Source: Ovis canadensis (taxonomy: Eukaryota > Chordata > Mammalia > Artiodactyla > Bovidae). Taken from it: a stretch of 64,000 nt of DNA. The notes beneath the pieces were generated by a model. The model was not told where the DNA came from. It made no database searches and saw only the letters and a list, made by a program, of their open reading frames with translations. Of the stretch, positions 1 through 64,000 are shown in pieces. Position 1 is the stretch's first letter. The number at the start of each line of letters is the position of its first letter. Location: the NCBI RefSeq assembly GCF_042477335.2, contig NC_091247.1:225146001-225210000 (forward strand), read 5' to 3'. Position numbers and translations under genes: made by a program.

Positions 1-1370
1 ATACCATTTCTGTCCTTTATCGAGCCCATCTTTGCATGAAATGTTCCCTTGGTATCTCTAATTTTCTTGAAGAGATCTCTAGTCTTTCCCATTCTGTTGT
101 TTGCCTCTATTTCTTTGTTTATCAGTGAAGAAGGCTTTCTTATTTCTTCTTGCTATTCTTTGGAACTCTGCATTCAGATGCTTATATCTTTCTTTTCTCC
201 CTTGCTTTTTCTTCTCTTCTTTTCACAGCTATTTGTAAGGCCTCCCCAGACAGCCATTTTGCTTTTTCGCATTTCTTTTCCATGGGGACAGTCTTGATCC
301 CTGCCTCATATACAATGTCACGAACCTCCATCCACAGTTCATCAGGCACTCTATCTATCAGATCTAGTCCCTTAAATCTATTTCACACTTCCACTGTATA
401 ATCATAAGGGATTTGATTAAGGTCATACCTGAGTGGTCTAGTGGTTTTCCCTACTTTTTTCAGTTTAAGTCTGAATTTGGCAATAAGGAGTTCATGATCT
501 GAGCCACAGTCAGCTCCCAGTCTTACTTTGCTGACTGTATGGAGCTTCTCCGTCTTTGACTGCAAAGAATATAATCAATCTGATTTCGGTGTTGACCATC
601 TGGTGATGTCCATGTGTAGAGCCTTCTCTTGTGTTGTTGGAAGAGGGTGTTTGCTATGACCAGTGTGTTCTCTTGGCAAAATTCTATTAGCCTTTGCCCT
701 GCTTTATTCCATATTCCAAGGCCAAATTTGCCTGTTACTCCAGGTGTTTCTTGACTTCCTATTTTTGCATTCCAGTCCCCTATAATGAAAAGGACATCTT
801 TTTGGGGTGTTAGTTCTAAAAGGTCTTGTAGGTCTTCATAGAACCGTTCAAGTTCAGCTTCTTCAGCGTTACTGGTTGGGGCATAGACTTGGATTACTGT
901 GATATTGAATGGTTTGCCTTGGAAACAAACAGAGATCATTCTGTCGTTTTTGAGACTGCATCCAAGTACTGCATTTTGGACTCTTGTTGACCATGATGTC
1001 TACTCCATTTCTTCTAAGGGATTCCAGCCCACAGTAGCAGATATAATGGTCATCTGAGTTAAATTCACCCATTCCAGTCCATTTTAGGTCATGACCCCTA
1101 CCCCTGTCAAACACAGCCCCGCCCATCAACAGAAAATTGGATTAAAGATTTATTGAGCATGGCCTCGCCCATCAGAATAAGATCCAGTTTCCCCTGAAGT
1201 CAGTCTCTCCCATCAGGAAGCTTCCACAAACCTCTTATCCTGATCTGTCTGAGGACAGACAGAATGAAAATCACAATCACAGAAAACTAATCAAACTGGT
1301 CACATGGACCACAGCCTTGTCTAACTCAATGAAACTATGAGCCGTGCCGTGTAGGGTCACCCAAGATGAT
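1..1370 (-). mobile_element. BovB LINE fragment, endonuclease region, runs off the left edge
   Basis: Read on the minus strand this is a BovB non-LTR retrotransposon piece. The minus frame from 939 down to about 383 gives an APE-type endonuclease segment with the blocks VIQVYAPTS, IIGDWNAKIG and GSDHELL, typical of this family. A small frameshift near 560 breaks the frame, so it cannot be active. The non-coding part (about 1100-1370) also matches my memory of BovB 5' sequence, with an apparent internal deletion. It continues past base 1, so its 3' end is not seen. BovB is a RTE-clade LINE abundant in ruminants. Confidence 0.85.
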
Positions 1371-1515
1371 ATAAATAAATAAAGATGAAGAAATAAACAA
1401 AGATAATAAAAAAATAAATAGATAAAGTCCTCCTTTATGTGTGTGTGTATATATAAAGAATACAGTGGACATAGTCTAGAAGAAAATCTTACAGGCTGAA
1501 GTTAGGATGTGTGTG

Positions 1516-1717
1516 TGCTACGTTGCTTTAGTCGTGTCTGACTCTCTTTTGGGACTGTAGCCCACCAGGGTCCTCTGTCCATGGGATTTTCCAGGCAAGA
1601 ATACTGGAGTGGGTTGCCATGCCTTCCTCCAGGGGATCTTCCTGATCCAGGGATCAAACACAAGTCTCCTGCATTGGCAGGTGGATTTTTTACCACTAGC
1701 ACCATCTGGGAAGCCCC
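1516..1717 (-). mobile_element. Bov-tA-type SINE
   Basis: A ruminant tRNA-derived SINE in reverse orientation. The plus strand reads GTCGTGTCTGACTC, then the CAGGCAAGAATACTGGAGTG block, and ends in the complement of the tRNA-like head (CATCTGGGAAGCCCC). The complement of the B box lies near 1645-1660. It follows an AT-rich, TG-rich stretch at 1370-1515. Confidence 0.85.
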
Positions 1718-2612
1718 TGAAGTCAGGAGGTCCTGGCAAATCATTTGATTTCATGTCTCCAGGTCTTGATCTCTTGTTCCCTGAGGTTCAGGGTTCAGCT
1801 CACACCAAGATCTGTGACCTGGCCTTCCACCTCATACCACGGGCCTCTTCCGCAGCTGCAAGGCTGCTCCACATGGGCCCAACACGCTTTTGCTAAATGA
1901 ATCAATGCCCCTAAAAGTACAAATGATGTGGCACTGTTGGGAGGAAACAGGAACAGGCATCTCTGTTTAAAGCACAATCACGAAAGAGGATATTTATTGG
2001 GCTTTTAACTTAATCTGGCTTTCTTTTCTTTTACCTATGCATTAATATATGTTGTAATTTCCTATTTGGGGCTGACTGCAGAGATTGCTAGGAGCCAAGG
2101 AGAGAGGAATAGTGGGGAGGTGAAAAGCCCATACGGCCATCTGTGTGCTTCTACTGACACCAAAGGCTTATCATGAAACTGACACTCCCAGTGCAGTCTC
2201 ACTTCAGATCTGCTCTTTTTGTGCAAGAAAGGCTCAGGAGGACCTGTCAATAATGGGAAAACGAGATATACCAACTACGGACTGAGTTTTAAATGCAAGT
2301 TTTCCCTCTCTTTGTCTGACCTGTGCCTAATTTTGCAGGTATATATTAGCAGTCAGTTGCTGGTAACCTCATCCTGCTTAAGTGCCCCATCTAGGATGCC
2401 CTGGCCAGCCTTGTTTTGTTTGTTTTTCTTTTTTCTTCTTTTTTTCAGTGATGGTTGTAGTTTTAGAAGGAAAGGTTGACGATCCTAAATAGAAGGTTCT
2501 GGTCCCCTACTGCAGTCCCTATGGAGGGCTTGTGGCTCTACTTTTAGCAAAGTAATTCCTTTTTTCCTGTATAGTTTTTGAAAAGGCAGGATGGGGATTT
2601 TGTGGCTGTTGA
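1718..2612. other. Intergenic stretch, no feature recognised
   Basis: No exon, RNA gene or clear repeat is recognised. Open frames on either strand are short and lack recognisable domains. A pyrimidine run lies near 2405-2445. Confidence 0.5.
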
Positions 2613-2626
2613 TGTGTGTGTGTGTG

Positions 2627-2834
2627 TGCTGTGTGCTTAGAGTCTTTGCAACCCTATGGACTATATAGTCCACCAGGCTCCTCTGTCCACGAGATTTTCC
2701 AGGCAAGAATGCTGGAATGGGTTGCCATTTCCTACTCCAGGTGTTCTTCCCCGCCCAGGGATTGAACCCACATCTCTTTCGTCTCCTGCAATGGCAGGCA
2801 GATTCTTTACCACTGCGCCATCTGGGAAGTCCCA
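2627..2834 (-). mobile_element. Bov-tA-type SINE next to a TG run
   Basis: Reverse-oriented SINE with the CAGGCAAGAATGCTGGAATG block and a tRNA-like head complement ending TCTGGGAAGTCCC. A short (TG)n run at 2613-2628 abuts its 3' side, as expected for a degenerate SINE tail. Confidence 0.85.
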
Positions 2835-2916
2835 GGTGGCTGCTGGTACGTCCTTCTAATACATACCTGCAAAATTAGACATGTGCTGCAGTTGGACACA
2901 TGTTAACAAGATTTTA

Positions 2917-3042
2917 GAGACTTTCCTGATGGCCCAGTAGTTAGGACTCAGAGCTTCCACTGCTGGGGGCATGAGTTCAACCCCTGATCAGGGAACTAAG
3001 ATCCCACAAGCTGTGCAGTGCAAAAAAAATAATAATAATAAT
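2917..3042 (+). mobile_element. CHR-type tRNA-derived SINE with target-site duplication
   Basis: Plus-strand SINE: the head reads ACTTTCCTGATGGCCCAGTAG and the B-box region GAGTTCAACCC, followed by GATCAGGGAACTAAGATCCC and a (AAT)n tail. The nine-base AAGATTTTA occurs at 2908-2916 and again at 3043-3051, consistent with a LINE-mediated target-site duplication. Confidence 0.85.
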
Positions 3043-3051
3043 AAGATTTTA

Positions 3052-3833
3052 CATTTTAGAGAGTAAGATTCATCCCCTGTTCCACTACATAGTAAGCCAG
3101 AGCCCTTCACCAAACATGACAAGCTGCTGTCGAATTTCTTCAAACACCAGGAATCACGCGGAACCTGGCCACGCCTTCAGCTTGCAGGACACCTTCATAT
3201 CAGTGTCCTTGACCCCCTTTCCCTCTCCTTAAAAATTAGCGTCCATTTTTACCTCTGAGGAATGCTAGTTAGTTCATGGTCCAGGAGTCACACAGGAATC
3301 ACCCTCAGGGCCCCCGCAGCCTTGGTGAGGACCCAGACTTCATTCTGAGTGCTGGGGAAGCTGGTGAAGGATTTAGAGGTGAGGCATAGCCTGGCCTCAC
3401 TTACATTCTAAAAGGATCATTTCATTTGCTATGGAGACTATTTCCCCAGTGCAAGGGCGAGAGGATGGCTTGGGTCAGAATGGGCGGTGGTGGGTGGAGG
3501 AAGAGGTGGATCAACTCTGGATGAATTCTGAAGATAAAGTCAGTGGGATTTGCTGATGAACTAGGACACTTTTGCCCAATGTTTAAATCCCTGCTACTGC
3601 CTTGTCTACTGTGCCAGGTAGATAAGGTTCTGTTTCATATGTATTACTCAAGTCAAGACCCATTTTCCTGCCCAAATGTTAAGTGGTCAGGGCAACCCCA
3701 CTGGCTGCACCGACTTCCTGCCCTAATCTGGCAGCACTGAGCTAACTGTACAAGCAAACCTGAGCCTCCAATTCCACTGCAAGTGTTCATGTGCATTCAA
3801 AGTGTGTGCTGCAGCCTTATTTAAGAGACTAGA
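3052..3833. other. Intergenic stretch, no feature recognised
   Basis: Unique-looking sequence with no supported gene. Frames are short and show no conserved motif. Confidence 0.5.
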
Positions 3834-3970
3834 TAGGAACTTCCTCGGTGGTCCAGTGGTTTAAGACACCTGCTTCCAGTGCAGGGGCTACGAGTTCAAT
3901 CCCTGGTTAGAGAACTAAGGTCCCACACGCTGCATGGCACAGCCAAATTTTTTTAAAAATAAAATAAAAG
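3834..3970 (+). mobile_element. CHR-type SINE
   Basis: Plus-strand head AACTTCCTCGGTGGTCCAG, B-box region ACGAGTTCAATCCCTGG, then AGAACTAAGGTCCCACACGC and an A-rich tail. CTAGAT flanks both sides and may be the remains of the target duplication. Confidence 0.8.
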
Positions 3971-4171
3971 CCTAGATGGATGGCCACAATGGAAATGCCC
4001 ATTCGTAGATAAATTATGGCACACCCAGACTCTGAAAACTAACACAATTGTTAAAAAGGAGGTAGAAATATACGGGCTGATGGGAAAGATGTCTGCCACA
4101 TCAACACTGTCAGTAAATGAATAAAGTGCATGAAAATATGTATGCTTTCTATTTTTATTTTAAAAGCATGA

Positions 4172-4280
4172 TCTAGAAGGAAATGGCACCCCACTCCAGT
4201 ATCCTTGCCTGGAAAAGCTCATAGACAGAGGAGCCTGGCAGGCTGCAGTCCACGGGGTTACATGACTGAGCATGCGTGCA
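4172..4280 (+). mobile_element. ART2A/Bov-tA SINE fragment lacking the tRNA-like head
   Basis: Plus-strand body with CCCACTCCAGTATCCTTGCC and GGAGCCTGGCAGGCTGCAG, ending in a degenerate GACTGAGCATGCGTG tail. The tRNA-like promoter half is absent. The A-rich sequence at 4325-4345 and the poly-T at 4460-4476 are simple repeats. Confidence 0.75.
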
Positions 4281-4879
4281 TGAGGGTGGAGGGAGACGGG
4301 TTGGCAGCAATAAACTGGTAAAACTAAAAAAATAAAATAAAAAGCATGTGCATGAGCCTAGAACAGAGAGCTGGGAGGCTGCATACCGCTGTGATTGGTA
4401 ACTTCCCCAGGTGTGGGAGGGCAGAGGGTGAAAAGGACCATATATACTCTGTACTGGTTGCTTTTTTTTTTTTTTTAACAATTATTGTGTTCTTTTTATA
4501 GTAAAAAATGAGATCTGTTCCCCCCACAGGTCCTGTCCAGCTCTTGCAGGAGCTGGAGAAACATCTCTGCCCCTCCCCGCACCCTCCACCTCTTGTTATC
4601 TCTCCCAACGCTTTGCTCCTCTAGTCCTGCCAGGCAATGCCCTGCCAGGCTGCTTCTGGCTCCCAGCTTTTGGCTTCATGCCCTGGACTCCATTAAAGCC
4701 TCTTTTCCATCTGGCAGTGCCCACAGTCTGCCATCTGGAGACGGCCCTCACCCCCAGATCCTACCCCACCAGGCTAACCTGACCACCCACTGCTCCCAGG
4801 GCCCCTTCTCTAACCCGGCCCCCATGCCCATGTCCTGGAAGGTCTAAGACACTGATACACTTTGAAGTGCTTCTCTGCT

Positions 4880-5235
4880 GGGAAACTTCCAAGGTTTCCA
4901 CTGCCTGTGAAATAAAATCCAAGTGCTCTGGCAGGGCAATAAAGGCCCTTTGCAAAACTTGGCACAATGTCCCTGCCCACTTGGGGCCATTCTCCTGATT
5001 GCCATTACCCAAGCTCAAGCCACACCAAACTGCTCAGGGTTCCAAACATGCCACACCCTGTAGGCCCTGTGGTCCTTATACCTTTGCTCAAGGAGCCTGG
5101 GATCAGCTCCACACTGGTCCTTATCCTTCACCCCCAAGTACTGATCCCAGGCAAACAAATATATAACTGTCAAAGCCTGTGTAAAATTCCCCTCCTCCTG
5201 GAAGCATTCTCAATCTTACCTTAGTCCTGCAGGAA
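4880..5235. mobile_element. L2-like LINE remnant (probable)
   Basis: The run through TGAAATAAAATCCAAGTGCTC, GGCAATAAAGGCCC and CCTCCTGGAAGCATTCTC resembles the heavily mutated mammalian L2 repeat. Assignment is from memory; orientation is not determined. The flanking 4281-4880 shows no recognisable feature. Confidence 0.45.
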
Positions 5236-5324
5236 TAGTTACCCTCTGCCTGCTCTGTATTCTGTAGCATTTTGTACATTATGAGGTCAGTCATAGCTCA
5301 GGAATCAAAAAAAAAAAAAAAAAA

Positions 5325-5765
5325 CAACCATAGCCTGTGGGTCAAATCTGGCCTGCCACTGATTTTTGTTGGCCTGCAAACCAAGTGTGTCTTTTACATT
5401 GTAAATGGTGAACAAAAATCAAAAGGAGAACATTTCATGACATATGAAAATTATATGAAATGTAAATTTCAGTCCATAAGTAAATTTGATTGGAACAAAG
5501 CCACACTTCTCTACTTAGTTAATGAGTGTTCATGGTTGCTTTTCACGCTACAATGATAGAATTGAATAGACTCCATGACCGCAAAGCCTAAAATATTTAC
5601 TAGCTGGCTATTTTTTGTGCTCTCACCTCATGGCATGTGGGATCTTAAGTTCCCTGACAAGGGACTGAAACCGCCTGCCCCAGCATTGGAAGCATAGAGT
5701 CCAAACCACTGGGCCACCAAGAGAGGCCCCACCTGGCTTTTTATAGAAACATTTGCCGGCCCCTG
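5325..5765. mobile_element. hAT-like non-autonomous DNA transposon remnant, split by a SINE
   Basis: The segments 5325-5608 and 5732-5765 together resemble a mammalian hAT (Charlie/MER-type) element: AAATCTGGCCTGCCAC, GGAACAAAGCCACAC, GCAAAGCCTAAAATATTTAC and the right end TTGCCGGCCCCTG. A reverse CHR-type SINE interrupts it, so the DNA transposon is older. An A-run at 5308-5324 precedes it. Confidence 0.6.
5609..5731 (-). mobile_element. CHR-type SINE inserted in the hAT remnant
   Basis: The plus strand reads GTGGGATCTTAAGTTCCC, then the complement of a degenerate B box, then CACTGGGCCACCAAGAGAGG, which is the complement of the tRNA-like head. CTGGCT on both sides may be the target duplication. 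Confidence 0.75.
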
Positions 5766-6480
5766 GACTGCTCTGTTTATGTATTTATATGTCAGTTTTC
5801 AACAAGACATTAAACTCATAAAAACAAGAATATGCTGTACTTCCTGTCTATCAAAAAGATAGCCCTTAATACTGTATCCAGCATGCAGCAGAATTTCAGT
5901 ATTTAGTGAGCAAATGCTTAGCTGTGCTCTCAAAAGGGAGAATATACCAGGCTCCTGATCCATGGAGGAAATGTCACCATAAAACAAAGATCAATGCCAG
6001 GTGTTACTGGGATCAGTGGTTAACATTATTTTCATGAAGTGGAGAGAAAATAAAACATGTCACCATCTCGATTCCATCCACAATTTCTACTGATTAAGGA
6101 CAAAAACAAAGGCATAAAACAACAAAAGAAAAGTTGCTTTTCAAGGAAATTTCCCAGGCTCCGTTCATTCCACTGATCTTATTATCCTAACGCAGGCTCT
6201 TTTAGTAGGGACTGTAATTATCTTAAGACTTTGCTTCAGATACACAGGGCCTCTCCATTTCCTCTCTTGTCACATCCAAAAAGCTGATTAGTTTCCGAAG
6301 TTCCCCACAATTTGGTCCTACCCCAACCCATCCAACCCCAAATAGGAATTCTCTCCCCACAGGCAAATTGGGCTCTATTCTCCCCAAACAGCCATTTCCC
6401 GCCAAGGCCACTGATTGATCTCTAAGCATCCTTGAAGACCTACCTCAAGCCCACTCCTCCTTCCTGGAAGATTCTGACTC
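5766..6480. other. Intergenic stretch, no feature recognised
   Basis: No gene or clear repeat. AT-rich in 5990-6130. Confidence 0.5.
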
Positions 6481-6484
6481 CTCT

Positions 6485-7358
6485 AGGTTTCCAGGACATG
6501 TGTTAAAAACAAAGCAATTACCCGGTTAACATCAAAATATCCACACACAATAAATGCTGGGGAGGGTGTGGAGAGAAGGGAACTCTCCTACACTGCTGGT
6601 GGGGATGTAGATTGGCACAGCCCCTATGGAGAACAGTAGGGAGGTTCTAAAAAGAGCTACCATGTGACCCTGCAATCCCACTCCTGGGCATACATCCAGA
6701 GGAAAACATATTCTGAAAGGATACATGTACCCCAATCTTCACTGAAGCACTGTTTACAATAGCCAAGACATGGAAGCTACCTTAATGTCCATCGACAGAG
6801 GAATGGATAAAGAAGGGTGTGTGTGTGTGTGTGTGTGTGCGCACGCACGCACACACACACACGCGCACGTGCGCGCAATGGAATATTATTCAGCCATTAA
6901 AAAGAATGAAATAATGCCATTTGCAGCAACATGGATGGACTCAGAGAATGTCACACTGAGTGAAGCAAGGCAGACAGAGAAGGAGAAATATCACAGGATA
7001 TCCCTTAAAAGTGGAATATAAAAAGAAATGGTACCAATGAACTTACAAAACAGAAAGAGACTCACAAACTTAGAGAACAATTTTATGGTTGTTGGGGAGA
7101 AGGATGGGGGGCAGAGATAGTTGGAGAGTTTGGGATGGACGTGTATACACTGCTACATTTAAAACGGATAACAGCAAGGACCTACTGTATACAGAGGGAA
7201 CTCTGCTCTATGCTATGTGGCAGCCCGGATGGGAGGAGGGTTTGGAGAATGGATACCTGTGTGTATGGCTGAGTCCCTTTGCTGTTCACCTGAAACCACC
7301 GCAAACTATCACAGTTTGCTAACTGGCTATACCTCAATATAAAATAAAAAGCAAACAA
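6485..7358 (+). mobile_element. L1 3' end (ORF2 tail and 3'UTR)
   Basis: Plus-strand 3' part of an L1 element. It carries the usual ORF2 tail phrases, for example GGCATACATCCAGAGG, CAATAGCCAAGACATGGAAG, AATGGAATATTATTCAGCC and GCAACATGGATGGACTC. The ruminant L1 3' region follows, ending CCTCAATATAAAATAAAAAG. An expanded alternating purine-pyrimidine tract interrupts the ORF2 tail at 6817-6877. It is 5'-truncated and has no intact frame. Confidence 0.85.
6817..6877. repeat. (GT)n-(CA)n microsatellite, alternating purine-pyrimidine throughout
   Basis: About 12 GT units are followed directly by GCGCACGCACGC and a (CA)n/(CG) mix ending GCACGTGCGCGC. Every step alternates purine and pyrimidine for about 61 bases, and the two halves are roughly inverted complements. 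It sits inside the L1 tail. Confidence 0.9.
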
Positions 7359-8900
7359 AACAATTATTTGTCCTAGAACTCTTGGCACTTGATAGAGTCT
7401 GGAAAATTAGCAGCCACAATAGAATTACATATATTGTATATAGTATTACATACACTGCATTATATTATATATAATATACTGTATATTCTCTGCAACAGAA
7501 AACTTCATGTCACTGTGTTTGTGTATCCCACATGGGTCAAGACCCTCAGCAAATGCTTGAAGGTTTTTTGAGTTGGGGGGATCAAAGGAGGAGTAGCCGA
7601 GATTAAACAAGAAGCTCAAAACTGTAATACTAAAAGTAAACTAAATTCTTTTTTTCTAAAGTAAATTCTATAATGGAAAACAACATACGAAGCTAGTGAC
7701 AGGTCAGTGGGATCAGCCTGAGGTTCAGGGCATAGGTGCATGCCGTCAATTCAGGACGCTCTCTTTCACCAGAAGAAAGCGTCACACAGGTCTCCAGGCC
7801 AGGATGGAAATGCGCCCCGCCCGAGAAGGGGTTCTAGAAGGAGGGAGAACGGGGTTTGGAGGGCACGATGAGGATGAGACACTGTTCTTGTGTGTGGGGG
7901 TGTCTTTCTGTCTCTCTCAGAAGCAAACTCGCTCCTGGAAACCATCCAAAGGGTGGGAGGCAGCCGGTGCTGGGTGGCAAGAGAATCAAATTGAGTCGAA
8001 CCTCACTTGGTGGAAAGCAGTTTTCCCACCCTTGAGTCCTGGCCTGCAGGATTGGTTAAAATACTTGCGTTTCCTCAGTTGCAACACAAGGGGGTTGGAT
8101 GAAATTTTTTCTGGAGCCCATCTGAGGGCCTCTGAGCATCTATGCCGCCTTCAACCTGAGACTTTTTCACAATCTAAATGGAGACTGAACTGCGGCCTCA
8201 CCAGAGGTGGGAATATCCTGAGGCCAGGAACAGGAGCCAAAGGGAAGCAGTGGGTAAAATCAGCGGGTGATTGTCAATGCACGTGGGTGTCGCCCACCAC
8301 AGGGATCCAAGACAGGATCCAGTCTCTGAGTGCTCCAGAGCCCTGTGATGGCGAGATGAGTGAGATGAGAAGCCCGGCTTCTCACGGACCCTCAGTCCCT
8401 GTTGAAAGAGAGAAGCCAGCAGGGCTGGGTGGAGCACCCCACATCTCCACCCTGGGGCGCTGGGGAGGGGACAACCCGATGGGCAGAGTGAGTGAGGCTC
8501 AGAGATAGGAGGAGGCGCCGAGGCCAAACTTGACCTCCCTTGAGAAGCTGTCCAGGGCCTGCCCTGGTATGCTAGAGGCCAAAATAATTACCACCCTGAC
8601 CTCCCGCAAACTCTGTTCCATTTAGTAAACATTAATTTAGGGAGGCCCAGCACTCCCAGCAAGAAAGCAGCCTACTCTTATTGGGAGGAACCACTGTATC
8701 ATCATAGCAACCACAGGTTATGCCACCAGTCCCTTTCAACTGAAAGCCTCTTGTCTTAGGTTGGGTGCCCTGGGAAACAGAGCTGGAGTCTCTTACTGGT
8801 GCATTCAGACAGCTAATTGGGGAGCCTCTCAGGAAATGGCCTTTGAACAAATCAGACAGGCTGGGCAGAAATTGAACTCTGATGCAGCTGGGAGTCATTG
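7359..8900. other. Intergenic stretch, no gene supported
   Basis: AT-rich with TATA-type dinucleotides at 7425-7485. The part 7700-8520 has an open plus frame of 270 codons without recognisable domain, splice context or family similarity; I treat it as chance. Confidence 0.5.
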
Positions 8901-8905
8901 TTGTG

Positions 8906-9080
8906 TTAGCCTGCCAGGCTCCTCTGTCCATGGAATTCTCCAGGCAAGAATACTGGAGTGGGTCGCCATGCCCTTCTCCAGGGGATCTTCCCAACCCAGG
9001 GATCGAACCCAGGGATCGAACCCAGGTCTCCCTCTTTGCAGGCAGATTCTTTACCGTTTGAGCTACCCGGGAAGCCCTGC
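8906..9080 (-). mobile_element. Bov-tA-type SINE with a duplicated B-box segment
   Basis: Reverse-oriented SINE with CAGGCAAGAATACTGGAGTG and a head complement ending ACCCGGGAAGCCC. The 13-base unit CCCAGGGATCGAA, which contains the complement of the B box, is present twice in tandem at 8995-9007 and 9008-9020; other copies in the window have it once. Confidence 0.85.
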
Positions 9081-10496
9081 TTGGAGCCTCACCTAATTCC
9101 ACAGGGAGCTGAAGAGCTGGGATGGACTTTCAGAGTGGTCCTGAATCAAGGTAGGGGACTGACCCCAGCATGGACTGGATGTTAGCAGAGAACTACCCAG
9201 GGAGGTCATATCCTTGGGCATGGCAGGTCCCTTAAGTAAAGGGCAAGTCTCAGGGAAGAACTCAGCTGTGAGCTTTCACAGCTGATGGCTGGAGGAACCT
9301 CGGAGGATGCCGGTTGGGCACCAAGCCTCCCCTTCACTTCTTAAGGGCAGCCTGTTTGGTTCTCTGTTCTCTGTATGTCAGATTTTTCTCTTCCTGCTCC
9401 TTAGGTTTCAAGGATAGATGATGGTCACACCATTGCTCCTAATTTTTAAAAAATGTGTTCCATTCTGAAGACAAACCTAGACTAAGGCTGGAATCTCAAA
9501 CCCAATTCCAGATTTGTGGGGCAGAGACCTTGGCTCAACTTGGGTCAGTGTGCCCACCCAGGAATTAGCTATGGTCTCAGGTTAGAGTCCAAGATACCAA
9601 CAAGGCTGCCCAGGACCCACCCTGGCGACAATGTGCATGGGAGGTGGACAGATCTCCCCAAAGGAAAATTCTTGTGAATTAGGCATATATCCAGAGGTAA
9701 GCACAGCAATGAGTGGGAGCTTCTAGACTGAGGTAATAACATATGCCAAGGCATGGGAGAGCAGAGAGTACGCCATTGCCGAGAGTTCATGCATTTATTC
9801 ATTTGACAAACATTTACTGAGCACCTGCTATGTACCAGATGTAATTACACGCTAGAAATACAACTGCGAAGAAACTGGGAAACTGACAACAGAGCCGTAA
9901 GCGGCCGTCCCCAGAGCACTTCCCAGCAGTGCTGAATGCAGAACCTACTAGAATAATTCCCCGAGATGTTTTGGTGAGACGTTGATGTATAAAGTAGCAG
10001 AGGTTGAGTTGACCTTTGTCATTGAGCAAGAAGAAAGAAAACCCCATTTCTTCTGTTATATGGTAGCAGTTGAGGCATTCTAGTCTGTGTTGCTCTGGTT
10101 GCTTAATAAACCAGGAAGAGCCTACCTCATTTGACTGTGGAGACCGTGGTGGGCAGGATGCAGGATTCGGGGCACGGGCGTGCCCTGCACCTGGCTGGGG
10201 GAATGCCAAAACATTAGAACTCTGAGACCACTGCTTCATTTTACAGCAAGAAAATGTGTCCCACACCTGACTTGGAGGAACCAGATGCACCTGGACTTCC
10301 TGTTCTGTGCTCCTTCCATGCCCCAGGGAAGATTGCAGTCCTGGGCTCACCTGTGACTCTGGCAGCTGACCACGGCAGTTGACAATGGATGATCTGTCAG
10401 CCCTCCTCCCGCCCGTGCCTCTCCCCGAGCTCTGCCCTGCGGCTTGAGGATAGTGATATCACTGAATGCTGACTCTGTGCCATACATTGGGAGAAA
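9081..10496. other. Intergenic stretch with a weak L2-like patch
   Basis: The segment 9785-9870 (TTCATTTGACAAACATTTAC, then GAGCACCTGCTATGTACCAG) resembles the L2 repeat. Nothing else is recognised, and no gene is supported. Confidence 0.45.
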
Positions 10497-12556
10497 GAAG
10501 GGAAAACCACTAGACCACTCAGGTATGACCTAAATCAAATCTCTTATGATTATACAGTGGAAGTGAGAAATAGATTTAAGGGACTAGATCTGATAGATAG
10601 AGTGCCTGATGACTATGGAATGAGGTTCCTGACACTGTACAGGAGATAGGGATCAAGACCATCCCCAAGGAAAAGAAATGCCAAAAAGCAAAATGGCTCT
10701 CTGAGGAGGCCTTACAAATAGCTGTGAAAAGAAGAGAAGTGAAAAGCAAAGGAGAAAGGAAAGATATACCCATTTGAATGCAGAGTTTCAAAGAATAGCA
10801 AGGAGAGATAAGAAAGCCTTCCTCAGCGATCAATGCAAAGAAATAGAGGAAAACAACAGAATGGGAAAGACTAGAGATCTCTTCAACAAAATTAGAGATA
10901 CCAAGGGAACATTTTATGCAAAGATGGGCTCAATAAAGGACAGAACTGGTAGGGACGTAACAGAAGCAGAAGATATTAAGAGGTGGCAAGAATACACAGA
11001 AGAACTGTACAAAAAAGATCTCATGACCAAGATAATCATGATGGTTTCATCACTCACCTAGAGCCAAACATCCTGGAACGTGAAGTCAAGTGGGCCTTAA
11101 AAAGCATCACTATGAACAAAGCTAGTGGAGGTGATGGAATTCCAGTTGAGCTATTTCAAATCCGGAAAGGTGATGCTGTGAAAGTGCTGCACTCAACATG
11201 CCAGCAAATTTGGAAAACTCAGCAGTGGCCACAGGACTGGAAAAGGTCAGTTTTCATTCCAATCCCAAAGAAACGCAATGCCAAAGAATGCTCAAACTAC
11301 CGCACAATTGCTCAAAATTCTCCAAGCCAGGCTTCAGCAATACGTGAACCGTGAACTTCCAAATGTTCAAGCTGGTTTTCAAAAAGGCAGAAGAACCAGA
11401 GATCAAATTGCCAACATCCGGCGGATCATCGAAAAAGCAAGAGAGTTCCAGAAAAACATCTATTTCTGCTTTATTGACTATGCCAAAGCCTCTGACTGTG
11501 TGGATCACAATAAACTGTGGAAAATTCTGAAAGAGATGGGAATACCACACCACCTGACCTGCCTCTTGAGAAATCTGTATGCAGGTCAGGAAGCAACAGT
11601 TAGAACTGGACATGGAACAACAGACTGGTTCCAAATAGGGAAAGGAGTACATCAAGGCTGTATATTGTCACCCTGCTTATTTAATTCATATGCAGGGTAC
11701 ATCATGAGAAACGCGGGGCTGGAAGAAGCACAAGCTGGAATCAAAATTGCTGGGAGAAATATCAATAACCTCAGATATGCAGGTGATACCACCCTTATGG
11801 CAGAAAGTGAACAGGAGCTAAAGAGCCTCTTGATGAAAGTAAAAGAGGAGAGTGAAAAGTTGGCTTAAAGCTCAACATTCAGAAAATGAAGATCATGGCA
11901 TCTGGTCCCATCACTTCACGGGAAATAGACGGGGAAACAGTGTCAGACTTTATTTTTGGGGGCTCCAAAATCACTGCAAATGGTGACTGCAGCCAAGAAG
12001 TTAAAAGACGCTTACTCCTTGGAAGAAAAGTTATGACCAACCTAGATAGCATATTCAAAAGCAAAGACATTACTTTGCCAACTAAGGTCCATCTCTATGG
12101 TTTTTCCTGTGGTCATGTATGGATGTGAGAGTTGGACTGTGAAGAAGGCTGAGTGCCAAAGAATTGATGCTTTTGAACTGTGGTGTTGGAGAAGACTCTT
12201 GAGAGTCCCTTGGACTGCAAGGAGATCCAACCAGTCCATTCTGAAGGAGATCAATCCTGGGATTTCTTTGGAAGGAATGATGCTAAAGCTGAAGCTCCAC
12301 TACTTTGGCCACCTCATGTGAAGAGTTGACTCACTGGAAAAGACTCTGATGCTGGCAAGGATTGGGGGCAGGAGAAGAAGGGGATGACAGAGGATGAGAT
12401 GGCTGGATGGCATCACTGATTCGATAGACATTGAGTTTTAGTGAACTCCGGAGTTGGTGATGGACAAGGGGGCCCAGTGTGCTGCAATTCATGGAGTCGC
12501 AAAGAGTCTGACACGATTGAGCAACTGAACTGAACTGAACTGAACTGAACTTCTCT
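10497..12556 (+). mobile_element. BovB LINE, 5'-truncated, reverse transcriptase and 3' end, inactive
   Basis: About 2 kb of BovB ending in its TGAAC-repeat tail (12,529-12,556). Frames at 10,774-11,061, 10,983-11,354 and 11,278-11,868 each carry part of the reverse transcriptase region, so several frameshifts are needed to read it through. Visible RT blocks include KGVHQGC and the catalytic box, which here reads YAGD where the family has YADD. Frameshifts and the lost aspartate both mark a dead copy. Its 5' end begins inside the ORF, between endonuclease and RT regions. Confidence 0.92.
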
Positions 12557-12668
12557 GTCTTATCTAGTCTACCCTAGGAATCAGGTGTTAGAGATTTGCT
12601 GGCTTGCTTATCTTCTTTTCCCCTACCTCTTGATAAGACAATGCGATTTAATAAAAGATAACCCATAC
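12557..12668. other. Short spacer between two BovB copies
   Basis: About 110 bases of non-BovB sequence separate the two head-to-tail BovB copies. Its right end, AACCCATAC at 12,660-12,668, is the left target-site duplication of the second copy. Confidence 0.7.
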
Positions 12669-13815
12669 ATCTGCTGGATCATGGAAAAAGCAAGAGAGTT
12701 CCAGAAAAAACATCTATTTCTGCTTTATTGACTATGCCAAAGCCTTTGACTGTGTGGATCACAATAAACTGTGGAAAATTCTGAAAGAGATGGGAATACC
12801 AGACCACCTGACCTGCCTCTTGAGAAATCTGTATGCAGGTCAGGAAGCAACAGTTAGAACTAGACATGGAACAACAGACTGGTTCCAAATAGGGAAAGGA
12901 GTACATCAAGGCTGTATGTTGTCACCCTGCTTATTTAACTTCTATTCAGAGTACATCATGAGAAACGCTGGGCTGGAAGAAACACAAGCTAGAATCAAGA
13001 TTGCAGGGAGAAATATCAATAACCTCAGATATGCAGATGACACCACCCTTATGGCAGAAAGTGAAGAGGAGCTAAAAAGCTTCTTGATGAAAGTGAAAGT
13101 GGAGAGCGAAAAAGTTGGCTTAAAGCTCAACATTCATTTCAAAGACAAAGATCATGGCATCCGGTCCCATCATTTCATGGGAAATAGATGGGGAAACAGC
13201 AGAAACAGTGTCAGACTTTATTTTGGGGGCTCCAAAATCACTGAAGATGGTGACTGCAGCCATGAAGTTGAAAGATGCTTACTCCTTGGAAGAAAAGTTA
13301 TGACCAACCTAGATAGCATATTCAAAAGCAGAGACATTACTTTGCTGACTAAGATCCGTCTAGTCAAGGCTGTGGTTTTTCCTGTGGTCATGTATGGATG
13401 TGAGTTGGACTGTGAAGAAGGCTGAGTGCCGAAGAATTGATGCTTTTGAACTGTAATATTGGAGAAGACTCTTGAGAGTCCCTTGGACTGCAAGGAGATC
13501 CAACCAGTCCATTCTGAAGGAGATCAATCCTGGGATTTCTTTGGAAGGAATGATGCTAAAGCTGAAGCTCCAGTACTTTGGCCACCTCATGTGAAGAGTT
13601 GACTCATTGGAAAAGACTCTGATGCTGGCAAGGATTGGGGGCAGGAGGAGAAGGGGACGACAGAGGATGAGATGGCTGGATGGCATCACGGACTTGACGG
13701 ACGTGAGTCTGAGTGAACTCCGGAAGATGGTGATGGACAGGGAGGTCTGGCATGCTGTGATTCATGGGGTCGCAAAGAGTCGAACACAACTGAGCGACTG
13801 AACTGAACTGAACTG
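12669..13815 (+). mobile_element. BovB LINE, 5'-truncated second copy with target-site duplication
   Basis: A shorter BovB copy in the same orientation, beginning inside the RT domain. The frame 12,754-13,425 has KGVHQGC and an intact catalytic box YADD, but then breaks; the remaining tail, from about 13,400, is out of frame. It ends in TGAAC repeats. AACCCATAC occurs at 12,660-12,668 and at 13,816-13,824; the first two bases of the right copy could also belong to the tail. Compared with the copy at 10,497 it lacks the 5' half, so it is a separate insertion or a partial duplication. Confidence 0.92.
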
Positions 13816-14069
13816 AACCCATACTATCTGAATTTGTATAATAAGAACTTACTCTTCTTGTGATTAAAAAGGTAAAGCAGTTATCCATAGCAAGACTGTA
13901 TATGAGCCTAAGCTGTAATGACATTTCAAAGAAGCAAGGACAACCTAGAATGCAGTTTCCTTAACTGTAACCTTTGAAAGAAAAGAGAAGCCCAAAGTGA
14001 GAGGATCTCTGACTGTCAGGATTGTATTTCCTGGGCAACAGCAAAGATCTGTAGGTAATGCAGTCCTAG

Positions 14070-14330
14070 GCAACTCAAGCGTCTCTGGGTAATGCCTGGC
14101 TGGCAGCAAGGGTCTCTGGGTAATGCCCGGGTGGCACCAAGGGTCTCTGGGTAATGCCCGGGTGGCAGCAGGGGTCTCTGGGTAATGGCTGGGTGCCAGC
14201 AAGGGTCTCTGGGTAATACCCTGGTGGCAGCAAGGGCCTCTGGGTAATGCCTGGGTGGCAGCAAGGGTCTCTGGGTCATGTAGTCCTGGAAAATGCAAGG
14301 GTCTCTGGGTAACAGCAAGTGTCTATAGGT
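14070..14330. repeat. Minisatellite, 31-bp unit, about eight copies
   Basis: The core GTCTCTGGGTAATGCC recurs starting at 14,081, 14,112, 14,143, 14,174, 14,205, 14,236 (one substitution) and 14,267, always 31 bases apart, with a diverged copy at 14,301. Degenerate half-units flank it. The period is not a multiple of three, so the open minus frames over it are a repeat artefact. Confidence 0.93.
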
Positions 14331-14626
14331 AATGCAGTCTGTCGCTGATACTGCAATGACACAAATGCCCTGACATGGCTTTGTTTAACACCTAGAATGT
14401 GTTTCTGGTGCATTTGGCTACACCCCCTCTTCCCTGTGGAAGGACTCTATTTGGATCAGCCCCTATGTACTTCACTGCAGAGGCCCACATGGCTATCATC
14501 CTATCCCAAAATATCTGTGGCTGGGCTCCAAAACAAGAGACGCCTGTGTCTTGTGTTGTGTATAATTTTTGGTTATTAATTTGCTTTTAAAACTTCTGTA
14601 ATTCTCATTCCACCATTCCTTATAAA

Positions 14627-14867
14627 CTTTTTTATTTACTTACTGGCTGCGCTGGGCCATGACTGTTGCATACGGGCTTTCTCTAGTTGCGGCGAGAGGG
14701 GGCTACTCTAGTTGCATTTCGCCAGCTTCTCTTGCTGCAGAGCACGGTTTCTAGGGCATGAGGGCTCAGTAGTTGTGCTTGTGGGCTTAGATGCCACACA
14801 GTATGCGGAATCTTCCAGGGACCAGGGCTGGCAGATTCTTAACCACTGGACCATCAGGGAAGTCCCT
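14627..14867 (-). mobile_element. CHR-type SINE, long form
   Basis: Reverse orientation: a TTTTTTTATTTACTTACTGG tail complement, then CTAGTTGCGGCGAGAGGGG, and the head complement ACCACTGGACCATCAGGGAA. The long body is the form with the extra CAACTAGAG-type segment. Confidence 0.8.
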
Positions 14868-14954
14868 CAAGCTCCTTCAGTTAATCGCATCTTCAAGATC
14901 TCTTTTGCCATGTAAAGTAACACAACCACAGGCTCCAGATATTAGGACGCAAAC

Positions 14955-15250
14955 AACTTTGGGAGGTTTTTTTCCTACTACAATGTACTTTATAGATTTT
15001 CTTTTTTTGGACTCCTCGTAAAGTGTATTACACTCTCGTTCGCTTTTGTGTCTTGCCTCTTTCGCTCACCATTACGTTTGTAACATTCGTCCACGGTACT
15101 GTGTGTAGCATCATTCATTTTTTGTCATTGCTACATTGTAGCCCCTCAAATTCACACACCATGGTTTATTTATTCATCTTCACTGATGGCCATTTAGATC
15201 ATTCGGCTTTTGAATTTCACAAGCAATACTATTTGTACACATGTATCTTG
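14955..15250 (-). mobile_element. Old L1 3'-UTR remnant
   Basis: Resembles the complement of an old mammalian L1M 3' region: ATTACGTTTGTAACATTCGTCC, TTTTTTGTCATTGCTACATTG and GGTTTATTTATTCATCTTCAC. Highly diverged. Confidence 0.5.
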
Positions 15251-15890
15251 ACGGTCAGAATCCTTAGTCATCCTGATTCCGCCTCTTCCGTCTCCTCCCC
15301 ACTCTCAACCACCCCCAGCCTGGCTGTACTACCTCCCTGTCTTATCCCTCCTGTCATCACCAGCCGAGGGCCTCCTGACACGCTTCTCTGCTCTGGCTCC
15401 CAGCACAGGGTCTGGGGAAAACCATCTGTCCACAAAATGTTTCTTTGATGAATCTGAAAACAGAAGTGTTGGGGGCACATGAACCTTGAGACCCCCTCAG
15501 TTAGACATTCTGGGATAAAGAAAGCGGCTTCCCTTTCTCACCTGAGGCCACAGGAAGACCCTGGTGGTGACAGGACAGTGCAGTTGGACCACTGGTTGAG
15601 CTACCGAGATCTTCTTACACCTAATGGTCAGGAGCCTCCACAAGACCCTCCACGTATGGTTTGCAGACCTCCCCAGCAAACAAAGGGTTAAGGCGGACTC
15701 CAGCCTGGCAAGAGGTCGCACACTTTGACTATCACTCCAGAAGGGTGGGTGTGGAAGGAGAGTTAGCTTTACTGAGTCAAGGTCTATCGGTCTAAAAACA
15801 ACAACAACAACTGATGGTTTGGGTGAGCTCTATTTTATGACTTCTTAATTAATTAATTTTACAGTAGGTCCTTGTTGGTTATTTTAAATA
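15251..15890. other. Intergenic stretch, no feature recognised
   Basis: No gene or clear repeat, apart from a short (ACA)n at 15,796-15,812. Confidence 0.5.
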
Positions 15891-15891
15891 A

Positions 15892-16093
15892 GCAGGGATC
15901 TCCCTGGTGGATCCATGGCTGAGAATCTGCCTTCCCATGCAGGGGACACGGGTTCAGTCCTTGGATGGGGAGCTAAGATTCCACAGGGCAACTAAGCCCA
16001 TGTGCCACAACTGGAGAGAACCCCCTAAATGCTACAACTAGAGAAAGCCCACATGCCACAACAAAGACCCAAATAATAATAATAATTAATAAA
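15892..16093 (+). mobile_element. CHR-type SINE, long form
   Basis: Head GATCTCCCTGGTGGATCC, B-box region ACGGGTTCAGTCCTTGG, then GGGCAACTAAGCCC, CTACAACTAGAG and an (AAT)n tail. Confidence 0.8.
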
Positions 16094-16242
16094 TGTAGCA
16101 ACATGTCTGTTTTGTGACTTTAAGGTCTAAATGAAATGAAGTCAAACCCCCACAAAATAATAATAATAAATAAATAGAGCAAAATGTTTATTTTGTGATT
16201 TTTAAGGTCTAAATGAAATGAAGTGAAAACCCAAAACCCCTG
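16073..16242. repeat. Imperfect direct duplication, 82-base period
   Basis: An (AAT)n start, a middle like AACATGTCTGTTTTGTGA and the 19-mer GGTCTAAATGAAATGAAGT recur. The 19-mer begins at 16,124 and again at 16,206. The first copy overlaps the tail of the preceding SINE. Confidence 0.8.
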
Positions 16243-17210
16243 GGCCAAAAGACCTAAAAGGGAAGCTGTGGGTCTTTCTCAGAAGGAACTGGCTATTTAG
16301 TCCCTCAAAGAAGGGGTTTTGTTTGTGGAGGAGAAGCAGAGGCGGGCTGTTTCCTTCCATCTCATCAGTCACCTGCGGGCTCCGAGGAAACAGGTCAGGC
16401 CTGGCCCCCGGCAGAAGCGAGAGGGGAGGTGGAACAGCTGGCCCGGCAGAGGGTGCTGAGGTCACTGTGCTTCAGGCAGGACGGGGCTGGCAGGCAGCCA
16501 GCTAGGGCTGAGGACATCAGGGCACAGACAGCTCTTGTGACTGCGTGGCGTGAAGTGCCAGAGCGCATGGCCAGCCTCGGGGATGAGTCAGCTGCCCTCG
16601 GCCACCTCGCTCACCCTGAGGCTGCTTGTCCAGGGCCAGGCACCCCACCAGGACCCGGCACTCCTGTACACCAAGCCCCCCTCGCTGAGACCCCAGCACA
16701 CCAGCCCCCCAGGCTGACCAGCCTGGGCTACTGCCCATCGCTTTCAGTTGGCTCTGATACACCCCCTGTCCCCTAAGTCAGCATCTAAGTCCTGAATCCA
16801 GGCCCCAAGCAAAGAGGATCTGCTCTCTCGAAGCCTCTGGAGCTGTGTCCACTCACTCCTGCCCTCCCTGTCTGCAGGGGTTGGTGGGGCGGTGGGGGAG
16901 AGGGCAGGGGTCTGTTCTGAGGCTGAGCCCATGCAGGTCACCCTCAGTCAGGGCCCTCGTGCCTTGGCTTGCATTTGTGTACAGCGGGGACATCTCTAAC
17001 AGTGTGAAACTAAGCTGACCCACAGGGGACTGAAAATAAGATATGAGCAGCATCCCCCAGAGACTGACCCATAAAACTGGACACCAGAGGCCCCCAAACA
17101 TGGGAGCAGTCCCATAGGCACTGCACCTAAGGAGCCAAAAAGAAAAGTACAGTTCTTCAGGGGCCCTTGTTTCCTGAGGTTATGCACCATTCTTTATTCT
17201 TCCTGTATTA
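16243..17210. other. GC-richer intergenic stretch, no gene supported
   Basis: Several chance open frames on both strands (for example 16,429-16,776) give proline/alanine-rich translations with no recognisable domain. In the human arrangement the gene on this side is NFAM1; I looked for its Ig-like and ITAM segments and did not see them. Confidence 0.45.
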
Positions 17211-17329
17211 ATTCATTCAACAAACAAATCTTCAAGCTCTTTTCACGTGCCATAGCTGTTCTCGTAACCTATTACTGTGTAACTGTCCGCACCAAGACTT
17301 GGTGACAAGGGCTTTTCTGGAGACGACTC

Positions 17330-17800
17330 AAAACTAGAAGTGAAGCAAAACTGACCGATTTAACTGCATTAGAAACAAAACAAAACAAAAAGACTTCTGT
17401 GTGGCAATGAGTACATTCATAAGTCAAATGAAAGACATTTGGGGAAAACATATGCAACTCATGTCACAGAGAAAGAACTAATCTCTCTAATAGAGAAAAG
17501 ACATTTAAAAACACAGATGGCCCTGAGGTTCATAAAAAAAAAAATCAAGCCCACTTAAATCAAGAGAGAAATTCTAACTATAAGCGCCCTGCGAAACCAT
17601 TTCTCTTCTAGCAGATTGACACAAATTCAAAAGCTGGAAACTGGCCTCCTCTGCCAAGGCCACAGGGGAGCAGGCAGGCTTGTCCAGCACAGGTGCAGCG
17701 CAGCATGGGACAGTCTGGCAATGTGGAACTCTAGCAACATCATGGGAAAAGTGGGAGAGATTTGTCCACGTGTACATTAAAAAACAAAAAACCGAGGAAT
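17330..17800 (+). mobile_element. Old L1 remnant (probable)
   Basis: Phrases such as GAAAGACATTTGGGGAAAAC, AGAGAAAGAACTAATCTCTC and CCACTTAAATCAAGAGAG resemble an old mammalian L1 ORF2 3' part. Much decayed. Confidence 0.45.
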
Positions 17801-18029
17801 ACTAAGAAATTAATACAAGTTTCCTGAATTGAGTGGTAAGAGTGAGTTGGCCAAGAATGGGGTAAAAACAAGATGCCCCACTGCATACCTTCTTGCGTGT
17901 GCCTCCTTTGAACAACAGGAGTGCCTTATCACTTCAAACAAATATGCATAACTTAATGAGACAAAAAATGCACAATGTCAAATTGTATAGGACCTAGCTA
18001 AAGTCATCCTTTAGAAGTGTAAAGCTTTA

Positions 18030-18192
18030 GGGGATTTCCCTGGTGGTCCAGTGGTTAAGACACCATGCTTCCACTTTAGGGGGCACAGGTTTGATCCCTG
18101 ATCAGGGAACTAAGATTCCGAATGCCTTGAGATGCAACTCCCCACACCCACCCACACCCCTACCCCCACCCCCCCCAAAAAAAAAAACTGCT
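18030..18192 (+). mobile_element. CHR-type SINE with C-rich tail and target duplication
   Basis: Head GGATTTCCCTGGTGGTCCAG, B-box region AGGTTTGATCCC, then a CCCACACCC/CCCCC stretch and poly-A. TAAAGCTTTA occurs at 18,020-18,029 and 18,193-18,202. Confidence 0.88.
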
Positions 18193-18374
18193 TAAAGCTT
18201 TAAATTCGGTGAATAGGATACAAGGGAAAAAAATTTTTTTAAGTTAAAGCAAGTTGGAACAGAGCAAAACAGGCTTGTTAATAATGGCTGACAACATTTC
18301 ACAGTGCAACATACTTGCTATTCCCTCATGTATTTAATCATATCTAAATTATAAATCAAGGGTTCTTGTCAGGT

Positions 18375-18645
18375 TTTTGGTTTTTTAGTGGAACTCTTAA
18401 GTTTGGGTATAATTTTAATTCACAGAAAAAGCTGCAGAGATAGTACAGAATTTCTTCTATGTCCTTCACCTAGCTCCCTATGATGTAAACACCTCGAATA
18501 ACCATGATACAAAGGTAGAAATTAACATTAGGATGTTACTTGAACTAAACCCTAGATTTTAGATTTTTCCAGTTTTTTCCAAGAATGTCCCTTTCCTGTT
18601 GCAGGATCCGATCCAGGATACCACACTACATTTAGTGTCAGAGGT
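18375..18645 (-). mobile_element. Old L1 3' remnant (probable)
   Basis: CTGCAGAGATAGTACAGAAT, AACCATGATACAAAGGTAG and CCTGTTGCAGGATCCGATCC match my memory of an old mammalian L1 3' region read in antisense. Family assignment is uncertain. Confidence 0.4.
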
Positions 18646-18899
18646 TGCCTTTATTTCATAAACTTAACCGAGGGAAATTTCCCCTTGCTGAGGACTAGGA
18701 ACTCCTGGGAACATTTCTGCCTCTCACTTATTAACACCTTCCTACCTCTCTGGATGTGGACAGCATTCTGAGGAATGTAACCAAGGGAGTAAGGACACAA
18801 GACCTTAAGAATTACTCCCTGACTTCCCCGACTCTGGGCTGTTGCTTTTGTGAGTCCAGAGGGACAGGCTGGGAGGAAATGTTCTTTGTAATTCTCAGC

Positions 18900-19284
18900 C
18901 AATTCAATTGGCAGAAGTTGATTGAGCTTCTGCTGTGTCCAAGGGCTCTGGTAGGTGCTAAAGGGGCAAACAGAATTGAGTAAGACCTTTTCCTAATTTT
19001 AGAAGCTGACATCTACGGACTGGACCCAGTTGAACACAACACCATACAGGGGATGAGAGGTGGTGTACCGGCAGCAAAAACAAGAGATGGGGAGATACAT
19101 GTCTCACCTGCAAGGACTGAAGAGGGCTTCCTGGAGCAGGTGACTTTCCAACCATGCTTTGAAAGAAGGGTAGGGTTTCAATGGCAAGGCAAAAGGGAAG
19201 TGTATTCTGGACCAAACCACAAACAGAGAACCCATAGGCTGGGGTTCCTGCAGCTGGATGTGTGCCCCAAAGGGCAGGGAGACA
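18900..19284 (+). mobile_element. L2-like LINE remnant
   Basis: GATTGAGCTTCTGCTGTGTCC, CTCTGGTAGGTGCTAAAGGG and GGCTTCCTGGAGCAGGTGAC resemble the 3' part of mammalian L2. Confidence 0.5.
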
Positions 19285-19802
19285 GGGGACTTCCCTGGTG
19301 GTCCAGTGGCTAAGACTCCAGACTCCCAATTAACTCAAGGGGCCTGAATTCAATCCCTGGTCAGGGAATTAGATTCCACATGCTGCAACTAAGAGTCTGC
19401 ACGCCACAACGCAAAGATCCTGCATGCAGGACTTTCCTGGTGGTCCAGTGGTTAAGAATTGACCCTGCAATGCAGGGGACACCAGTTCGATCCCTGGTCT
19501 GGGAAGATCCTACGTGTCTCTGGGCAACAACTGAGCCTGTGTGCCACAACTGGTGAGCCTGAGCTCTGGTACCCAGGAACTGCAACTACTGAGCCCACGT
19601 TCTGCAGCTACCAAAGCCCATGAAGCTGGAGCCTGTGCTCCCCAATAAGAGAAGCCTCCACATTACAACTAGAGAGCGGTCCCCACTCTTTGCAACTAGA
19701 GCAAGCCCATGCCCAGCAACGAAGACCCAGCACAGTCAAAAAAAAAAAAAAAGATCCTGCATGCCACAATTAAGACCCAGCACAGTCAAATAAGTAAACG
19801 TT
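19285..19802 (+). mobile_element. CHR-type SINE, split by a younger SINE
   Basis: The outer element runs 19,285-19,427 and resumes at 19,766 with CACAATTAAGACCCAGCACAG and a short A-rich tail. Its head reads GGACTTCCCTGGTGGTCCAG and its B-box region CTGAATTCAATCCCTGG. A second SINE lies in between. Confidence 0.88.
19428..19750 (+). mobile_element. Young CHR-type SINE, nested, with 15-base target-site duplication
   Basis: A full-length long-form SINE: head ACTTTCCTGGTGGTCCAG, B-box region CAGTTCGATCCC, a CAACTACTGAGCCC body, a second body block and poly-A. The 15-mer AAAGATCCTGCATGC lies at 19,413-19,427 and, unchanged, at 19,751-19,765. Confidence 0.93.
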
Positions 19803-20197
19803 AGAAAGAAGAAGGGAAGACGGGCCTCAGAGACAGTCTCTAGTGCTAGGCGGGAGATCCACCTCTCTCCAGCAGGCAGTGATGCCAAAGGCCAGAACTG
19901 TGGCCATGCAGCAGGGGGAGCTGGTGGCGGCAGGATGTGTGAGTTGGAGCAGGGGGCCTAGCTGAAGGGAGTCCTTGTCTTCTTGGGGTGATGGGCACCC
20001 AGCCCAGGGGGTCACTGGAATGGGAGGGGTCAGAGGCAGGCAGTGAAAGGGTGCCGTGGATCCCGGTCAAGATGTGAATGTGAGGATGAGGAAGAGGATG
20101 GGGTGGGATGACTGAGGGGAGCCTGACGGACATAGGTGAGGCAGCGGATAAGGTCTGTGAGGGAAGGGCCGACTGGACTGAGGAGTGCAGAGGGGTG

Positions 20198-20413
20198 CAT
20201 GCATGCTCAGTCGCTTCAGTCACATCTGACTCTTCGGGACCCCATGGACTGCAGTCCACCAGGCTCCTCTGTCAATGGGATTCTCCAGGCAAGAACACTG
20301 GAGTGGGTTGCCATGCCCTCCTCCAGGGGATCTTCCCGACCCAGGGATCGAACTTGCATCTGCCTGTGTCTCCTGCATTGTGGGCCAATTCTTTACCCAC
20401 TGAGCCACCTGGA
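20198..20413 (-). mobile_element. Bov-tA-type SINE
   Basis: Reverse-oriented copy: GTCGCTTCAGTCACATCTGAC, CAGGCAAGAACACTGGAGTG, the B-box complement GGGATCGAACTTGC, and the head complement ending CCACTGAGCCACC. Confidence 0.88.
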
Positions 20414-21480
20414 CCAACAGAATTTGAGGTCAATGTGCTAGCTAGAGAAGTCCCCACTCAGAGGTCAGGCTGGAGCCTGGTGCCAGGTATAAATACGGCA
20501 TCATCCATGACAAAGAGGTGGAACCCAGGGCAGTGGAGGAAGGAGCCTCTTCACAGGGGCCATGTCCCTCCCTGTGGCTTCTATACCTCAGGGTCTATGA
20601 CCCCTGTTTAACTTGTCCAGGAGGCCACAGCATTTCTGGAACTCACGGACACCACCATGCATGTACCCACTGAGAGATGGTCTTGTCAACCCCAGCTCCC
20701 AGCTGACCCTCACCACTTAGTAAGGTCCAATCTCCTTAACTCCACACTCGGCCCCATCCTCACGTTTATGCACACTGTCCAGCCACCAACACCTTTCCCT
20801 GCACTGTGATTCGCTGCCAGTGTGTCCCCCACCAGCCCTGTCTTCAGAGCCTTGATCTCTGATCCCCTCCCCCTGACACACACCCACACCCCAGGGAGAA
20901 TTCACTGGACAGCTCTCTCTCTAGCCCTCAGCTGCCTGGATTCTGGGCTCCAGTTACGGGCTCTGCTGGGCCATGACCCCTCAGGGTCCTAGGCTTTCCA
21001 ACTAGCAAATGGTGCTAAGCAAAGAGGAAGTATTTCCCCTTATTTGTCCTAGACCTGTCACTTTCAGAGGTTCAAAAGATGCACTTTTGCACCTTTATTA
21101 TAGGATTTGGTACCTCAAATATCCCCTTCATGATTTGGAGTTCTTGATCCTCTCCAAGCTCAATGTCATTGTCTATAATCCTCCCTCACCTGGGGGTTCC
21201 TCCATGTTCCCAATTTACACATTCATTGGTTCACTGGTACAACCAATATCAAGGCTAGCTCGGGCCGGAGACCTTGAAGACCCCAGGACACCGTGAGAAC
21301 ACAATGGAGGCAGTCCCGCCTTCCAGGAGAACGTTAAACCACTAAATAAAGAGCCTCCTCACCTTTAGCCCTCCAGTGGGGGTCCGTGAGGACCCAGGGG
21401 GTGCCCCGATCGCTGGGGCAGCTTCCTGGGCCTTCTCCAGCTCCTGATCCCGCGCAGGGGTAAGGATGGCCATGGGGATT
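20414..21480. other. Intergenic stretch upstream of the SERHL2 promoter
   Basis: No gene recognised. A possible short L2-like patch near 20,780-20,900. Nothing else supported. Confidence 0.45.
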
Positions 21481-21699
21481 GAGCAAGGGTCTGGTCCCAT
21501 GGCCCCCGAGTCAGGCAGAGCCGGATCTGTTACCTAAGACACGGCCCCGGGTGCAGCCCAAGATTTTGGAGGTCGTTTGGCCAGAGCCCGCGGGCTCCCC
21601 GGCCGCTCTGCTCACAGCTGAGCGCTCAGCCCCATGTGGGCGCGTACGGGCTTCCCATTGTAAGCACGATCCGGGATCAGGTCTCCGCAAGAATCCAGC

Positions 21700-22046
21700 C
21701 AGCCCGCCGGAAGTCCTGCACGTGGGAGCGGGGGCGGGGCCGAGGGCGGAGTGGGCAGGCCTTTTGTGGGCGGGGACGAAGGCGGGACGGGAGAACGGAA
21801 GCTGGTGGGCGGGGCGGGGCAGGGCAGACAGGACGTTTATTGGCGGGGCCGAGGGCGGGTTTGGGGAAGGGACGACAGCTGGTGGGCGGGGCGGGCCACG
21901 ACCATTGGTGGCCGGGGCGGGGCGGGGCCGGGGCCGGGGCGGGGCCGGCTCCCGAGGAGCCAGAGCCAGAACTGAAGTGTCTTGTCCCACGGCGGAGACT
22001 TAGCTAGAGTAAAGGCCTCCGTGCAACCTTGGGACGCGAACGATGG
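21700..22046 (+). promoter_or_regulatory. SERHL2: SERHL2 CpG-island promoter with GC boxes and inverted CCAAT boxes
   Basis: At least eight GGGCGG cores lie between 21,725 and 21,960, with many CpGs and no TATA box. Two ATTGG motifs (inverted CCAAT), at 21,838-21,842 and 21,904-21,908, sit among them; the second reads ACCATTGGTGG. Modules recur: GCGGGGCCGAGGGCGG at 21,734 and 21,843, and GCTGGTGGGCGGGGCGG at 21,801 and 21,878. The run 21,913-21,950 could form G-quadruplex on the plus strand. Transcription probably starts within the last 100 bases before the ATG at 22,043; the exact start is not visible. Inference from motif content. Confidence 0.75.
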
Positions 22047-25000
22047 GTGAGGCTCCGCAGTCCCGGGCTCCCTAGAGCCCGAACGATGGGCGAGGCCACC
22101 CACCGGCGCGAGGGTGGGGCCCCGAGAACGGGTCGCACGTGGTCTCTCAGGATTCCGGGGGCCCCAAGTTAGAGAAGCAAACTGGCGGGGGCTCTGGGGG
22201 CACGCGGGTCTCAGGCCTGGCCAGGAGCGCCTGCGAGTGAAAAGGTCAGCCCTGGCGATGGAGGAGGCAGCCGGACCTGAGCGGGCCGGTGCCCCGGGGG
22301 TCAGGGCAAGGGGCCTGGGGTCGCGCCACCCGCGCTGAATCCTCTCTCCACCTGATTGCCCCTGTGTGACCTAGGGCGTGGACTGCACTTCCCTGTGCCT
22401 CAGGCTTCTGGGTTTGGGAAGGGAGGGCGAGAGTGCTCCAACTTACTGTGAAGATGTGGGGAGATGGGCCACCCCATTGGGCCCTCCACGAAGGCTTAGA
22501 AAACCTTGGCCATTGCTTATTACTCTGTTTACTCCAGTTTTACAAGAAGGAAAACTGGGTCAAGAGGTTTTAGTAACTTGCTCCAGGTCGCATGGCCATA
22601 AGTTACAGAGCCCAGGCCTAGCTAACCCCCACCCCCAACTTATTCTAGAAAATTCTACTGTGAACCCCTCCCAAGGTTTTTCCTCACCCAGTGGACCCAG
22701 CTTACCTCTCCCTCCTCCAGGTAGCCACACACCCACATCCGGCTCTTTATTTCAGGTCTCATCTCAAAGCTGAAGCTTGCTGTTCCATGGGGCCACATTG
22801 CGGCCAGAGCCTGGGGCTCCCATCAAGCTGCCCCCGTTCTCTGCCTTCACGGCTGGCTGGACAATGCCAACTCCTTTGACAGACTCATCCCTCTTCTCCC
22901 AAAAGGTGGGTCTGGGGGCTGAAGGAAAACCATGGGGTGAGGCATCGGGTCTGTAGGAGAATCAGAAGTGGGGGAGATGGCTGACCTGGATGCCCCCCCT
23001 CTCTCTCCCTGTCTCAGACTTTTATTATGTTGCCATGGACTTCGGGGGTCATGGGCTCTCATCCCACTACAGCCCAGGTTTCCCATACTACCATCAAAAC
23101 TTTGTGAGTGAGGTCCGGAGAGTTGCAGCAGGTGAGCAAGAGACAGAGCCTGTGTGTTTGTCTGTAGGGGTCGGGGGTGGGGTGGGGTAGGGAATTGGGG
23201 AGGTGCTCTGTGAGTGGGATGTGATGGCCAGGAAGCAACGCTGGCCTGAGAGTGCCTTGGGGTCTGGCCCTAATTCTGCCAGCAACTCATGGGTGACTTT
23301 GTGCAAGCTGGAGAAAGATCGCTTCTTCCCATGAGTTCCAACCCCTCAGTGGCACTGGGGGCCCTTTCAGGGTGTTTCCTGAGTGGAGCATCCCAGGGCA
23401 CAGGGACTGCGGGGCCGAGGGCAGGTGGGGGAGGCTGGCCCCACCCTGACCTGGCTCCATGTGTTTTCAGCCCTGAAATGGAACCGGTTTTCCATCCTGG
23501 GCCACAGTTTTGGTGAGTGCACTGGTCTCCAGCAGTGGGGCTGAGAGGGAGAGGACTAGTACATAGGTTCCCTGAGCCCCTGGGAACTGCAAGGAGATAT
23601 AAAGGAGTTCGTTAGACACTGACCCATGGGCACCATGCCCAGTGGCCTCAGGCAACCCCCTAAGGGACAGGTGGCCCCATGGATGGCCGTTGTCTCCTGA
23701 TTTGAGAAGGGAAACAGAGTCAGGTCCGATGCAGGGGCCACGTGGCCCCAGAGAGGGAGCTTCAAGTTTGATGGTGAATGCAGAGCCCCGACTACTGATG
23801 GGAGACAGGAGCTGGGTGGCCTGTCTGGGGGTAGGTCCACCTCTGGGAAGGAGTCTAGGTAGGACTCGGAGAGCTGGGGAATATCTGCCAACTACTCTTT
23901 TGTCCCCCCAGGTGGCACTGTGGGTGGAATGGTGAGTAGATGGCTTTGCAGTGACCACCTCTGGCCCCTCCTCCCGGTGGGATGGGGAGAGTAGGAGCAG
24001 GAAGGGGTAGTGAGTCCCAGGCAGCGCATTAGTGGCCTGTGCCAGCTTCCTTTGGAAGCAGCCATGATAATCACTATTGTGAGGACATTCCTGATGGAGT
24101 TAAGTGTTTCCACTGCCCATCCCCTCTGCAGAGAACCCTGGAGCATCCAGCCATCACTGGGGTCGGTGCTGGGTGGGGAGGAGGGGAGAGAAAGGTGCCT
24201 TGAAAGGATAGGAGATTCCCGGTGGCCCAGTGATCAGTACCCTGTCCCCACCCGCACACCAGTGTCCCCAGGGGACAGTCTGAGACCGTCTCCTTTTCCT
24301 CCCCTCTTCATGCTTCCGTTCTTCGGTGTTGCATCATAGTTTTCCTGTATCTTCCCTGAGATGGTGGATAAACTCGTTTTGCTGGACTCCTCACCACTTG
24401 CCCTGGACACGAACGTAAGGATGGGGCTTGCGCACATGGTGTCCCTGGGGTACCCGGGTCCCAGATAGTGTCCTCAGCCCTGCCGCCTTGGCGGATACCA
24501 GGGAGGCAGGAGGAGGTGGCAGACGGTGGACAAGAGGGCTCAGGGATCCACCCCCCACTGCCCCCAAAGGCAGAGTGGTGCTACCTATTCCCTCGGACTG
24601 GACAGGGAACAGGGTCACTGGCCTGTGTCGTCCTCAGAGGCCCTGCTTGTGGCCTGGAGTCTGCAAAAGGCCAGGTTGATCACAACGGCAGGGGTGGAGA
24701 GGGGAGGGCAGTGGGCTGAGGAGGCCCTAGGGGTGCGCAGTTGGGCGGGCGCACCGGCACTCAAGTGCCCTCACGGTGCACACGCACTGCACAACTGCAC
24801 ACATGAGGCCTGAGTGTGGACTGGTGGGCAAAGTGTTGACCCCTCTCGCCAGCACCACCAATGACGACCACCAGGGTTGTCACTGTATCTGAGTCCTGGC
24901 TCTGCCATTTTCTCTGCTGTGTGACTCTGGGCAGGTCACTTTGCCTCTCTGGGCCTCAGTTTCCTCACCTGTAAAATGAGGAGGTTGGACTAGGGCAGGG

Positions 25001-28000
25001 GTCCGCAGCCTCTGGGACCTAATGCCGGATGACCTGAGGTGGAGCTGCTGTAATAATGATAGACATAAAGTGCACAGTGAGTGTAAAGCGCTTGACTCAT
25101 TCTGACACCGTCTCCCTCCCCCACCCTGATCCAAGGAAAACTTGTCTTCCACGAAACTGGTCCCTGGTACCAGGAAGATTGGGGTCCCCGGCCTCGATGA
25201 TGTGGAGGCACCCTCCAGCTCTGACAAGAGTCTTTCTGTTCCCGAGGGCTTAGCCTCACACAGCTCCTTTATCAGCTTCAGTTTTCTTGTCCATAAGATG
25301 TCCACAGATTCCGTAAGCGCAACAACCAGAGCTGTCTCTTTACCACCACACACCCAGTCCTGGCACACAGTAAGCACTCAATAAGTGCATTGCGTGAGTG
25401 GAGAGCTCGTGGGTTATAGTGAGGATCTCCGAGACCGTGGTAACCACCACTCTGGCGTCTTTATTGGTTTCACCCACTGAGCTGACAAACACTGTGCCCC
25501 AGGGGGGTTCCTCGGGAGTTTCTGGTGACCCTTTGCTCCTCCCGGGGTGGATGGAGGTGTCACTTCCCATCGCTGCTCCAGGCAGGGGGCCTTGGACGAG
25601 GCCAGGCCGTGCTGAGAGTGAGCTGGGCTGGAAATGGGTGCACTGGAGGCTCCCTCCAGGTTGTACCCCCTCCGCAAGTTCCTCTCCACCATGTAGCGTG
25701 AGAGTGTCAATTAGAACAGATGAACTTGCCGTTCAGTTGGACCCTAATAGTGCACCTTTGCAAAGCACTTGGCAGTTAACAGAGCTCTCTCTTCCCCTCC
25801 ATCTTCAGCCCGACCCCTCCAGCTCTCTCGGGCTGCAGGCTGGGCTGGGCAGCTGTGACCGAGGCGGACAACTTGCTCCAGGTCACAGGGCTGACTGGCA
25901 GGGGTTGATCCGGTGCCCTGCCGCTCTCGGGTTCAAAGTATTCTCGGGCTAAAAGGGTGTGCCGCTGAGTGGAGGGTGGGGCTGGGCGAAGAAGTGGGTC
26001 CCTGTCCGCCCAGCAGAACCCACGTCTCCTTTAGGAGGTAGACAACTTGCTGACCTGCAAGCGGAGGGCCATAGAGCATGTGCTACAGGTGGAGGCCTCC
26101 AGGAAGCCCGCGCAGGCAGTCAGCCCGGAAGAGATGCTGCAGGGGTGAGTGGCGGGGGGGACCAGTGGGAGTCGGAGACCTGGGGAAGCTATGGACCACC
26201 GAGGGGGGAAGTCTCGGGCCTGGAGGAAGCTCTGTCTCCTAGTCCCAAATCTGCAGCACACCTGTTTCTCTGTGTGCTCACCTGGCGCTCCTTAGCCACC
26301 CCGGCTGGGACTTTGTCTGCCCTCACTCACCCCACCCTGTAGCTGTGCCCTTCGCCCCACCCCTCCACAAGCTCTCTGCCACTCCCGGTACCCACACACA
26401 CACAGACACACACACTCACACAACACTGACACAAACATCCCCATTGGTACAGGCGCATGTCCTTGGCGGGTGGCCTTTCCCCCCCTTCCTCTTCTTTTGC
26501 TTGGCCCCCCACCCCCGCCCCAGGCATCCAGTGTCCCCTCTTCCCCAGGTTCCTGAAAAACAACAGCCACGTGGGCGAGGCGTGCGGGAAGCATCTCCTG
26601 CAGAGAGGAACCACACAGGGGGCCACGGGTAAGGGGCTCGCTGTCCAAGGCCTTTGCTTATGGGCATTGTCCTTTCTGAGGAATGACAGTGGCTAAGCTT
26701 TACCGCTGCTTGCTCTGGACCAGGCGTGATCCTAAGCGCTTCGCAAAAGTACCTCCTTTAATGCTCCTACTGACTTAAGCATGCTAAGTTGCTTCAGTCA
26801 TGTCTGATTCTTTGCGACCCCGTGGACTGTAGCCCACCAGGCTCTATGGAGTTCTCCAGGCAAGAATATTGGAGTGGGTTGCCATGCCACTGCCCTATAC
26901 TCATCCCATTTAAAGCAGGAGAAATGGAGACTCAGATGGGCCAAGCATGTGCTAGGTCAGACGGCTGCCGCACATCCCAGAAAGTCACATCCTATGGGGA
27001 ACTTAGTCAGGGGTCTGGGGGCTCATTGTCGAGGCACAACGCTGCCCTGCTCTGCCAACCCGGTGTGCTGGGCATCCAGTGTCCAAGGCGAGGCTTAGAG
27101 GACCCCCACGGGGCAGGCGACTTTGAAGATGTTTTTCAGAATGGAGAAGTTGAGTTGGTGGCACCTTGGTTTCAGGGCAGCATCAGGCATGTGTTTTCTG
27201 CATGTTATTTCCCAATATATTCAATCAGGAAATCTCCACCCAGAGTCCGCTCTGTGCCCAGCCCCGAGGGTGGTGAGCCAGAGCCGATACCTGGCTGGCA
27301 CGACCCCAGGGGACGCCATCCACAAGTGCCCTTGCTGGCAATGACTCCCCGAGTTGCTCAGAGAGCGTGGGCAAGCTCTTCTGGACTCCTAGACCTTCCC
27401 AGGTGACTTCAGTTTATGAAGAACCAAATGAGGCCAGAGTCCAAAGTCCAAGTGCGCTCCGGGAGCTGAAGGAGTTGTGAAATTACCCCCGCTGCTAGGG
27501 GTGGGGCCTTGGGAAGTGATGGGGACCTTGATTGGAGACAGTAGGGCAGCCCCCAGTGGCCATCATGTGGGGACTCAGGTGGCCAGAACTTCTAGTTGTT
27601 CAAGAGAAGCCAAAGTTCGGCTGCGCTGTCATTTTTTTTTTTTTCTTTTCTTTTTGGCCACATGGTGGGGTATGTGGGGCCTTAGCTCGCCAACCAGGAA
27701 TAGAACCTGGGGCCCTGCAGTGGAAGCGCGGTGCCTTAACCACCGGACCACCGGGGAAGTGCCTGCTCTGCTGTAGTTTTTCTCAGAAGTTGCCAAACCA
27801 CCATTAGGTCAAGGGGAATATCCCTGAGTGGGTTGGTGACCTGTTCTTGTCTTAGTTACCATATCTGCCCCCGCTGCAAATCCATCATGGAGAAGGGAGG
27901 TGGAGTACAGAGGCCTATGGGCTCCGGCTCCCCTGATGGCAGACTGGAGGGGCCCCAAGGCAGAAGTGGGCTAATCTGGAATAAGACGGGGTGCCTGGCG

Positions 28001-31000
28001 AGGCTGGAGAAGCCGATTAGGGCAGCCCGGGGTCACGTGAGACGGTGAGCAGACGCTGAGCCAGGTGTCAAGGGGGTGGGAGCAGAGGAGAGAGGCGTCC
28101 TGGGCAGTGGGCAGGCGGCTGGATGGCTGTGTCAGGACAAGCCCCTCTGTGGCAGTGTGGCCCTTTGAGGCCTGGGGTTAACCTACAAGCAGACCAAGCA
28201 GCCTCCCAGACCCAACCAGACAGGGTGACCCCAGGGAGCTGGTGTTCAGGCTTCTCCTGAGTCCTGACCCCCTGACAGCCCTCCACTGCATTCTGGAGCA
28301 GGTCACACCCCCATCATCCAACCCAACCCCCTAGGATGTGTGTTTCTTTCCTAGGGCTGCCTATACAAAGCCGCACAGATGGGGCAGTCCACACAGCAGA
28401 TATTTATTCTCACAGTTTGAGGCCAGAAGCCAAGATCAGAGTGTTGGCAGGGCTGTGGCGGGCCATCTGAGCCTCCCCCAGCTTCTGGTGGCCTCAGACG
28501 CTCTGTGGCCCATGTGTGGCCCTGTCGTTCTCCCCAAGTCTTCCCAGAGTCTGAGATGAGAGCACTCTAGGGAAAAAAACATCAAGTAAGGGAGGCCAGA
28601 GTTGGGGCCGAGCTTGTCCTTTGCTGTCTTCAATAGGAGGCCCTGGGTTGACCTCGTGGAGAAGGTGACCTCTGAACCCAGCGATGCAGGGAAACCTCCA
28701 GGAAAGGCTTGAGGCAGGAGCTTGATTGGGCTTCTGGGAAAAGCAGGAGGCAGCAAGCAGGGCGAGGAGGGAGGTCAACTCCGATTTTATCGGCTTCTTA
28801 TCCGCGTTCCTGTCATAGTCGTGGCCCAGGCTGTCTAGAAGCAAGCTCAGTTGTTGGCGTGAGGTGGGGAGAGCCCTGCTCCGGGTGGTTTCGTGACCAT
28901 GGACAGTCCCGTGTCAGCACCCGGCCGCTGCGGTGCTGACTTGGTCACTAGCTGGGCTGCCCTGGGGCTGCAAGCGTGATTTGTTTTGGCTTGTACACTT
29001 GAAACACAAACATTGGACACGAGGGGAATTTTGAACAGGTCGCTTGTGTTTAGAATAGAAAGGTTGTGTGTGAAAATGCAGAGTTCCAGTTTCTTTTTGT
29101 TCATTTGTTTGGCTGTGCCGGTCTTAGTTATGGCATGCAGGATGTTTAGTTGTGGCCTGCGAAGTCTTAGCTGTGGAGTGTGGGATGTAGTTTCTCAACT
29201 GAGGATCGAACCTGGGCCCCCCGGGGTTGGGAGCACAGAGTCTTAGCCGCTGGACCATCAGGGAGGTTTTCTTTTGAAAAACGCAAAGAGCTGGTGACAC
29301 CCTCCCCACAGGCAATAGCAGCTGGACGGAGACCCCACCATGTGCTGGTGGGTGCAGCACCCACTCTGCCCAGCTCCTGTGGGTGTCTGCGTCCGTGAGC
29401 TTGGCAGGTCCCCGCAGAGAAGGGGAGTGGTGTGCCACCTTCCCAACACCTCGCACAAGCTCTCCAAAGGCAGAGATTTCTATGGGCTTTACCCCATAGG
29501 CATGCTGCTGCTGCTGCTAAGTCGCTTCAGTCGTGTCCGACTCTGTGCGACCCCATAGACGGCAACCCACCAGGCTCCCCCTCCCTGGGATTCTCCAGGC
29601 AAGAACACTGGAGTGAGTTGCCATTTCCTTCTCCAATGCATGCAGGCATGCTAAGTCGCTTCAGTCATGTCTGACTCTGTGCGCCCCCAGGGACAGCAGC
29701 CCACCAGGCTCTTCTGTCCACGGAATTCTCTAGACAAGAATACTGGAGTGGGTTGCCATTTCCTTCTCCCAACTCAGCCTCTAGTCCCTCTCTTTTCCCC
29801 AAAGGACCAAGGTGGGGTTGAAAGTTCCAAGCTCCTAATCATGGCCTGATCTTCCTGGTGACCAGCCCCCACCCTAAAGCCATCCAAGAACCACTCAGGA
29901 TCACCCCATTTGAACAAAAGACACTCCTATTGCCCAGGAAATCCCAAGAGATTTAGGAGTTCTCTGTCAGAGACCAAGTGTTAGGACAAAAGATGACACT
30001 TTAGGAAGGGACAGTTTTGGGGAGCGCTGGCCAGGAGCCAAAGAGCAGGACTCAAAAATACGTTGCATCATATCACCACGGCACAATCGGCTGTTCCAAG
30101 AAAGGGGAGAGTCTAGGGTTCTCATAACATCTGCCTTCAAAACTGTTTTCTTATAAAATGTATATTTCATGCAACTTTCCAGGGATTTCTAAACCCTTGG
30201 AGGAGGCGTCCCTCACAAGTCAGGGGCTGGGCCAGCCTGAGGGGTCCCAGCCGCCAGGCTGACCTCAACCTCAACCCTCCCTGGTTCCGTCCCAGTAAAA
30301 CAGATGCTGGCGTCTGCCTCTGTGTGGTTGTTGAGGGAATTAAATGAGGTGAATTGGCACAAAGCCCTGCTCATGGCTGCTGGCACGCGGTGACTGGGAT
30401 TGGAATCTCACTGAGAAAACACCACGCGCCAGTCTCTTTCACGACCAGGAGCACCAGGGCCACTTGCTTTTGGACCTGGAGCTTGGACTTCTTATTTAAG
30501 TGACATCTGCTGTGGCCCACCGGTCTGAGAAACACCGTTCCTGCCCTCACAAAGGTCACTGTCACAGGAGAGGCAGGCAGGAAAGCAGACAGGTGCAGGA
30601 GTGCCCAGGTGGGGCGGGGGTCAGCTGGAGGCGAGGCTTGGAAGAGACGGAAGATGACCTCAGGGCGGGGCAGGGCCTCAGGGCAGAGAAAACAGCACTG
30701 TGGGGTCCTCAACACCTTGGGGGTCACCCCACCCCCAAGATAAATCCCCCCTTTTAAGTCTTTTCACATCCTCTGAGCAGCAGAAGCTCAGGCTTGGAGG
30801 AGGGAGGAGGGCAGTGAGCCTGGAGGCCAGGAGACGCAGGGGTCAGCTCCAGCCCTGCACGTGCAGCGGAGCCGGTCATCTGTGCAGGGAGGTCGTGGCC
30901 AGAGCTGAAGGCGGCCCAGCGGCCTTGGCCGTGGTTGCATCAGGCAGCAGTGATCCAGTAGTGCAGTGACCAGAGCGTCTTCGGATTACATGCTCCTTCC

Positions 31001-34000
31001 AAGCATTTTGAGTCACGAATGCCTAAGAACCCCCACCAACAATTGGCTATAGGACTGCCCTGGTTGGCCAGTGGTTACAAATCCGCCTGCCAATCAGGAG
31101 ACACGGGTTCCATCCCTGATCCTGGTAGACTCCACTTGGCGAGGGGCAGCTGAGCCCATGAGCCTGCGCTCCTCATCAAGAGAAGCCACGGCAGTGAGAT
31201 GCCCACACCACTGCAAAGAGCAGGCCCCGCAACCAGAGAAAGTCAAGTGCAGCCACGAAGACCCAGCGCAGGCAAGAATACTTTAAAAAATCAGCTGTGG
31301 ACAAAAAAGAGACCAGATAATCCCCTTGTCCTCGTGGAAGCTGTGACCTAGCAGAGGAAAGAAGCACAGGCGGTAGATGACAGAAGGCATTAGAAATTTC
31401 TGGGGACAACAGAGAGAAAGAAGTCATCTGCGGTCATCTGTGCAGGTTGGGCGTGAAGGAAGGTCCCGGAGGTCTGGCTGGGAGTGTGGTGTTTGCGCAA
31501 AGGCAGGTGCGAAGGAAGGAGCAGCCTTGCTTCTCTCAGGCAGCACGTCTGCAGGGTGACCGCGTCACTGCATTCTCTCCCCTACTCAGGCCCTGCACCA
31601 CTCAGATCAGGCTGCCTCCAGGCTCTGAGATTCTGTACCCTCCCTGACACCCTGCAGCCTTTTCTCTTTTTTTTTTTTTTAAGTACGAAAGAACACAGGA
31701 AAAACTGTTGGTTTTATTGGCATTAGAGGGTAGTTTTAATATAAGCTAAATACAAATGATTGTTAGATATTCAGTCACTTTTCTTGCCAAGCAATATGCC
31801 AAGATCAACCTTGAAGCATTTATACAAATGAAAATGTTTTCATTTTTAGAGTCCTCAATTAACTCTAAGGACTCTGTATACAAATTCGAAAACTTGAACT
31901 TATCAATAATTCATCAAAATGTTGCCCTACTAATAACTGAGTGGTAAAAAAAAAAAAAAAATTCTGATTTTTAAATTAAATAGCTCCAGGTGAAGCCATG
32001 TAATTTCCCACATCTGTTATCTTTGTATTCTGCACAAGAGTTCCAAGGCAAAGATTACTTCTAGTTTTATACCCTACCAGAGTGGATGACCCGTGTGGCT
32101 GGCTCATCACGGCCTCTTAGCCTTCTTTCCTGAGAGATCCTTCACTCCTTTAGGGGGAGGCATAGGAGTTGGTTTCCATGGAATTGGGTTATAAAAGGCT
32201 GGTTCTGGATAAGAATCCCCACTGTAAAAAATGGGTTCTTTTTCTGAACCCATCCTTCGTGCTTTTCTTCAGCAATTGTCTTTCTCTTTTCACGTTCTTC
32301 CACTTCTTTCTTTCTTTCTTTTCAGCTGTTGATTTAATTCCTACTGGTCTTGGAGAGTCTCCTAGGCTGGCATGAGGTGGCTGTGACTTACCCTGGGGAC
32401 ATGGGCACTGGTGACGGCAGTGTTCGGCTATATGAGCTGATGGCGGCTGCCATCCTGACTCCTGCCGCCCTTTCTTGAGGGGACATTGCCCAGGCGGGAA
32501 TTGCTGGGCCGTATGTCACTGTGCTGTGCTGTGCCTAGTCGCTCAGTCCTGTCAGACTCTGCGACCCTATGGACTGTAGCCCACCAGGCTCCTCCGTCCA
32601 TGGGATTCTCCAGGCAAGAATACTGAAGTGGGTTGCCATTTCCTTCTCCGGGGGATCTTCCTCACCCAGGGATCGAACCCGGGACTTCTGCATTGCAGAC
32701 AGATTCTTTGCCATCTGAGCCACACAGGATAGGTGGCCCCTGTAGGGACTGTGGCAGAGAACCCAGATGGGGCTGGGACCACCCAGACCTCCCCCTGACA
32801 CACAACCTTTCTTTTTTGGCTCAGTTTCTCTCCAACAAGTGATGACGTTCCTCTTAGCTTTTTGGTGCTTCCTGGTACATAAAGATCCCAGTGAACATTT
32901 CGGGGTTCCCAGAGATGAGATTGTGATGCCAGGTGGGTAGCTGTTCCCACCACCACCGTCACTCTGCTCCCTCCAGGATAGCTTGGAGGTACCTGCCTGG
33001 GCCACTCCAGTCCATGGCAGGGCAGCTACAGGCAAGCTCTGCTCTGAGGAAGCCCGAGAGGATACTCAGGGTGGTCCCTGCGGGCCCAGACTGAAGTGAT
33101 GAGCCCTGGCTGGAAGGACCCAGGGTCCCTGGAGAACTGAGCTGTGTCTCCACCCCCCTCCACTTGCAACCAGCGGTGCTGAGTCCACGTCTTTCTGCTT
33201 CCTCCCAGGTGTGTGGCTGAACAGAGATCGGAGGATCACTTGGGTGAGTGCTGCTGTCTTCCCAACCCTTCACAGTGCCTGTCCACCTCTTTCCTTTTTT
33301 ATGGTAGTAAGAGATATATTGTATAGCATGATAAACAACCATTTTCAAACCATTCGTGGCATTAAATGCATTCACGATGTTGTACAGTTGTCACCAACCC
33401 AAAATTGTTCATCATCCCCAATGAAACCCCTGCACCCGCTAAACACCACCTCCCCCGTCCTCCTCCCCCAGCCCCTGGAAACTGCCAGACTGTTTTCTGT
33501 CTCTCCCAGTTGACTCCTCCAGGCACCTCATATAAGTGGGATCACACAATGTGTGACTTTTTGTGTCCGGCTTCTTTCACGTAGATGTTTTCAAAGTTCC
33601 CTCATGTTATAGCATGTGTCGGAATTTCATTCCTTTTGTGTCTGAGTAACATGGACGTGGGCCTCCCTGGTGGCTCAGAAGAATCCCCCTGCCAGTGCGG
33701 GAGACACGGATTCGATCCCTGGGTCAGGAAGATCCCCTGGAGAAGGGAATGGCATTTTTGCTTGGGAAATGCCAGTGGACAGGGGATCTTGGTGGGCTAC
33801 AGTCCATGGGATCTTTGCCTGAGAAAGATTTTTTTTTTGCTTGGGAAGTCCTGTGGGCAGAGGAGTTTGGTGGGCTACAGTCCATGGGATTGAAAAAAGT
33901 CACCACCACTTAGCAGCTAAACAACAACAAATATGGATATACCATTCATCCGTGAAGGCAAGGCCTGCTGTCGGCCGTGTTGTGGACAGGCTTGCAGTTC

Positions 34001-37000
34001 CATCTCTTTCCTTACGAGTGTCTGGAAGAAAGACACTCTACACAGACAAACACAGACATTCTACAAAGACAGACTTTTGTTCTAGGGCTTTTTTTTTTCA
34101 TTGTTTAGGTGTTTACATGTTGTTTAGTTGCAAAGTCGTGTCTGCTGCTTTGGGACCCCAAGGACTGTAGCCCACCAGGCTCCTCTGTGCATGGGATATT
34201 CCAGGCAAGAATACTGGAGTGGGTTGCCAAATGGTTACAAATGCTTAGATGGATTTGGAATGACTGGAAGGGCAATAGGAGTTCCAGGGCAAGGCGGCCG
34301 ACAGCTGGGGGAGGGCGTGGTCAGAAGTCCCTTAGAGCAGGTGGGCCGTGCCGGGCCCCAGGAGTGGGATGGAGAAGGGAAGGACGCTCAGGTAATTGTG
34401 ACCATACAGGTGAGGCCTTGGAGTCGGTTCCGGGCATCTGAGGGGCGTTCCTGCTGGAGGGTGTGAAGACTGAAAGAGGAGAGAGGGGGACTGGTTAACA
34501 AAAGGCCTTAGAGGACTTCGCGGGCGGTGCAGTGGTTATGAATCTACACTTGAGGGCTCAGCTTTGATGCCTCGCTGGGGAAGTTCTGCATGCTGCAGGG
34601 TGTGGCCAAAAAACAAGCCAACTAAAGGCCTCAGAAAGTGGCAGGCAGCCTGGAGGCAGCCTGGTGTGTGACAGGAGTACTCTAGAAACTCAGTCATCTC
34701 TGCCACAGAGAGGCTGTGTGACCTTGGGCAAGGCACTTACCCTCTCTGAGCCTCGGCTGTCTTATGTGCAGAAAGAAAAGGCATTCGTTCGTTTATTCAT
34801 TCGCGCAGCCAGTTGGTGAGCCGCCAGGAGGTGCCAGCCCCTGTGCATGCCTTCCTGGGGGGCGGCTGTGAAGACTAGCCAAGGTCACGTCCTGAGAGAC
34901 CAGGCACCATGCTGTCACTTCGGCGCTCACAGACGAGGCTCTTTCTGCGACCGTGTAAGAGGGTTAAATGCTCTACACTGTGAGATGCTAGCATTAGAGG
35001 AGGGAAATTCTGGCCCCATGGAGCCTGCTGAGAGCTGTCGCCCAGGCCCAGGCGTGGACCCGAGGCCTGAACCAGGGCATCAGCCAAGGGGATGGGAATG
35101 TTCGGAGTTTTGTTTTTGATCCAGCTGGAATTTGTTCTCAAGCAAGGAAGGGTTGTTTGTTTGTTAAGTTGCTCAGTTGAGTCCAACTCTTCATGATCTC
35201 ATGGACTGTAGCCCGCCAGGCTCCTCTGTCCTTGGGATTTCCCAGGCAAGAATACCAGAGTAGGTTGCTCTTTCCTCCTCCAGAGGATCTTCCCAACCCA
35301 GGGATCGAACCCAGGTCTCCTGCATTGGCAGGTGGGTTCTTTACTGCTGAGACACTGGGGAAGCCCATGGAGGGGTAGGGATCCATTTTCATTTTCCCCA
35401 GAGGAACACCAGTGGGTCCACCACCAGTTATCCAGGGCTGTCCCTACCACGGGGCTCACTCTCTGTGTCTTGTCTTCTGGGTGCCCATTCTTGGTGGGGG
35501 AGGCGGAGCTTACAGCTCAATCCCAATCAGCAGGGTCCTGGAGACCCTGATGGAGAGATCTTCCTCCAGGGAGAGTCTCCTGGCTGGCCCCCCAGGCCTG
35601 AGTCAGGCTGCTGTCCCAGCTGTCTGCTTCCGAGAGCACAGTTTGGGGTTTTTAAGTTTCTGTAGTAGAGCTACTCCTGCCAGTTTATTAACTTTTAGAC
35701 TATTTATTTACTTTTTTATTTACTTGGCTGCGTGAGTTCTTAGCTGTGGCACTAGCAGTCCTCACTGTGTCTTGGGGGCTCAGTCATCGGGGTGCGTGGG
35801 CCGAGTTGCTCTGCTTAGAGTCTTAGTTCCCCACCCAGGGTTGCATCAGCATCACCTGCATTGCAAGGCGGATTCTTAACCGCTGGACCACAGGGAAGTC
35901 GGTTTGTTTGTTTCTGAGGGTGTTTGGAAATGCCCTTCCAGCCTCGGGGACTGTGCCCACAGCTGCTCTGCAGGGGCAGCCATGTGGTCATCACAGGGCC
36001 CAAGGGAGAGGGCCACTCACAGATGGGAAGACTCCCCTTGGGGCAGAAATTAAATCACCAAAGAGACAAATTCTAGGATGGGCCTGTCCCTTTTTATGTC
36101 CCATCGATCTCTTTGTCCACATCAAGTCACACGTTCTAATTCCCGTTTCTTTCTAATACGTTTTGATAGCAGATCTAGTCCACTCCCCTTGTTCTTTCAC
36201 ACATTTTCTTGCTTTTTCTTGCATATTCTCACTTCTGAGTGAAGTTTAGAATCATTGATTTCTGTTAAAAATTATATTGGGATGAATTTGTAGAATACTT
36301 TGGGAATTTAATTATGAAAGTTATGAATGGGGCTCTCCCAACTTATAATAAAGGCACCACCTCAGTTCAGTGAGGGGCAGGCAGTGGGTTATCTAGATGG
36401 AAAAGTATGACCCCAGGTCCCTGCCTCACACAATATACAAAAAATTAATTCACCGTGGATCATAGATCAAATATGAAGGGTGAAACAGTAATGTTCTAGA
36501 AGAAAAATTAGGGAATGGCTTCATGACCTTGAGGTAGACAAATATGTTTTAAGTAGACAAATATGTTTTAAGTAGACAAATACACACACACACACCATGA
36601 ATCAATGAAAATGTTGATAGATACAGCTTTATTAAAATTTAGAATTTCTATTCATCAAAATAGAATAGTAAAAAAAAAAAAAAAAAAGAGGAACTTCCCT
36701 GGTGGCTAAGACTTTGTTCCACCAATGCAGGGGCCCTGGGTTTGATGCCTGGTCAGGGAACTAGATCCCACATGCTGCAACTAAGACCCAATGCAGTCAA
36801 ATAAATAAATACGAATAAATATTTTTTTAAAAAACCAGAATATTAATGAAAAAGGGGACTTCCCTTGTGGTCCAGTGGCTAAGACTCTGCGCCCCCAATG
36901 CAGGGGGCCCAGGTTCGATCCCTGGTCAGGGAACTACAGCCCACATGCCACAACTAAGACACGACAGAGCCGAATAAATAAATAAATAGACAGGCTTGCA

Positions 37001-40000
37001 GAAGCACTCATATCTGGAATATGTAAGGAACTTCTACAAATCAATAAGATTAGAGGCTGACAACCTCATTTTTAAAAACTGGCGTAAGATTTGAACAGGC
37101 CCTTTCTGAAAGAGGCCATCCTGGTGGCCGATGAGCACATGAACGGTGCTGGGTGCCATTAGTTATTAGGGCAGCGCAAAAAAAACCCAAGCAAGAGACC
37201 TTCACACCCGCTCCAGAGCAGCTAAAACCGAAGTCGTGACAGTAAGTACCAAGTCTCGGTGGGGATGTGGAGAATCCAGAGCTGTCCCACACTGCGGGAG
37301 GAAGTGTAAGTTGATGCGGCCATTTTGGAAAACTGGCAGTAACTACTGAAGGAAAATAAATGCAAATTCTGTGCCCAGCAATCTCAATCCTAGATACACA
37401 CCCGCCAACGCTGTGTGCTCCAGAAGACACGGCAGCTTGATTCATAATAGCCCCAAAGTGGAGATCACGCAAATGTCTATCAACGATAGAATGCATAAAC
37501 TGCCACGCATTCATACAGGAGTGTGAAAAACACACATACAGGCCAAAAGAAGCCCGAACCCAGGAAGAGCACCATGACTCCACGTGTATGAAGTTCAAAC
37601 AGCAGCAAAACCGTTCTAGGGAGCTAGAGGTCAGGACAGGTGGTGTCCTTGGGGAAGACCCCCAGAGGGAGCAGGCTGGTTGCTGAGCAGGTCCAACCTC
37701 CACCGGGGTCATGGCTACATCCTTCCGTGACACATGTACCCATGTGTCAGAAGCCATGATGAGGTAACACTCAGGTCTGTGCACTTCATTATAAGTTACA
37801 CTGGAATTTATTGTTGTTGAGTTGCTAAGTCGTCTGACTCTTTTGCAGCCCCATGGACTGCCCATCAGGCTCCTCTGTCCATGGGATTTTTCAGGCAAGA
37901 ATACTGGAGTGGGCTGCCATTTCCTTCTCCAGGTGATCTTCCCGTCTCAGGGATCAAACCCACTGAATCTCCTGCATTGGCAGGTGGATTCTTTACCACT
38001 GAGCCACCTGGGAAGCCCACACTTGAATTCCAAAAGAAAAATATAGATCAGGGAATGGAAGCACACTAGGAAAAGAAGGTCAAGGGAGGGATGGAGAAGA
38101 GAAGAAAAAAAGACAGAAGGAGATAAGATGCGCCCAGCAGCTGTCCTCAAAGGCTTTTTGGAGCCTTCATATTGTTGCCTTTGAGGAAAGCACTGCACAA
38201 ACCCAGATCTGTGTTCTGTTTTCACATCTGGAGACATGCATGGAGGTGATATCCCTCAGAGACCTGCCTGTAATTCTGTTGAGGGCCTGCCTGGGCCATC
38301 AAGCCACAGGATCCCAGTCCTGGTGGGAGAAGCAAAATTAAGGCAAGCCTGAGAGACTGAGCGCCGAAGAATTGCTGCTTTTGAGCTGTGGTGTTGGAGG
38401 AGACTCTTGAGAGTCCCTTGGACTGCAAGGAGATCCAACCAGTCCGTCCTAAAGGAGATCAGTCCTGAATATTCATTGGAAGGACTGATGCTGAAGCTGA
38501 AGCTCCAATATTTTGGGCACCTGATGTGAAGAACTGACTCACTGGAAAAGACTCTGATGCTGGGAAAGATTGAAGGTGGGAGAAGGAGACAACAGAGGAT
38601 GAGATGGGTGGATGGCATCACCGACTCAATGGACATGAGTTTGAGTAAACTCTGGGAGTTGGTGATGGACAGGGAAGCCGGCCTGCTGCAGTCCATGGGG
38701 TCGCAAAGTGTCGGACACGACTGAGCGACTGAACTGACTGAACTGAGAGACTGGGGGTGGGGGGCAGTCTGTGCCTGAGCTGAGTCTGGCGCCATCTCCT
38801 GTCACCTGTTGTTGTTTAGTCGCTAAGTCGTGTCCAACTCTTTTGTGACCCCATGGACTGTGTATAGCCTGCTAGGCTCCTCCGTCCATGGGATTTTCCA
38901 GGCATGAATACTGGAGTGGGTTGCCGTTTCCTTCTCCAGGGGATCTTTCCAACCCAGGGATGGAACCCACATCTCCTGCCTTGGCAGATGGATTCTTCAC
39001 CGCTGAGCCACCTGGGAAGCCGGTCAGCTGCTGACTGAGACACAGTTGCTTTGCTGTTCTGATCCTCCGGGGAGGCAATAACATGTGGCATGTCTGGGTC
39101 CTCAGTAAATCTTCATCCAGCAGGCCTGTGGTTGACAGGGGGACCTCTGTTTCCGGACATTGCAGCCTGAGGAGGAGATAGCTGGGAGGGGTCAGAGCAG
39201 AACCAGGATGCGTTTTCTTGGCTGGCCAGATAGCTGTGTGTGCGTGCGTGCAGCTTCCTCGAGATGCTACAGGGGAACCGGACACTAACAATCAGTCCAT
39301 GTTGGGGCGCTCTTGAATTAACCCACTCGGCACACACTCACTGAACCCCGTGCCTGTCACACGCGTGCTGAGAGCTGTGGACACAGAAAATCCCCAGCGC
39401 CCGCCCTCAGTGGGCTCTCGGCCCAGAGCAGCGCAGTCCAATAGAAGTATGACGTGCGCTCATGTTGAAGTCACACCTTCTTGTGGCCATAGAAAAAGAG
39501 TGAAGAGAAACAGGTGAAGTCAACTTTCATAATACCTTCTAACTCAGTGTATCCAAGATGTTGTCACTTCAGCATGGGATCAACATAAAAAAAAGGCGAG
39601 ATATTTGACATTATTTTTTCATACTAAGTCTTTAAAATCTAGTGAGACAGCATGTCTCAGGCTGGACGAGCCCCAAGCCAAGCCCTCAGTAGCCACGTAT
39701 GGTTACCGTGTCACGCCTCAGTCCTAAAACCTCGGTGTGAAGTGGCCCGGGGTCACTTCTCTGCATGTCGTTGCGTGGCCACACCTGGCAGAGGGGGGCC
39801 TGGACATGTCGTCTGCCTGGGCAGCCGTGAGCCCAGGAGGAGGAGTAATGATTACAGGGACAAGAGTCTCCAGTCTGAGTGAGGTGAAGCCTCTCTTGAG
39901 GTGGTGATGTGGCTAGGCAGCAGGCTTGGTCCTGGTTGGGTGCCTGAGGGGGGTGTCCGCTGCTCCCAAGAGAGCTGGGTTTCCACCCACAGCAGCGCCT

Positions 40001-42701
40001 GGGGCCTCGTGGCAAGAATTCACTGGGGTTTTTTGTCTCTGCAGCCGGAGCACTGCTTTGATTTCGTCAGCAGGGAGCTGTTCGTGCACTACATCAAAAA
40101 TCTGCAGGCCCACGTCCTGCTCATCAAGTAAGTTGGAACCAAGCACCCCAGACAGACCCGAGTTTCAGGAATGCCCAGGTCTCCTGGTATGAGACCACTC
40201 TGCCATCTTTCCTGGGCAGCCCCCGACCGGTCGCTGGTGTGTGGAAAGCAGGTGAGGGGAGGGGGATGGGGAGAGGGCGCTGAGGGTGGGCAGGGATGGC
40301 ACCACATCTTTCCACGGGTGTCTGTATCTGGAGGGCGGGGAACACTCAGGTATAGAGGGACCGGCAGTCAGTACCGCCTGGCCCCGTCCTCCAGCCATGC
40401 CAGGCCCCGCGCATCCCCAGGCCAGCCCTGGGCCTCCATCTGCTGTCCCCCTCCGCCATCCTCAGCCGCCTCTGGGCCCCACAGCCCATTGAACATCCTT
40501 CGGGGGGGCTCAGGTGCCACCCTGCTCCACTGCATTCAGCCTGGACATGGGACCTGGCAGGAACTGTGACTTCCAGGGACACGTCTGCCGAGCACAGGGG
40601 TTCAGAAGGCAGGGACTCATGGGGGGCAAATCCCAACCCCAGGGAGGGATGCTGCACACCCTCTGGGACATCTAGACTTTACAGGTGAGATAACAGGCGC
40701 TGCTGAGGGTGTGGAGGAGCTAGAAACTAGAACCCTGCCAGGCTGCTGTGCAACTGTAAAACGGTGCAGCCACTTTGGGAAGGTCTGGCAATTTTTCAAG
40801 CCCTAAAATCACTGTGTGACCCAGCAGTTCCACTCCTCGGTGTAATCCCAGCATCTGTCCACATCACAGTGAGTGCTGGTGGCTCACAGCGGTGTCCTTC
40901 AGAACAGAATGAACTGAGTGTGGGAGGCAACTCCAATGTCCGTCAGCTCACCAACAAGCAAATAGGCTCCATCCACACGATGAGATGGAATGACGCGGTC
41001 ACACTACAACAGGCAGGAACCTTGAAAACATAGACTCGTTGAAAGAAGCCAGTCGGGAAAGCCCGCGTACTGTGTGATTGCATTCACTTGCAAGTCCACA
41101 TCCATCATGTGCTCAGTCGTGTCCAACTCTGCGACCCCATGGACTGTAGCCCTCCAGGCTCCCGTCCATGGGGTTTCCCAGGCGAGAATACTGGAGTGGG
41201 CTGCCGTTTCCTCTTCCAGGGGATCTTCCCGACGCAGGAACTGGACCTCCTGCATTGTAGGATCCCCTGTGGCTCAGCTGAGGTGATAAATAGGATCAAA
41301 AATTGACTGTAGTGATGGTTGCTCACCTCTGAATGTACCAAAATCCATGGAACTGTACATTTTAAATGGGTGGAGTTAACTCAATAAAGCTGTTCAAAAA
41401 AGCACACTCAGAAGCCTGTTCAGATCCTGGCTCCACCATTCAGTGGCTGTAACCCTGGGAAGATCCCAAGATGAAACCTGTGCAGGCCTTGCTGAGCTGC
41501 GAGGGCCAGTGGGGACTGAATGACTCAGCCCTGAACTAAACCTGGGCTTGAAGGGCCCAGCGGTGGGAAGGTTAGAGGGATTCTCAGGCTTGGGCCGGTT
41601 TCAGAGCCTAGAGCCCAGGGCAGAGGCAGGGCATGCAGGGAGTGGTCCCAGGTGAACCTTCCTTCTCATCTTACAGAGCAACCGAAGGATATTATGCCCT
41701 AAGAAGAGAGAACGACGGCAACAGGGAGCCCATGATGTTCGTGAGCAGCTCACTTAAGTCTGTCCTGAAAGAGGTGTGTGCCCAGGGTTCAGGGCAGCTG
41801 GGGTCAGCAGGGGCTGCCAGGCTGCCCTGAGCTCCACCTGTCCATCTCTTTTCTTGCGCTGGGACCCCTGCTCTGGGCCCAGGTCTAACAGGTAACCCCA
41901 GGAGCTACCAGGCCTCATGTTCCACTGTGGTCCCTGGAATCACATATAAATCAGCACAGAAAGCAGGCTTTTCATTGGCAATCTCCTGGTTTTATTGTCC
42001 TCCTGTACTCCTGGGCCATGCCCAACTGAGTGGCTCTACAATTTCCTGGGGTCTCAAATGGGAACAGATGACCAGGCCCACCAGTGGGTGCCAGGCTCCA
42101 AGTTGGAGGGCTGGCACGTGTGCTGTGACTTTGATGTTTGCCTGGGCCCCTGGGAGCACCTGGCATTTTGGGAGCATCACCTAGTACAGACAGCCGACCC
42201 TGGGGCCTGAGCAGACAGCTGGGCATCATCACAACGGGGACGCCCCTGTGTGCCGGGCAATGTTCAGTCCTTCCTGCTCTGTGGGCCTTTCTCCCAGGCA
42301 AGATGGAAAAGCTGCTTGTTCCTTCTTCAAGTGAATATTATCTGATGACCAGACCCAGGAGCAGCCCCTGGACTCTCAAGCTCTACCACCTCAGCTCAGA
42401 ATGGCCTAAAACCCGAGGGCTGGGCACTTCCCTCCCAGGAAGGCCTTTCCCACTGGCTCTGAGCCAGGCCCGTCTGCCCCCTCCCTGACTGACTAGGGCC
42501 TGCAGAGCTGTGGACACGTGGAACTGCTGGGAGGCGGCCTTCTACTGGGTCACCTCATCCCATGTTCCCTTCCCTCCCCAGAGGTTCCAGTACGTGGAAG
42601 TCCCAGGCAATCACTACATCCACATGAACCAACCCCAGCAGGTGGCTGGTGTCATCAGCTCCTTTTTACAGAACAAGGAAGGAACCCCAGCCCCCCTGTA
42701 G
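22043..42701 (+). CDS. SERHL2: SERHL2, serine hydrolase-like alpha/beta-hydrolase, 309 residues, 12 coding exons
   Basis: Coding exons: 22043-22046, 22756-22905, 23018-23131, 23471-23512, 23912-23931, 24340-24414, 26035-26144, 26549-26628, 33209-33243, 40045-40127, 41677-41773, 42582-42701 (TAG). All junctions are GT-AG and the frame stays open (930 nt). The product is an alpha/beta-hydrolase: HGWLD near residue 33 supplies the oxyanion-hole region, GHSFGG carries the nucleophile Ser102, and VPGNHYIHM carries the probable catalytic His281. The start follows the short mouse form (M-G-L...): exon 1 gives only ATGG before a strong donor. A downstream ATG at 22,086 with donor near 22,114 could give a longer N-terminus. 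Family members are linked to peroxisomes and perinuclear vesicles and to muscle stretch; the natural substrate is unsettled to my knowledge. The last three residues APL are not a standard PTS1. RRP7A lies downstream, convergent. Confidence 0.95.
22495..22625. mobile_element. MIR-like fragment in SERHL2 intron 1 (probable)
   Basis: GTTTACTCCAGTTTTACAAG and TAACTTGCTCCAGGTCGCATGG resemble part of the mammalian MIR repeat. Short and diverged. Confidence 0.45.
24886..24996 (+). mobile_element. MIR in SERHL2 intron 6
   Basis: The MIR core is clear: GAGTCCTGGCTCTGCCATTT, GTGTGACTCTGGGCAGGTCAC, CTCTCTGGGCCTCAGTTTCC and CTGTAAAATGAGGAGG. Confidence 0.85.
24998..25194. mobile_element. hAT-like DNA transposon remnant in SERHL2 intron 6
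   Basis: CAGGGGTCCGCAGCCTCTGGG on the left and GGAAGATTGGGGTCCCCGG on the right are inverted-terminal-repeat-like ends. Inside, TTGTCTTCCACGAAACTGG resembles a mammalian Charlie-type element (MER1 group, from memory). Confidence 0.6.
26390..26437. repeat. CA-rich simple repeat in SERHL2 intron 7
   Basis: An imperfect (CA)n interrupted by G and T, starting ACCCACACACACACAGAC. Confidence 0.85.
26678..26960 (-). mobile_element. MIR-like repeat split by a Bov-tA SINE, SERHL2 intron 8
   Basis: The parts 26,678-26,776 (CTCTGGACCAGGCGTGATCC, CTAAGCGCTTCGC) and 26,894-26,960 (AGGAGAAATGGAGACTCAG) read like a MIR complement. A SINE lies between them. Confidence 0.5.
26777..26893 (-). mobile_element. 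Bov-tA SINE fragment
   Basis: Reverse SINE body with GTTGCTTCAGTCATGTCTG and CAGGCAAGAATATTGGAGTG; the tRNA-like head is missing. Confidence 0.85.
27632..27764 (-). mobile_element. CHR-type SINE in SERHL2 intron 8
   Basis: A poly-T start (A-tail complement), GGCCACATGGTGGGGTATG, then AATAGAACCTGGGGCCC and the head complement CCACCGGACCACCGGGGAAG. Confidence 0.85.
28345..28560. mobile_element. Old interspersed repeat, family not determined
   Basis: TTCCTAGGGCTGCCTATACAA, GATATTTATTCTCACAGTTTG and AGAAGCCAAGATCAGAGTGT resemble a widespread old mammalian repeat that I cannot assign with confidence. The rest of 27,765-29,090 shows nothing recognisable. Confidence 0.35.
29091..29268 (-). mobile_element. 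CHR-type SINE in SERHL2 intron 8
   Basis: Reverse orientation: GTTTGGCTGTGCCGGTCTTAG, TGAGGATCGAACCTGGGCCC and the head complement GCCGCTGGACCATCAGGGAG. Confidence 0.8.
29500..29640 (-). mobile_element. ART2A-type SINE unit, first half of a dimer
   Basis: Starts after a (TGC)n run: CTAAGTCGCTTCAGTCGTGTCC, then CAGGCAAGAACACTGGAGTG, ending TTGCCATTTCCTTCTCC. It has no tRNA-like head and is followed directly by a second unit. Confidence 0.88.
29641..29770 (-). mobile_element. ART2A-type SINE unit, second half of a dimer
   Basis: CTAAGTCGCTTCAGTCATGTC, ACAAGAATACTGGAGTGG and again TTGCCATTTCCTTCTCC at the end. Head-to-tail with the preceding unit, as in the BOVA2 family. Confidence 0.88.
30285..30400. 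mobile_element. MIR-like fragment (probable)
   Basis: TTGTTGAGGGAATTAAATGAGG followed by GCACAAAGCCCTGCTC resembles the MIR 3' part. L2-like patches may follow at 30,490-30,640. Nothing else is recognised in 29,771-31,050. Confidence 0.45.
31051..31292 (+). mobile_element. CHR-type SINE, long form
   Basis: Head GGACTGCCCTGGTTGGCCAG, B-box region ACGGGTTCCATCCC, body with GAGCCCATGAGCCTGCGCTC, end GAAGACCCAGCGCAGGCAAG. Confidence 0.8.
31667..32380 (-). pseudogene. CCDC34: Processed pseudogene (retrocopy), probably of CCDC34, antisense in SERHL2 intron 8
   Basis: On the minus strand this looks like a spliced mRNA 3' part. It has a coding stretch rich in Lys/Glu (32,335-32,260, AAAGAAAG codons), a C-terminal segment with FYNPIPWKP and LSGKKAKRP (32,200-32,110), then after a one-base shift a tail reading SNLCLGTL. 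A 3'UTR follows, with AATAAA (complement near 31,712-31,717) and an A-tail (T-run 31,667-31,680). The frame needs at least two shifts, so it is not translatable as it stands. The C-terminal phrases match my memory of CCDC34, a coiled-coil protein; this identity is not certain. No introns and an A-tail next to a poly(A) signal indicate LINE-mediated retrotransposition. The copy is 5'-truncated. I did not find clear target duplications. Confidence 0.6.
32518..32731 (-). mobile_element. Bov-tA-type SINE
   Basis: Reverse copy with CTAGTCGCTCAGTCCTGTCAG, CAGGCAAGAATACTGAAGTG, the B-box complement GGGATCGAACCCGGG and the head complement CATCTGAGCCACACAGG. Confidence 0.88.
33290..33985 (-). mobile_element. 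Old L1 3'-UTR remnant split by a SINE, SERHL2 intron 9
   Basis: TGCATTCACGATGTTGTACAG, ATATAAGTGGGATCACACAA, GTCCGGCTTCTTTCACGTAG and TTATAGCATGTGTCGGAATTTC are the complement of an old mammalian L1 3' region. After the SINE, ATATGGATATACCATTCATCC continues it. Confidence 0.6.
33658..33930 (+). mobile_element. Bov-tA-type SINE with an internal duplication
   Basis: Head GGCCTCCCTGGTGGCTCAG, B-box region ACGGATTCGATCCCTGG. The body block (TTTTTGCTTGGGAA to TTGGTGGGCTACAGTCCATGG) occurs twice, near 33,755-33,815 and 33,830-33,890. The end carries AACAACAACAA. Confidence 0.8.
34119..34230 (-). mobile_element. Bov-tA/ART2A SINE fragment
   Basis: TTTAGTTGCAAAGTCGTGTC and CAGGCAAGAATACTGGAGTG; no tRNA-like head. 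Confidence 0.82.
34512..34622 (+). mobile_element. CHR-type SINE, diverged
   Basis: GGACTTCGCGGGCGGTGCAG head, B-box region CAGCTTTGATGCCTCGC and the end GTGTGGCCAAAAAAC. Confidence 0.65.
34650..34850 (+). mobile_element. MIR followed by an L2-like patch
   Basis: GAGGCTGTGTGACCTTGGGC, AAGGCACTTACCCTCTCTGAG and CCTCGGCTGTCTTATGTGCAG are a MIR core. TTCGTTTATTCATTCGCGC after it resembles L2. Confidence 0.7.
35163..35368 (-). mobile_element. Bov-tA-type SINE
   Basis: GTTGCTCAGTTGAGTCCAAC, CCAGGCAAGAATACCAGAG, the B-box complement GGGATCGAACCCAGG and the head complement GAGACACTGGGGAAGCCC. A (GTTT)n run at 35,153-35,165 abuts its tail side. Confidence 0.85.
35705..35902 (-). mobile_element. CHR-type SINE, long form
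   Basis: TTACTTGGCTGCGTGAGTTC, GGGCTCAGTCATCGGGGTGC and the head complement AACCGCTGGACCACAGGGAA. Confidence 0.78.
36534..36594. repeat. 19-base tandem repeat running into a (CA)n
   Basis: GTAGACAAATATGTTTTAA begins at 36,534 and 36,553, and a partial third copy begins at 36,572, running into ACACACACACAC. Confidence 0.9.
36690..36825 (+). mobile_element. CHR-type SINE
   Basis: GAACTTCCCTGGTGGCTAAG head, B-box region GGGTTTGATGCCTGGTC, AACTAAGACCCAATGCAG and an (AAAT)n tail. Inserted beside an A-run at 36,671-36,687. Confidence 0.83.
36856..36990 (+). mobile_element. CHR-type SINE
   Basis: GGACTTCCCTTGTGGTCCAG head, B-box region AGGTTCGATCCCTGGTC, GAACTACAGCCCACATGCC and an (AAAT)n tail. 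Confidence 0.86.
37811..38020 (-). mobile_element. Bov-tA-type SINE
   Basis: GTTGAGTTGCTAAGTCGTC, CAGGCAAGAATACTGGAGTG, GGGATCAAACCCACTG and the head complement TGAGCCACCTGGGAAGCCC. Confidence 0.88.
38356..38748 (+). mobile_element. BovB 3' end
   Basis: A 5'-truncated BovB tail: GTGTTGGAGGAGACTCTTGAG, CACTGGAAAAGACTCTGATG, GGTCGCAAAGTGTCGGACAC and the end TGAACTGACTGAACTGAG. Non-coding remnant. Confidence 0.9.
38810..39022 (-). mobile_element. Bov-tA-type SINE
   Basis: TTTAGTCGCTAAGTCGTGTCC, CAGGCATGAATACTGGAGTG, GGGATGGAACCCAC and the head complement CTGAGCCACCTGGGAAGCC. It lies about 60 bases after the BovB tail. Confidence 0.88.
39425..39700. mobile_element. hAT-like DNA transposon remnant (probable)
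   Basis: GCAGTCCAATAGAAGTATG, AAGAGAAACAGGTGAAGTC, TCATACTAAGTCTTTAAAAT and a CACGTATGGTTACCGTG-type end resemble a mammalian Charlie-group element. Confidence 0.5.
40685..41400 (+). mobile_element. Old L1 3' remnant split by a Bov-tA SINE, SERHL2 intron 10
   Basis: GTGAGATAACAGGCGCTGCTG, AACGGTGCAGCCACTTTGG, CCAGCAGTTCCACTCCTCGG and AACTCCAATGTCCGTCAGC are ORF2-tail-like. After the SINE it resumes with AATTGACTGTAGTGATGGTTG and an AATAAA-like end. Confidence 0.7.
41107..41282 (-). mobile_element. Bov-tA-type SINE
   Basis: GTGCTCAGTCGTGTCCAACTC, CAGGCGAGAATACTGGAGTG and a degenerate B-box complement near 41,235, ending CCTGTGGCTCAGC. Confidence 0.82.
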
Positions 42702-43020
42702 CCCTGGGCCTGGGGCTACAGCTGCCTGCTTCAGCACCAGACTCCCAGCTCCCAAGCCCAGACCAGCATGCTGGGGACAGGCCCCTGGTCCCGAAGACCA
42801 GCATAGCCAGAAGCGAGTGCTAAGGCAGAGCTGGGGGTGGGGGCGTGGAGAGGTGTTATGATTCTGACTTCAACATCTGTGACTTCTGGGGGGTGGGATG
42901 GTGTCTGTTTTATGACTAGGCAGAGGGTATGTGTGAGGCCTGAGATAGGCCCAGCTGGCTTTTATAGTCCTTTCTTGCCACCCAGCTGCATGAAAAATAA
43001 AATGTTCTTGTATTCTGCTT
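42702..43020 (+). terminator. SERHL2: SERHL2 3'UTR and poly(A) signal
   Basis: The 3'UTR starts after TAG at 42,699-42,701. AATAAA at 42,996-43,001 is followed by a T/GT-rich stretch (GTTCTTGTATTCTGCTTGTG), so cleavage near 43,015-43,020 is likely. Confidence 0.8.
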
Positions 43021-43400
43021 GTGAGGCCGTCTCACTGCCCACAGGGGCGTCTCTATCAGGAGGAAGGGGTGAACACAGCAGTCAGTCAGCCCTGAAAGGA
43101 GAGTCCGGAGCCAGACGGGGACGGGACCCAGGACAAGGAAGGAGCCAGCTCTGGGCCAGGGGCTTCCGGAGGCCAAGTCCTCGCTCCGGGCCCTAGGACG
43201 GCCGAAGCACACAGGAACCGACGGGTGACTCTGTACTTCACCCCACCCCGTGGGCTCAGGTCTCCGGGGTTTCACACAGCGGCCCCTTGGCCTGGGCACA
43301 GCCGTTGAGACGGGTGTTCCAGGACCCCGGGTCCTTGCTGGCTGTACACTGCCACCCAGTCACCACCCTGCTCCTCGGGGCCCGTGGGGGTGGGCGAGGC
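43021..43400. other. Gap between the convergent SERHL2 and RRP7A
   Basis: GC-rich. It must hold the RRP7A 3'UTR start on the minus strand. No AATAAA or ATTAAA is seen on the minus strand here; weaker forms TATAAA (42,961-42,966) and CATAAA (42,909-42,914) lie inside the SERHL2 3'UTR. Confidence 0.6.
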
Positions 43401-46400
43401 TCAGTAGGGTCGGAACTTGCGCTGGGCCCGCATCAGCTCGATTCTCTGCTTGTCCTCCTCGAACTTCTTGCGCAGCTGCGCGATATCTGGGGCGAGGGGG
43501 CAGGAGGGGAAACAGGGCCGGGGTCAGACGGCAGGCCGGGCGGGAGCTATGCCCCGTGGCCCCACTCGAGAGGACGGCAGCACCTCCCGTCAGCCACCAC
43601 TGCCCCGGTTGGTTGGCGCTCAGCACGGCCTCCCCCATTGCCTCTGTGCTAGGAAACGGTGCAGATGCTGCCAGGAAATGGAACTGGGCCACAACCCAGT
43701 CAGAGGATGCAGGCTGAAGTGGAGATAACATGCCTGAGGTTTCAGACAGAAACTTTACCAGGTCAATGGGACTTCCCTGGTGGCCCAAGGATTAAGACTC
43801 CACCTTGCAATGCTGGGGACTCAGATGCCACACGCAGCGGGGCCACTCAGCCCTCATGCCACAACTACCCGAGCCCAGGCACCTCAACTAGAGAGGGACC
43901 CACCCATCATGGTTAAGAGCCTGCTCACTACAATTAAGACCCAACAAAGCCAAAACAAACAAACAAACAAACAAACAAACAAACACTACCTCTGTTATCC
44001 CCTCCACCTCCAACACACACCCCGAGGTGAAGGAAGAAGGCTTTGGGGGTGCTGGGAGATCCCCGGGACCCCTCTCCCAGCCTAACAGACCAGGGAACTC
44101 CACGCAGCTGGGGCTGGCAGAGCGGCCACAAGACCACGGCCCGGGCACCCCGGCAGGGGGGTGAAGGACAGGGCCCTGGGGCGCCTTACGCTCCATCTTG
44201 GTCTCGCGGTGCTGCCAGGCGTAGAAGTTGAGCAGCTCCTTGCGGGCGCGCTTCCGCCTCTCCCGCTCCAGCACCCGCAGGCTGGCCGCCTCCGTCCTCG
44301 GGAGCACTGGTCGGCGGCCCCGGCGGGTCACCTTCACCCAGCCCTCCTCGTCGGGGACGCCTTCCTCCTCCTTGGCCTTGGCCTCCTCCTGTAGGTTACA
44401 GGGCCCGTGATGGGCAGGCGCCTGGGACCCACCGTGTGGCCCCAGGAGCCCCTCGCCGCCTCCTCTCCGCTCTCCCTCCCACGCCTGGCACCACCCCACC
44501 GCCTCGGCCGCTCCCTCCGCGCCCAGCACCGTGTGCCCTCACGCTGCTCCCTTCCAGCCCTGATCGTCTGCCCCGACGAGAGACCATTTCCCTCGAGAGG
44601 GGCGCTTCCAGCTGGATGTTACCAGCTGGGAGGCCCAGCCAGCCGCCGCCCGTGCGGAAGCCCCACCTCTGCTATCTTCCGGTCGTAGGTCTCCATGAAG
44701 GCGTCCACCTCGACCCTCAGAGCCTCGGGGTCCGGCACCGAGTCCGTGTAGTCTCGGATCCACTCTGAGGGGGAAGAGGGCGAAGGAGACGGGGATTCCT
44801 AGGCCTGACTCTCAGGGGCCCCCCAGGACCTGCAGCGGGGCGGGATCTCCTCGCCCAGGCCGCCGGGATGCACACCCTGAGGGCCAGGCGACACGGGCAG
44901 ACGCGGCCCCCAAAGCTGCCCTCCCCACCCGGGGCCGCGGTACTGACTGAGGACGCCGCTCCTCACAGGGTGACTCTCAGTGGAGACCAGCAGGGGGCCC
45001 TTCAGGGCCAAGGCGGCCGACATGCCGCCTGGCTTCTGGAACACCACGTAGGCCACCTGGAAGCCCTGGAGGAGAGAGGTCAGTGGCAGGAGCCTTCCCC
45101 AGGGGCGTCTCACCCCAGGGCCCCCCACCCGCCCTCAGCCTGACTGCCGCGGGACCAGGGGAGAAGGGCTGTACTAACCCAGGGGTGGGGTGCCCACACT
45201 CCTAGCTACACAACTTCTGCTAAGAGTGACCCGATCCAGCGTCTTCACCAGGGAGCGGTGGACCCTGGGGCCTGTTTCACTTGCGGGAGGGACTCAGGGG
45301 AGGGCGTGCTCTCCCGGGGCCAGGAGTGGACGGACAGACGGGGCGGGGGGCGCCCGCAAAGTCCCCTCAACAGGAGGAGGTGTGGGCTCCCAGACACAGA
45401 GAAGGGAGACCAGGGCCACCAAGCCTAAGGGAGAATCAACTTCCGCGGGGGGAAGCCAGCGGTGGGGGTGCTAGGGGAGGCCCCTCGGGCAGGGAGCAGA
45501 GATGTCTTTGAGCTTCCCCCCGCAGGACGATGGAAAGAGCTGGACAGGGAGGCTCCAGGATGTGGCAAATTCGGGTGGAGGCCGCTCAGCTGACAGGCCT
45601 CCTAGACCACAGGTCAGGACGGGCCTGACCACAGGGAACACCCTAATTGCCGCGGCCTCCCCTGATGCCACGTTCCCCTCACAGGCCGGGGACACCGCTC
45701 GGCCCTGCGCACGCCCTCACTGCTGCGGCCCGGTCCTGCAGGCTTACGGGAACTGGTTTGGGGTTAAAGAACTTCGACCGGGGCTCCTTTGGGCTCTCAG
45801 CAAGCTCTGGCTTCTCCTGTAACTTCACCGACTGGACGGACCCGCAGGGGGAGAGGAGGCGGGACAAGCACTCCTGCCAGGGCAGAGAGAAGCGCAGGGT
45901 GAGCCTCCCGCCACACCGGAGCCCCAGAGTCCAGCCTGCAGGGCGGGCACAGAGGGCCTGGGCAGGCACAGAGGGCCTGGGCACGCCACCCCCTCCTCAA
46001 CACCGAGGTCACAACCCCAGCCCCCCACGGCCCAAGGGGGCCACCTTTTTTGACTTTGTGTTCAAAGCTGTGGGTAAAAGGGGACTCCAGAAGGAGGAGA
46101 CAGAGGGGAGACGGAATTCAGGTATAATTTTTTGGCTTTATGACCTAACCCTGCTGGAAGCATGTGCCCAGGGTATGCTCCGTCTGTTCCGGAAAGGGAC
46201 TGCTCCCTTTGAAAGGCCACCTGGCTGAAAGATCTCTTTTCCCCTGTCAATGTCTCTGAGGGATCTCCAAAGGAGGAGTGGGTTCTCAACTTTTCTTTTC
46301 CCACTATTACAAGAATGCATGCATGCTAAGTCACTTCAGTCATGTCTGACTCTTTGCGACTCCGTGGATGGTAGCCCTCCAGTCTCCTCTGTCCATGGGA

Positions 46401-49400
46401 TTCTCCAGGCAAGAATACTGGAGTGGGTTGCCATGCCCTCCTCCAGGGGATCTTCCTGACCCAGGGATTGAACCCAGTCTCTTAGAATAGGTGGGGATGT
46501 TTTTAATTGTATTTTGATTTTATAAATTTTACTACCTGAATCGCCGTTTAGAAATAATTAAATCTCCCCTGTTGGAATCAGGTTGGTGGTTATCGCTGGC
46601 AGGGGGAGGGGGCGCAGCGGGATTTCTGGGGTGTGGGCGATGCTGTTTTTCAGTCTGGGCGCAGATGACACAGATTTGCTCAATCTGTAAAGTGCAGCAA
46701 GTGCTACACCTGGGCCCAGGTGCTTCTCTGTTCATACACTAGTCTTCAGGAAACATTAAAAATGACATTCTCCCCTCTCACTGTTTCTCTCTTTAACTAC
46801 AGAGGAATCTTTTAGAAATTAATATTTCTTTTCTGAAAAAAAAAAAAAAAACTCATTGGAAATCCAGCAATTCCTTTAGTTTCTCTTCTGTAAATTAAAG
46901 AAATACTAAATTTAATAGCTTTTGTGAAGAAAAAAAAAAGTAACACATATCTGCATGCATGCTAAGTCACTTTAGTCATGTTCAGCTTTTTGCAACCCTA
47001 TGGCCTATAGCCCACCAGGCTCCTCTGTCCATGGAATTCTCCAGGCTAGGATACTGGAGTGGGTTGCCATGCCCTCTTCTAGGGGATCTTCCTGGAGGGA
47101 TTGAACCTGTGTCTCCTGCATTAGCAGACAGGTTCTTTAACACTAGCGCCACCTGGGAAACCTCTGAATAGTAGACTCAGAGGTAATTTTACTTTCTCCT
47201 ACTTTTCTTATTTTTTTTTTTTTACTATGGATGCGGATCAATTAAAAAAAAACAAAACAATGTTTATGTTGTCAGACTTCACACAAGTAGTTGGCACAAC
47301 CTTCACAATACTCAAGAAAAAATGTGAGAACAAGTGTCTGTCCTGGAGGAGGGCATGACAACCCACTCCAGTATTCTTGCCTGGAGAATCCCATGGACAG
47401 GCAGGCTCCTCTGTCCATGGGGTTGCAAAGAGTAGGACACGACTGAATGACTAACACTTTTGGTTTCAAGTGTATCTGTCTTCAGGTGGAATTATGCTTG
47501 GCAGACATAGTTATGCAACAACTACTTTAGGCAACAGAAGACTTTAGCTGTACTATAATACTACCTGCAATGGACATGTATCAATTTTATAATCGGGGAA
47601 AAAACACGTAACTCAAACAATTCTGGGTAACATATAAGAAGCTATGGGCTCCCTAGAGAATTATATTTAAAAAAGGACATCTTTAAAATGCCAACTTCCT
47701 GTTGTAAGAGATGCAGACTTCCAGACACCACCCCTCGGGACTTCAGTTAGCTGCTTCCCTCTCATCACTGAGGACTGGGGGGTGGGGGGCCCACAGGAGC
47801 CCCTGCCCCAGGCTCAGGTTCCCTTCCAGACACGAGTTTACCTCTGTGCAGTACGGAGGCACGTTGAGGACAAAAAGAGTCCGCTTCTGAGGCCAGGAAG
47901 ACTTGGTGCCTTCTCGAACTTTGTGCTCTCTCACATAGAGGTAATGAGAAGACTGCTGCTTTTCAGAGAATTTGATCGGAATGGCTGGAAGGAACGTGGG
48001 AACGGGGAGGGACGACACACGAGTCAGGTTCAGGCTGTCCCTTTTTAGTCCTGTGTGCCTGTTGGTCCGCCCATCCACCCATCCATCCTTCACTGAGCTC
48101 TTCTCCTAGGCAAGGCCTGTGCAAGATGCTTCGGCAGGCTACACAGCTGAACGAACACCATCTGCCCAGGAGGGGCTCCAGTCGGCAGTAGAAGAGAATT
48201 TTAATGGGATGCGAAAGGAGAGAGGTTCAAACTCTGCTGCTCTGGGAGTAAACCCCAAATCCTTACCACGGTCCCCCGTGTAGCCTCTCTTCACCCCATC
48301 TTCCCCTCTCCACACCACATACCTCCTCTCTGTTCCTCCAATCAGCCAGGGCCTCACCCATGCTGCTCTGAAACATCAGCCCTCATCCTTCCACCCATTC
48401 TTCAGGTCCTTACTCCCTCGGGAGAGCCTTACATGCCAGGTTAGAGCTACCCGCTTTGTGCCTTAACATCTCTCTCGGTCTCTAAGCCCCTTGCTGTGTG
48501 ATGATTTGGATAATCGCTGGCATTCCCATAAACTTTAATCCTGTCACAAGAGATGCAAACTTCCAGACACCACCTCTTGGGGCACGGAGAGCACGGAGAG
48601 GATCCAGAGGATCCAACTGCAACCCTGCACTCAGGAAGCTCACGTAGTGAAGTGAGAGGACAGAACAAGTCAGCATGTAACAAGGTGGTATCAAATAGGA
48701 AGGAAAAACACAGAGTGAAGTAGAGCAGACTAATGGGTGACAGACGCCTTTGGGGAACACCTCTTTGAGGAAGTAACATTAAAGCCTCCACCAGGGGCTT
48801 CCCCAGAGGCTCAGTGGTAAAGAATACACCTGCCAATGCAGGAGACACAGGTTGGATCCTGGATCCGGGAAGATCCCACATGCCACAGAGCAACTAAGCC
48901 TGGGCACCACAACTACTGAGTCTGTGCTCCAGAGCCCGGGAGCAGCAACTGCTGAAGCCGGCATGCCACCTAGATAGAGCCGGTGCTCCACTAAAGAAAC
49001 CACTGCAATGAGAGGCGCACTGCAACCAGAGAGCAGCCCCGCTCCTGGCAACTAGAGAAAGGCCGGAGCACCAACCAAGACCCAGCACAGCCAAAAATAA
49101 ATAAAATTCCAAACAGGAAGGAAACAGAGTGAAGTAGTGCAGGGTACTGGGTGACACAGGCCTTTAGACATCTATCAGGACCACCTCTTTGAGGAAGTAA
49201 CATTAAAGCTTCGACCAGAATGACACGAAGCCCTGTAACGGGGCAGAGCTGTCTGAGGAACTCAGAGGAAAAAGACACAGTAAGTACAAAAACTCTGTGG
49301 GTGTAAAGAGCTTGTTGTCTCGGAGAAACAGAAAGACAGAGCTTGTAGGTCAGCTAGAGCCAGGATAGGAGGGATGTGATGTCTGGATTTTGTTTTACGT

Positions 49401-49947
49401 GCTAACTTTAGTCACTGCAGAGAGTTCGTCGGGGATGGGCGTGTGAGGCAAGATCTGAGTTAAATCTGACTTTAGAAAGAACATTCTGGCAGCTGAGTGA
49501 AAAACAGAAGGCAGGGGAACAGGCGAGGTGAGCGCTGAGGCGGCTGGACCAGAAATTGCAAAAAGGGGCTGATAAGTGGATGGGTGCATCTCAGGGGGGA
49601 GAATACAGACAGACACAAGTTCGCCCTGGAAAAGTGTAGACGAAGGTGCGCTCACTCAAGGAAAGCGTTGGCCAAACTAGGCTCGTCCCGAGCCAAGTGA
49701 ACCCAGACGAGAACAGGTGCCGCGTGGGCTGAGGGGGCCCGGGGCTTCAGAACCTTCTGGGGCTCACGTCCAAGCGTGTGACTGCTCCTCGGGGTCCTGA
49801 CCCACTGCCGACCCCCCAGGCTCTTCGTGGAGAAGCACGGCCGCTCCCCAGCCTCGCGCCCCGCAGCCCCTTACCTGAGTAGCCGGGCAGGGTTGGAGCC
49901 CCCGAATCAGATTCCCGCGCCGCACGCTTCCTTCTGCGCGCCACCAT
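43401..49947 (-). CDS. RRP7A: RRP7A, small-subunit processome rRNA-processing protein 7, 280 residues, 7 exons
   Basis: Coding exons, 5' to 3' on minus: 49947-49875, 47984-47842, 45873-45748, 45065-44948, 44764-44667, 44388-44190, 43486-43401 (TGA at 43403-43401). All junctions are GT-AG; 843 nt stay in frame and the 280-residue length equals human. An N-terminal basic MVARRRK start is followed by an RRM: LFVLNV (about 61-66) as RNP2 and AYVVF (about 119-123) as RNP1-like. A charged C-terminal Rrp7 domain follows, with DEEGWVKVTRRGRR and a final basic RAQRKFRPY. The protein works in the nucleolus in 40S subunit assembly (UTP-C/CURI complex in yeast). Trp155, whose change to Cys in human causes microcephaly as I recall, is kept, at the exon 4-5 junction. 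Introns hold SINEs and an L2 duplication. Confidence 0.97.
43768..43985 (+). mobile_element. CHR-type SINE with (CAAA)n tail, RRP7A intron 6
   Basis: GGACTTCCCTGGTGGCCCAAG head, ATGCCACACGCAGCGGGG, ACAATTAAGACCCAACAAAGCC and then about seven CAAA units (43,957-43,985). Antisense to RRP7A. Confidence 0.85.
46315..46490 (-). mobile_element. Bov-tA-type SINE, RRP7A intron 2
   Basis: GCATGCTAAGTCACTTCAGTC, CAGGCAAGAATACTGGAGTG and the B-box complement GGGATTGAACCCAG; the last head part is missing. Confidence 0.85.
46951..47163 (-). mobile_element. Bov-tA-type SINE, RRP7A intron 2
   Basis: GCATGCTAAGTCACTTTAGTC, CAGGCTAGGATACTGGAGTG and the head complement TAGCGCCACCTGGGAAACC. A and T homopolymers lie near 46,839-46,852, 46,930-46,939 and 47,211-47,223. 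Confidence 0.85.
47342..47462 (+). mobile_element. ART2A/Bov-tA SINE fragment, RRP7A intron 2
   Basis: CCCACTCCAGTATTCTTGCC, ATCCCATGGACAGGCAGGC and GTAGGACACGACTGAATGAC; no tRNA-like head. Confidence 0.83.
48690..49225. repeat. Duplicated L2-like segment flanking a SINE, RRP7A intron 1
   Basis: About 105 bases recur as direct repeats: 48,693-48,795 and 49,107-49,222. Shared blocks are AACACAGAGTGAAGTAG / AAACAGAGTGAAGTAG, then CTGGGTGACACAGGCCTTT-like text and CACCTCTTTGAGGAAGTAAC ATTAAAGC. The sequence resembles mammalian L2. Both copies flank the SINE at 48,796-49,106. Confidence 0.8.
48796..49106 (+). mobile_element. CHR-type SINE, long form, RRP7A intron 1
   Basis: GGCTTCCCCAGAGGCTCAGTG head, B-box region CAGGTTGGATCCTGG, GAGCAACTAAGCCTGGGC, a CAACTAGAGAAAGGCC block and an (AAAT) tail. 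Confidence 0.83.
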
Positions 49948-50000
49948 CTTGCCGACCGGAAGCTGCGGGGGATGCTGGGAGTTGTAGTTGGTCGCTGGTA
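49938..50000 (-). promoter_or_regulatory. RRP7A: RRP7A core promoter: ZNF143/THAP11-, ETS- and YY1-like sites
   Basis: On the minus strand ACTACAACTCCCAGCATCC (49,988-49,970) matches the ZNF143/THAP11 (SBS) motif. GCTTCCGG (49,963-49,956) is an ETS core. AAGATGGTGGC (49,950-49,940), overlapping the start codon, is close to the YY1 motif AAGATGGCGGC. There is no TATA box. The order upstream of the ATG is SBS, ETS, YY1 within 50 bases, typical of housekeeping and ribosome-biogenesis promoters. Whether these factors bind is inference. Confidence 0.75.
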
Positions 50001-50115
50001 GCCGTTTCCGTGACGACGGCGCCTCCTGGGGCCCCGCCCTCTCGGTTCCAGGCCCGCCTCTTGCGACCCCTAGTTCCCGCCTGCCCGGTCCCGCGGTCCT
50101 CCAGGGCCCAACCTT

Positions 50116-50202
50116 CAGTTCAGTCGCTCAGTCGTGTCCGACTCTTTGCGACTCCATGAACTGCAGCACGCCAGGCCTCCCTGTCCATCGCCAGTTCTTG
50201 GA
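50116..50202 (-). mobile_element. BovB 3'-end fragment just upstream of RRP7A
   Basis: The minus strand reads the last part of BovB (GGGAGGCCTGGCGTGCTGC, GTCGGACACGACTGAGCGAC, TGAACTGAAGG). Very 5'-truncated, about 170 bases upstream of the RRP7A ATG. Confidence 0.88.
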
Positions 50203-50359
50203 ATAAGGAATTATATTAAAGTACATAATTATATCGTGTATGTAAAACAACATATGAATATGCAAACATTTATTATTTGTATGTAAATGTTTATTATGTA
50301 AATACATATATATATTAAAAAGTTACCACAGTATACTATTGTTGATATTTTATCAGTGT
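50203..50359. other. AT-rich intergenic stretch
   Basis: Many TATGTAAA/ATTATG-type words. No gene recognised. Confidence 0.5.
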
Positions 50360-50734
50360 TGATATTTCTAAGTGCCGAAACATTCCTTCTCTAGATATCC
50401 CTCAGCCCTTTCCCATTTATAAAATAATTGTTTTAAGTATTTCCTTTACATGCACTGAGAACATCGTTATTATTTTTGCTAACCACTAGGCTACCAGAGA
50501 ACTCCCAACAACCATTATTTCTTCGACTTTTACTTTTCTCCTTCTGGGACTCATGTCACAGATTTTAGACTTTTTGTTACAGTACCATAGGCCCCCAAAG
50601 TCCTTCATTATTTTTAAGTCTATTTTTCCTTATTGTTCAGATTGGGTAGTTTCTATTGTTTCACCTTCAAGTTCACAGATTCTTCTCTATTACTTTTTTG
50701 GGGGGGCGGGAGGGGGAGAATGGTACTTGTAGTT

Positions 50735-50856
50735 TTCAATTTTATTTGGCTGCACCGTGCGGCTTGTAGGATCTTAGTTCCCTAACCAGAAATCAAGCCC
50801 ACAGCTTTGGCAGTGAGTGCAAAGTCCTAACTACTGGACCTCCAGGGAATTTGGTG
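50735..50856 (-). mobile_element. CHR-type SINE
   Basis: TTATTTGGCTGCACCGTGCGG, CTTAGTTCCCTAACCAG and the head complement CTACTGGACCTCCAGGGAA. A G-run precedes it at 50,700-50,717. Confidence 0.8.
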
Positions 50857-51096
50857 TACTTTCAACTTGAAAAGGTTTTTCTCTACTTCTGAAACCAACT
50901 TAAAGTGGTTTTTCTTTACTTCTTCGATTGTTTGAAGTTCAAATATTCCATCAATTGTTTTGTGTTAATCGCTTATTGACGCATTTTTAATGGTTGCTTT
51001 TAAATCCTTATCAGTAACTAACATCTCTGTCATCATCGAGTTAACATCCATTCTTGTCTCCTTCAGGGTGAAATTTTCCTGATCTTTAGTATGATC

Positions 51097-51365
51097 TGGA
51101 GAAGGCAACAGCACCCCACTTCAGTACTCTTGCCTGGAAAATCCTATGGACGGAGGAGCCTGGTAGGCTGCAGTCCATGGGGTCTCTAGGAGTCGGACAC
51201 GACTGAGCGACTTCACTTTCACTTTTCACTTTCATGCACTGGAGAAGGAAATGGCAACCCACTCCAGTGTTCTTGCCTGGAGAATCCCAGGGACAGGGGA
51301 GCCTGGTGGGCTGCCGTCTATGGGGTCGCACAGAGTCGGACACGACTGAGGCGACTTGGCAGTTA
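51097..51365 (+). mobile_element. ART2A/BOVA2 dimer SINE
   Basis: Two head-to-tail units, each starting CTGGAGAAGG and carrying TCTTGCCTGGA and GTCGGACACGACTGAG. The first ends in a CACTTTCACTTTTCACTTTC linker (51,213-51,233). Confidence 0.9.
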
Positions 51366-51660
51366 GTATGATTGACTATTGACTGAAACATGGCCATTAT
51401 GAAAGTTCTGTATCTTATTTAAATGTTACAGCATACCTCCTCTAATGGGCATGGAAAGAAACTGTGTCATTACTACCAGGTTATGGGTGGCAGTGAGCTC
51501 CATCATCCTAGACCCTCTGCTAATACCCTGGTTGGGAGGAGCTGTGGGGAGGTGCCCATTTCTCCTCCTGTGGCCTCCACTGACATCGACTTAAAAGTCC
51601 CAGCTCCCAGATTTGCGGGTGCCCCCAATACAGCCTAGTGAGTGAGCATGCATACGTATC

Positions 51661-51989
51661 TAGGACTCAACTTGGCATTTACTAGTGAAGGTGAGGCTGC
51701 AGTTTTTCCTGTGGTGTTTCACTAGTTTTCTTTCAGTCTTGTTAAGCTATCCCTTTTCAGGTCCTCACTTGGGGTTTTGGTTGTTTGTTGGTCTGCTTAT
51801 TCAGCACCCAGCTTGGCATGTATGAAGCAAAAAGGAAACCCAGGGAACTCAATGCTGGTCATTCACTGGGTCCCCAGCCAGTCTTTTTTCTTTCCACCTT
51901 CCAGTCTTATGTTTTATGTAAAATAGACAAGGTTGTATTTAGTGGAAAGGATAGGAATAAAATACTTGAATTCCATCTTCCCATAAACG
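51661..51989. other. Intergenic stretch, no feature recognised
   Basis: No gene or clear repeat seen. Confidence 0.45.
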
Positions 51990-53092
51990 AATGTAAAATG
52001 GTGCAGCCACTGTGGAAATCAAAATAGTTGCATCTTCAAAAAATTAAAAATAGAACTGCCACACAATCCAGCAATTCCTCTTCTGGGTATATACCAAAGA
52101 GCTGAAAACAGAGTCTTGAAGAGATATTTGTACATTCATGTTCATAGCATTATTCACAATCGCTAAAACATGGAAGCAACCCAAGTGTCCAACAGATGGA
52201 TAAGCAAAATATGGTATACACAGTGGAGTATTATTTAGCCTTAAAAAGAAATGACACATGCTACAACATGGATGAACCTTGAGGACACTATGCCAAGTGA
52301 AAGTCAATTAAGTTCAGTTGCTCAATCGTGTCCGACTCTTTGCAACCCCATGAATTGCAGCACGCTAGCCTTCCCTGTCCATCACCAGCTCCCAGAGCTT
52401 GCTCAAACTCACGTTCATCGAGTTGGTGATGCCATCCAACCATCTCCTCTGTTGTCCCCTTCTCCTCCTGCCTTCAACCTTTCCCAGCATCAGGGTCTTT
52501 TCAAATGGGTCAGTTCTTGGCATCAGGTGGCCAAAGTATTGGAGTTTCAGTCTCAGCATCAGTCCTTCCAATGAATATTCAGGACTGATTTCCTTTAGGA
52601 TGGACTGGTTGGATCTGCCTGCAGTCCAAGGGACTCTCAAGAGTCTTCTCCAACACAGTTCAAAAGCATCAATTCTTCGGTGCTCAGCTTTCTTTAGAGT
52701 CCAAGTCTTACATCTATACATGACTACTGGGAAAACCATAGCTTTGACTAGATGGAACTTTGTTAGCAAAGTAATGTCTCTGCTTTTTAATATGCCGTCT
52801 GGGTTTGTCATGGCTTTTCTTCCAAGGAGCAAGTGTCTTTGGAGCCCAAGAAAATAGTCACAGAAAGACAAATATTGTGAGTCCACCCACGTGAGTAGTT
52901 AAAATCATGAAGACAAGAAGCGGACTAGTAGTTGCCAGAGGCTTGGGGGAGGGTGGAAGGAGAATGGGCTGGTGTTTAATGGAGAGTTTCAGCTCCATAC
53001 GATGAAAAAGCTCTGGAGATGGATGGTAGTGATGGTTGTACAATTCTTGTGAATGTATTTAATACCACATATTTTATCACAAAATAAAAAAA
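51990..53092 (+). mobile_element. L1 3' end split by a BovB insertion
   Basis: ATGGTGCAGCCACTGTGGAA, GGGTATATACCAAAGAGC, AAACATGGAAGCAACCCAAG and TTATTTAGCCTTAAAAAG are L1 ORF2 tail. After the BovB it resumes at CACAGAAAGACAAATATTG, TAGTTGCCAGAGGCTTGGGG and ends CACAAAATAAAAAAAC. AGTCA flanks the insertion. Confidence 0.82.
52307..52858 (-). mobile_element. BovB 3' fragment inserted in the L1
   Basis: The plus strand starts AAGTTCAGTTGCTCAATCGTG (tail complement). The minus strand reads GTTCGAAC-type BovB C-terminal text with blocks FPVVMYRCKTWT and LRVPWTAGRSNQSILKE, then non-coding tail. It starts inside the ORF, so it is dead. Confidence 0.9.
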
Positions 53093-53445
53093 CCTACCAA
53101 CTGATTTTTTTCTAGTACATAGTTGATCTAAGAGGTAAATTTTACCCCCAAGTGTAACTTCAAGGCAGCGACTCCCCTGTTCCCTATGAACAGACCTATG
53201 TTCGAGTTGACCATGCTTATACTCATGACGCACTTTAGGCCCAGGAGGTACTGAGTTTCTGTGCTAGGTCCTTCCCAAACATTCATGCTCATATTCTCTC
53301 AATTGTGGAGAAGTTCAAAGAGTCCTGTGAGGAACTGCCTGAAGGTCACAGCTGGTGAGCATCAAAGCAAAGGCAGATCTCTTTTTTCTGGTGCCAAATT
53401 CCAAGAGGCCCCTTAACATAATCTTTTAAGAAATGACAGCTCAAA

Positions 53446-55488
53446 AGTAGGAATAACAAACGTTTATTCAGAAATGGGTAAGTAACACATAGTCTCCTCC
53501 ATCCCTTAATGCCTCTTCCTCTCCTTTTGGAAAAAAAAAAAAAGAGACAGACGGGGAATGTAGGGGAGTGGGAGGTGGAGAGGGACACAAGGACTGGCCT
53601 ACCACCTTCTCGTTGCCCACGATGACACCTGTAGAACAGGGGGAAAACGGACTCTACCCTGCAATGGACCACACAGCCACCCAGAGGACAAGGTCCAGAG
53701 GGCCAGTGGGAGGATAAAGGCATACAGGCAGGGTAGTTACCTTCCCTACTGAACGCAGAGTCCAAGCAGTGATCTGACTGTCTCCAGACCTGAGAAGCCA
53801 GCTCCTAGTGTCTTATGGACACTCTCTGGGGTCAAGAAGGGGAGAGTGTAGGAGGAATGTCTTCTAGCTGACGAAGAGAACTTAGTTTGCACCCATTCAA
53901 AGAGGGAGAAGAGAATAAAAGCAGCCTTCTTCAAAGTACTGGACAGTGACCACCATCAGGCACATTCCCTGGACTTCCCAGGCCTGGGCAACCTCAGAGC
54001 TGGAGAACTGAGCTGAGTTCAAACCTAGGTCCTTGCTGCTTGATCTAACTCTGTGGAAATGTGAGTTTCCAGGTTTTTCTTCGCTGGAATGGCCCCAAGT
54101 AGGTCATGAAAGACTCTGTTTACACTTTCTAGGCTTGTGCCTTTCACACTATTTACTTACAGAATCTTGCTCCCCAAGACTCGCCAGCTCTGCTAGGCTG
54201 GATTCCCTCTACAGTCCCAACAAACCAGCAAGACACTGAGGATGAACGCCCCTGGAGTAATGCTGTCCTGGTGTAATCAGGGCTTCCCCCTTGGTTCTAG
54301 AGTTGTGCCCCCAATGCCTGGAACCACGCTGAGGGGACAACCTATCCACCTGCCTGGAAAGGCTGCTCTGCTCTCTCAACTCCCTCCCCACCTGTCAAGG
54401 CAGGAAAATGCCCCTCTGGTCAGGATGAATGGGTCACTCACAGTAGTGGAGACAGTGCCCCCTGGTGGCTGCTGGATATCTGCCACCTCTCAGCTTCCCT
54501 GACTACTACATGAACCTGAGGCCAGGAAAAAAACATCTTGGAGCAAGCCAACATCCCTATTCAAACCACCCCAAGGTCCTCAGTGTCACAGAACAGGAAG
54601 CAGACCTTTTGAAAACCCCACTATCAGAGAGCTGGCATTTGCACCAAAACCAAGTGTGACAAGTGCTAGGCTGGGTGAGAAATGGGGGGCTAACAAGGCA
54701 GCCCTGCCCAGCAGTTACACTCAGAAGGCCAAGAGAGCTGGGCTAGGCCACTCGGCACAACTCAGGGGAAGAAGAAATGTAAGCTCGAGAATTTACTCTG
54801 GGTTGACTGAGACAGTAGGGTCCCCCAAACCAAGAGCTAGGGTACACTCTTTCTGGCAGAGCAGTAGCCTCACCCTGCCCTTGCCAGGGTTCTCTCCAGA
54901 AAGCACTGGTCTGGAGCCAACTGCGAGGAGAGGACAAGGAGCCCGCGACCTGATCCCCACCCAGGCCATCTCCACTGACCAGGAGAGTGAGTGGCAAAGC
55001 TTTTGAGCTGATGTGGTTCCTATTAGGATGGCAGGGGCTTCCATCCCCTACTTTGTTTGAAAAGTTTTAAAAAGAGAAAGGGGAGTCAAACCCGCACCCT
55101 GAAGAAAGCAGTATCCTTCAAACAGCCCCTGCCCTGCATTCTATGGGGCCACAAGAAGGCCACTCAGAGAATTTCGGGCACCATTTCCAGATTAAAAAAA
55201 ATCTATTTGGGGCTGAGTTTAGGGGGAAACACTCTGAACAACACAAGTCTACCTTGGTGATGAGGTGGAGAGAGAAGAAATGCACTACAGGAAATGTGAG
55301 CATACAGAAGAGCACAAGGCAGAACACAACACGGAAAGGCGGCTGCTGCCCAGTGAGGAGGCTTCTACCCCCAGTGGCCCTTCCTGCACTCGGGGGACCC
55401 CAGCCAATGGCCCCTTGGTCACAACTTTTGTTTAGGGAAACAGAGCCACCCTCCTCTGCCCCTGCTTCTGGCTGTCTCGCTCCCCAGC
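53446..55488 (-). terminator. POLDIP3: POLDIP3 3'UTR and poly(A) signal
   Basis: The 3'UTR follows the stop codon at 55,491-55,489. AATAAA on minus (complement TTTATT at 53,463-53,468) is followed by a T/GT-rich stretch, so cleavage near 53,440-53,450 is likely, giving a 3'UTR of about 2 kb. No interspersed repeat is recognised inside it, unlike the flanks. Open frames on either strand here are chance. Confidence 0.75.
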
Positions 55489-58400
55489 TCAAAGTTTGAT
55501 TTTGAATTCTGTGGGCTGTGTGGTCACAGAGGCCCCCGATGACTTGAAAAGCGCCTTCAGGATGGTGTCAGGATCCACTTCAGCTGGAGGGTTGGATGAG
55601 GCGGCAGAATTCACTCTGCGAGGCAGCTCACTCTCCTTTTTCACCGAGGGGCTATCACTCAGCCGTCTGTAGAGAGCAGAGAAGAGTCAAAATCCTCGTC
55701 AGGTCCCTCTTCAGTGGAGAAGGGTCCCACCATTAGCTGGAGATCTGTTGTAAGCTAGACACCAAACACAATGCTTTCCATACCCTTTTACCCTATTTCT
55801 TATAGCAAACCTACCATTCTTTAAATTTGCTAAGAAAGTCGAGATGCAGCCTGCTAAGATCTGGGGTTTTAAGTTTAAGCCTCAAGGGATAGCCGAACAC
55901 ACATCAGCATATCACACATTCTGAGAAGTTCAGTAGATTTAATTGGGTCTAGCCCAGTGGTCCCAAATCCACTAGGTCATAAAACCCACATTTTTCAGAA
56001 TACAACTTAATCCTGGAACACAGTTTAAGAAACTCATCTAAACCACACAATTCAATATCCAGGGTTCAAACTGCAGTCTTTCTAAATTTCAAAGTCTATT
56101 ACAGGCCTGCCCCTCACTATACCCATGTTGACAAGCCTAATATTCTCCCTGGATCTCTGTATCTACCTCAAAAGGACCTCCTTTTACATATCAATCTAGA
56201 CATTTTCTGCATCTCAGGCTTCAAAAAGTCCTCAGTTCTGAGCCAGGCATGTACACTGGGTGTGTAACAAAATAAGGGGGAGCACCCAGCACAGTCCCCA
56301 GAGTCAATCATGAGGAGGTGGGTTTTCTGCTCATCTGACAATGCACACCCAATCATGCAAACAGGGACACAACCAGCCTGCTCTCCACTTTCTAAATTAT
56401 AAGGCAGGGAATGAGGTTAAGTTAGCCCCTGTGGGGTCAATCTCCTGTAGAAATGATATAACAACCCACTCTGTACAAATTTAAGCCTCCTCATCGGCTG
56501 GCTGCTCTCAGAGCAGAGGAAATGGAATGGAGCTGTGATGCAAACATTTCACTCCTCACAACAAAGAGATGATCATGCCCAGTAAGCAAGCCGAAAAGCC
56601 TCACATGGTCCCCAGCACCTCTGCCTTTGGAACTTACAGCAGGATGGGCTGGTCTGAGGTGATAACATTCCCATTCATGTGGAGGTTGCACTTCATTGGT
56701 TGCCCTGAAAAACCAAAAAAGAAAAAGCTCTGCCATGAGCCCTCAGCTCCTCACATGGAAGGACAGGGACTGCCGCTTTTGTTACCAGGAGTCAAAGCAC
56801 CCACCGCTGGCAGCTCTGGCTTCACAGCTAGGGCTGGGGCTGTCAGGTTTCAGCAAAGCCCAGAGACTATGAGGGTTATGAGGTCCATGAAACTTTGGTA
56901 ATGACAGTGTCAAAAAGCAAACTGGCAACACACCCTGCTTCGTGCAGGAGGAGATGAGAATCAAAGTAAGGGAGAAAGTACACACAGCATGAAACAACCC
57001 AAACTGGTTGTGAAGCAAGTAGAAAGGGGAAATGTTTATGGTACAAAATTAAGTGAAAAAAATTCGAAAGCGTATGTTCACATTTCTACTTTGTCCATGA
57101 AAGATTAACCTTATAAGTACCAGACTCCCACTTTGCATTTTATGTAGTAAGTATAACAATAACAGCACAAAAAAAGGGGAAAGTGGGACTAGAGCCTTAT
57201 TGGAGTAACATTTCTAAATTTCACTGTGGCTACATTAATATTAATCTGAAATAGACTCTGATAACCTACAATATATACTATAAATCCTTGAGCAACTGTT
57301 AAGAAAAGAAAGTGACTCAAAAAATATACTGGAAAAAATAATTAAAGGAACTAAAACACTACACTAAAAAATAATTATATAATGCAAAAAAGGCCACATA
57401 AAATGTAAATGGATTAAATAATACAATCAAAAGGCAAAGGCTGTGATAACCAACAAGGATCTACTGCATAGCATAGCACAGGGAACTATTCTCAGTATTT
57501 TGTAATGACCCTTAAGGGTTAAGAATCTGAAAAGGAAGATTTATACAACTGAATCACTGTGCTGTACATCTGAAACTAAAACAACATTGTAAACCAACCA
57601 CACTTCAATTAAAAACAAAACATCACTGCTTATTCTTAGTACACAGGAGGCCCTGGAGAGTTTAGAGCACTAGGCAGATGCCCACCTACTCATCCCAGAG
57701 GAGGGCTTCCCCCGAAGGCCTGCTGTGAGCAGCGAGGAGCAGCGAGGAGAGGAGGCTGCTTTCTCTGACTTACCATCCAGACACCGGTTGTTATACTTCT
57801 TATACGCGGTGATGGCATCGTCCTTCTTTACAAACACCACCTCTGCTACCCCAGGATGGACCAGCCGAGCTCGCTTCAGGGCTCCACAAACACAAAAAAG
57901 CTCCTATGAAGAGCAAAAGGGCTTGGGTTGGGGAAGAATTTCAGGCGGTTGTTCTCCCTGCCTGCAATTCACACATTTCAGACAGGGCTCTGGGTTGACA
58001 GGTGGCTTCACTCTGACTGAACATGCCAAGCAGCCAAGATTTCAGGAAGGCTCCATGTCATGGTAGTATTCCTGGGACATCCAGAGGCCTCGACCTGGGG
58101 CCAGATGAGGGAACGAGTTGCGCTGGGCTCATAAGCCTTGTGATCCCTATGACTCAAGTCACCCCTGAAGTCCTCCTGCCTCAGTGCCCACTTCCTCACC
58201 AAGGGTAATAGTTACGGAATATGGTTATTTCTGTCAAAAGAGTGCTGTGTCATGAAAATGGATGGACGTGTAGGGCTCCACTGGATGTCCACATGGATGG
58301 ACAAAGAGTGGTTAATATATCACCCGGGAATCAGTTAGAAACACAAATTCTGCAGTTCAATGCAGGGTGACCAATCATCCTGGTTGGCAAGATTGAGGGG

Positions 58401-61400
58401 TTTCAACTAAAACCATTTTCAAGGCAGGGCTTTGTACACATATCATCATCATCCTTTACTCCAATCCCTCACTTCTCAGATGAAGAGACTGAAGTCAGAG
58501 AGGGAACACAGTATGGATACAGACTGCAAAGGCTAACTAACAACCATTCCATTTCTTCACCTGCAACTGCCTTCACAAGGCTGTAATGAGGACAAAGGGA
58601 AGATCTGTCAAAAGGTCGTTGAAATGATTTCCAACGATAAAAGGGAAAATGTACATATCAAAACCAAGACACAAAACTGAATACCAAGTGTGATCCTAAT
58701 TTTATTATTATTATCATTTTTAAACATCTACTTTAACCTGTGCAGTACGTGGGATCTTAGTTCTCCAAGCAGGGATTGAACCCAGGCCCCAGCAGTGAAA
58801 ATGCCGAGTCCTAACCACTGGGCACCAGGGAATTCCTCTGGCTCTGGATTACAGGCTATAAGGAAAAGAGGTTAACATATCTGGCCTGCCTGCTCTCCTT
58901 TGGAAGAACTGCTTCTAAGGTTGACCCTTAGCTTGGGTTTGGGATCCTGGATTCTGGGAGGGCGCTCATCACCATAACTGGTAAGAGTGGCAACTTGCAA
59001 CTAAACTGTGCCAACAATGTGGTTCATGCCAAACACTTGATTTCCTTCTGTGTCTGGAATTTTGGTATGTGGCAGGCGGACGGTGCATATGTGATTAGTC
59101 CCTGAGAAAAACTCTGGGGACTGAGTCTCTAATGAGCTTCCCTGGTCTTTACCACTGACTGCTGGGGGAGGAAGTGCAGCCTGTGTGACTCCCCTGGGAG
59201 AGGACTCCAGCAGTTTGAGTCTACTTTCCTCTAGCTTTTCCTCCACAAGTTGTCCCCCTCTGCTGATACTGCTTTGCATCCTGTAATGCATCTCAGCCCA
59301 GACACAACTCTATGCTAAGTCCTGTGAGTCCTCTTAGACAATCAGCTAACCTGGGGGTGGTCTTGGGGACCCTTGGAACAGATGTGGCTTGAGATCTGAA
59401 ATTCTGGCAGGCCACAGTACTCACAACAATGTCCTCCTCGGTGACTCGAGGGTGCAGATTATTCACGGTCATCTTGGTGCCTTCCAAAGGGCTGAGGACA
59501 GGCTGCCACAGATAGAAGAACGTTACCAGAAGTTACCAGAGAACAGAATGTTACCAGACAACAGCTGCGCTTGAACGGCAGAACTCACTTCAGCCAATGA
59601 CCAGGAAGGCCCAGAGGAAACCTCTATGGAGAGTTTCCTATCACAGCTGGGCCCCTCTAATCATGTCCCAGTCACCTTATGCTAAGGAATGGAACTTCTC
59701 ATGTTTCCCAAATATTCCAGGCCTTTTCAGGCCTGAACCTCTGCACAGGATGCCACTCATGCTTCAAGACCCATCCGGCTCAAATGGCACTTTCTCTTTA
59801 AAGCCTGCCTGTGTCCCCGGTGCAATGAGGGGCTCTTTCAGCAGTGCTCCTGACAGCCCTGTGCTGCAGCAGACATGGTGCTCTGTCTGCAGCTGTGTTT
59901 CCTACTCGCTTGCCTGTGGGCTCTCTGAGGGCAGGGTCTACTGGATCTTGGTTTGCTCATCTGTAAAACAGGGGTGGCAACACCTACCTCACAGAGGCAC
60001 TATGAGGACCCAATGAGATGCTCACTGCCCACCCAGCTCAGGCTAACTCTTGACTAGTGTGAACATTTCTCCTTCGCCTTCACCTCACCTCTGCAGGCGG
60101 CAGCTCTTTGGGGGGCTCCTCCTTGTTCACTAATGTCCGGGACATGTTGGTCAAGGCTTTTGTCCGAACAGAGGAGGAGAGAGCAGGAGCAGTGTACGCA
60201 TCATTCTGAACCACTTTGGTGAGAGGAAGGGCCTTGGACATGGACAGCTTGGAACTGCTCACCCCGGCCTAAACAAAGAGGCAGACAGGAATCTGAGAAG
60301 CCAGGGACCCAGATACCCTAGGGGACTGACAACCCCCAATCTCAAGGCCTCCTACCGCCCCAGTTCCATTACTAATTTAAAGCCAGAAAGGTACCAGCTG
60401 CCAGGGAAGGGACAGGAGGAGGATACACGTGCTCACAGAAGCCACGTTCCAGTGTAGGGACCCCTTGGCAAGAAGCATCCAGGCAGTTCCCGAACAGGAG
60501 CCACAGCTCAGCAATACCATTTAGACTTGATAAAAACCTACAACCTGGAGTTAGTCAGAGTCCAAAAGCTTGGAGTCAAGTTCATTCCCAGATATGCTTC
60601 TATCACCATGGCCTGACTGGGACTAGGAAGTTACTCTTAAGAAGGCCCAGATCCTCGCTTTTTGGTCCCTGTTCTGGTCATATAGAGAAATTACAAGTAG
60701 CTCACCTTTGCAGCTCCCGGATGGTCAGGTGCATGCTAGCAGAGTCAGCACATGCAAACCAGCAGAAACCATTCCCTCCCTCCCTCCCCTGCTACCCTTA
60801 ACTGGGGAAGTGATCCCTTAGAAATATAAACCACCAAACTGCCTGGTTTTAATGTGTCTGGAGAAAAAACAATGCATGAGGCAGAAATGGTTAGTGGTCT
60901 TGCTCACTGAGGACACTGTCTACCAAGCACTGATTCCGGGAGAAAGGAGGAATGCAGCGGCCAGAGAGACAGACGATGGAACAGAGTTAATTCACCAGCT
61001 TCTCCCAACCCAGGTGACTCAGTGTGGATCCCACACTTCTCAAGCTGTTTCCTGAGTTTCAAGAGCCAGCAGAGTACAGTGGTTAAAACATGGCCTGGGG
61101 GCCAGATTGCTGAGGCTTAAATCCTAATCTACTACTTACAAGCTGAGCAGATTTATTTAACCTCTCTGTGTCTAACTCCTAGTCCATACAACAGGGGTAG
61201 TAACAGTACCCATGTCACAGGGTGGGGAGAAAGGGAACTCTTAAATAAGCTAATATAAACTGATTTTTCCAATTAGGGTTAGCCACTAACTGAGTTAGCT
61301 GACAGTCCCCCTGGTAACAGACACAAGCACTCTAATGACTAGAAAGGCTCAGCCCCTTTGTAACAAACTGGCATCATTCAGCTTCACATTTCAAAGAGCT

Positions 61401-63071
61401 TCAAGGATAACCAGGAAATTGGTCCACATATTCAGTGCAGTGACTAAAACCGAGTCTCTGGATGCCTGAAGACCAAATTAAGGCCTGGGTACCCACTCGC
61501 CTCCTGTATGTGATCTGGTTGCACACACCGAGCCGAGCAGTGCAGAGCTCCCTGACGTTCCCAGATATACTGCTTTCTTTCCTTCTCTGCATGGCAGAAC
61601 ATCCATCAGACTTTCCCTCCACGCAGGCGGCACCTGGTGGAGCTTTCAGGAAAGGTTGTTTATTCTTGCTAACACATCAACCAATGGAATCCAGATTCAA
61701 GAATGGGGCCAGAGCTGATGACCACAGAAGGAAGGGAACTGGCAGAATGTCCTTCCCTAAAGGAAATAAAATGTGACTCTGTCCTGTGGGATCACTTACA
61801 TTTCCCCTGAAGTCTCCAAATCCAGCAACTGGGAACTAAAGCCTGCAGTTCACTGTCTGTCAGATCTTGAACAAGTCTGCAGACATGCTAAGCCTCAGTA
61901 TTTATAAAAACCAGGGGCTGGATTAGTTCCAGTTCTGATAATCTTAGGACCCAAATAAGGAAATATTTCTGAATTGAAAGATCCTACTCTCCACCACATC
62001 TCCCATGCACCTGATCAGAGACACACAGAGTTTAAGAAGAATGTAAGATCACATACCATGTGGTGGAGAAAGCTGCCTGAGGCTGCAAATTTCATCTGTT
62101 TAGTAGGAATGGGAGCTATAACATCGTCGTCATCATCCAGGTCATATAAATTCTGAAAATAAAGAAATACACGCTAAAGTAGCATGCAGGCTCTCAGCAC
62201 ACATTTGGAGTAAGGACAGCAGGAGATGAGAGCTGAATTAATTAAGCGAGGTGTAGGCAGAAATGCGTACACCTGAAGTAGAATGGAGTGCCTGGGCAAA
62301 CTGGCCTGGGTGACTGGGGCTCAGTTCTGGCAGGCTCCCTGCCCGTAAGAGCCGAATGCAAATGCTGTGAAATTTCAGGTACATCAGAAGTACCTTTCTA
62401 CAGGTGGGCAATATCTATTACAGATTCCTAAAATGCCTGTTTATACCTTTTGGCTTAGAAAGTCTGTGCCGGGCAATCTGGTCTATAGAAATAAACTCAA
62501 ACTGTAGAAAGAGCTTTATTCTCCAAGATGTTCATAGAAGCATGTCTAACAGTGAAAATTATAGGAAAATGGTTGATATTAACTAAATGTCTACTCAATG
62601 GATCAAGCAGTTATTAAAATGTTTACAGTAAATGTGAACCACAGAAAAATGCTTGAGTTATAAAGTGAAAACAGAACAATATGAAACTGGATAATAACAT
62701 ACACAACTACAGCTATGCATTAAATAATCTCTCTCACATATACACACACACAAACAAGAAAAACACAAGAAGAATTCAGGGCAGAGCTTCAACAGGGGCT
62801 CACTATCGAGAGCCATAGCATAAGAACTACCCCCATCCCCCCCCAACCTTTCTGTTTTGCTAATTTTCTATAGTAAGCACACACTACTTTTACTTTAAAA
62901 AAATAAAAAGATTTTCAACTTGCCTCTCTGCTTCTATGCATTTAAGAAATTTCTTCTTAAAACTCATAAACTGCAATAAGAGTCAATCTCCAACTCTTCA
63001 AATCGGAACCCTGGGCCAGGCATCAGTTAATCCACTTGGAAGATCACATCAAAACACACACTTGTGTGCAG

Positions 63072-63135
<64 letters not shown>

Positions 63136-64000
63136 CACCTGTTTGGCCTGGTGGTTATTGACGACATTGATCCTCATTCCAGCAGGGTGAGCATGAATTG
63201 GTGCCATGGCCTTCTGCTGTGGAACCTAGAAACACCCAGTGGTCATAATTCATCCCACTTGGCCTACATGCGTTCTCTACAAGTAGGGGATAAATGAACT
63301 TTAATATGGTGGGCATTCAGTTTTGGTCTGTGGTAAAAGGTCCTACAGAGTGCCTCATTTGCAAAGCAGGAAAGCGACAGGAAGACTCATCATCCCAGAG
63401 ATCATGTAACAATGCACCTGCAGGGCTCAATGAATCTGGCTTAATAAATGTTCACTGCTTCAGCAGTTCCTATTACCAAAGTTGCTGTGAAGATTAAATG
63501 ATTCTGTTTCTATTCCCTTTGGGGGCAGTGGCTCTGCAGGTGGCCAGGACTCTGCACTAAGAGCCAGGTATGACAAGGCTTCTATCCTGATGCTTCCACT
63601 GACCAGCTGTGTGACTGCACGAAGATTCACATCTTTGAGACTTGGATTCTTCTTTTATAAACTGTGGCAATAACTGGGGTTGCATGAGGAATAGATACTC
63701 AGCATCTGCACATAGCACTAGCTCAACTAGTCTGTCCTCTTCTCTCTTCCTTCTACCACTATTTCACCTGCAGAGTCACTTAATTTCTCTGGACAATCCC
63801 CACCACTACCCCACCCATTTTCTTTTACATGAAACTGAGATGATATCTTGCCTCCACATATGGTTACTCTTCAAACAGTTGGGGGGACTGTCATTTTGCT
63901 TAAACACACCTGGTCTCTGCCTGATTCCACAGTTGTTACTGGTTTCGAGGAGTTTTTTGGCAGGAGTCTCAACCTACCTGGATGGTTTTAGTGAGCTTCA
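55489..64000 (-). CDS. POLDIP3: POLDIP3 (SKAR/PDIP46), exons 2 (end) to 9, 5' end beyond the window
   Basis: Exons on minus: 64000-63978 (end of exon 2, LKLTKTIQ), 63225-63139, 62152-62057, 60268-60089, 59502-59425, 57903-57774, 56704-56638, 55666-55489 (TGA at 55491-55489). All junctions are GT-AG and the 839 nt stay in frame. The acidic run DLDDDDD lies in exon 4. The RRM covers exons 6-8: MTVNNL as RNP2-like and AEVVFV as RNP1-like. The last exon has RLSDSPS, which holds the two serines phosphorylated by S6K1 in human, and ends TEFKIKL. The protein binds DNA polymerase delta p50, S6K1 and the exon-junction/TREX machinery, and raises translation of spliced mRNA; it is nuclear. Exon 3 is a known cassette exon, controlled by TDP-43 in human. 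Confidence 0.97.
57440..57620 (+). mobile_element. Ruminant L1 3'-UTR fragment, POLDIP3 intron 6
   Basis: AACAAGGATCTACTGCATAGC, CAGGGAACTATTCTCAG, CACTGTGCTGTACATCTGAAAC and ATTGTAAACCAACCACAC, antisense to the gene. AT-rich sequence precedes it. Confidence 0.75.
58697..58838 (-). mobile_element. CHR-type SINE, POLDIP3 intron 6
   Basis: TTTTATTATTATTATC tail complement, TACGTGGGATCTTAGTTCTCC, GGGATTGAACCCAGGCCCC and the head complement CTAACCACTGGGCACCAGGG. Same sense as POLDIP3. Confidence 0.83.
59690..60020. mobile_element. L2-like and MIR-like remnants, POLDIP3 intron 5
   Basis: CTTTTCAGGCCTGAACCTCTGC, AAATGGCACTTTCTCTTTAAAG and GAGGGCAGGGTCTAC resemble L2. TTTGCTCATCTGTAAAACAGG and CAATGAGATGCTC resemble MIR. 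Confidence 0.45.
61070..61235 (+). mobile_element. MIR, POLDIP3 intron 4
   Basis: GTACAGTGGTTAAAACATGG, ATCCTAATCTACTACTTACAAG, TTTATTTAACCTCTCTGTG and CAACAGGGGTAGTAACAGTAC form a near-complete MIR. Confidence 0.8.
63072..63138. repeat. (TC)12-(CA)18 microsatellite touching the POLDIP3 exon 3 donor
   Basis: The plus strand has (TC)12 at about 63,072-63,095 and (CA)18 at 63,097-63,132. In the POLDIP3 transcript (minus) the intron starts GTGGA and then runs (GU)18 from about position +6, followed by (AG)12. A feature of intron 3. Confidence 0.95.
63575..63695 (+). mobile_element. MIR-like fragment, POLDIP3 intron 2
   Basis: TCCACTGACCAGCTGTGTGAC, TTTGAGACTTGGATTCTTC and TTTATAAACTGTGGCAATAAC resemble MIR. 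Confidence 0.65.

Follow-up and report, generated by a model that had tools for sequence, protein, structure and literature searches.

The window analysed here, a 64,000-nt stretch of the Ovis canadensis genome, closes at its right-hand end inside a minus-strand gene. Exons 2 (last 23 nt) to 9 of this gene, placed by reading frame and splice signals, join into a single open frame that ends in a stop, and the frame is kept when exon 3 is left out. The joined product carries an RRM (RRM_1, PF00076, E 1.2e-10), and the solved-structure chains that it matched, eight of eight, were ALY, THO subunit 4 or REF2 proteins (in one case a fusion protein), as expected for SKAR/POLDIP3. At the nucleotide level, exon 4 agreed with human POLDIP3 primers (PMC6749094, PMC6885686) in 24 of 26 and in 18 of 22 bases; of a human POLDIP3 primer for exon 2 (PMC6885686), 15 bases fall inside the window and 14 of them matched. 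The agreement with POLDIP3 by name rests on these primers, in exons 2 and 4, which flank exon 3. Thus open frame, RRM and primer fit agree with the initial annotation, which had named the gene POLDIP3, while frame and flanking-exon primers bear out its naming of the exon under study as exon 3, in phase and of 29 codons. Along the minus strand, the window edge cuts exon 2, leaving its 3' end (63,978-64,000; donor CAG|GTAGGT); intron 2 (752 nt; 63,226-63,977), exon 3 (87 nt; 63,225-63,139), intron 3 (986 nt) and exon 4 (96 nt; 62,057-62,152) follow. Elsewhere in the window, a minus-strand open frame at 43,888-44,538, the first 130 residues of which match PF12923, the C-terminal domain of RRP7, at E 1.2e-14, is probably RRP7A; an RRP7 frame at ~44 kb agrees with the POLDIP3-RRP7A neighbourhood. 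A plus-strand open frame at 42,489-42,701, which had no Pfam match at E 0.01, resembles the SERHL2 C-terminus.

Exon 3 is in phase 0 on both sides and ends in CAG, followed on the minus strand by the donor GTGGAG (63,138-63,133; donor G at 63,138). Directly after the donor stand 18 perfect, unbroken UG units ((UG)18; +7 to +42; 63,132-63,097) and then an AG run of 25 nt or 12.5 units (+43 to +67; 63,096-63,072). When counted as GTGT...G from +6, the UG run is 37 nt long. Both arrays were recovered by TRF at 100% match, and the coordinates of the initial annotation proved correct. Further into intron 3, on the same strand, lie a short UG-rich patch, GTGTGTGTTTTGATGTGAT (+78 to +96; 63,061-63,043), and a second, impure UG cluster formed by an 11-nt UG run and then GAGAGAGA (+384 to +411; 62,755-62,728), which may lie far enough away for TDP-43 to act as an enhancer. 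As a separate observation, the order of motifs in this second cluster matches that of the donor tract. UG-repeat hexamers number 44 in intron 3, of which 12 lie beyond the tract, as against one in intron 2 (at 63,909) and none in exon 3.

The exon 3 frame stays open through the whole tract (reading CVCVCV, then RERERE) to a stop that ends at 63,049 (63,225-63,049, minus strand); an in-frame donor within the tract, if used, would add Val-Cys repeats.

On its two strands the window carries 10 unbroken GT/TG runs that are 10 nt or longer; that at exon 3 is the longest (37 nt), and only one other run, on the plus strand at 6,817-6,839, reaches 23 nt. With two runs of at least 23 nt per 128,000 strand-positions of the window, a given donor would have such a run starting no more than 10 nt from it with a probability of ~1.6e-4, a rough and post hoc estimate. 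The chance of such a run from dinucleotide frequencies, 9e-22 per site, says merely that the tract is a microsatellite. Genome-wide, ~20,000 human GU tracts of at least 12 repeats have been counted, mostly intronic and near splice sites (PMC12697283, a preprint), and thus a donor-adjacent tract is not in a rare kind of place. We rejected an origin of the flanking sequence in one of the window's repeat families, as 62,000-64,000 had no second copy there (E 1e-5, low-complexity filter on).

The splice sites of exon 3 are unusual in two ways: i) its acceptor is the weakest of the seven, with nine pyrimidines among the 16 bases from -20 to -5 and a longest pyrimidine run of 4; ii) its donor has the lowest matrix score of the seven, at 5.17 bits against 5.76 to 10.48, with the donors of exons 6 and 8 close to it (5.76 and 5.86 bits). 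The donor is non-consensus from +4 to +6, and bulging of G+4 yields CAG|GUG-AGU-G. The computed U1 pairing energies were -7.1 kcal/mol for the ungapped register, -7.3 for the bulged register to +6 and -9.2 for the bulged register to +8; by computed energies only, the best register is thus the one with a single bulged base, which beats the unbulged one, and the tract's first UG (+7 and +8) accounts for ~1.9 kcal/mol of the computed pairing. Compared with five other donors (exon 8 left out), exon 3 at -9.2 kcal/mol exceeds those of exons 4 (-6.1), 6 (-6.9) and 7 (-9.1). By best U1 energy, then, the exon 3 donor is not weak: its low matrix score goes together with strong pairing because a bulged register is invisible to the matrix. 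Donor recognition through a bulge register is an accepted mechanism and has been linked to the choice of alternative donors (PMC9311317). Since the best pairing includes the first UG of the tract, U1 and TDP-43 would, by the computed pairing, contest the same bases.

Two further candidates at the donor were set aside. Donors within the tract were rejected as main sites: its 18 GU sites (+6 to +40) scored 0.35 to 3.33 bits against 5.17 for the true donor, and their U1 energies (-3.6 to -4.7 kcal/mol) were also below that of the true donor (-9.2). By a crude hydrogen-bond count, most of these sites equal or exceed the true donor (12 to 16 vs 15). A CCACC/GGUGG hairpin hiding the donor was dropped, its pairing probability ranging from 0.01 to 0.99 over five folded lengths. 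In ordinary folding, pairing of the donor showed no clear trend over 0 to 24 repeats (0.61 to 0.79) and fell to 0.30 at 30, values that we do not trust.

In human cells, loss of TDP-43 causes skipping of POLDIP3 exon 3, as the initial annotation had stated in agreement with PMC3416794 and PMC6749094, and inclusion needs RRM1 (PMC3416794); skipping on TDP-43 loss is also reported in mouse cells (PMC8983780). Raised TDP-43 likewise drives exclusion of exon 3 in human cells (PMC6885686). By frame and primer fit, the POLDIP3 (SKAR) exon 3 of human and mouse is the same exon of the same gene as the one studied here. In human, POLDIP3 was classed, together with STAG2, as having a non-canonical TDP-43 motif, while CFTR, MADD and TNIK were classed as UGn, and binding to an intronic POLDIP3 probe was demonstrated (PMC8599232); the nature of the human site is taken here from that paper. 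The present sequence bears a pure (UG)18 at the donor. As the human motif is described as non-canonical, not UGn, (UG)18 is probably not the known TDP-43 site. Human exon 3 thus seems to respond to TDP-43, in both directions, with no pure UG tract, and the conserved dependence of the exon on TDP-43 probably has a basis other than a pure (GU)n tract, although "non-canonical" could possibly denote an impure UG-rich stretch at the same place. A degenerate pattern covering part of exon 3 (HPAGMRINVVN plus the next two bases) had no match in the genome-contig and viral-contig sets, which are non-mammalian, so that the search is uninformative on conservation. Among the titles listed from a partial library, none dealt with POLDIP3 splicing in ruminants or with a GU repeat beside exon 3 of the gene.

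The UG tract of CFTR exon 9 sits at the acceptor, unlike that of POLDIP3 exon 3 here, which sits at the donor. In the CFTR case a (UG)mUn tract near a splice site is bound by TDP-43 and the exon is repressed (PMC5446763); length polymorphism of the CFTR tract appears in the reference list of PMC13174678. TDP-43-repressed cryptic exons of the NUP188 type have a UG-rich stretch 3' of the exon near the splice site (PMC6749094), but they are cryptic and silenced, whereas POLDIP3 exon 3 is coding and needs TDP-43. More generally, cryptic exons repressed by TDP-43 are enriched in UG motifs, both inside the exon and up to 100 nt from it (PMC5446763), and a review gives the rule that TDP-43 represses when bound near splice sites and can enhance when bound further off (PMC13343711). 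In a motif map, enrichment of the TDP-43 motif was reported for silenced exons only and lay at the 3' splice site; the region from +10 to +40 past the donor was among those tested, and the part of the source consulted reports no TDP-43 enrichment there (PMC4054596). Thus a tract at +7 points to repression under the position rule, while PMC4054596, to the extent drawn upon here, gives repression from a donor-side tract no direct support and leaves the sign undecided. On this analysis the predicted effect of the tract on exon 3 is probably negative or mixed, and a dual sign has a precedent, since an excess of TDP-43 also excludes the human exon (PMC6885686).

Starting from the observed anatomy, splice-site scores and computed energies, we tentatively favour, at less than even confidence, a reading in which the tract modifies exon 3 locally, probably by repression, on top of an older, non-canonical TDP-43 control. 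The (UG)18(AG)12.5 microsatellite adjoining the donor of a weak cassette exon would serve, in the nuclear transcript, as a high-affinity landing strip for TDP-43, holding in the lattice model three to four molecules at saturation. As this strip starts within the best, bulged pairing of U1, TDP-43 bound to the first repeats would be in competition with U1, with lower inclusion of exon 3 as the result. Meanwhile the conserved non-canonical TDP-43 input would keep promoting inclusion, as it does in human and mouse; in that case the tract would overlay the older control and not itself be the switch. We infer in this way the binding, the competition and the sign, and with them any effect of length. 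Because strong repression would have been selected against, the effect of the tract may also be nil. As a modifier of exon 3 the tract is a plausible, testable and modest proposal.

The tract may instead be a neutral microsatellite, which TDP-43 may bind with no measurable effect because a conserved site sets inclusion; we hold this possible and somewhat less probable, and it appears to rank close behind the local modifier. The great number of GU tracts near human splice sites (PMC12697283), the ascription of human control to a non-canonical motif (PMC8599232) and the post hoc nature of the chance estimate for the tract position all favour it, but the best computed U1 pairing extends into the tract, and the adjoining exon has a weak acceptor and an atypical donor, a setting in which small changes would be expected to be visible. 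The direction implied by the initial annotation, which stated no sign, was that of a ruminant enhancer: TDP-43 bound just downstream would raise inclusion, and a longer tract would raise it more. Such an enhancer would be in keeping with the promotion of exon 3 inclusion by TDP-43 in human and mouse (PMC3416794, PMC8983780) and with the greater likelihood of TARDBP binding at longer (GT)n (PMC13174678); moreover, the excess of UG hexamers in intron 3 over intron 2 (44 vs 1) could be read as enhancement under the rule that distant binding enhances. We nevertheless consider it unlikely, given that near-site binding represses under the same rule (PMC13343711), that the human motif is non-canonical (PMC8599232) and that +7 would be too near the donor for easy co-occupancy by U1 and TDP-43.

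Two other explanations are less probable still. One is structural: (GU)18 would fold into a pUG quadruplex that hides the donor at low TDP-43, and TDP-43 would open it, so that its loss leads to skipping. The reading gives loss-of-TDP-43 skipping the correct sign, and tracts of at least 12 GU repeats do fold, with TDP-43 binding preventing the fold (PMC12697283, a preprint); against it, the human exon depends on TDP-43 apparently without a UGn tract (PMC8599232), and ordinary folding of the donor is unstable, the CCACC/GGUGG pairing varying with context over the range given above. We regard it as improbable. The least probable of all is that the compound repeat is read by another GU- or GA-binding factor, such as CELF, MBNL or, on the AG run, an SR protein. 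The 25-nt AG run directly after the UG tract would suit such a factor, and EIF4G2 is also listed as GT-binding (PMC13174678), but the affinity of TDP-43 for GU runs is exceptional (PMC12697283).

The initial annotation had further suggested that the length of the microsatellite could tune exon 3 inclusion. For human tracts generally, TDP-43 binding rises with (GT)n length (PMC13174678, a preprint), and TDP-43 binds GU repeats with a picomolar KD, the run being treated as a lattice (PMC12697283, a preprint). The first of these studies concerns spliceSTRs, length-variable repeats near exons for which (GT)n length correlates with TARDBP binding; its associations come from human cortex, whereas the present data are one haplotype of one tract, and POLDIP3 does not occur in its main text (PMC13174678). 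We modelled the cover of the first (donor-side) unit on a finite, non-cooperative lattice. With a six-unit footprint at c/KD 0.1, cover stayed at 0.06 to 0.07 from 10 to 30 units; at c/KD 1000 it was 0.98 at n=18, 0.75 at n=19, 0.60 at n=20, 0.43 at n=22 and 0.95 at n=24. With a four-unit footprint, cover peaked at n=12, 16, 20 and 24, and n=18 fell in a trough (0.66). Overhang onto the AG run blurred the wave: at c/KD 1000 and a penalty of 0.3, cover was 0.89 at n=16 and 0.76 at n=18. The number of TDP-43 molecules bound increases with length in this model. As cover of the donor-side unit oscillates, a simple binding model does not predict a monotone length dial there. A ruler, in which exon 3 inclusion would be periodic with allele length and n=18 would be a repression maximum, is highly improbable: it assumes six GU units per TDP-43 near saturation, in which case the donor-side units would nearly always be covered at multiples of six and would often be free at other lengths. 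On position alone, length tuning of exon 3 by the tract is plausible.

TDP-43 is the ALS protein. If alleles vary in (GU)n at this donor, the effect of TDP-43 occupancy would be measurable on a native exon in healthy animals, and a (GU)n allele series would put the position rule to the test on an exon whose inclusion TDP-43 otherwise favours. If the local-modifier reading is true, the repeat would have to be typed before exon 3 serves as a marker of TDP-43 in ruminants.

The window holds further repeats. One interspersed element has 21 matching stretches in the window, itself counted; its translations resemble those of the ruminant Bov-A SINE, which supports a ruminant source without pointing to cattle in particular. 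A minisatellite with a 31-bp unit (6.6 copies, 87% match) lies at 14,076-14,280, and a perfect 19-bp unit repeated 2.6 times at 36,534-36,595 directly abuts a minus-strand GT run of 14 nt.
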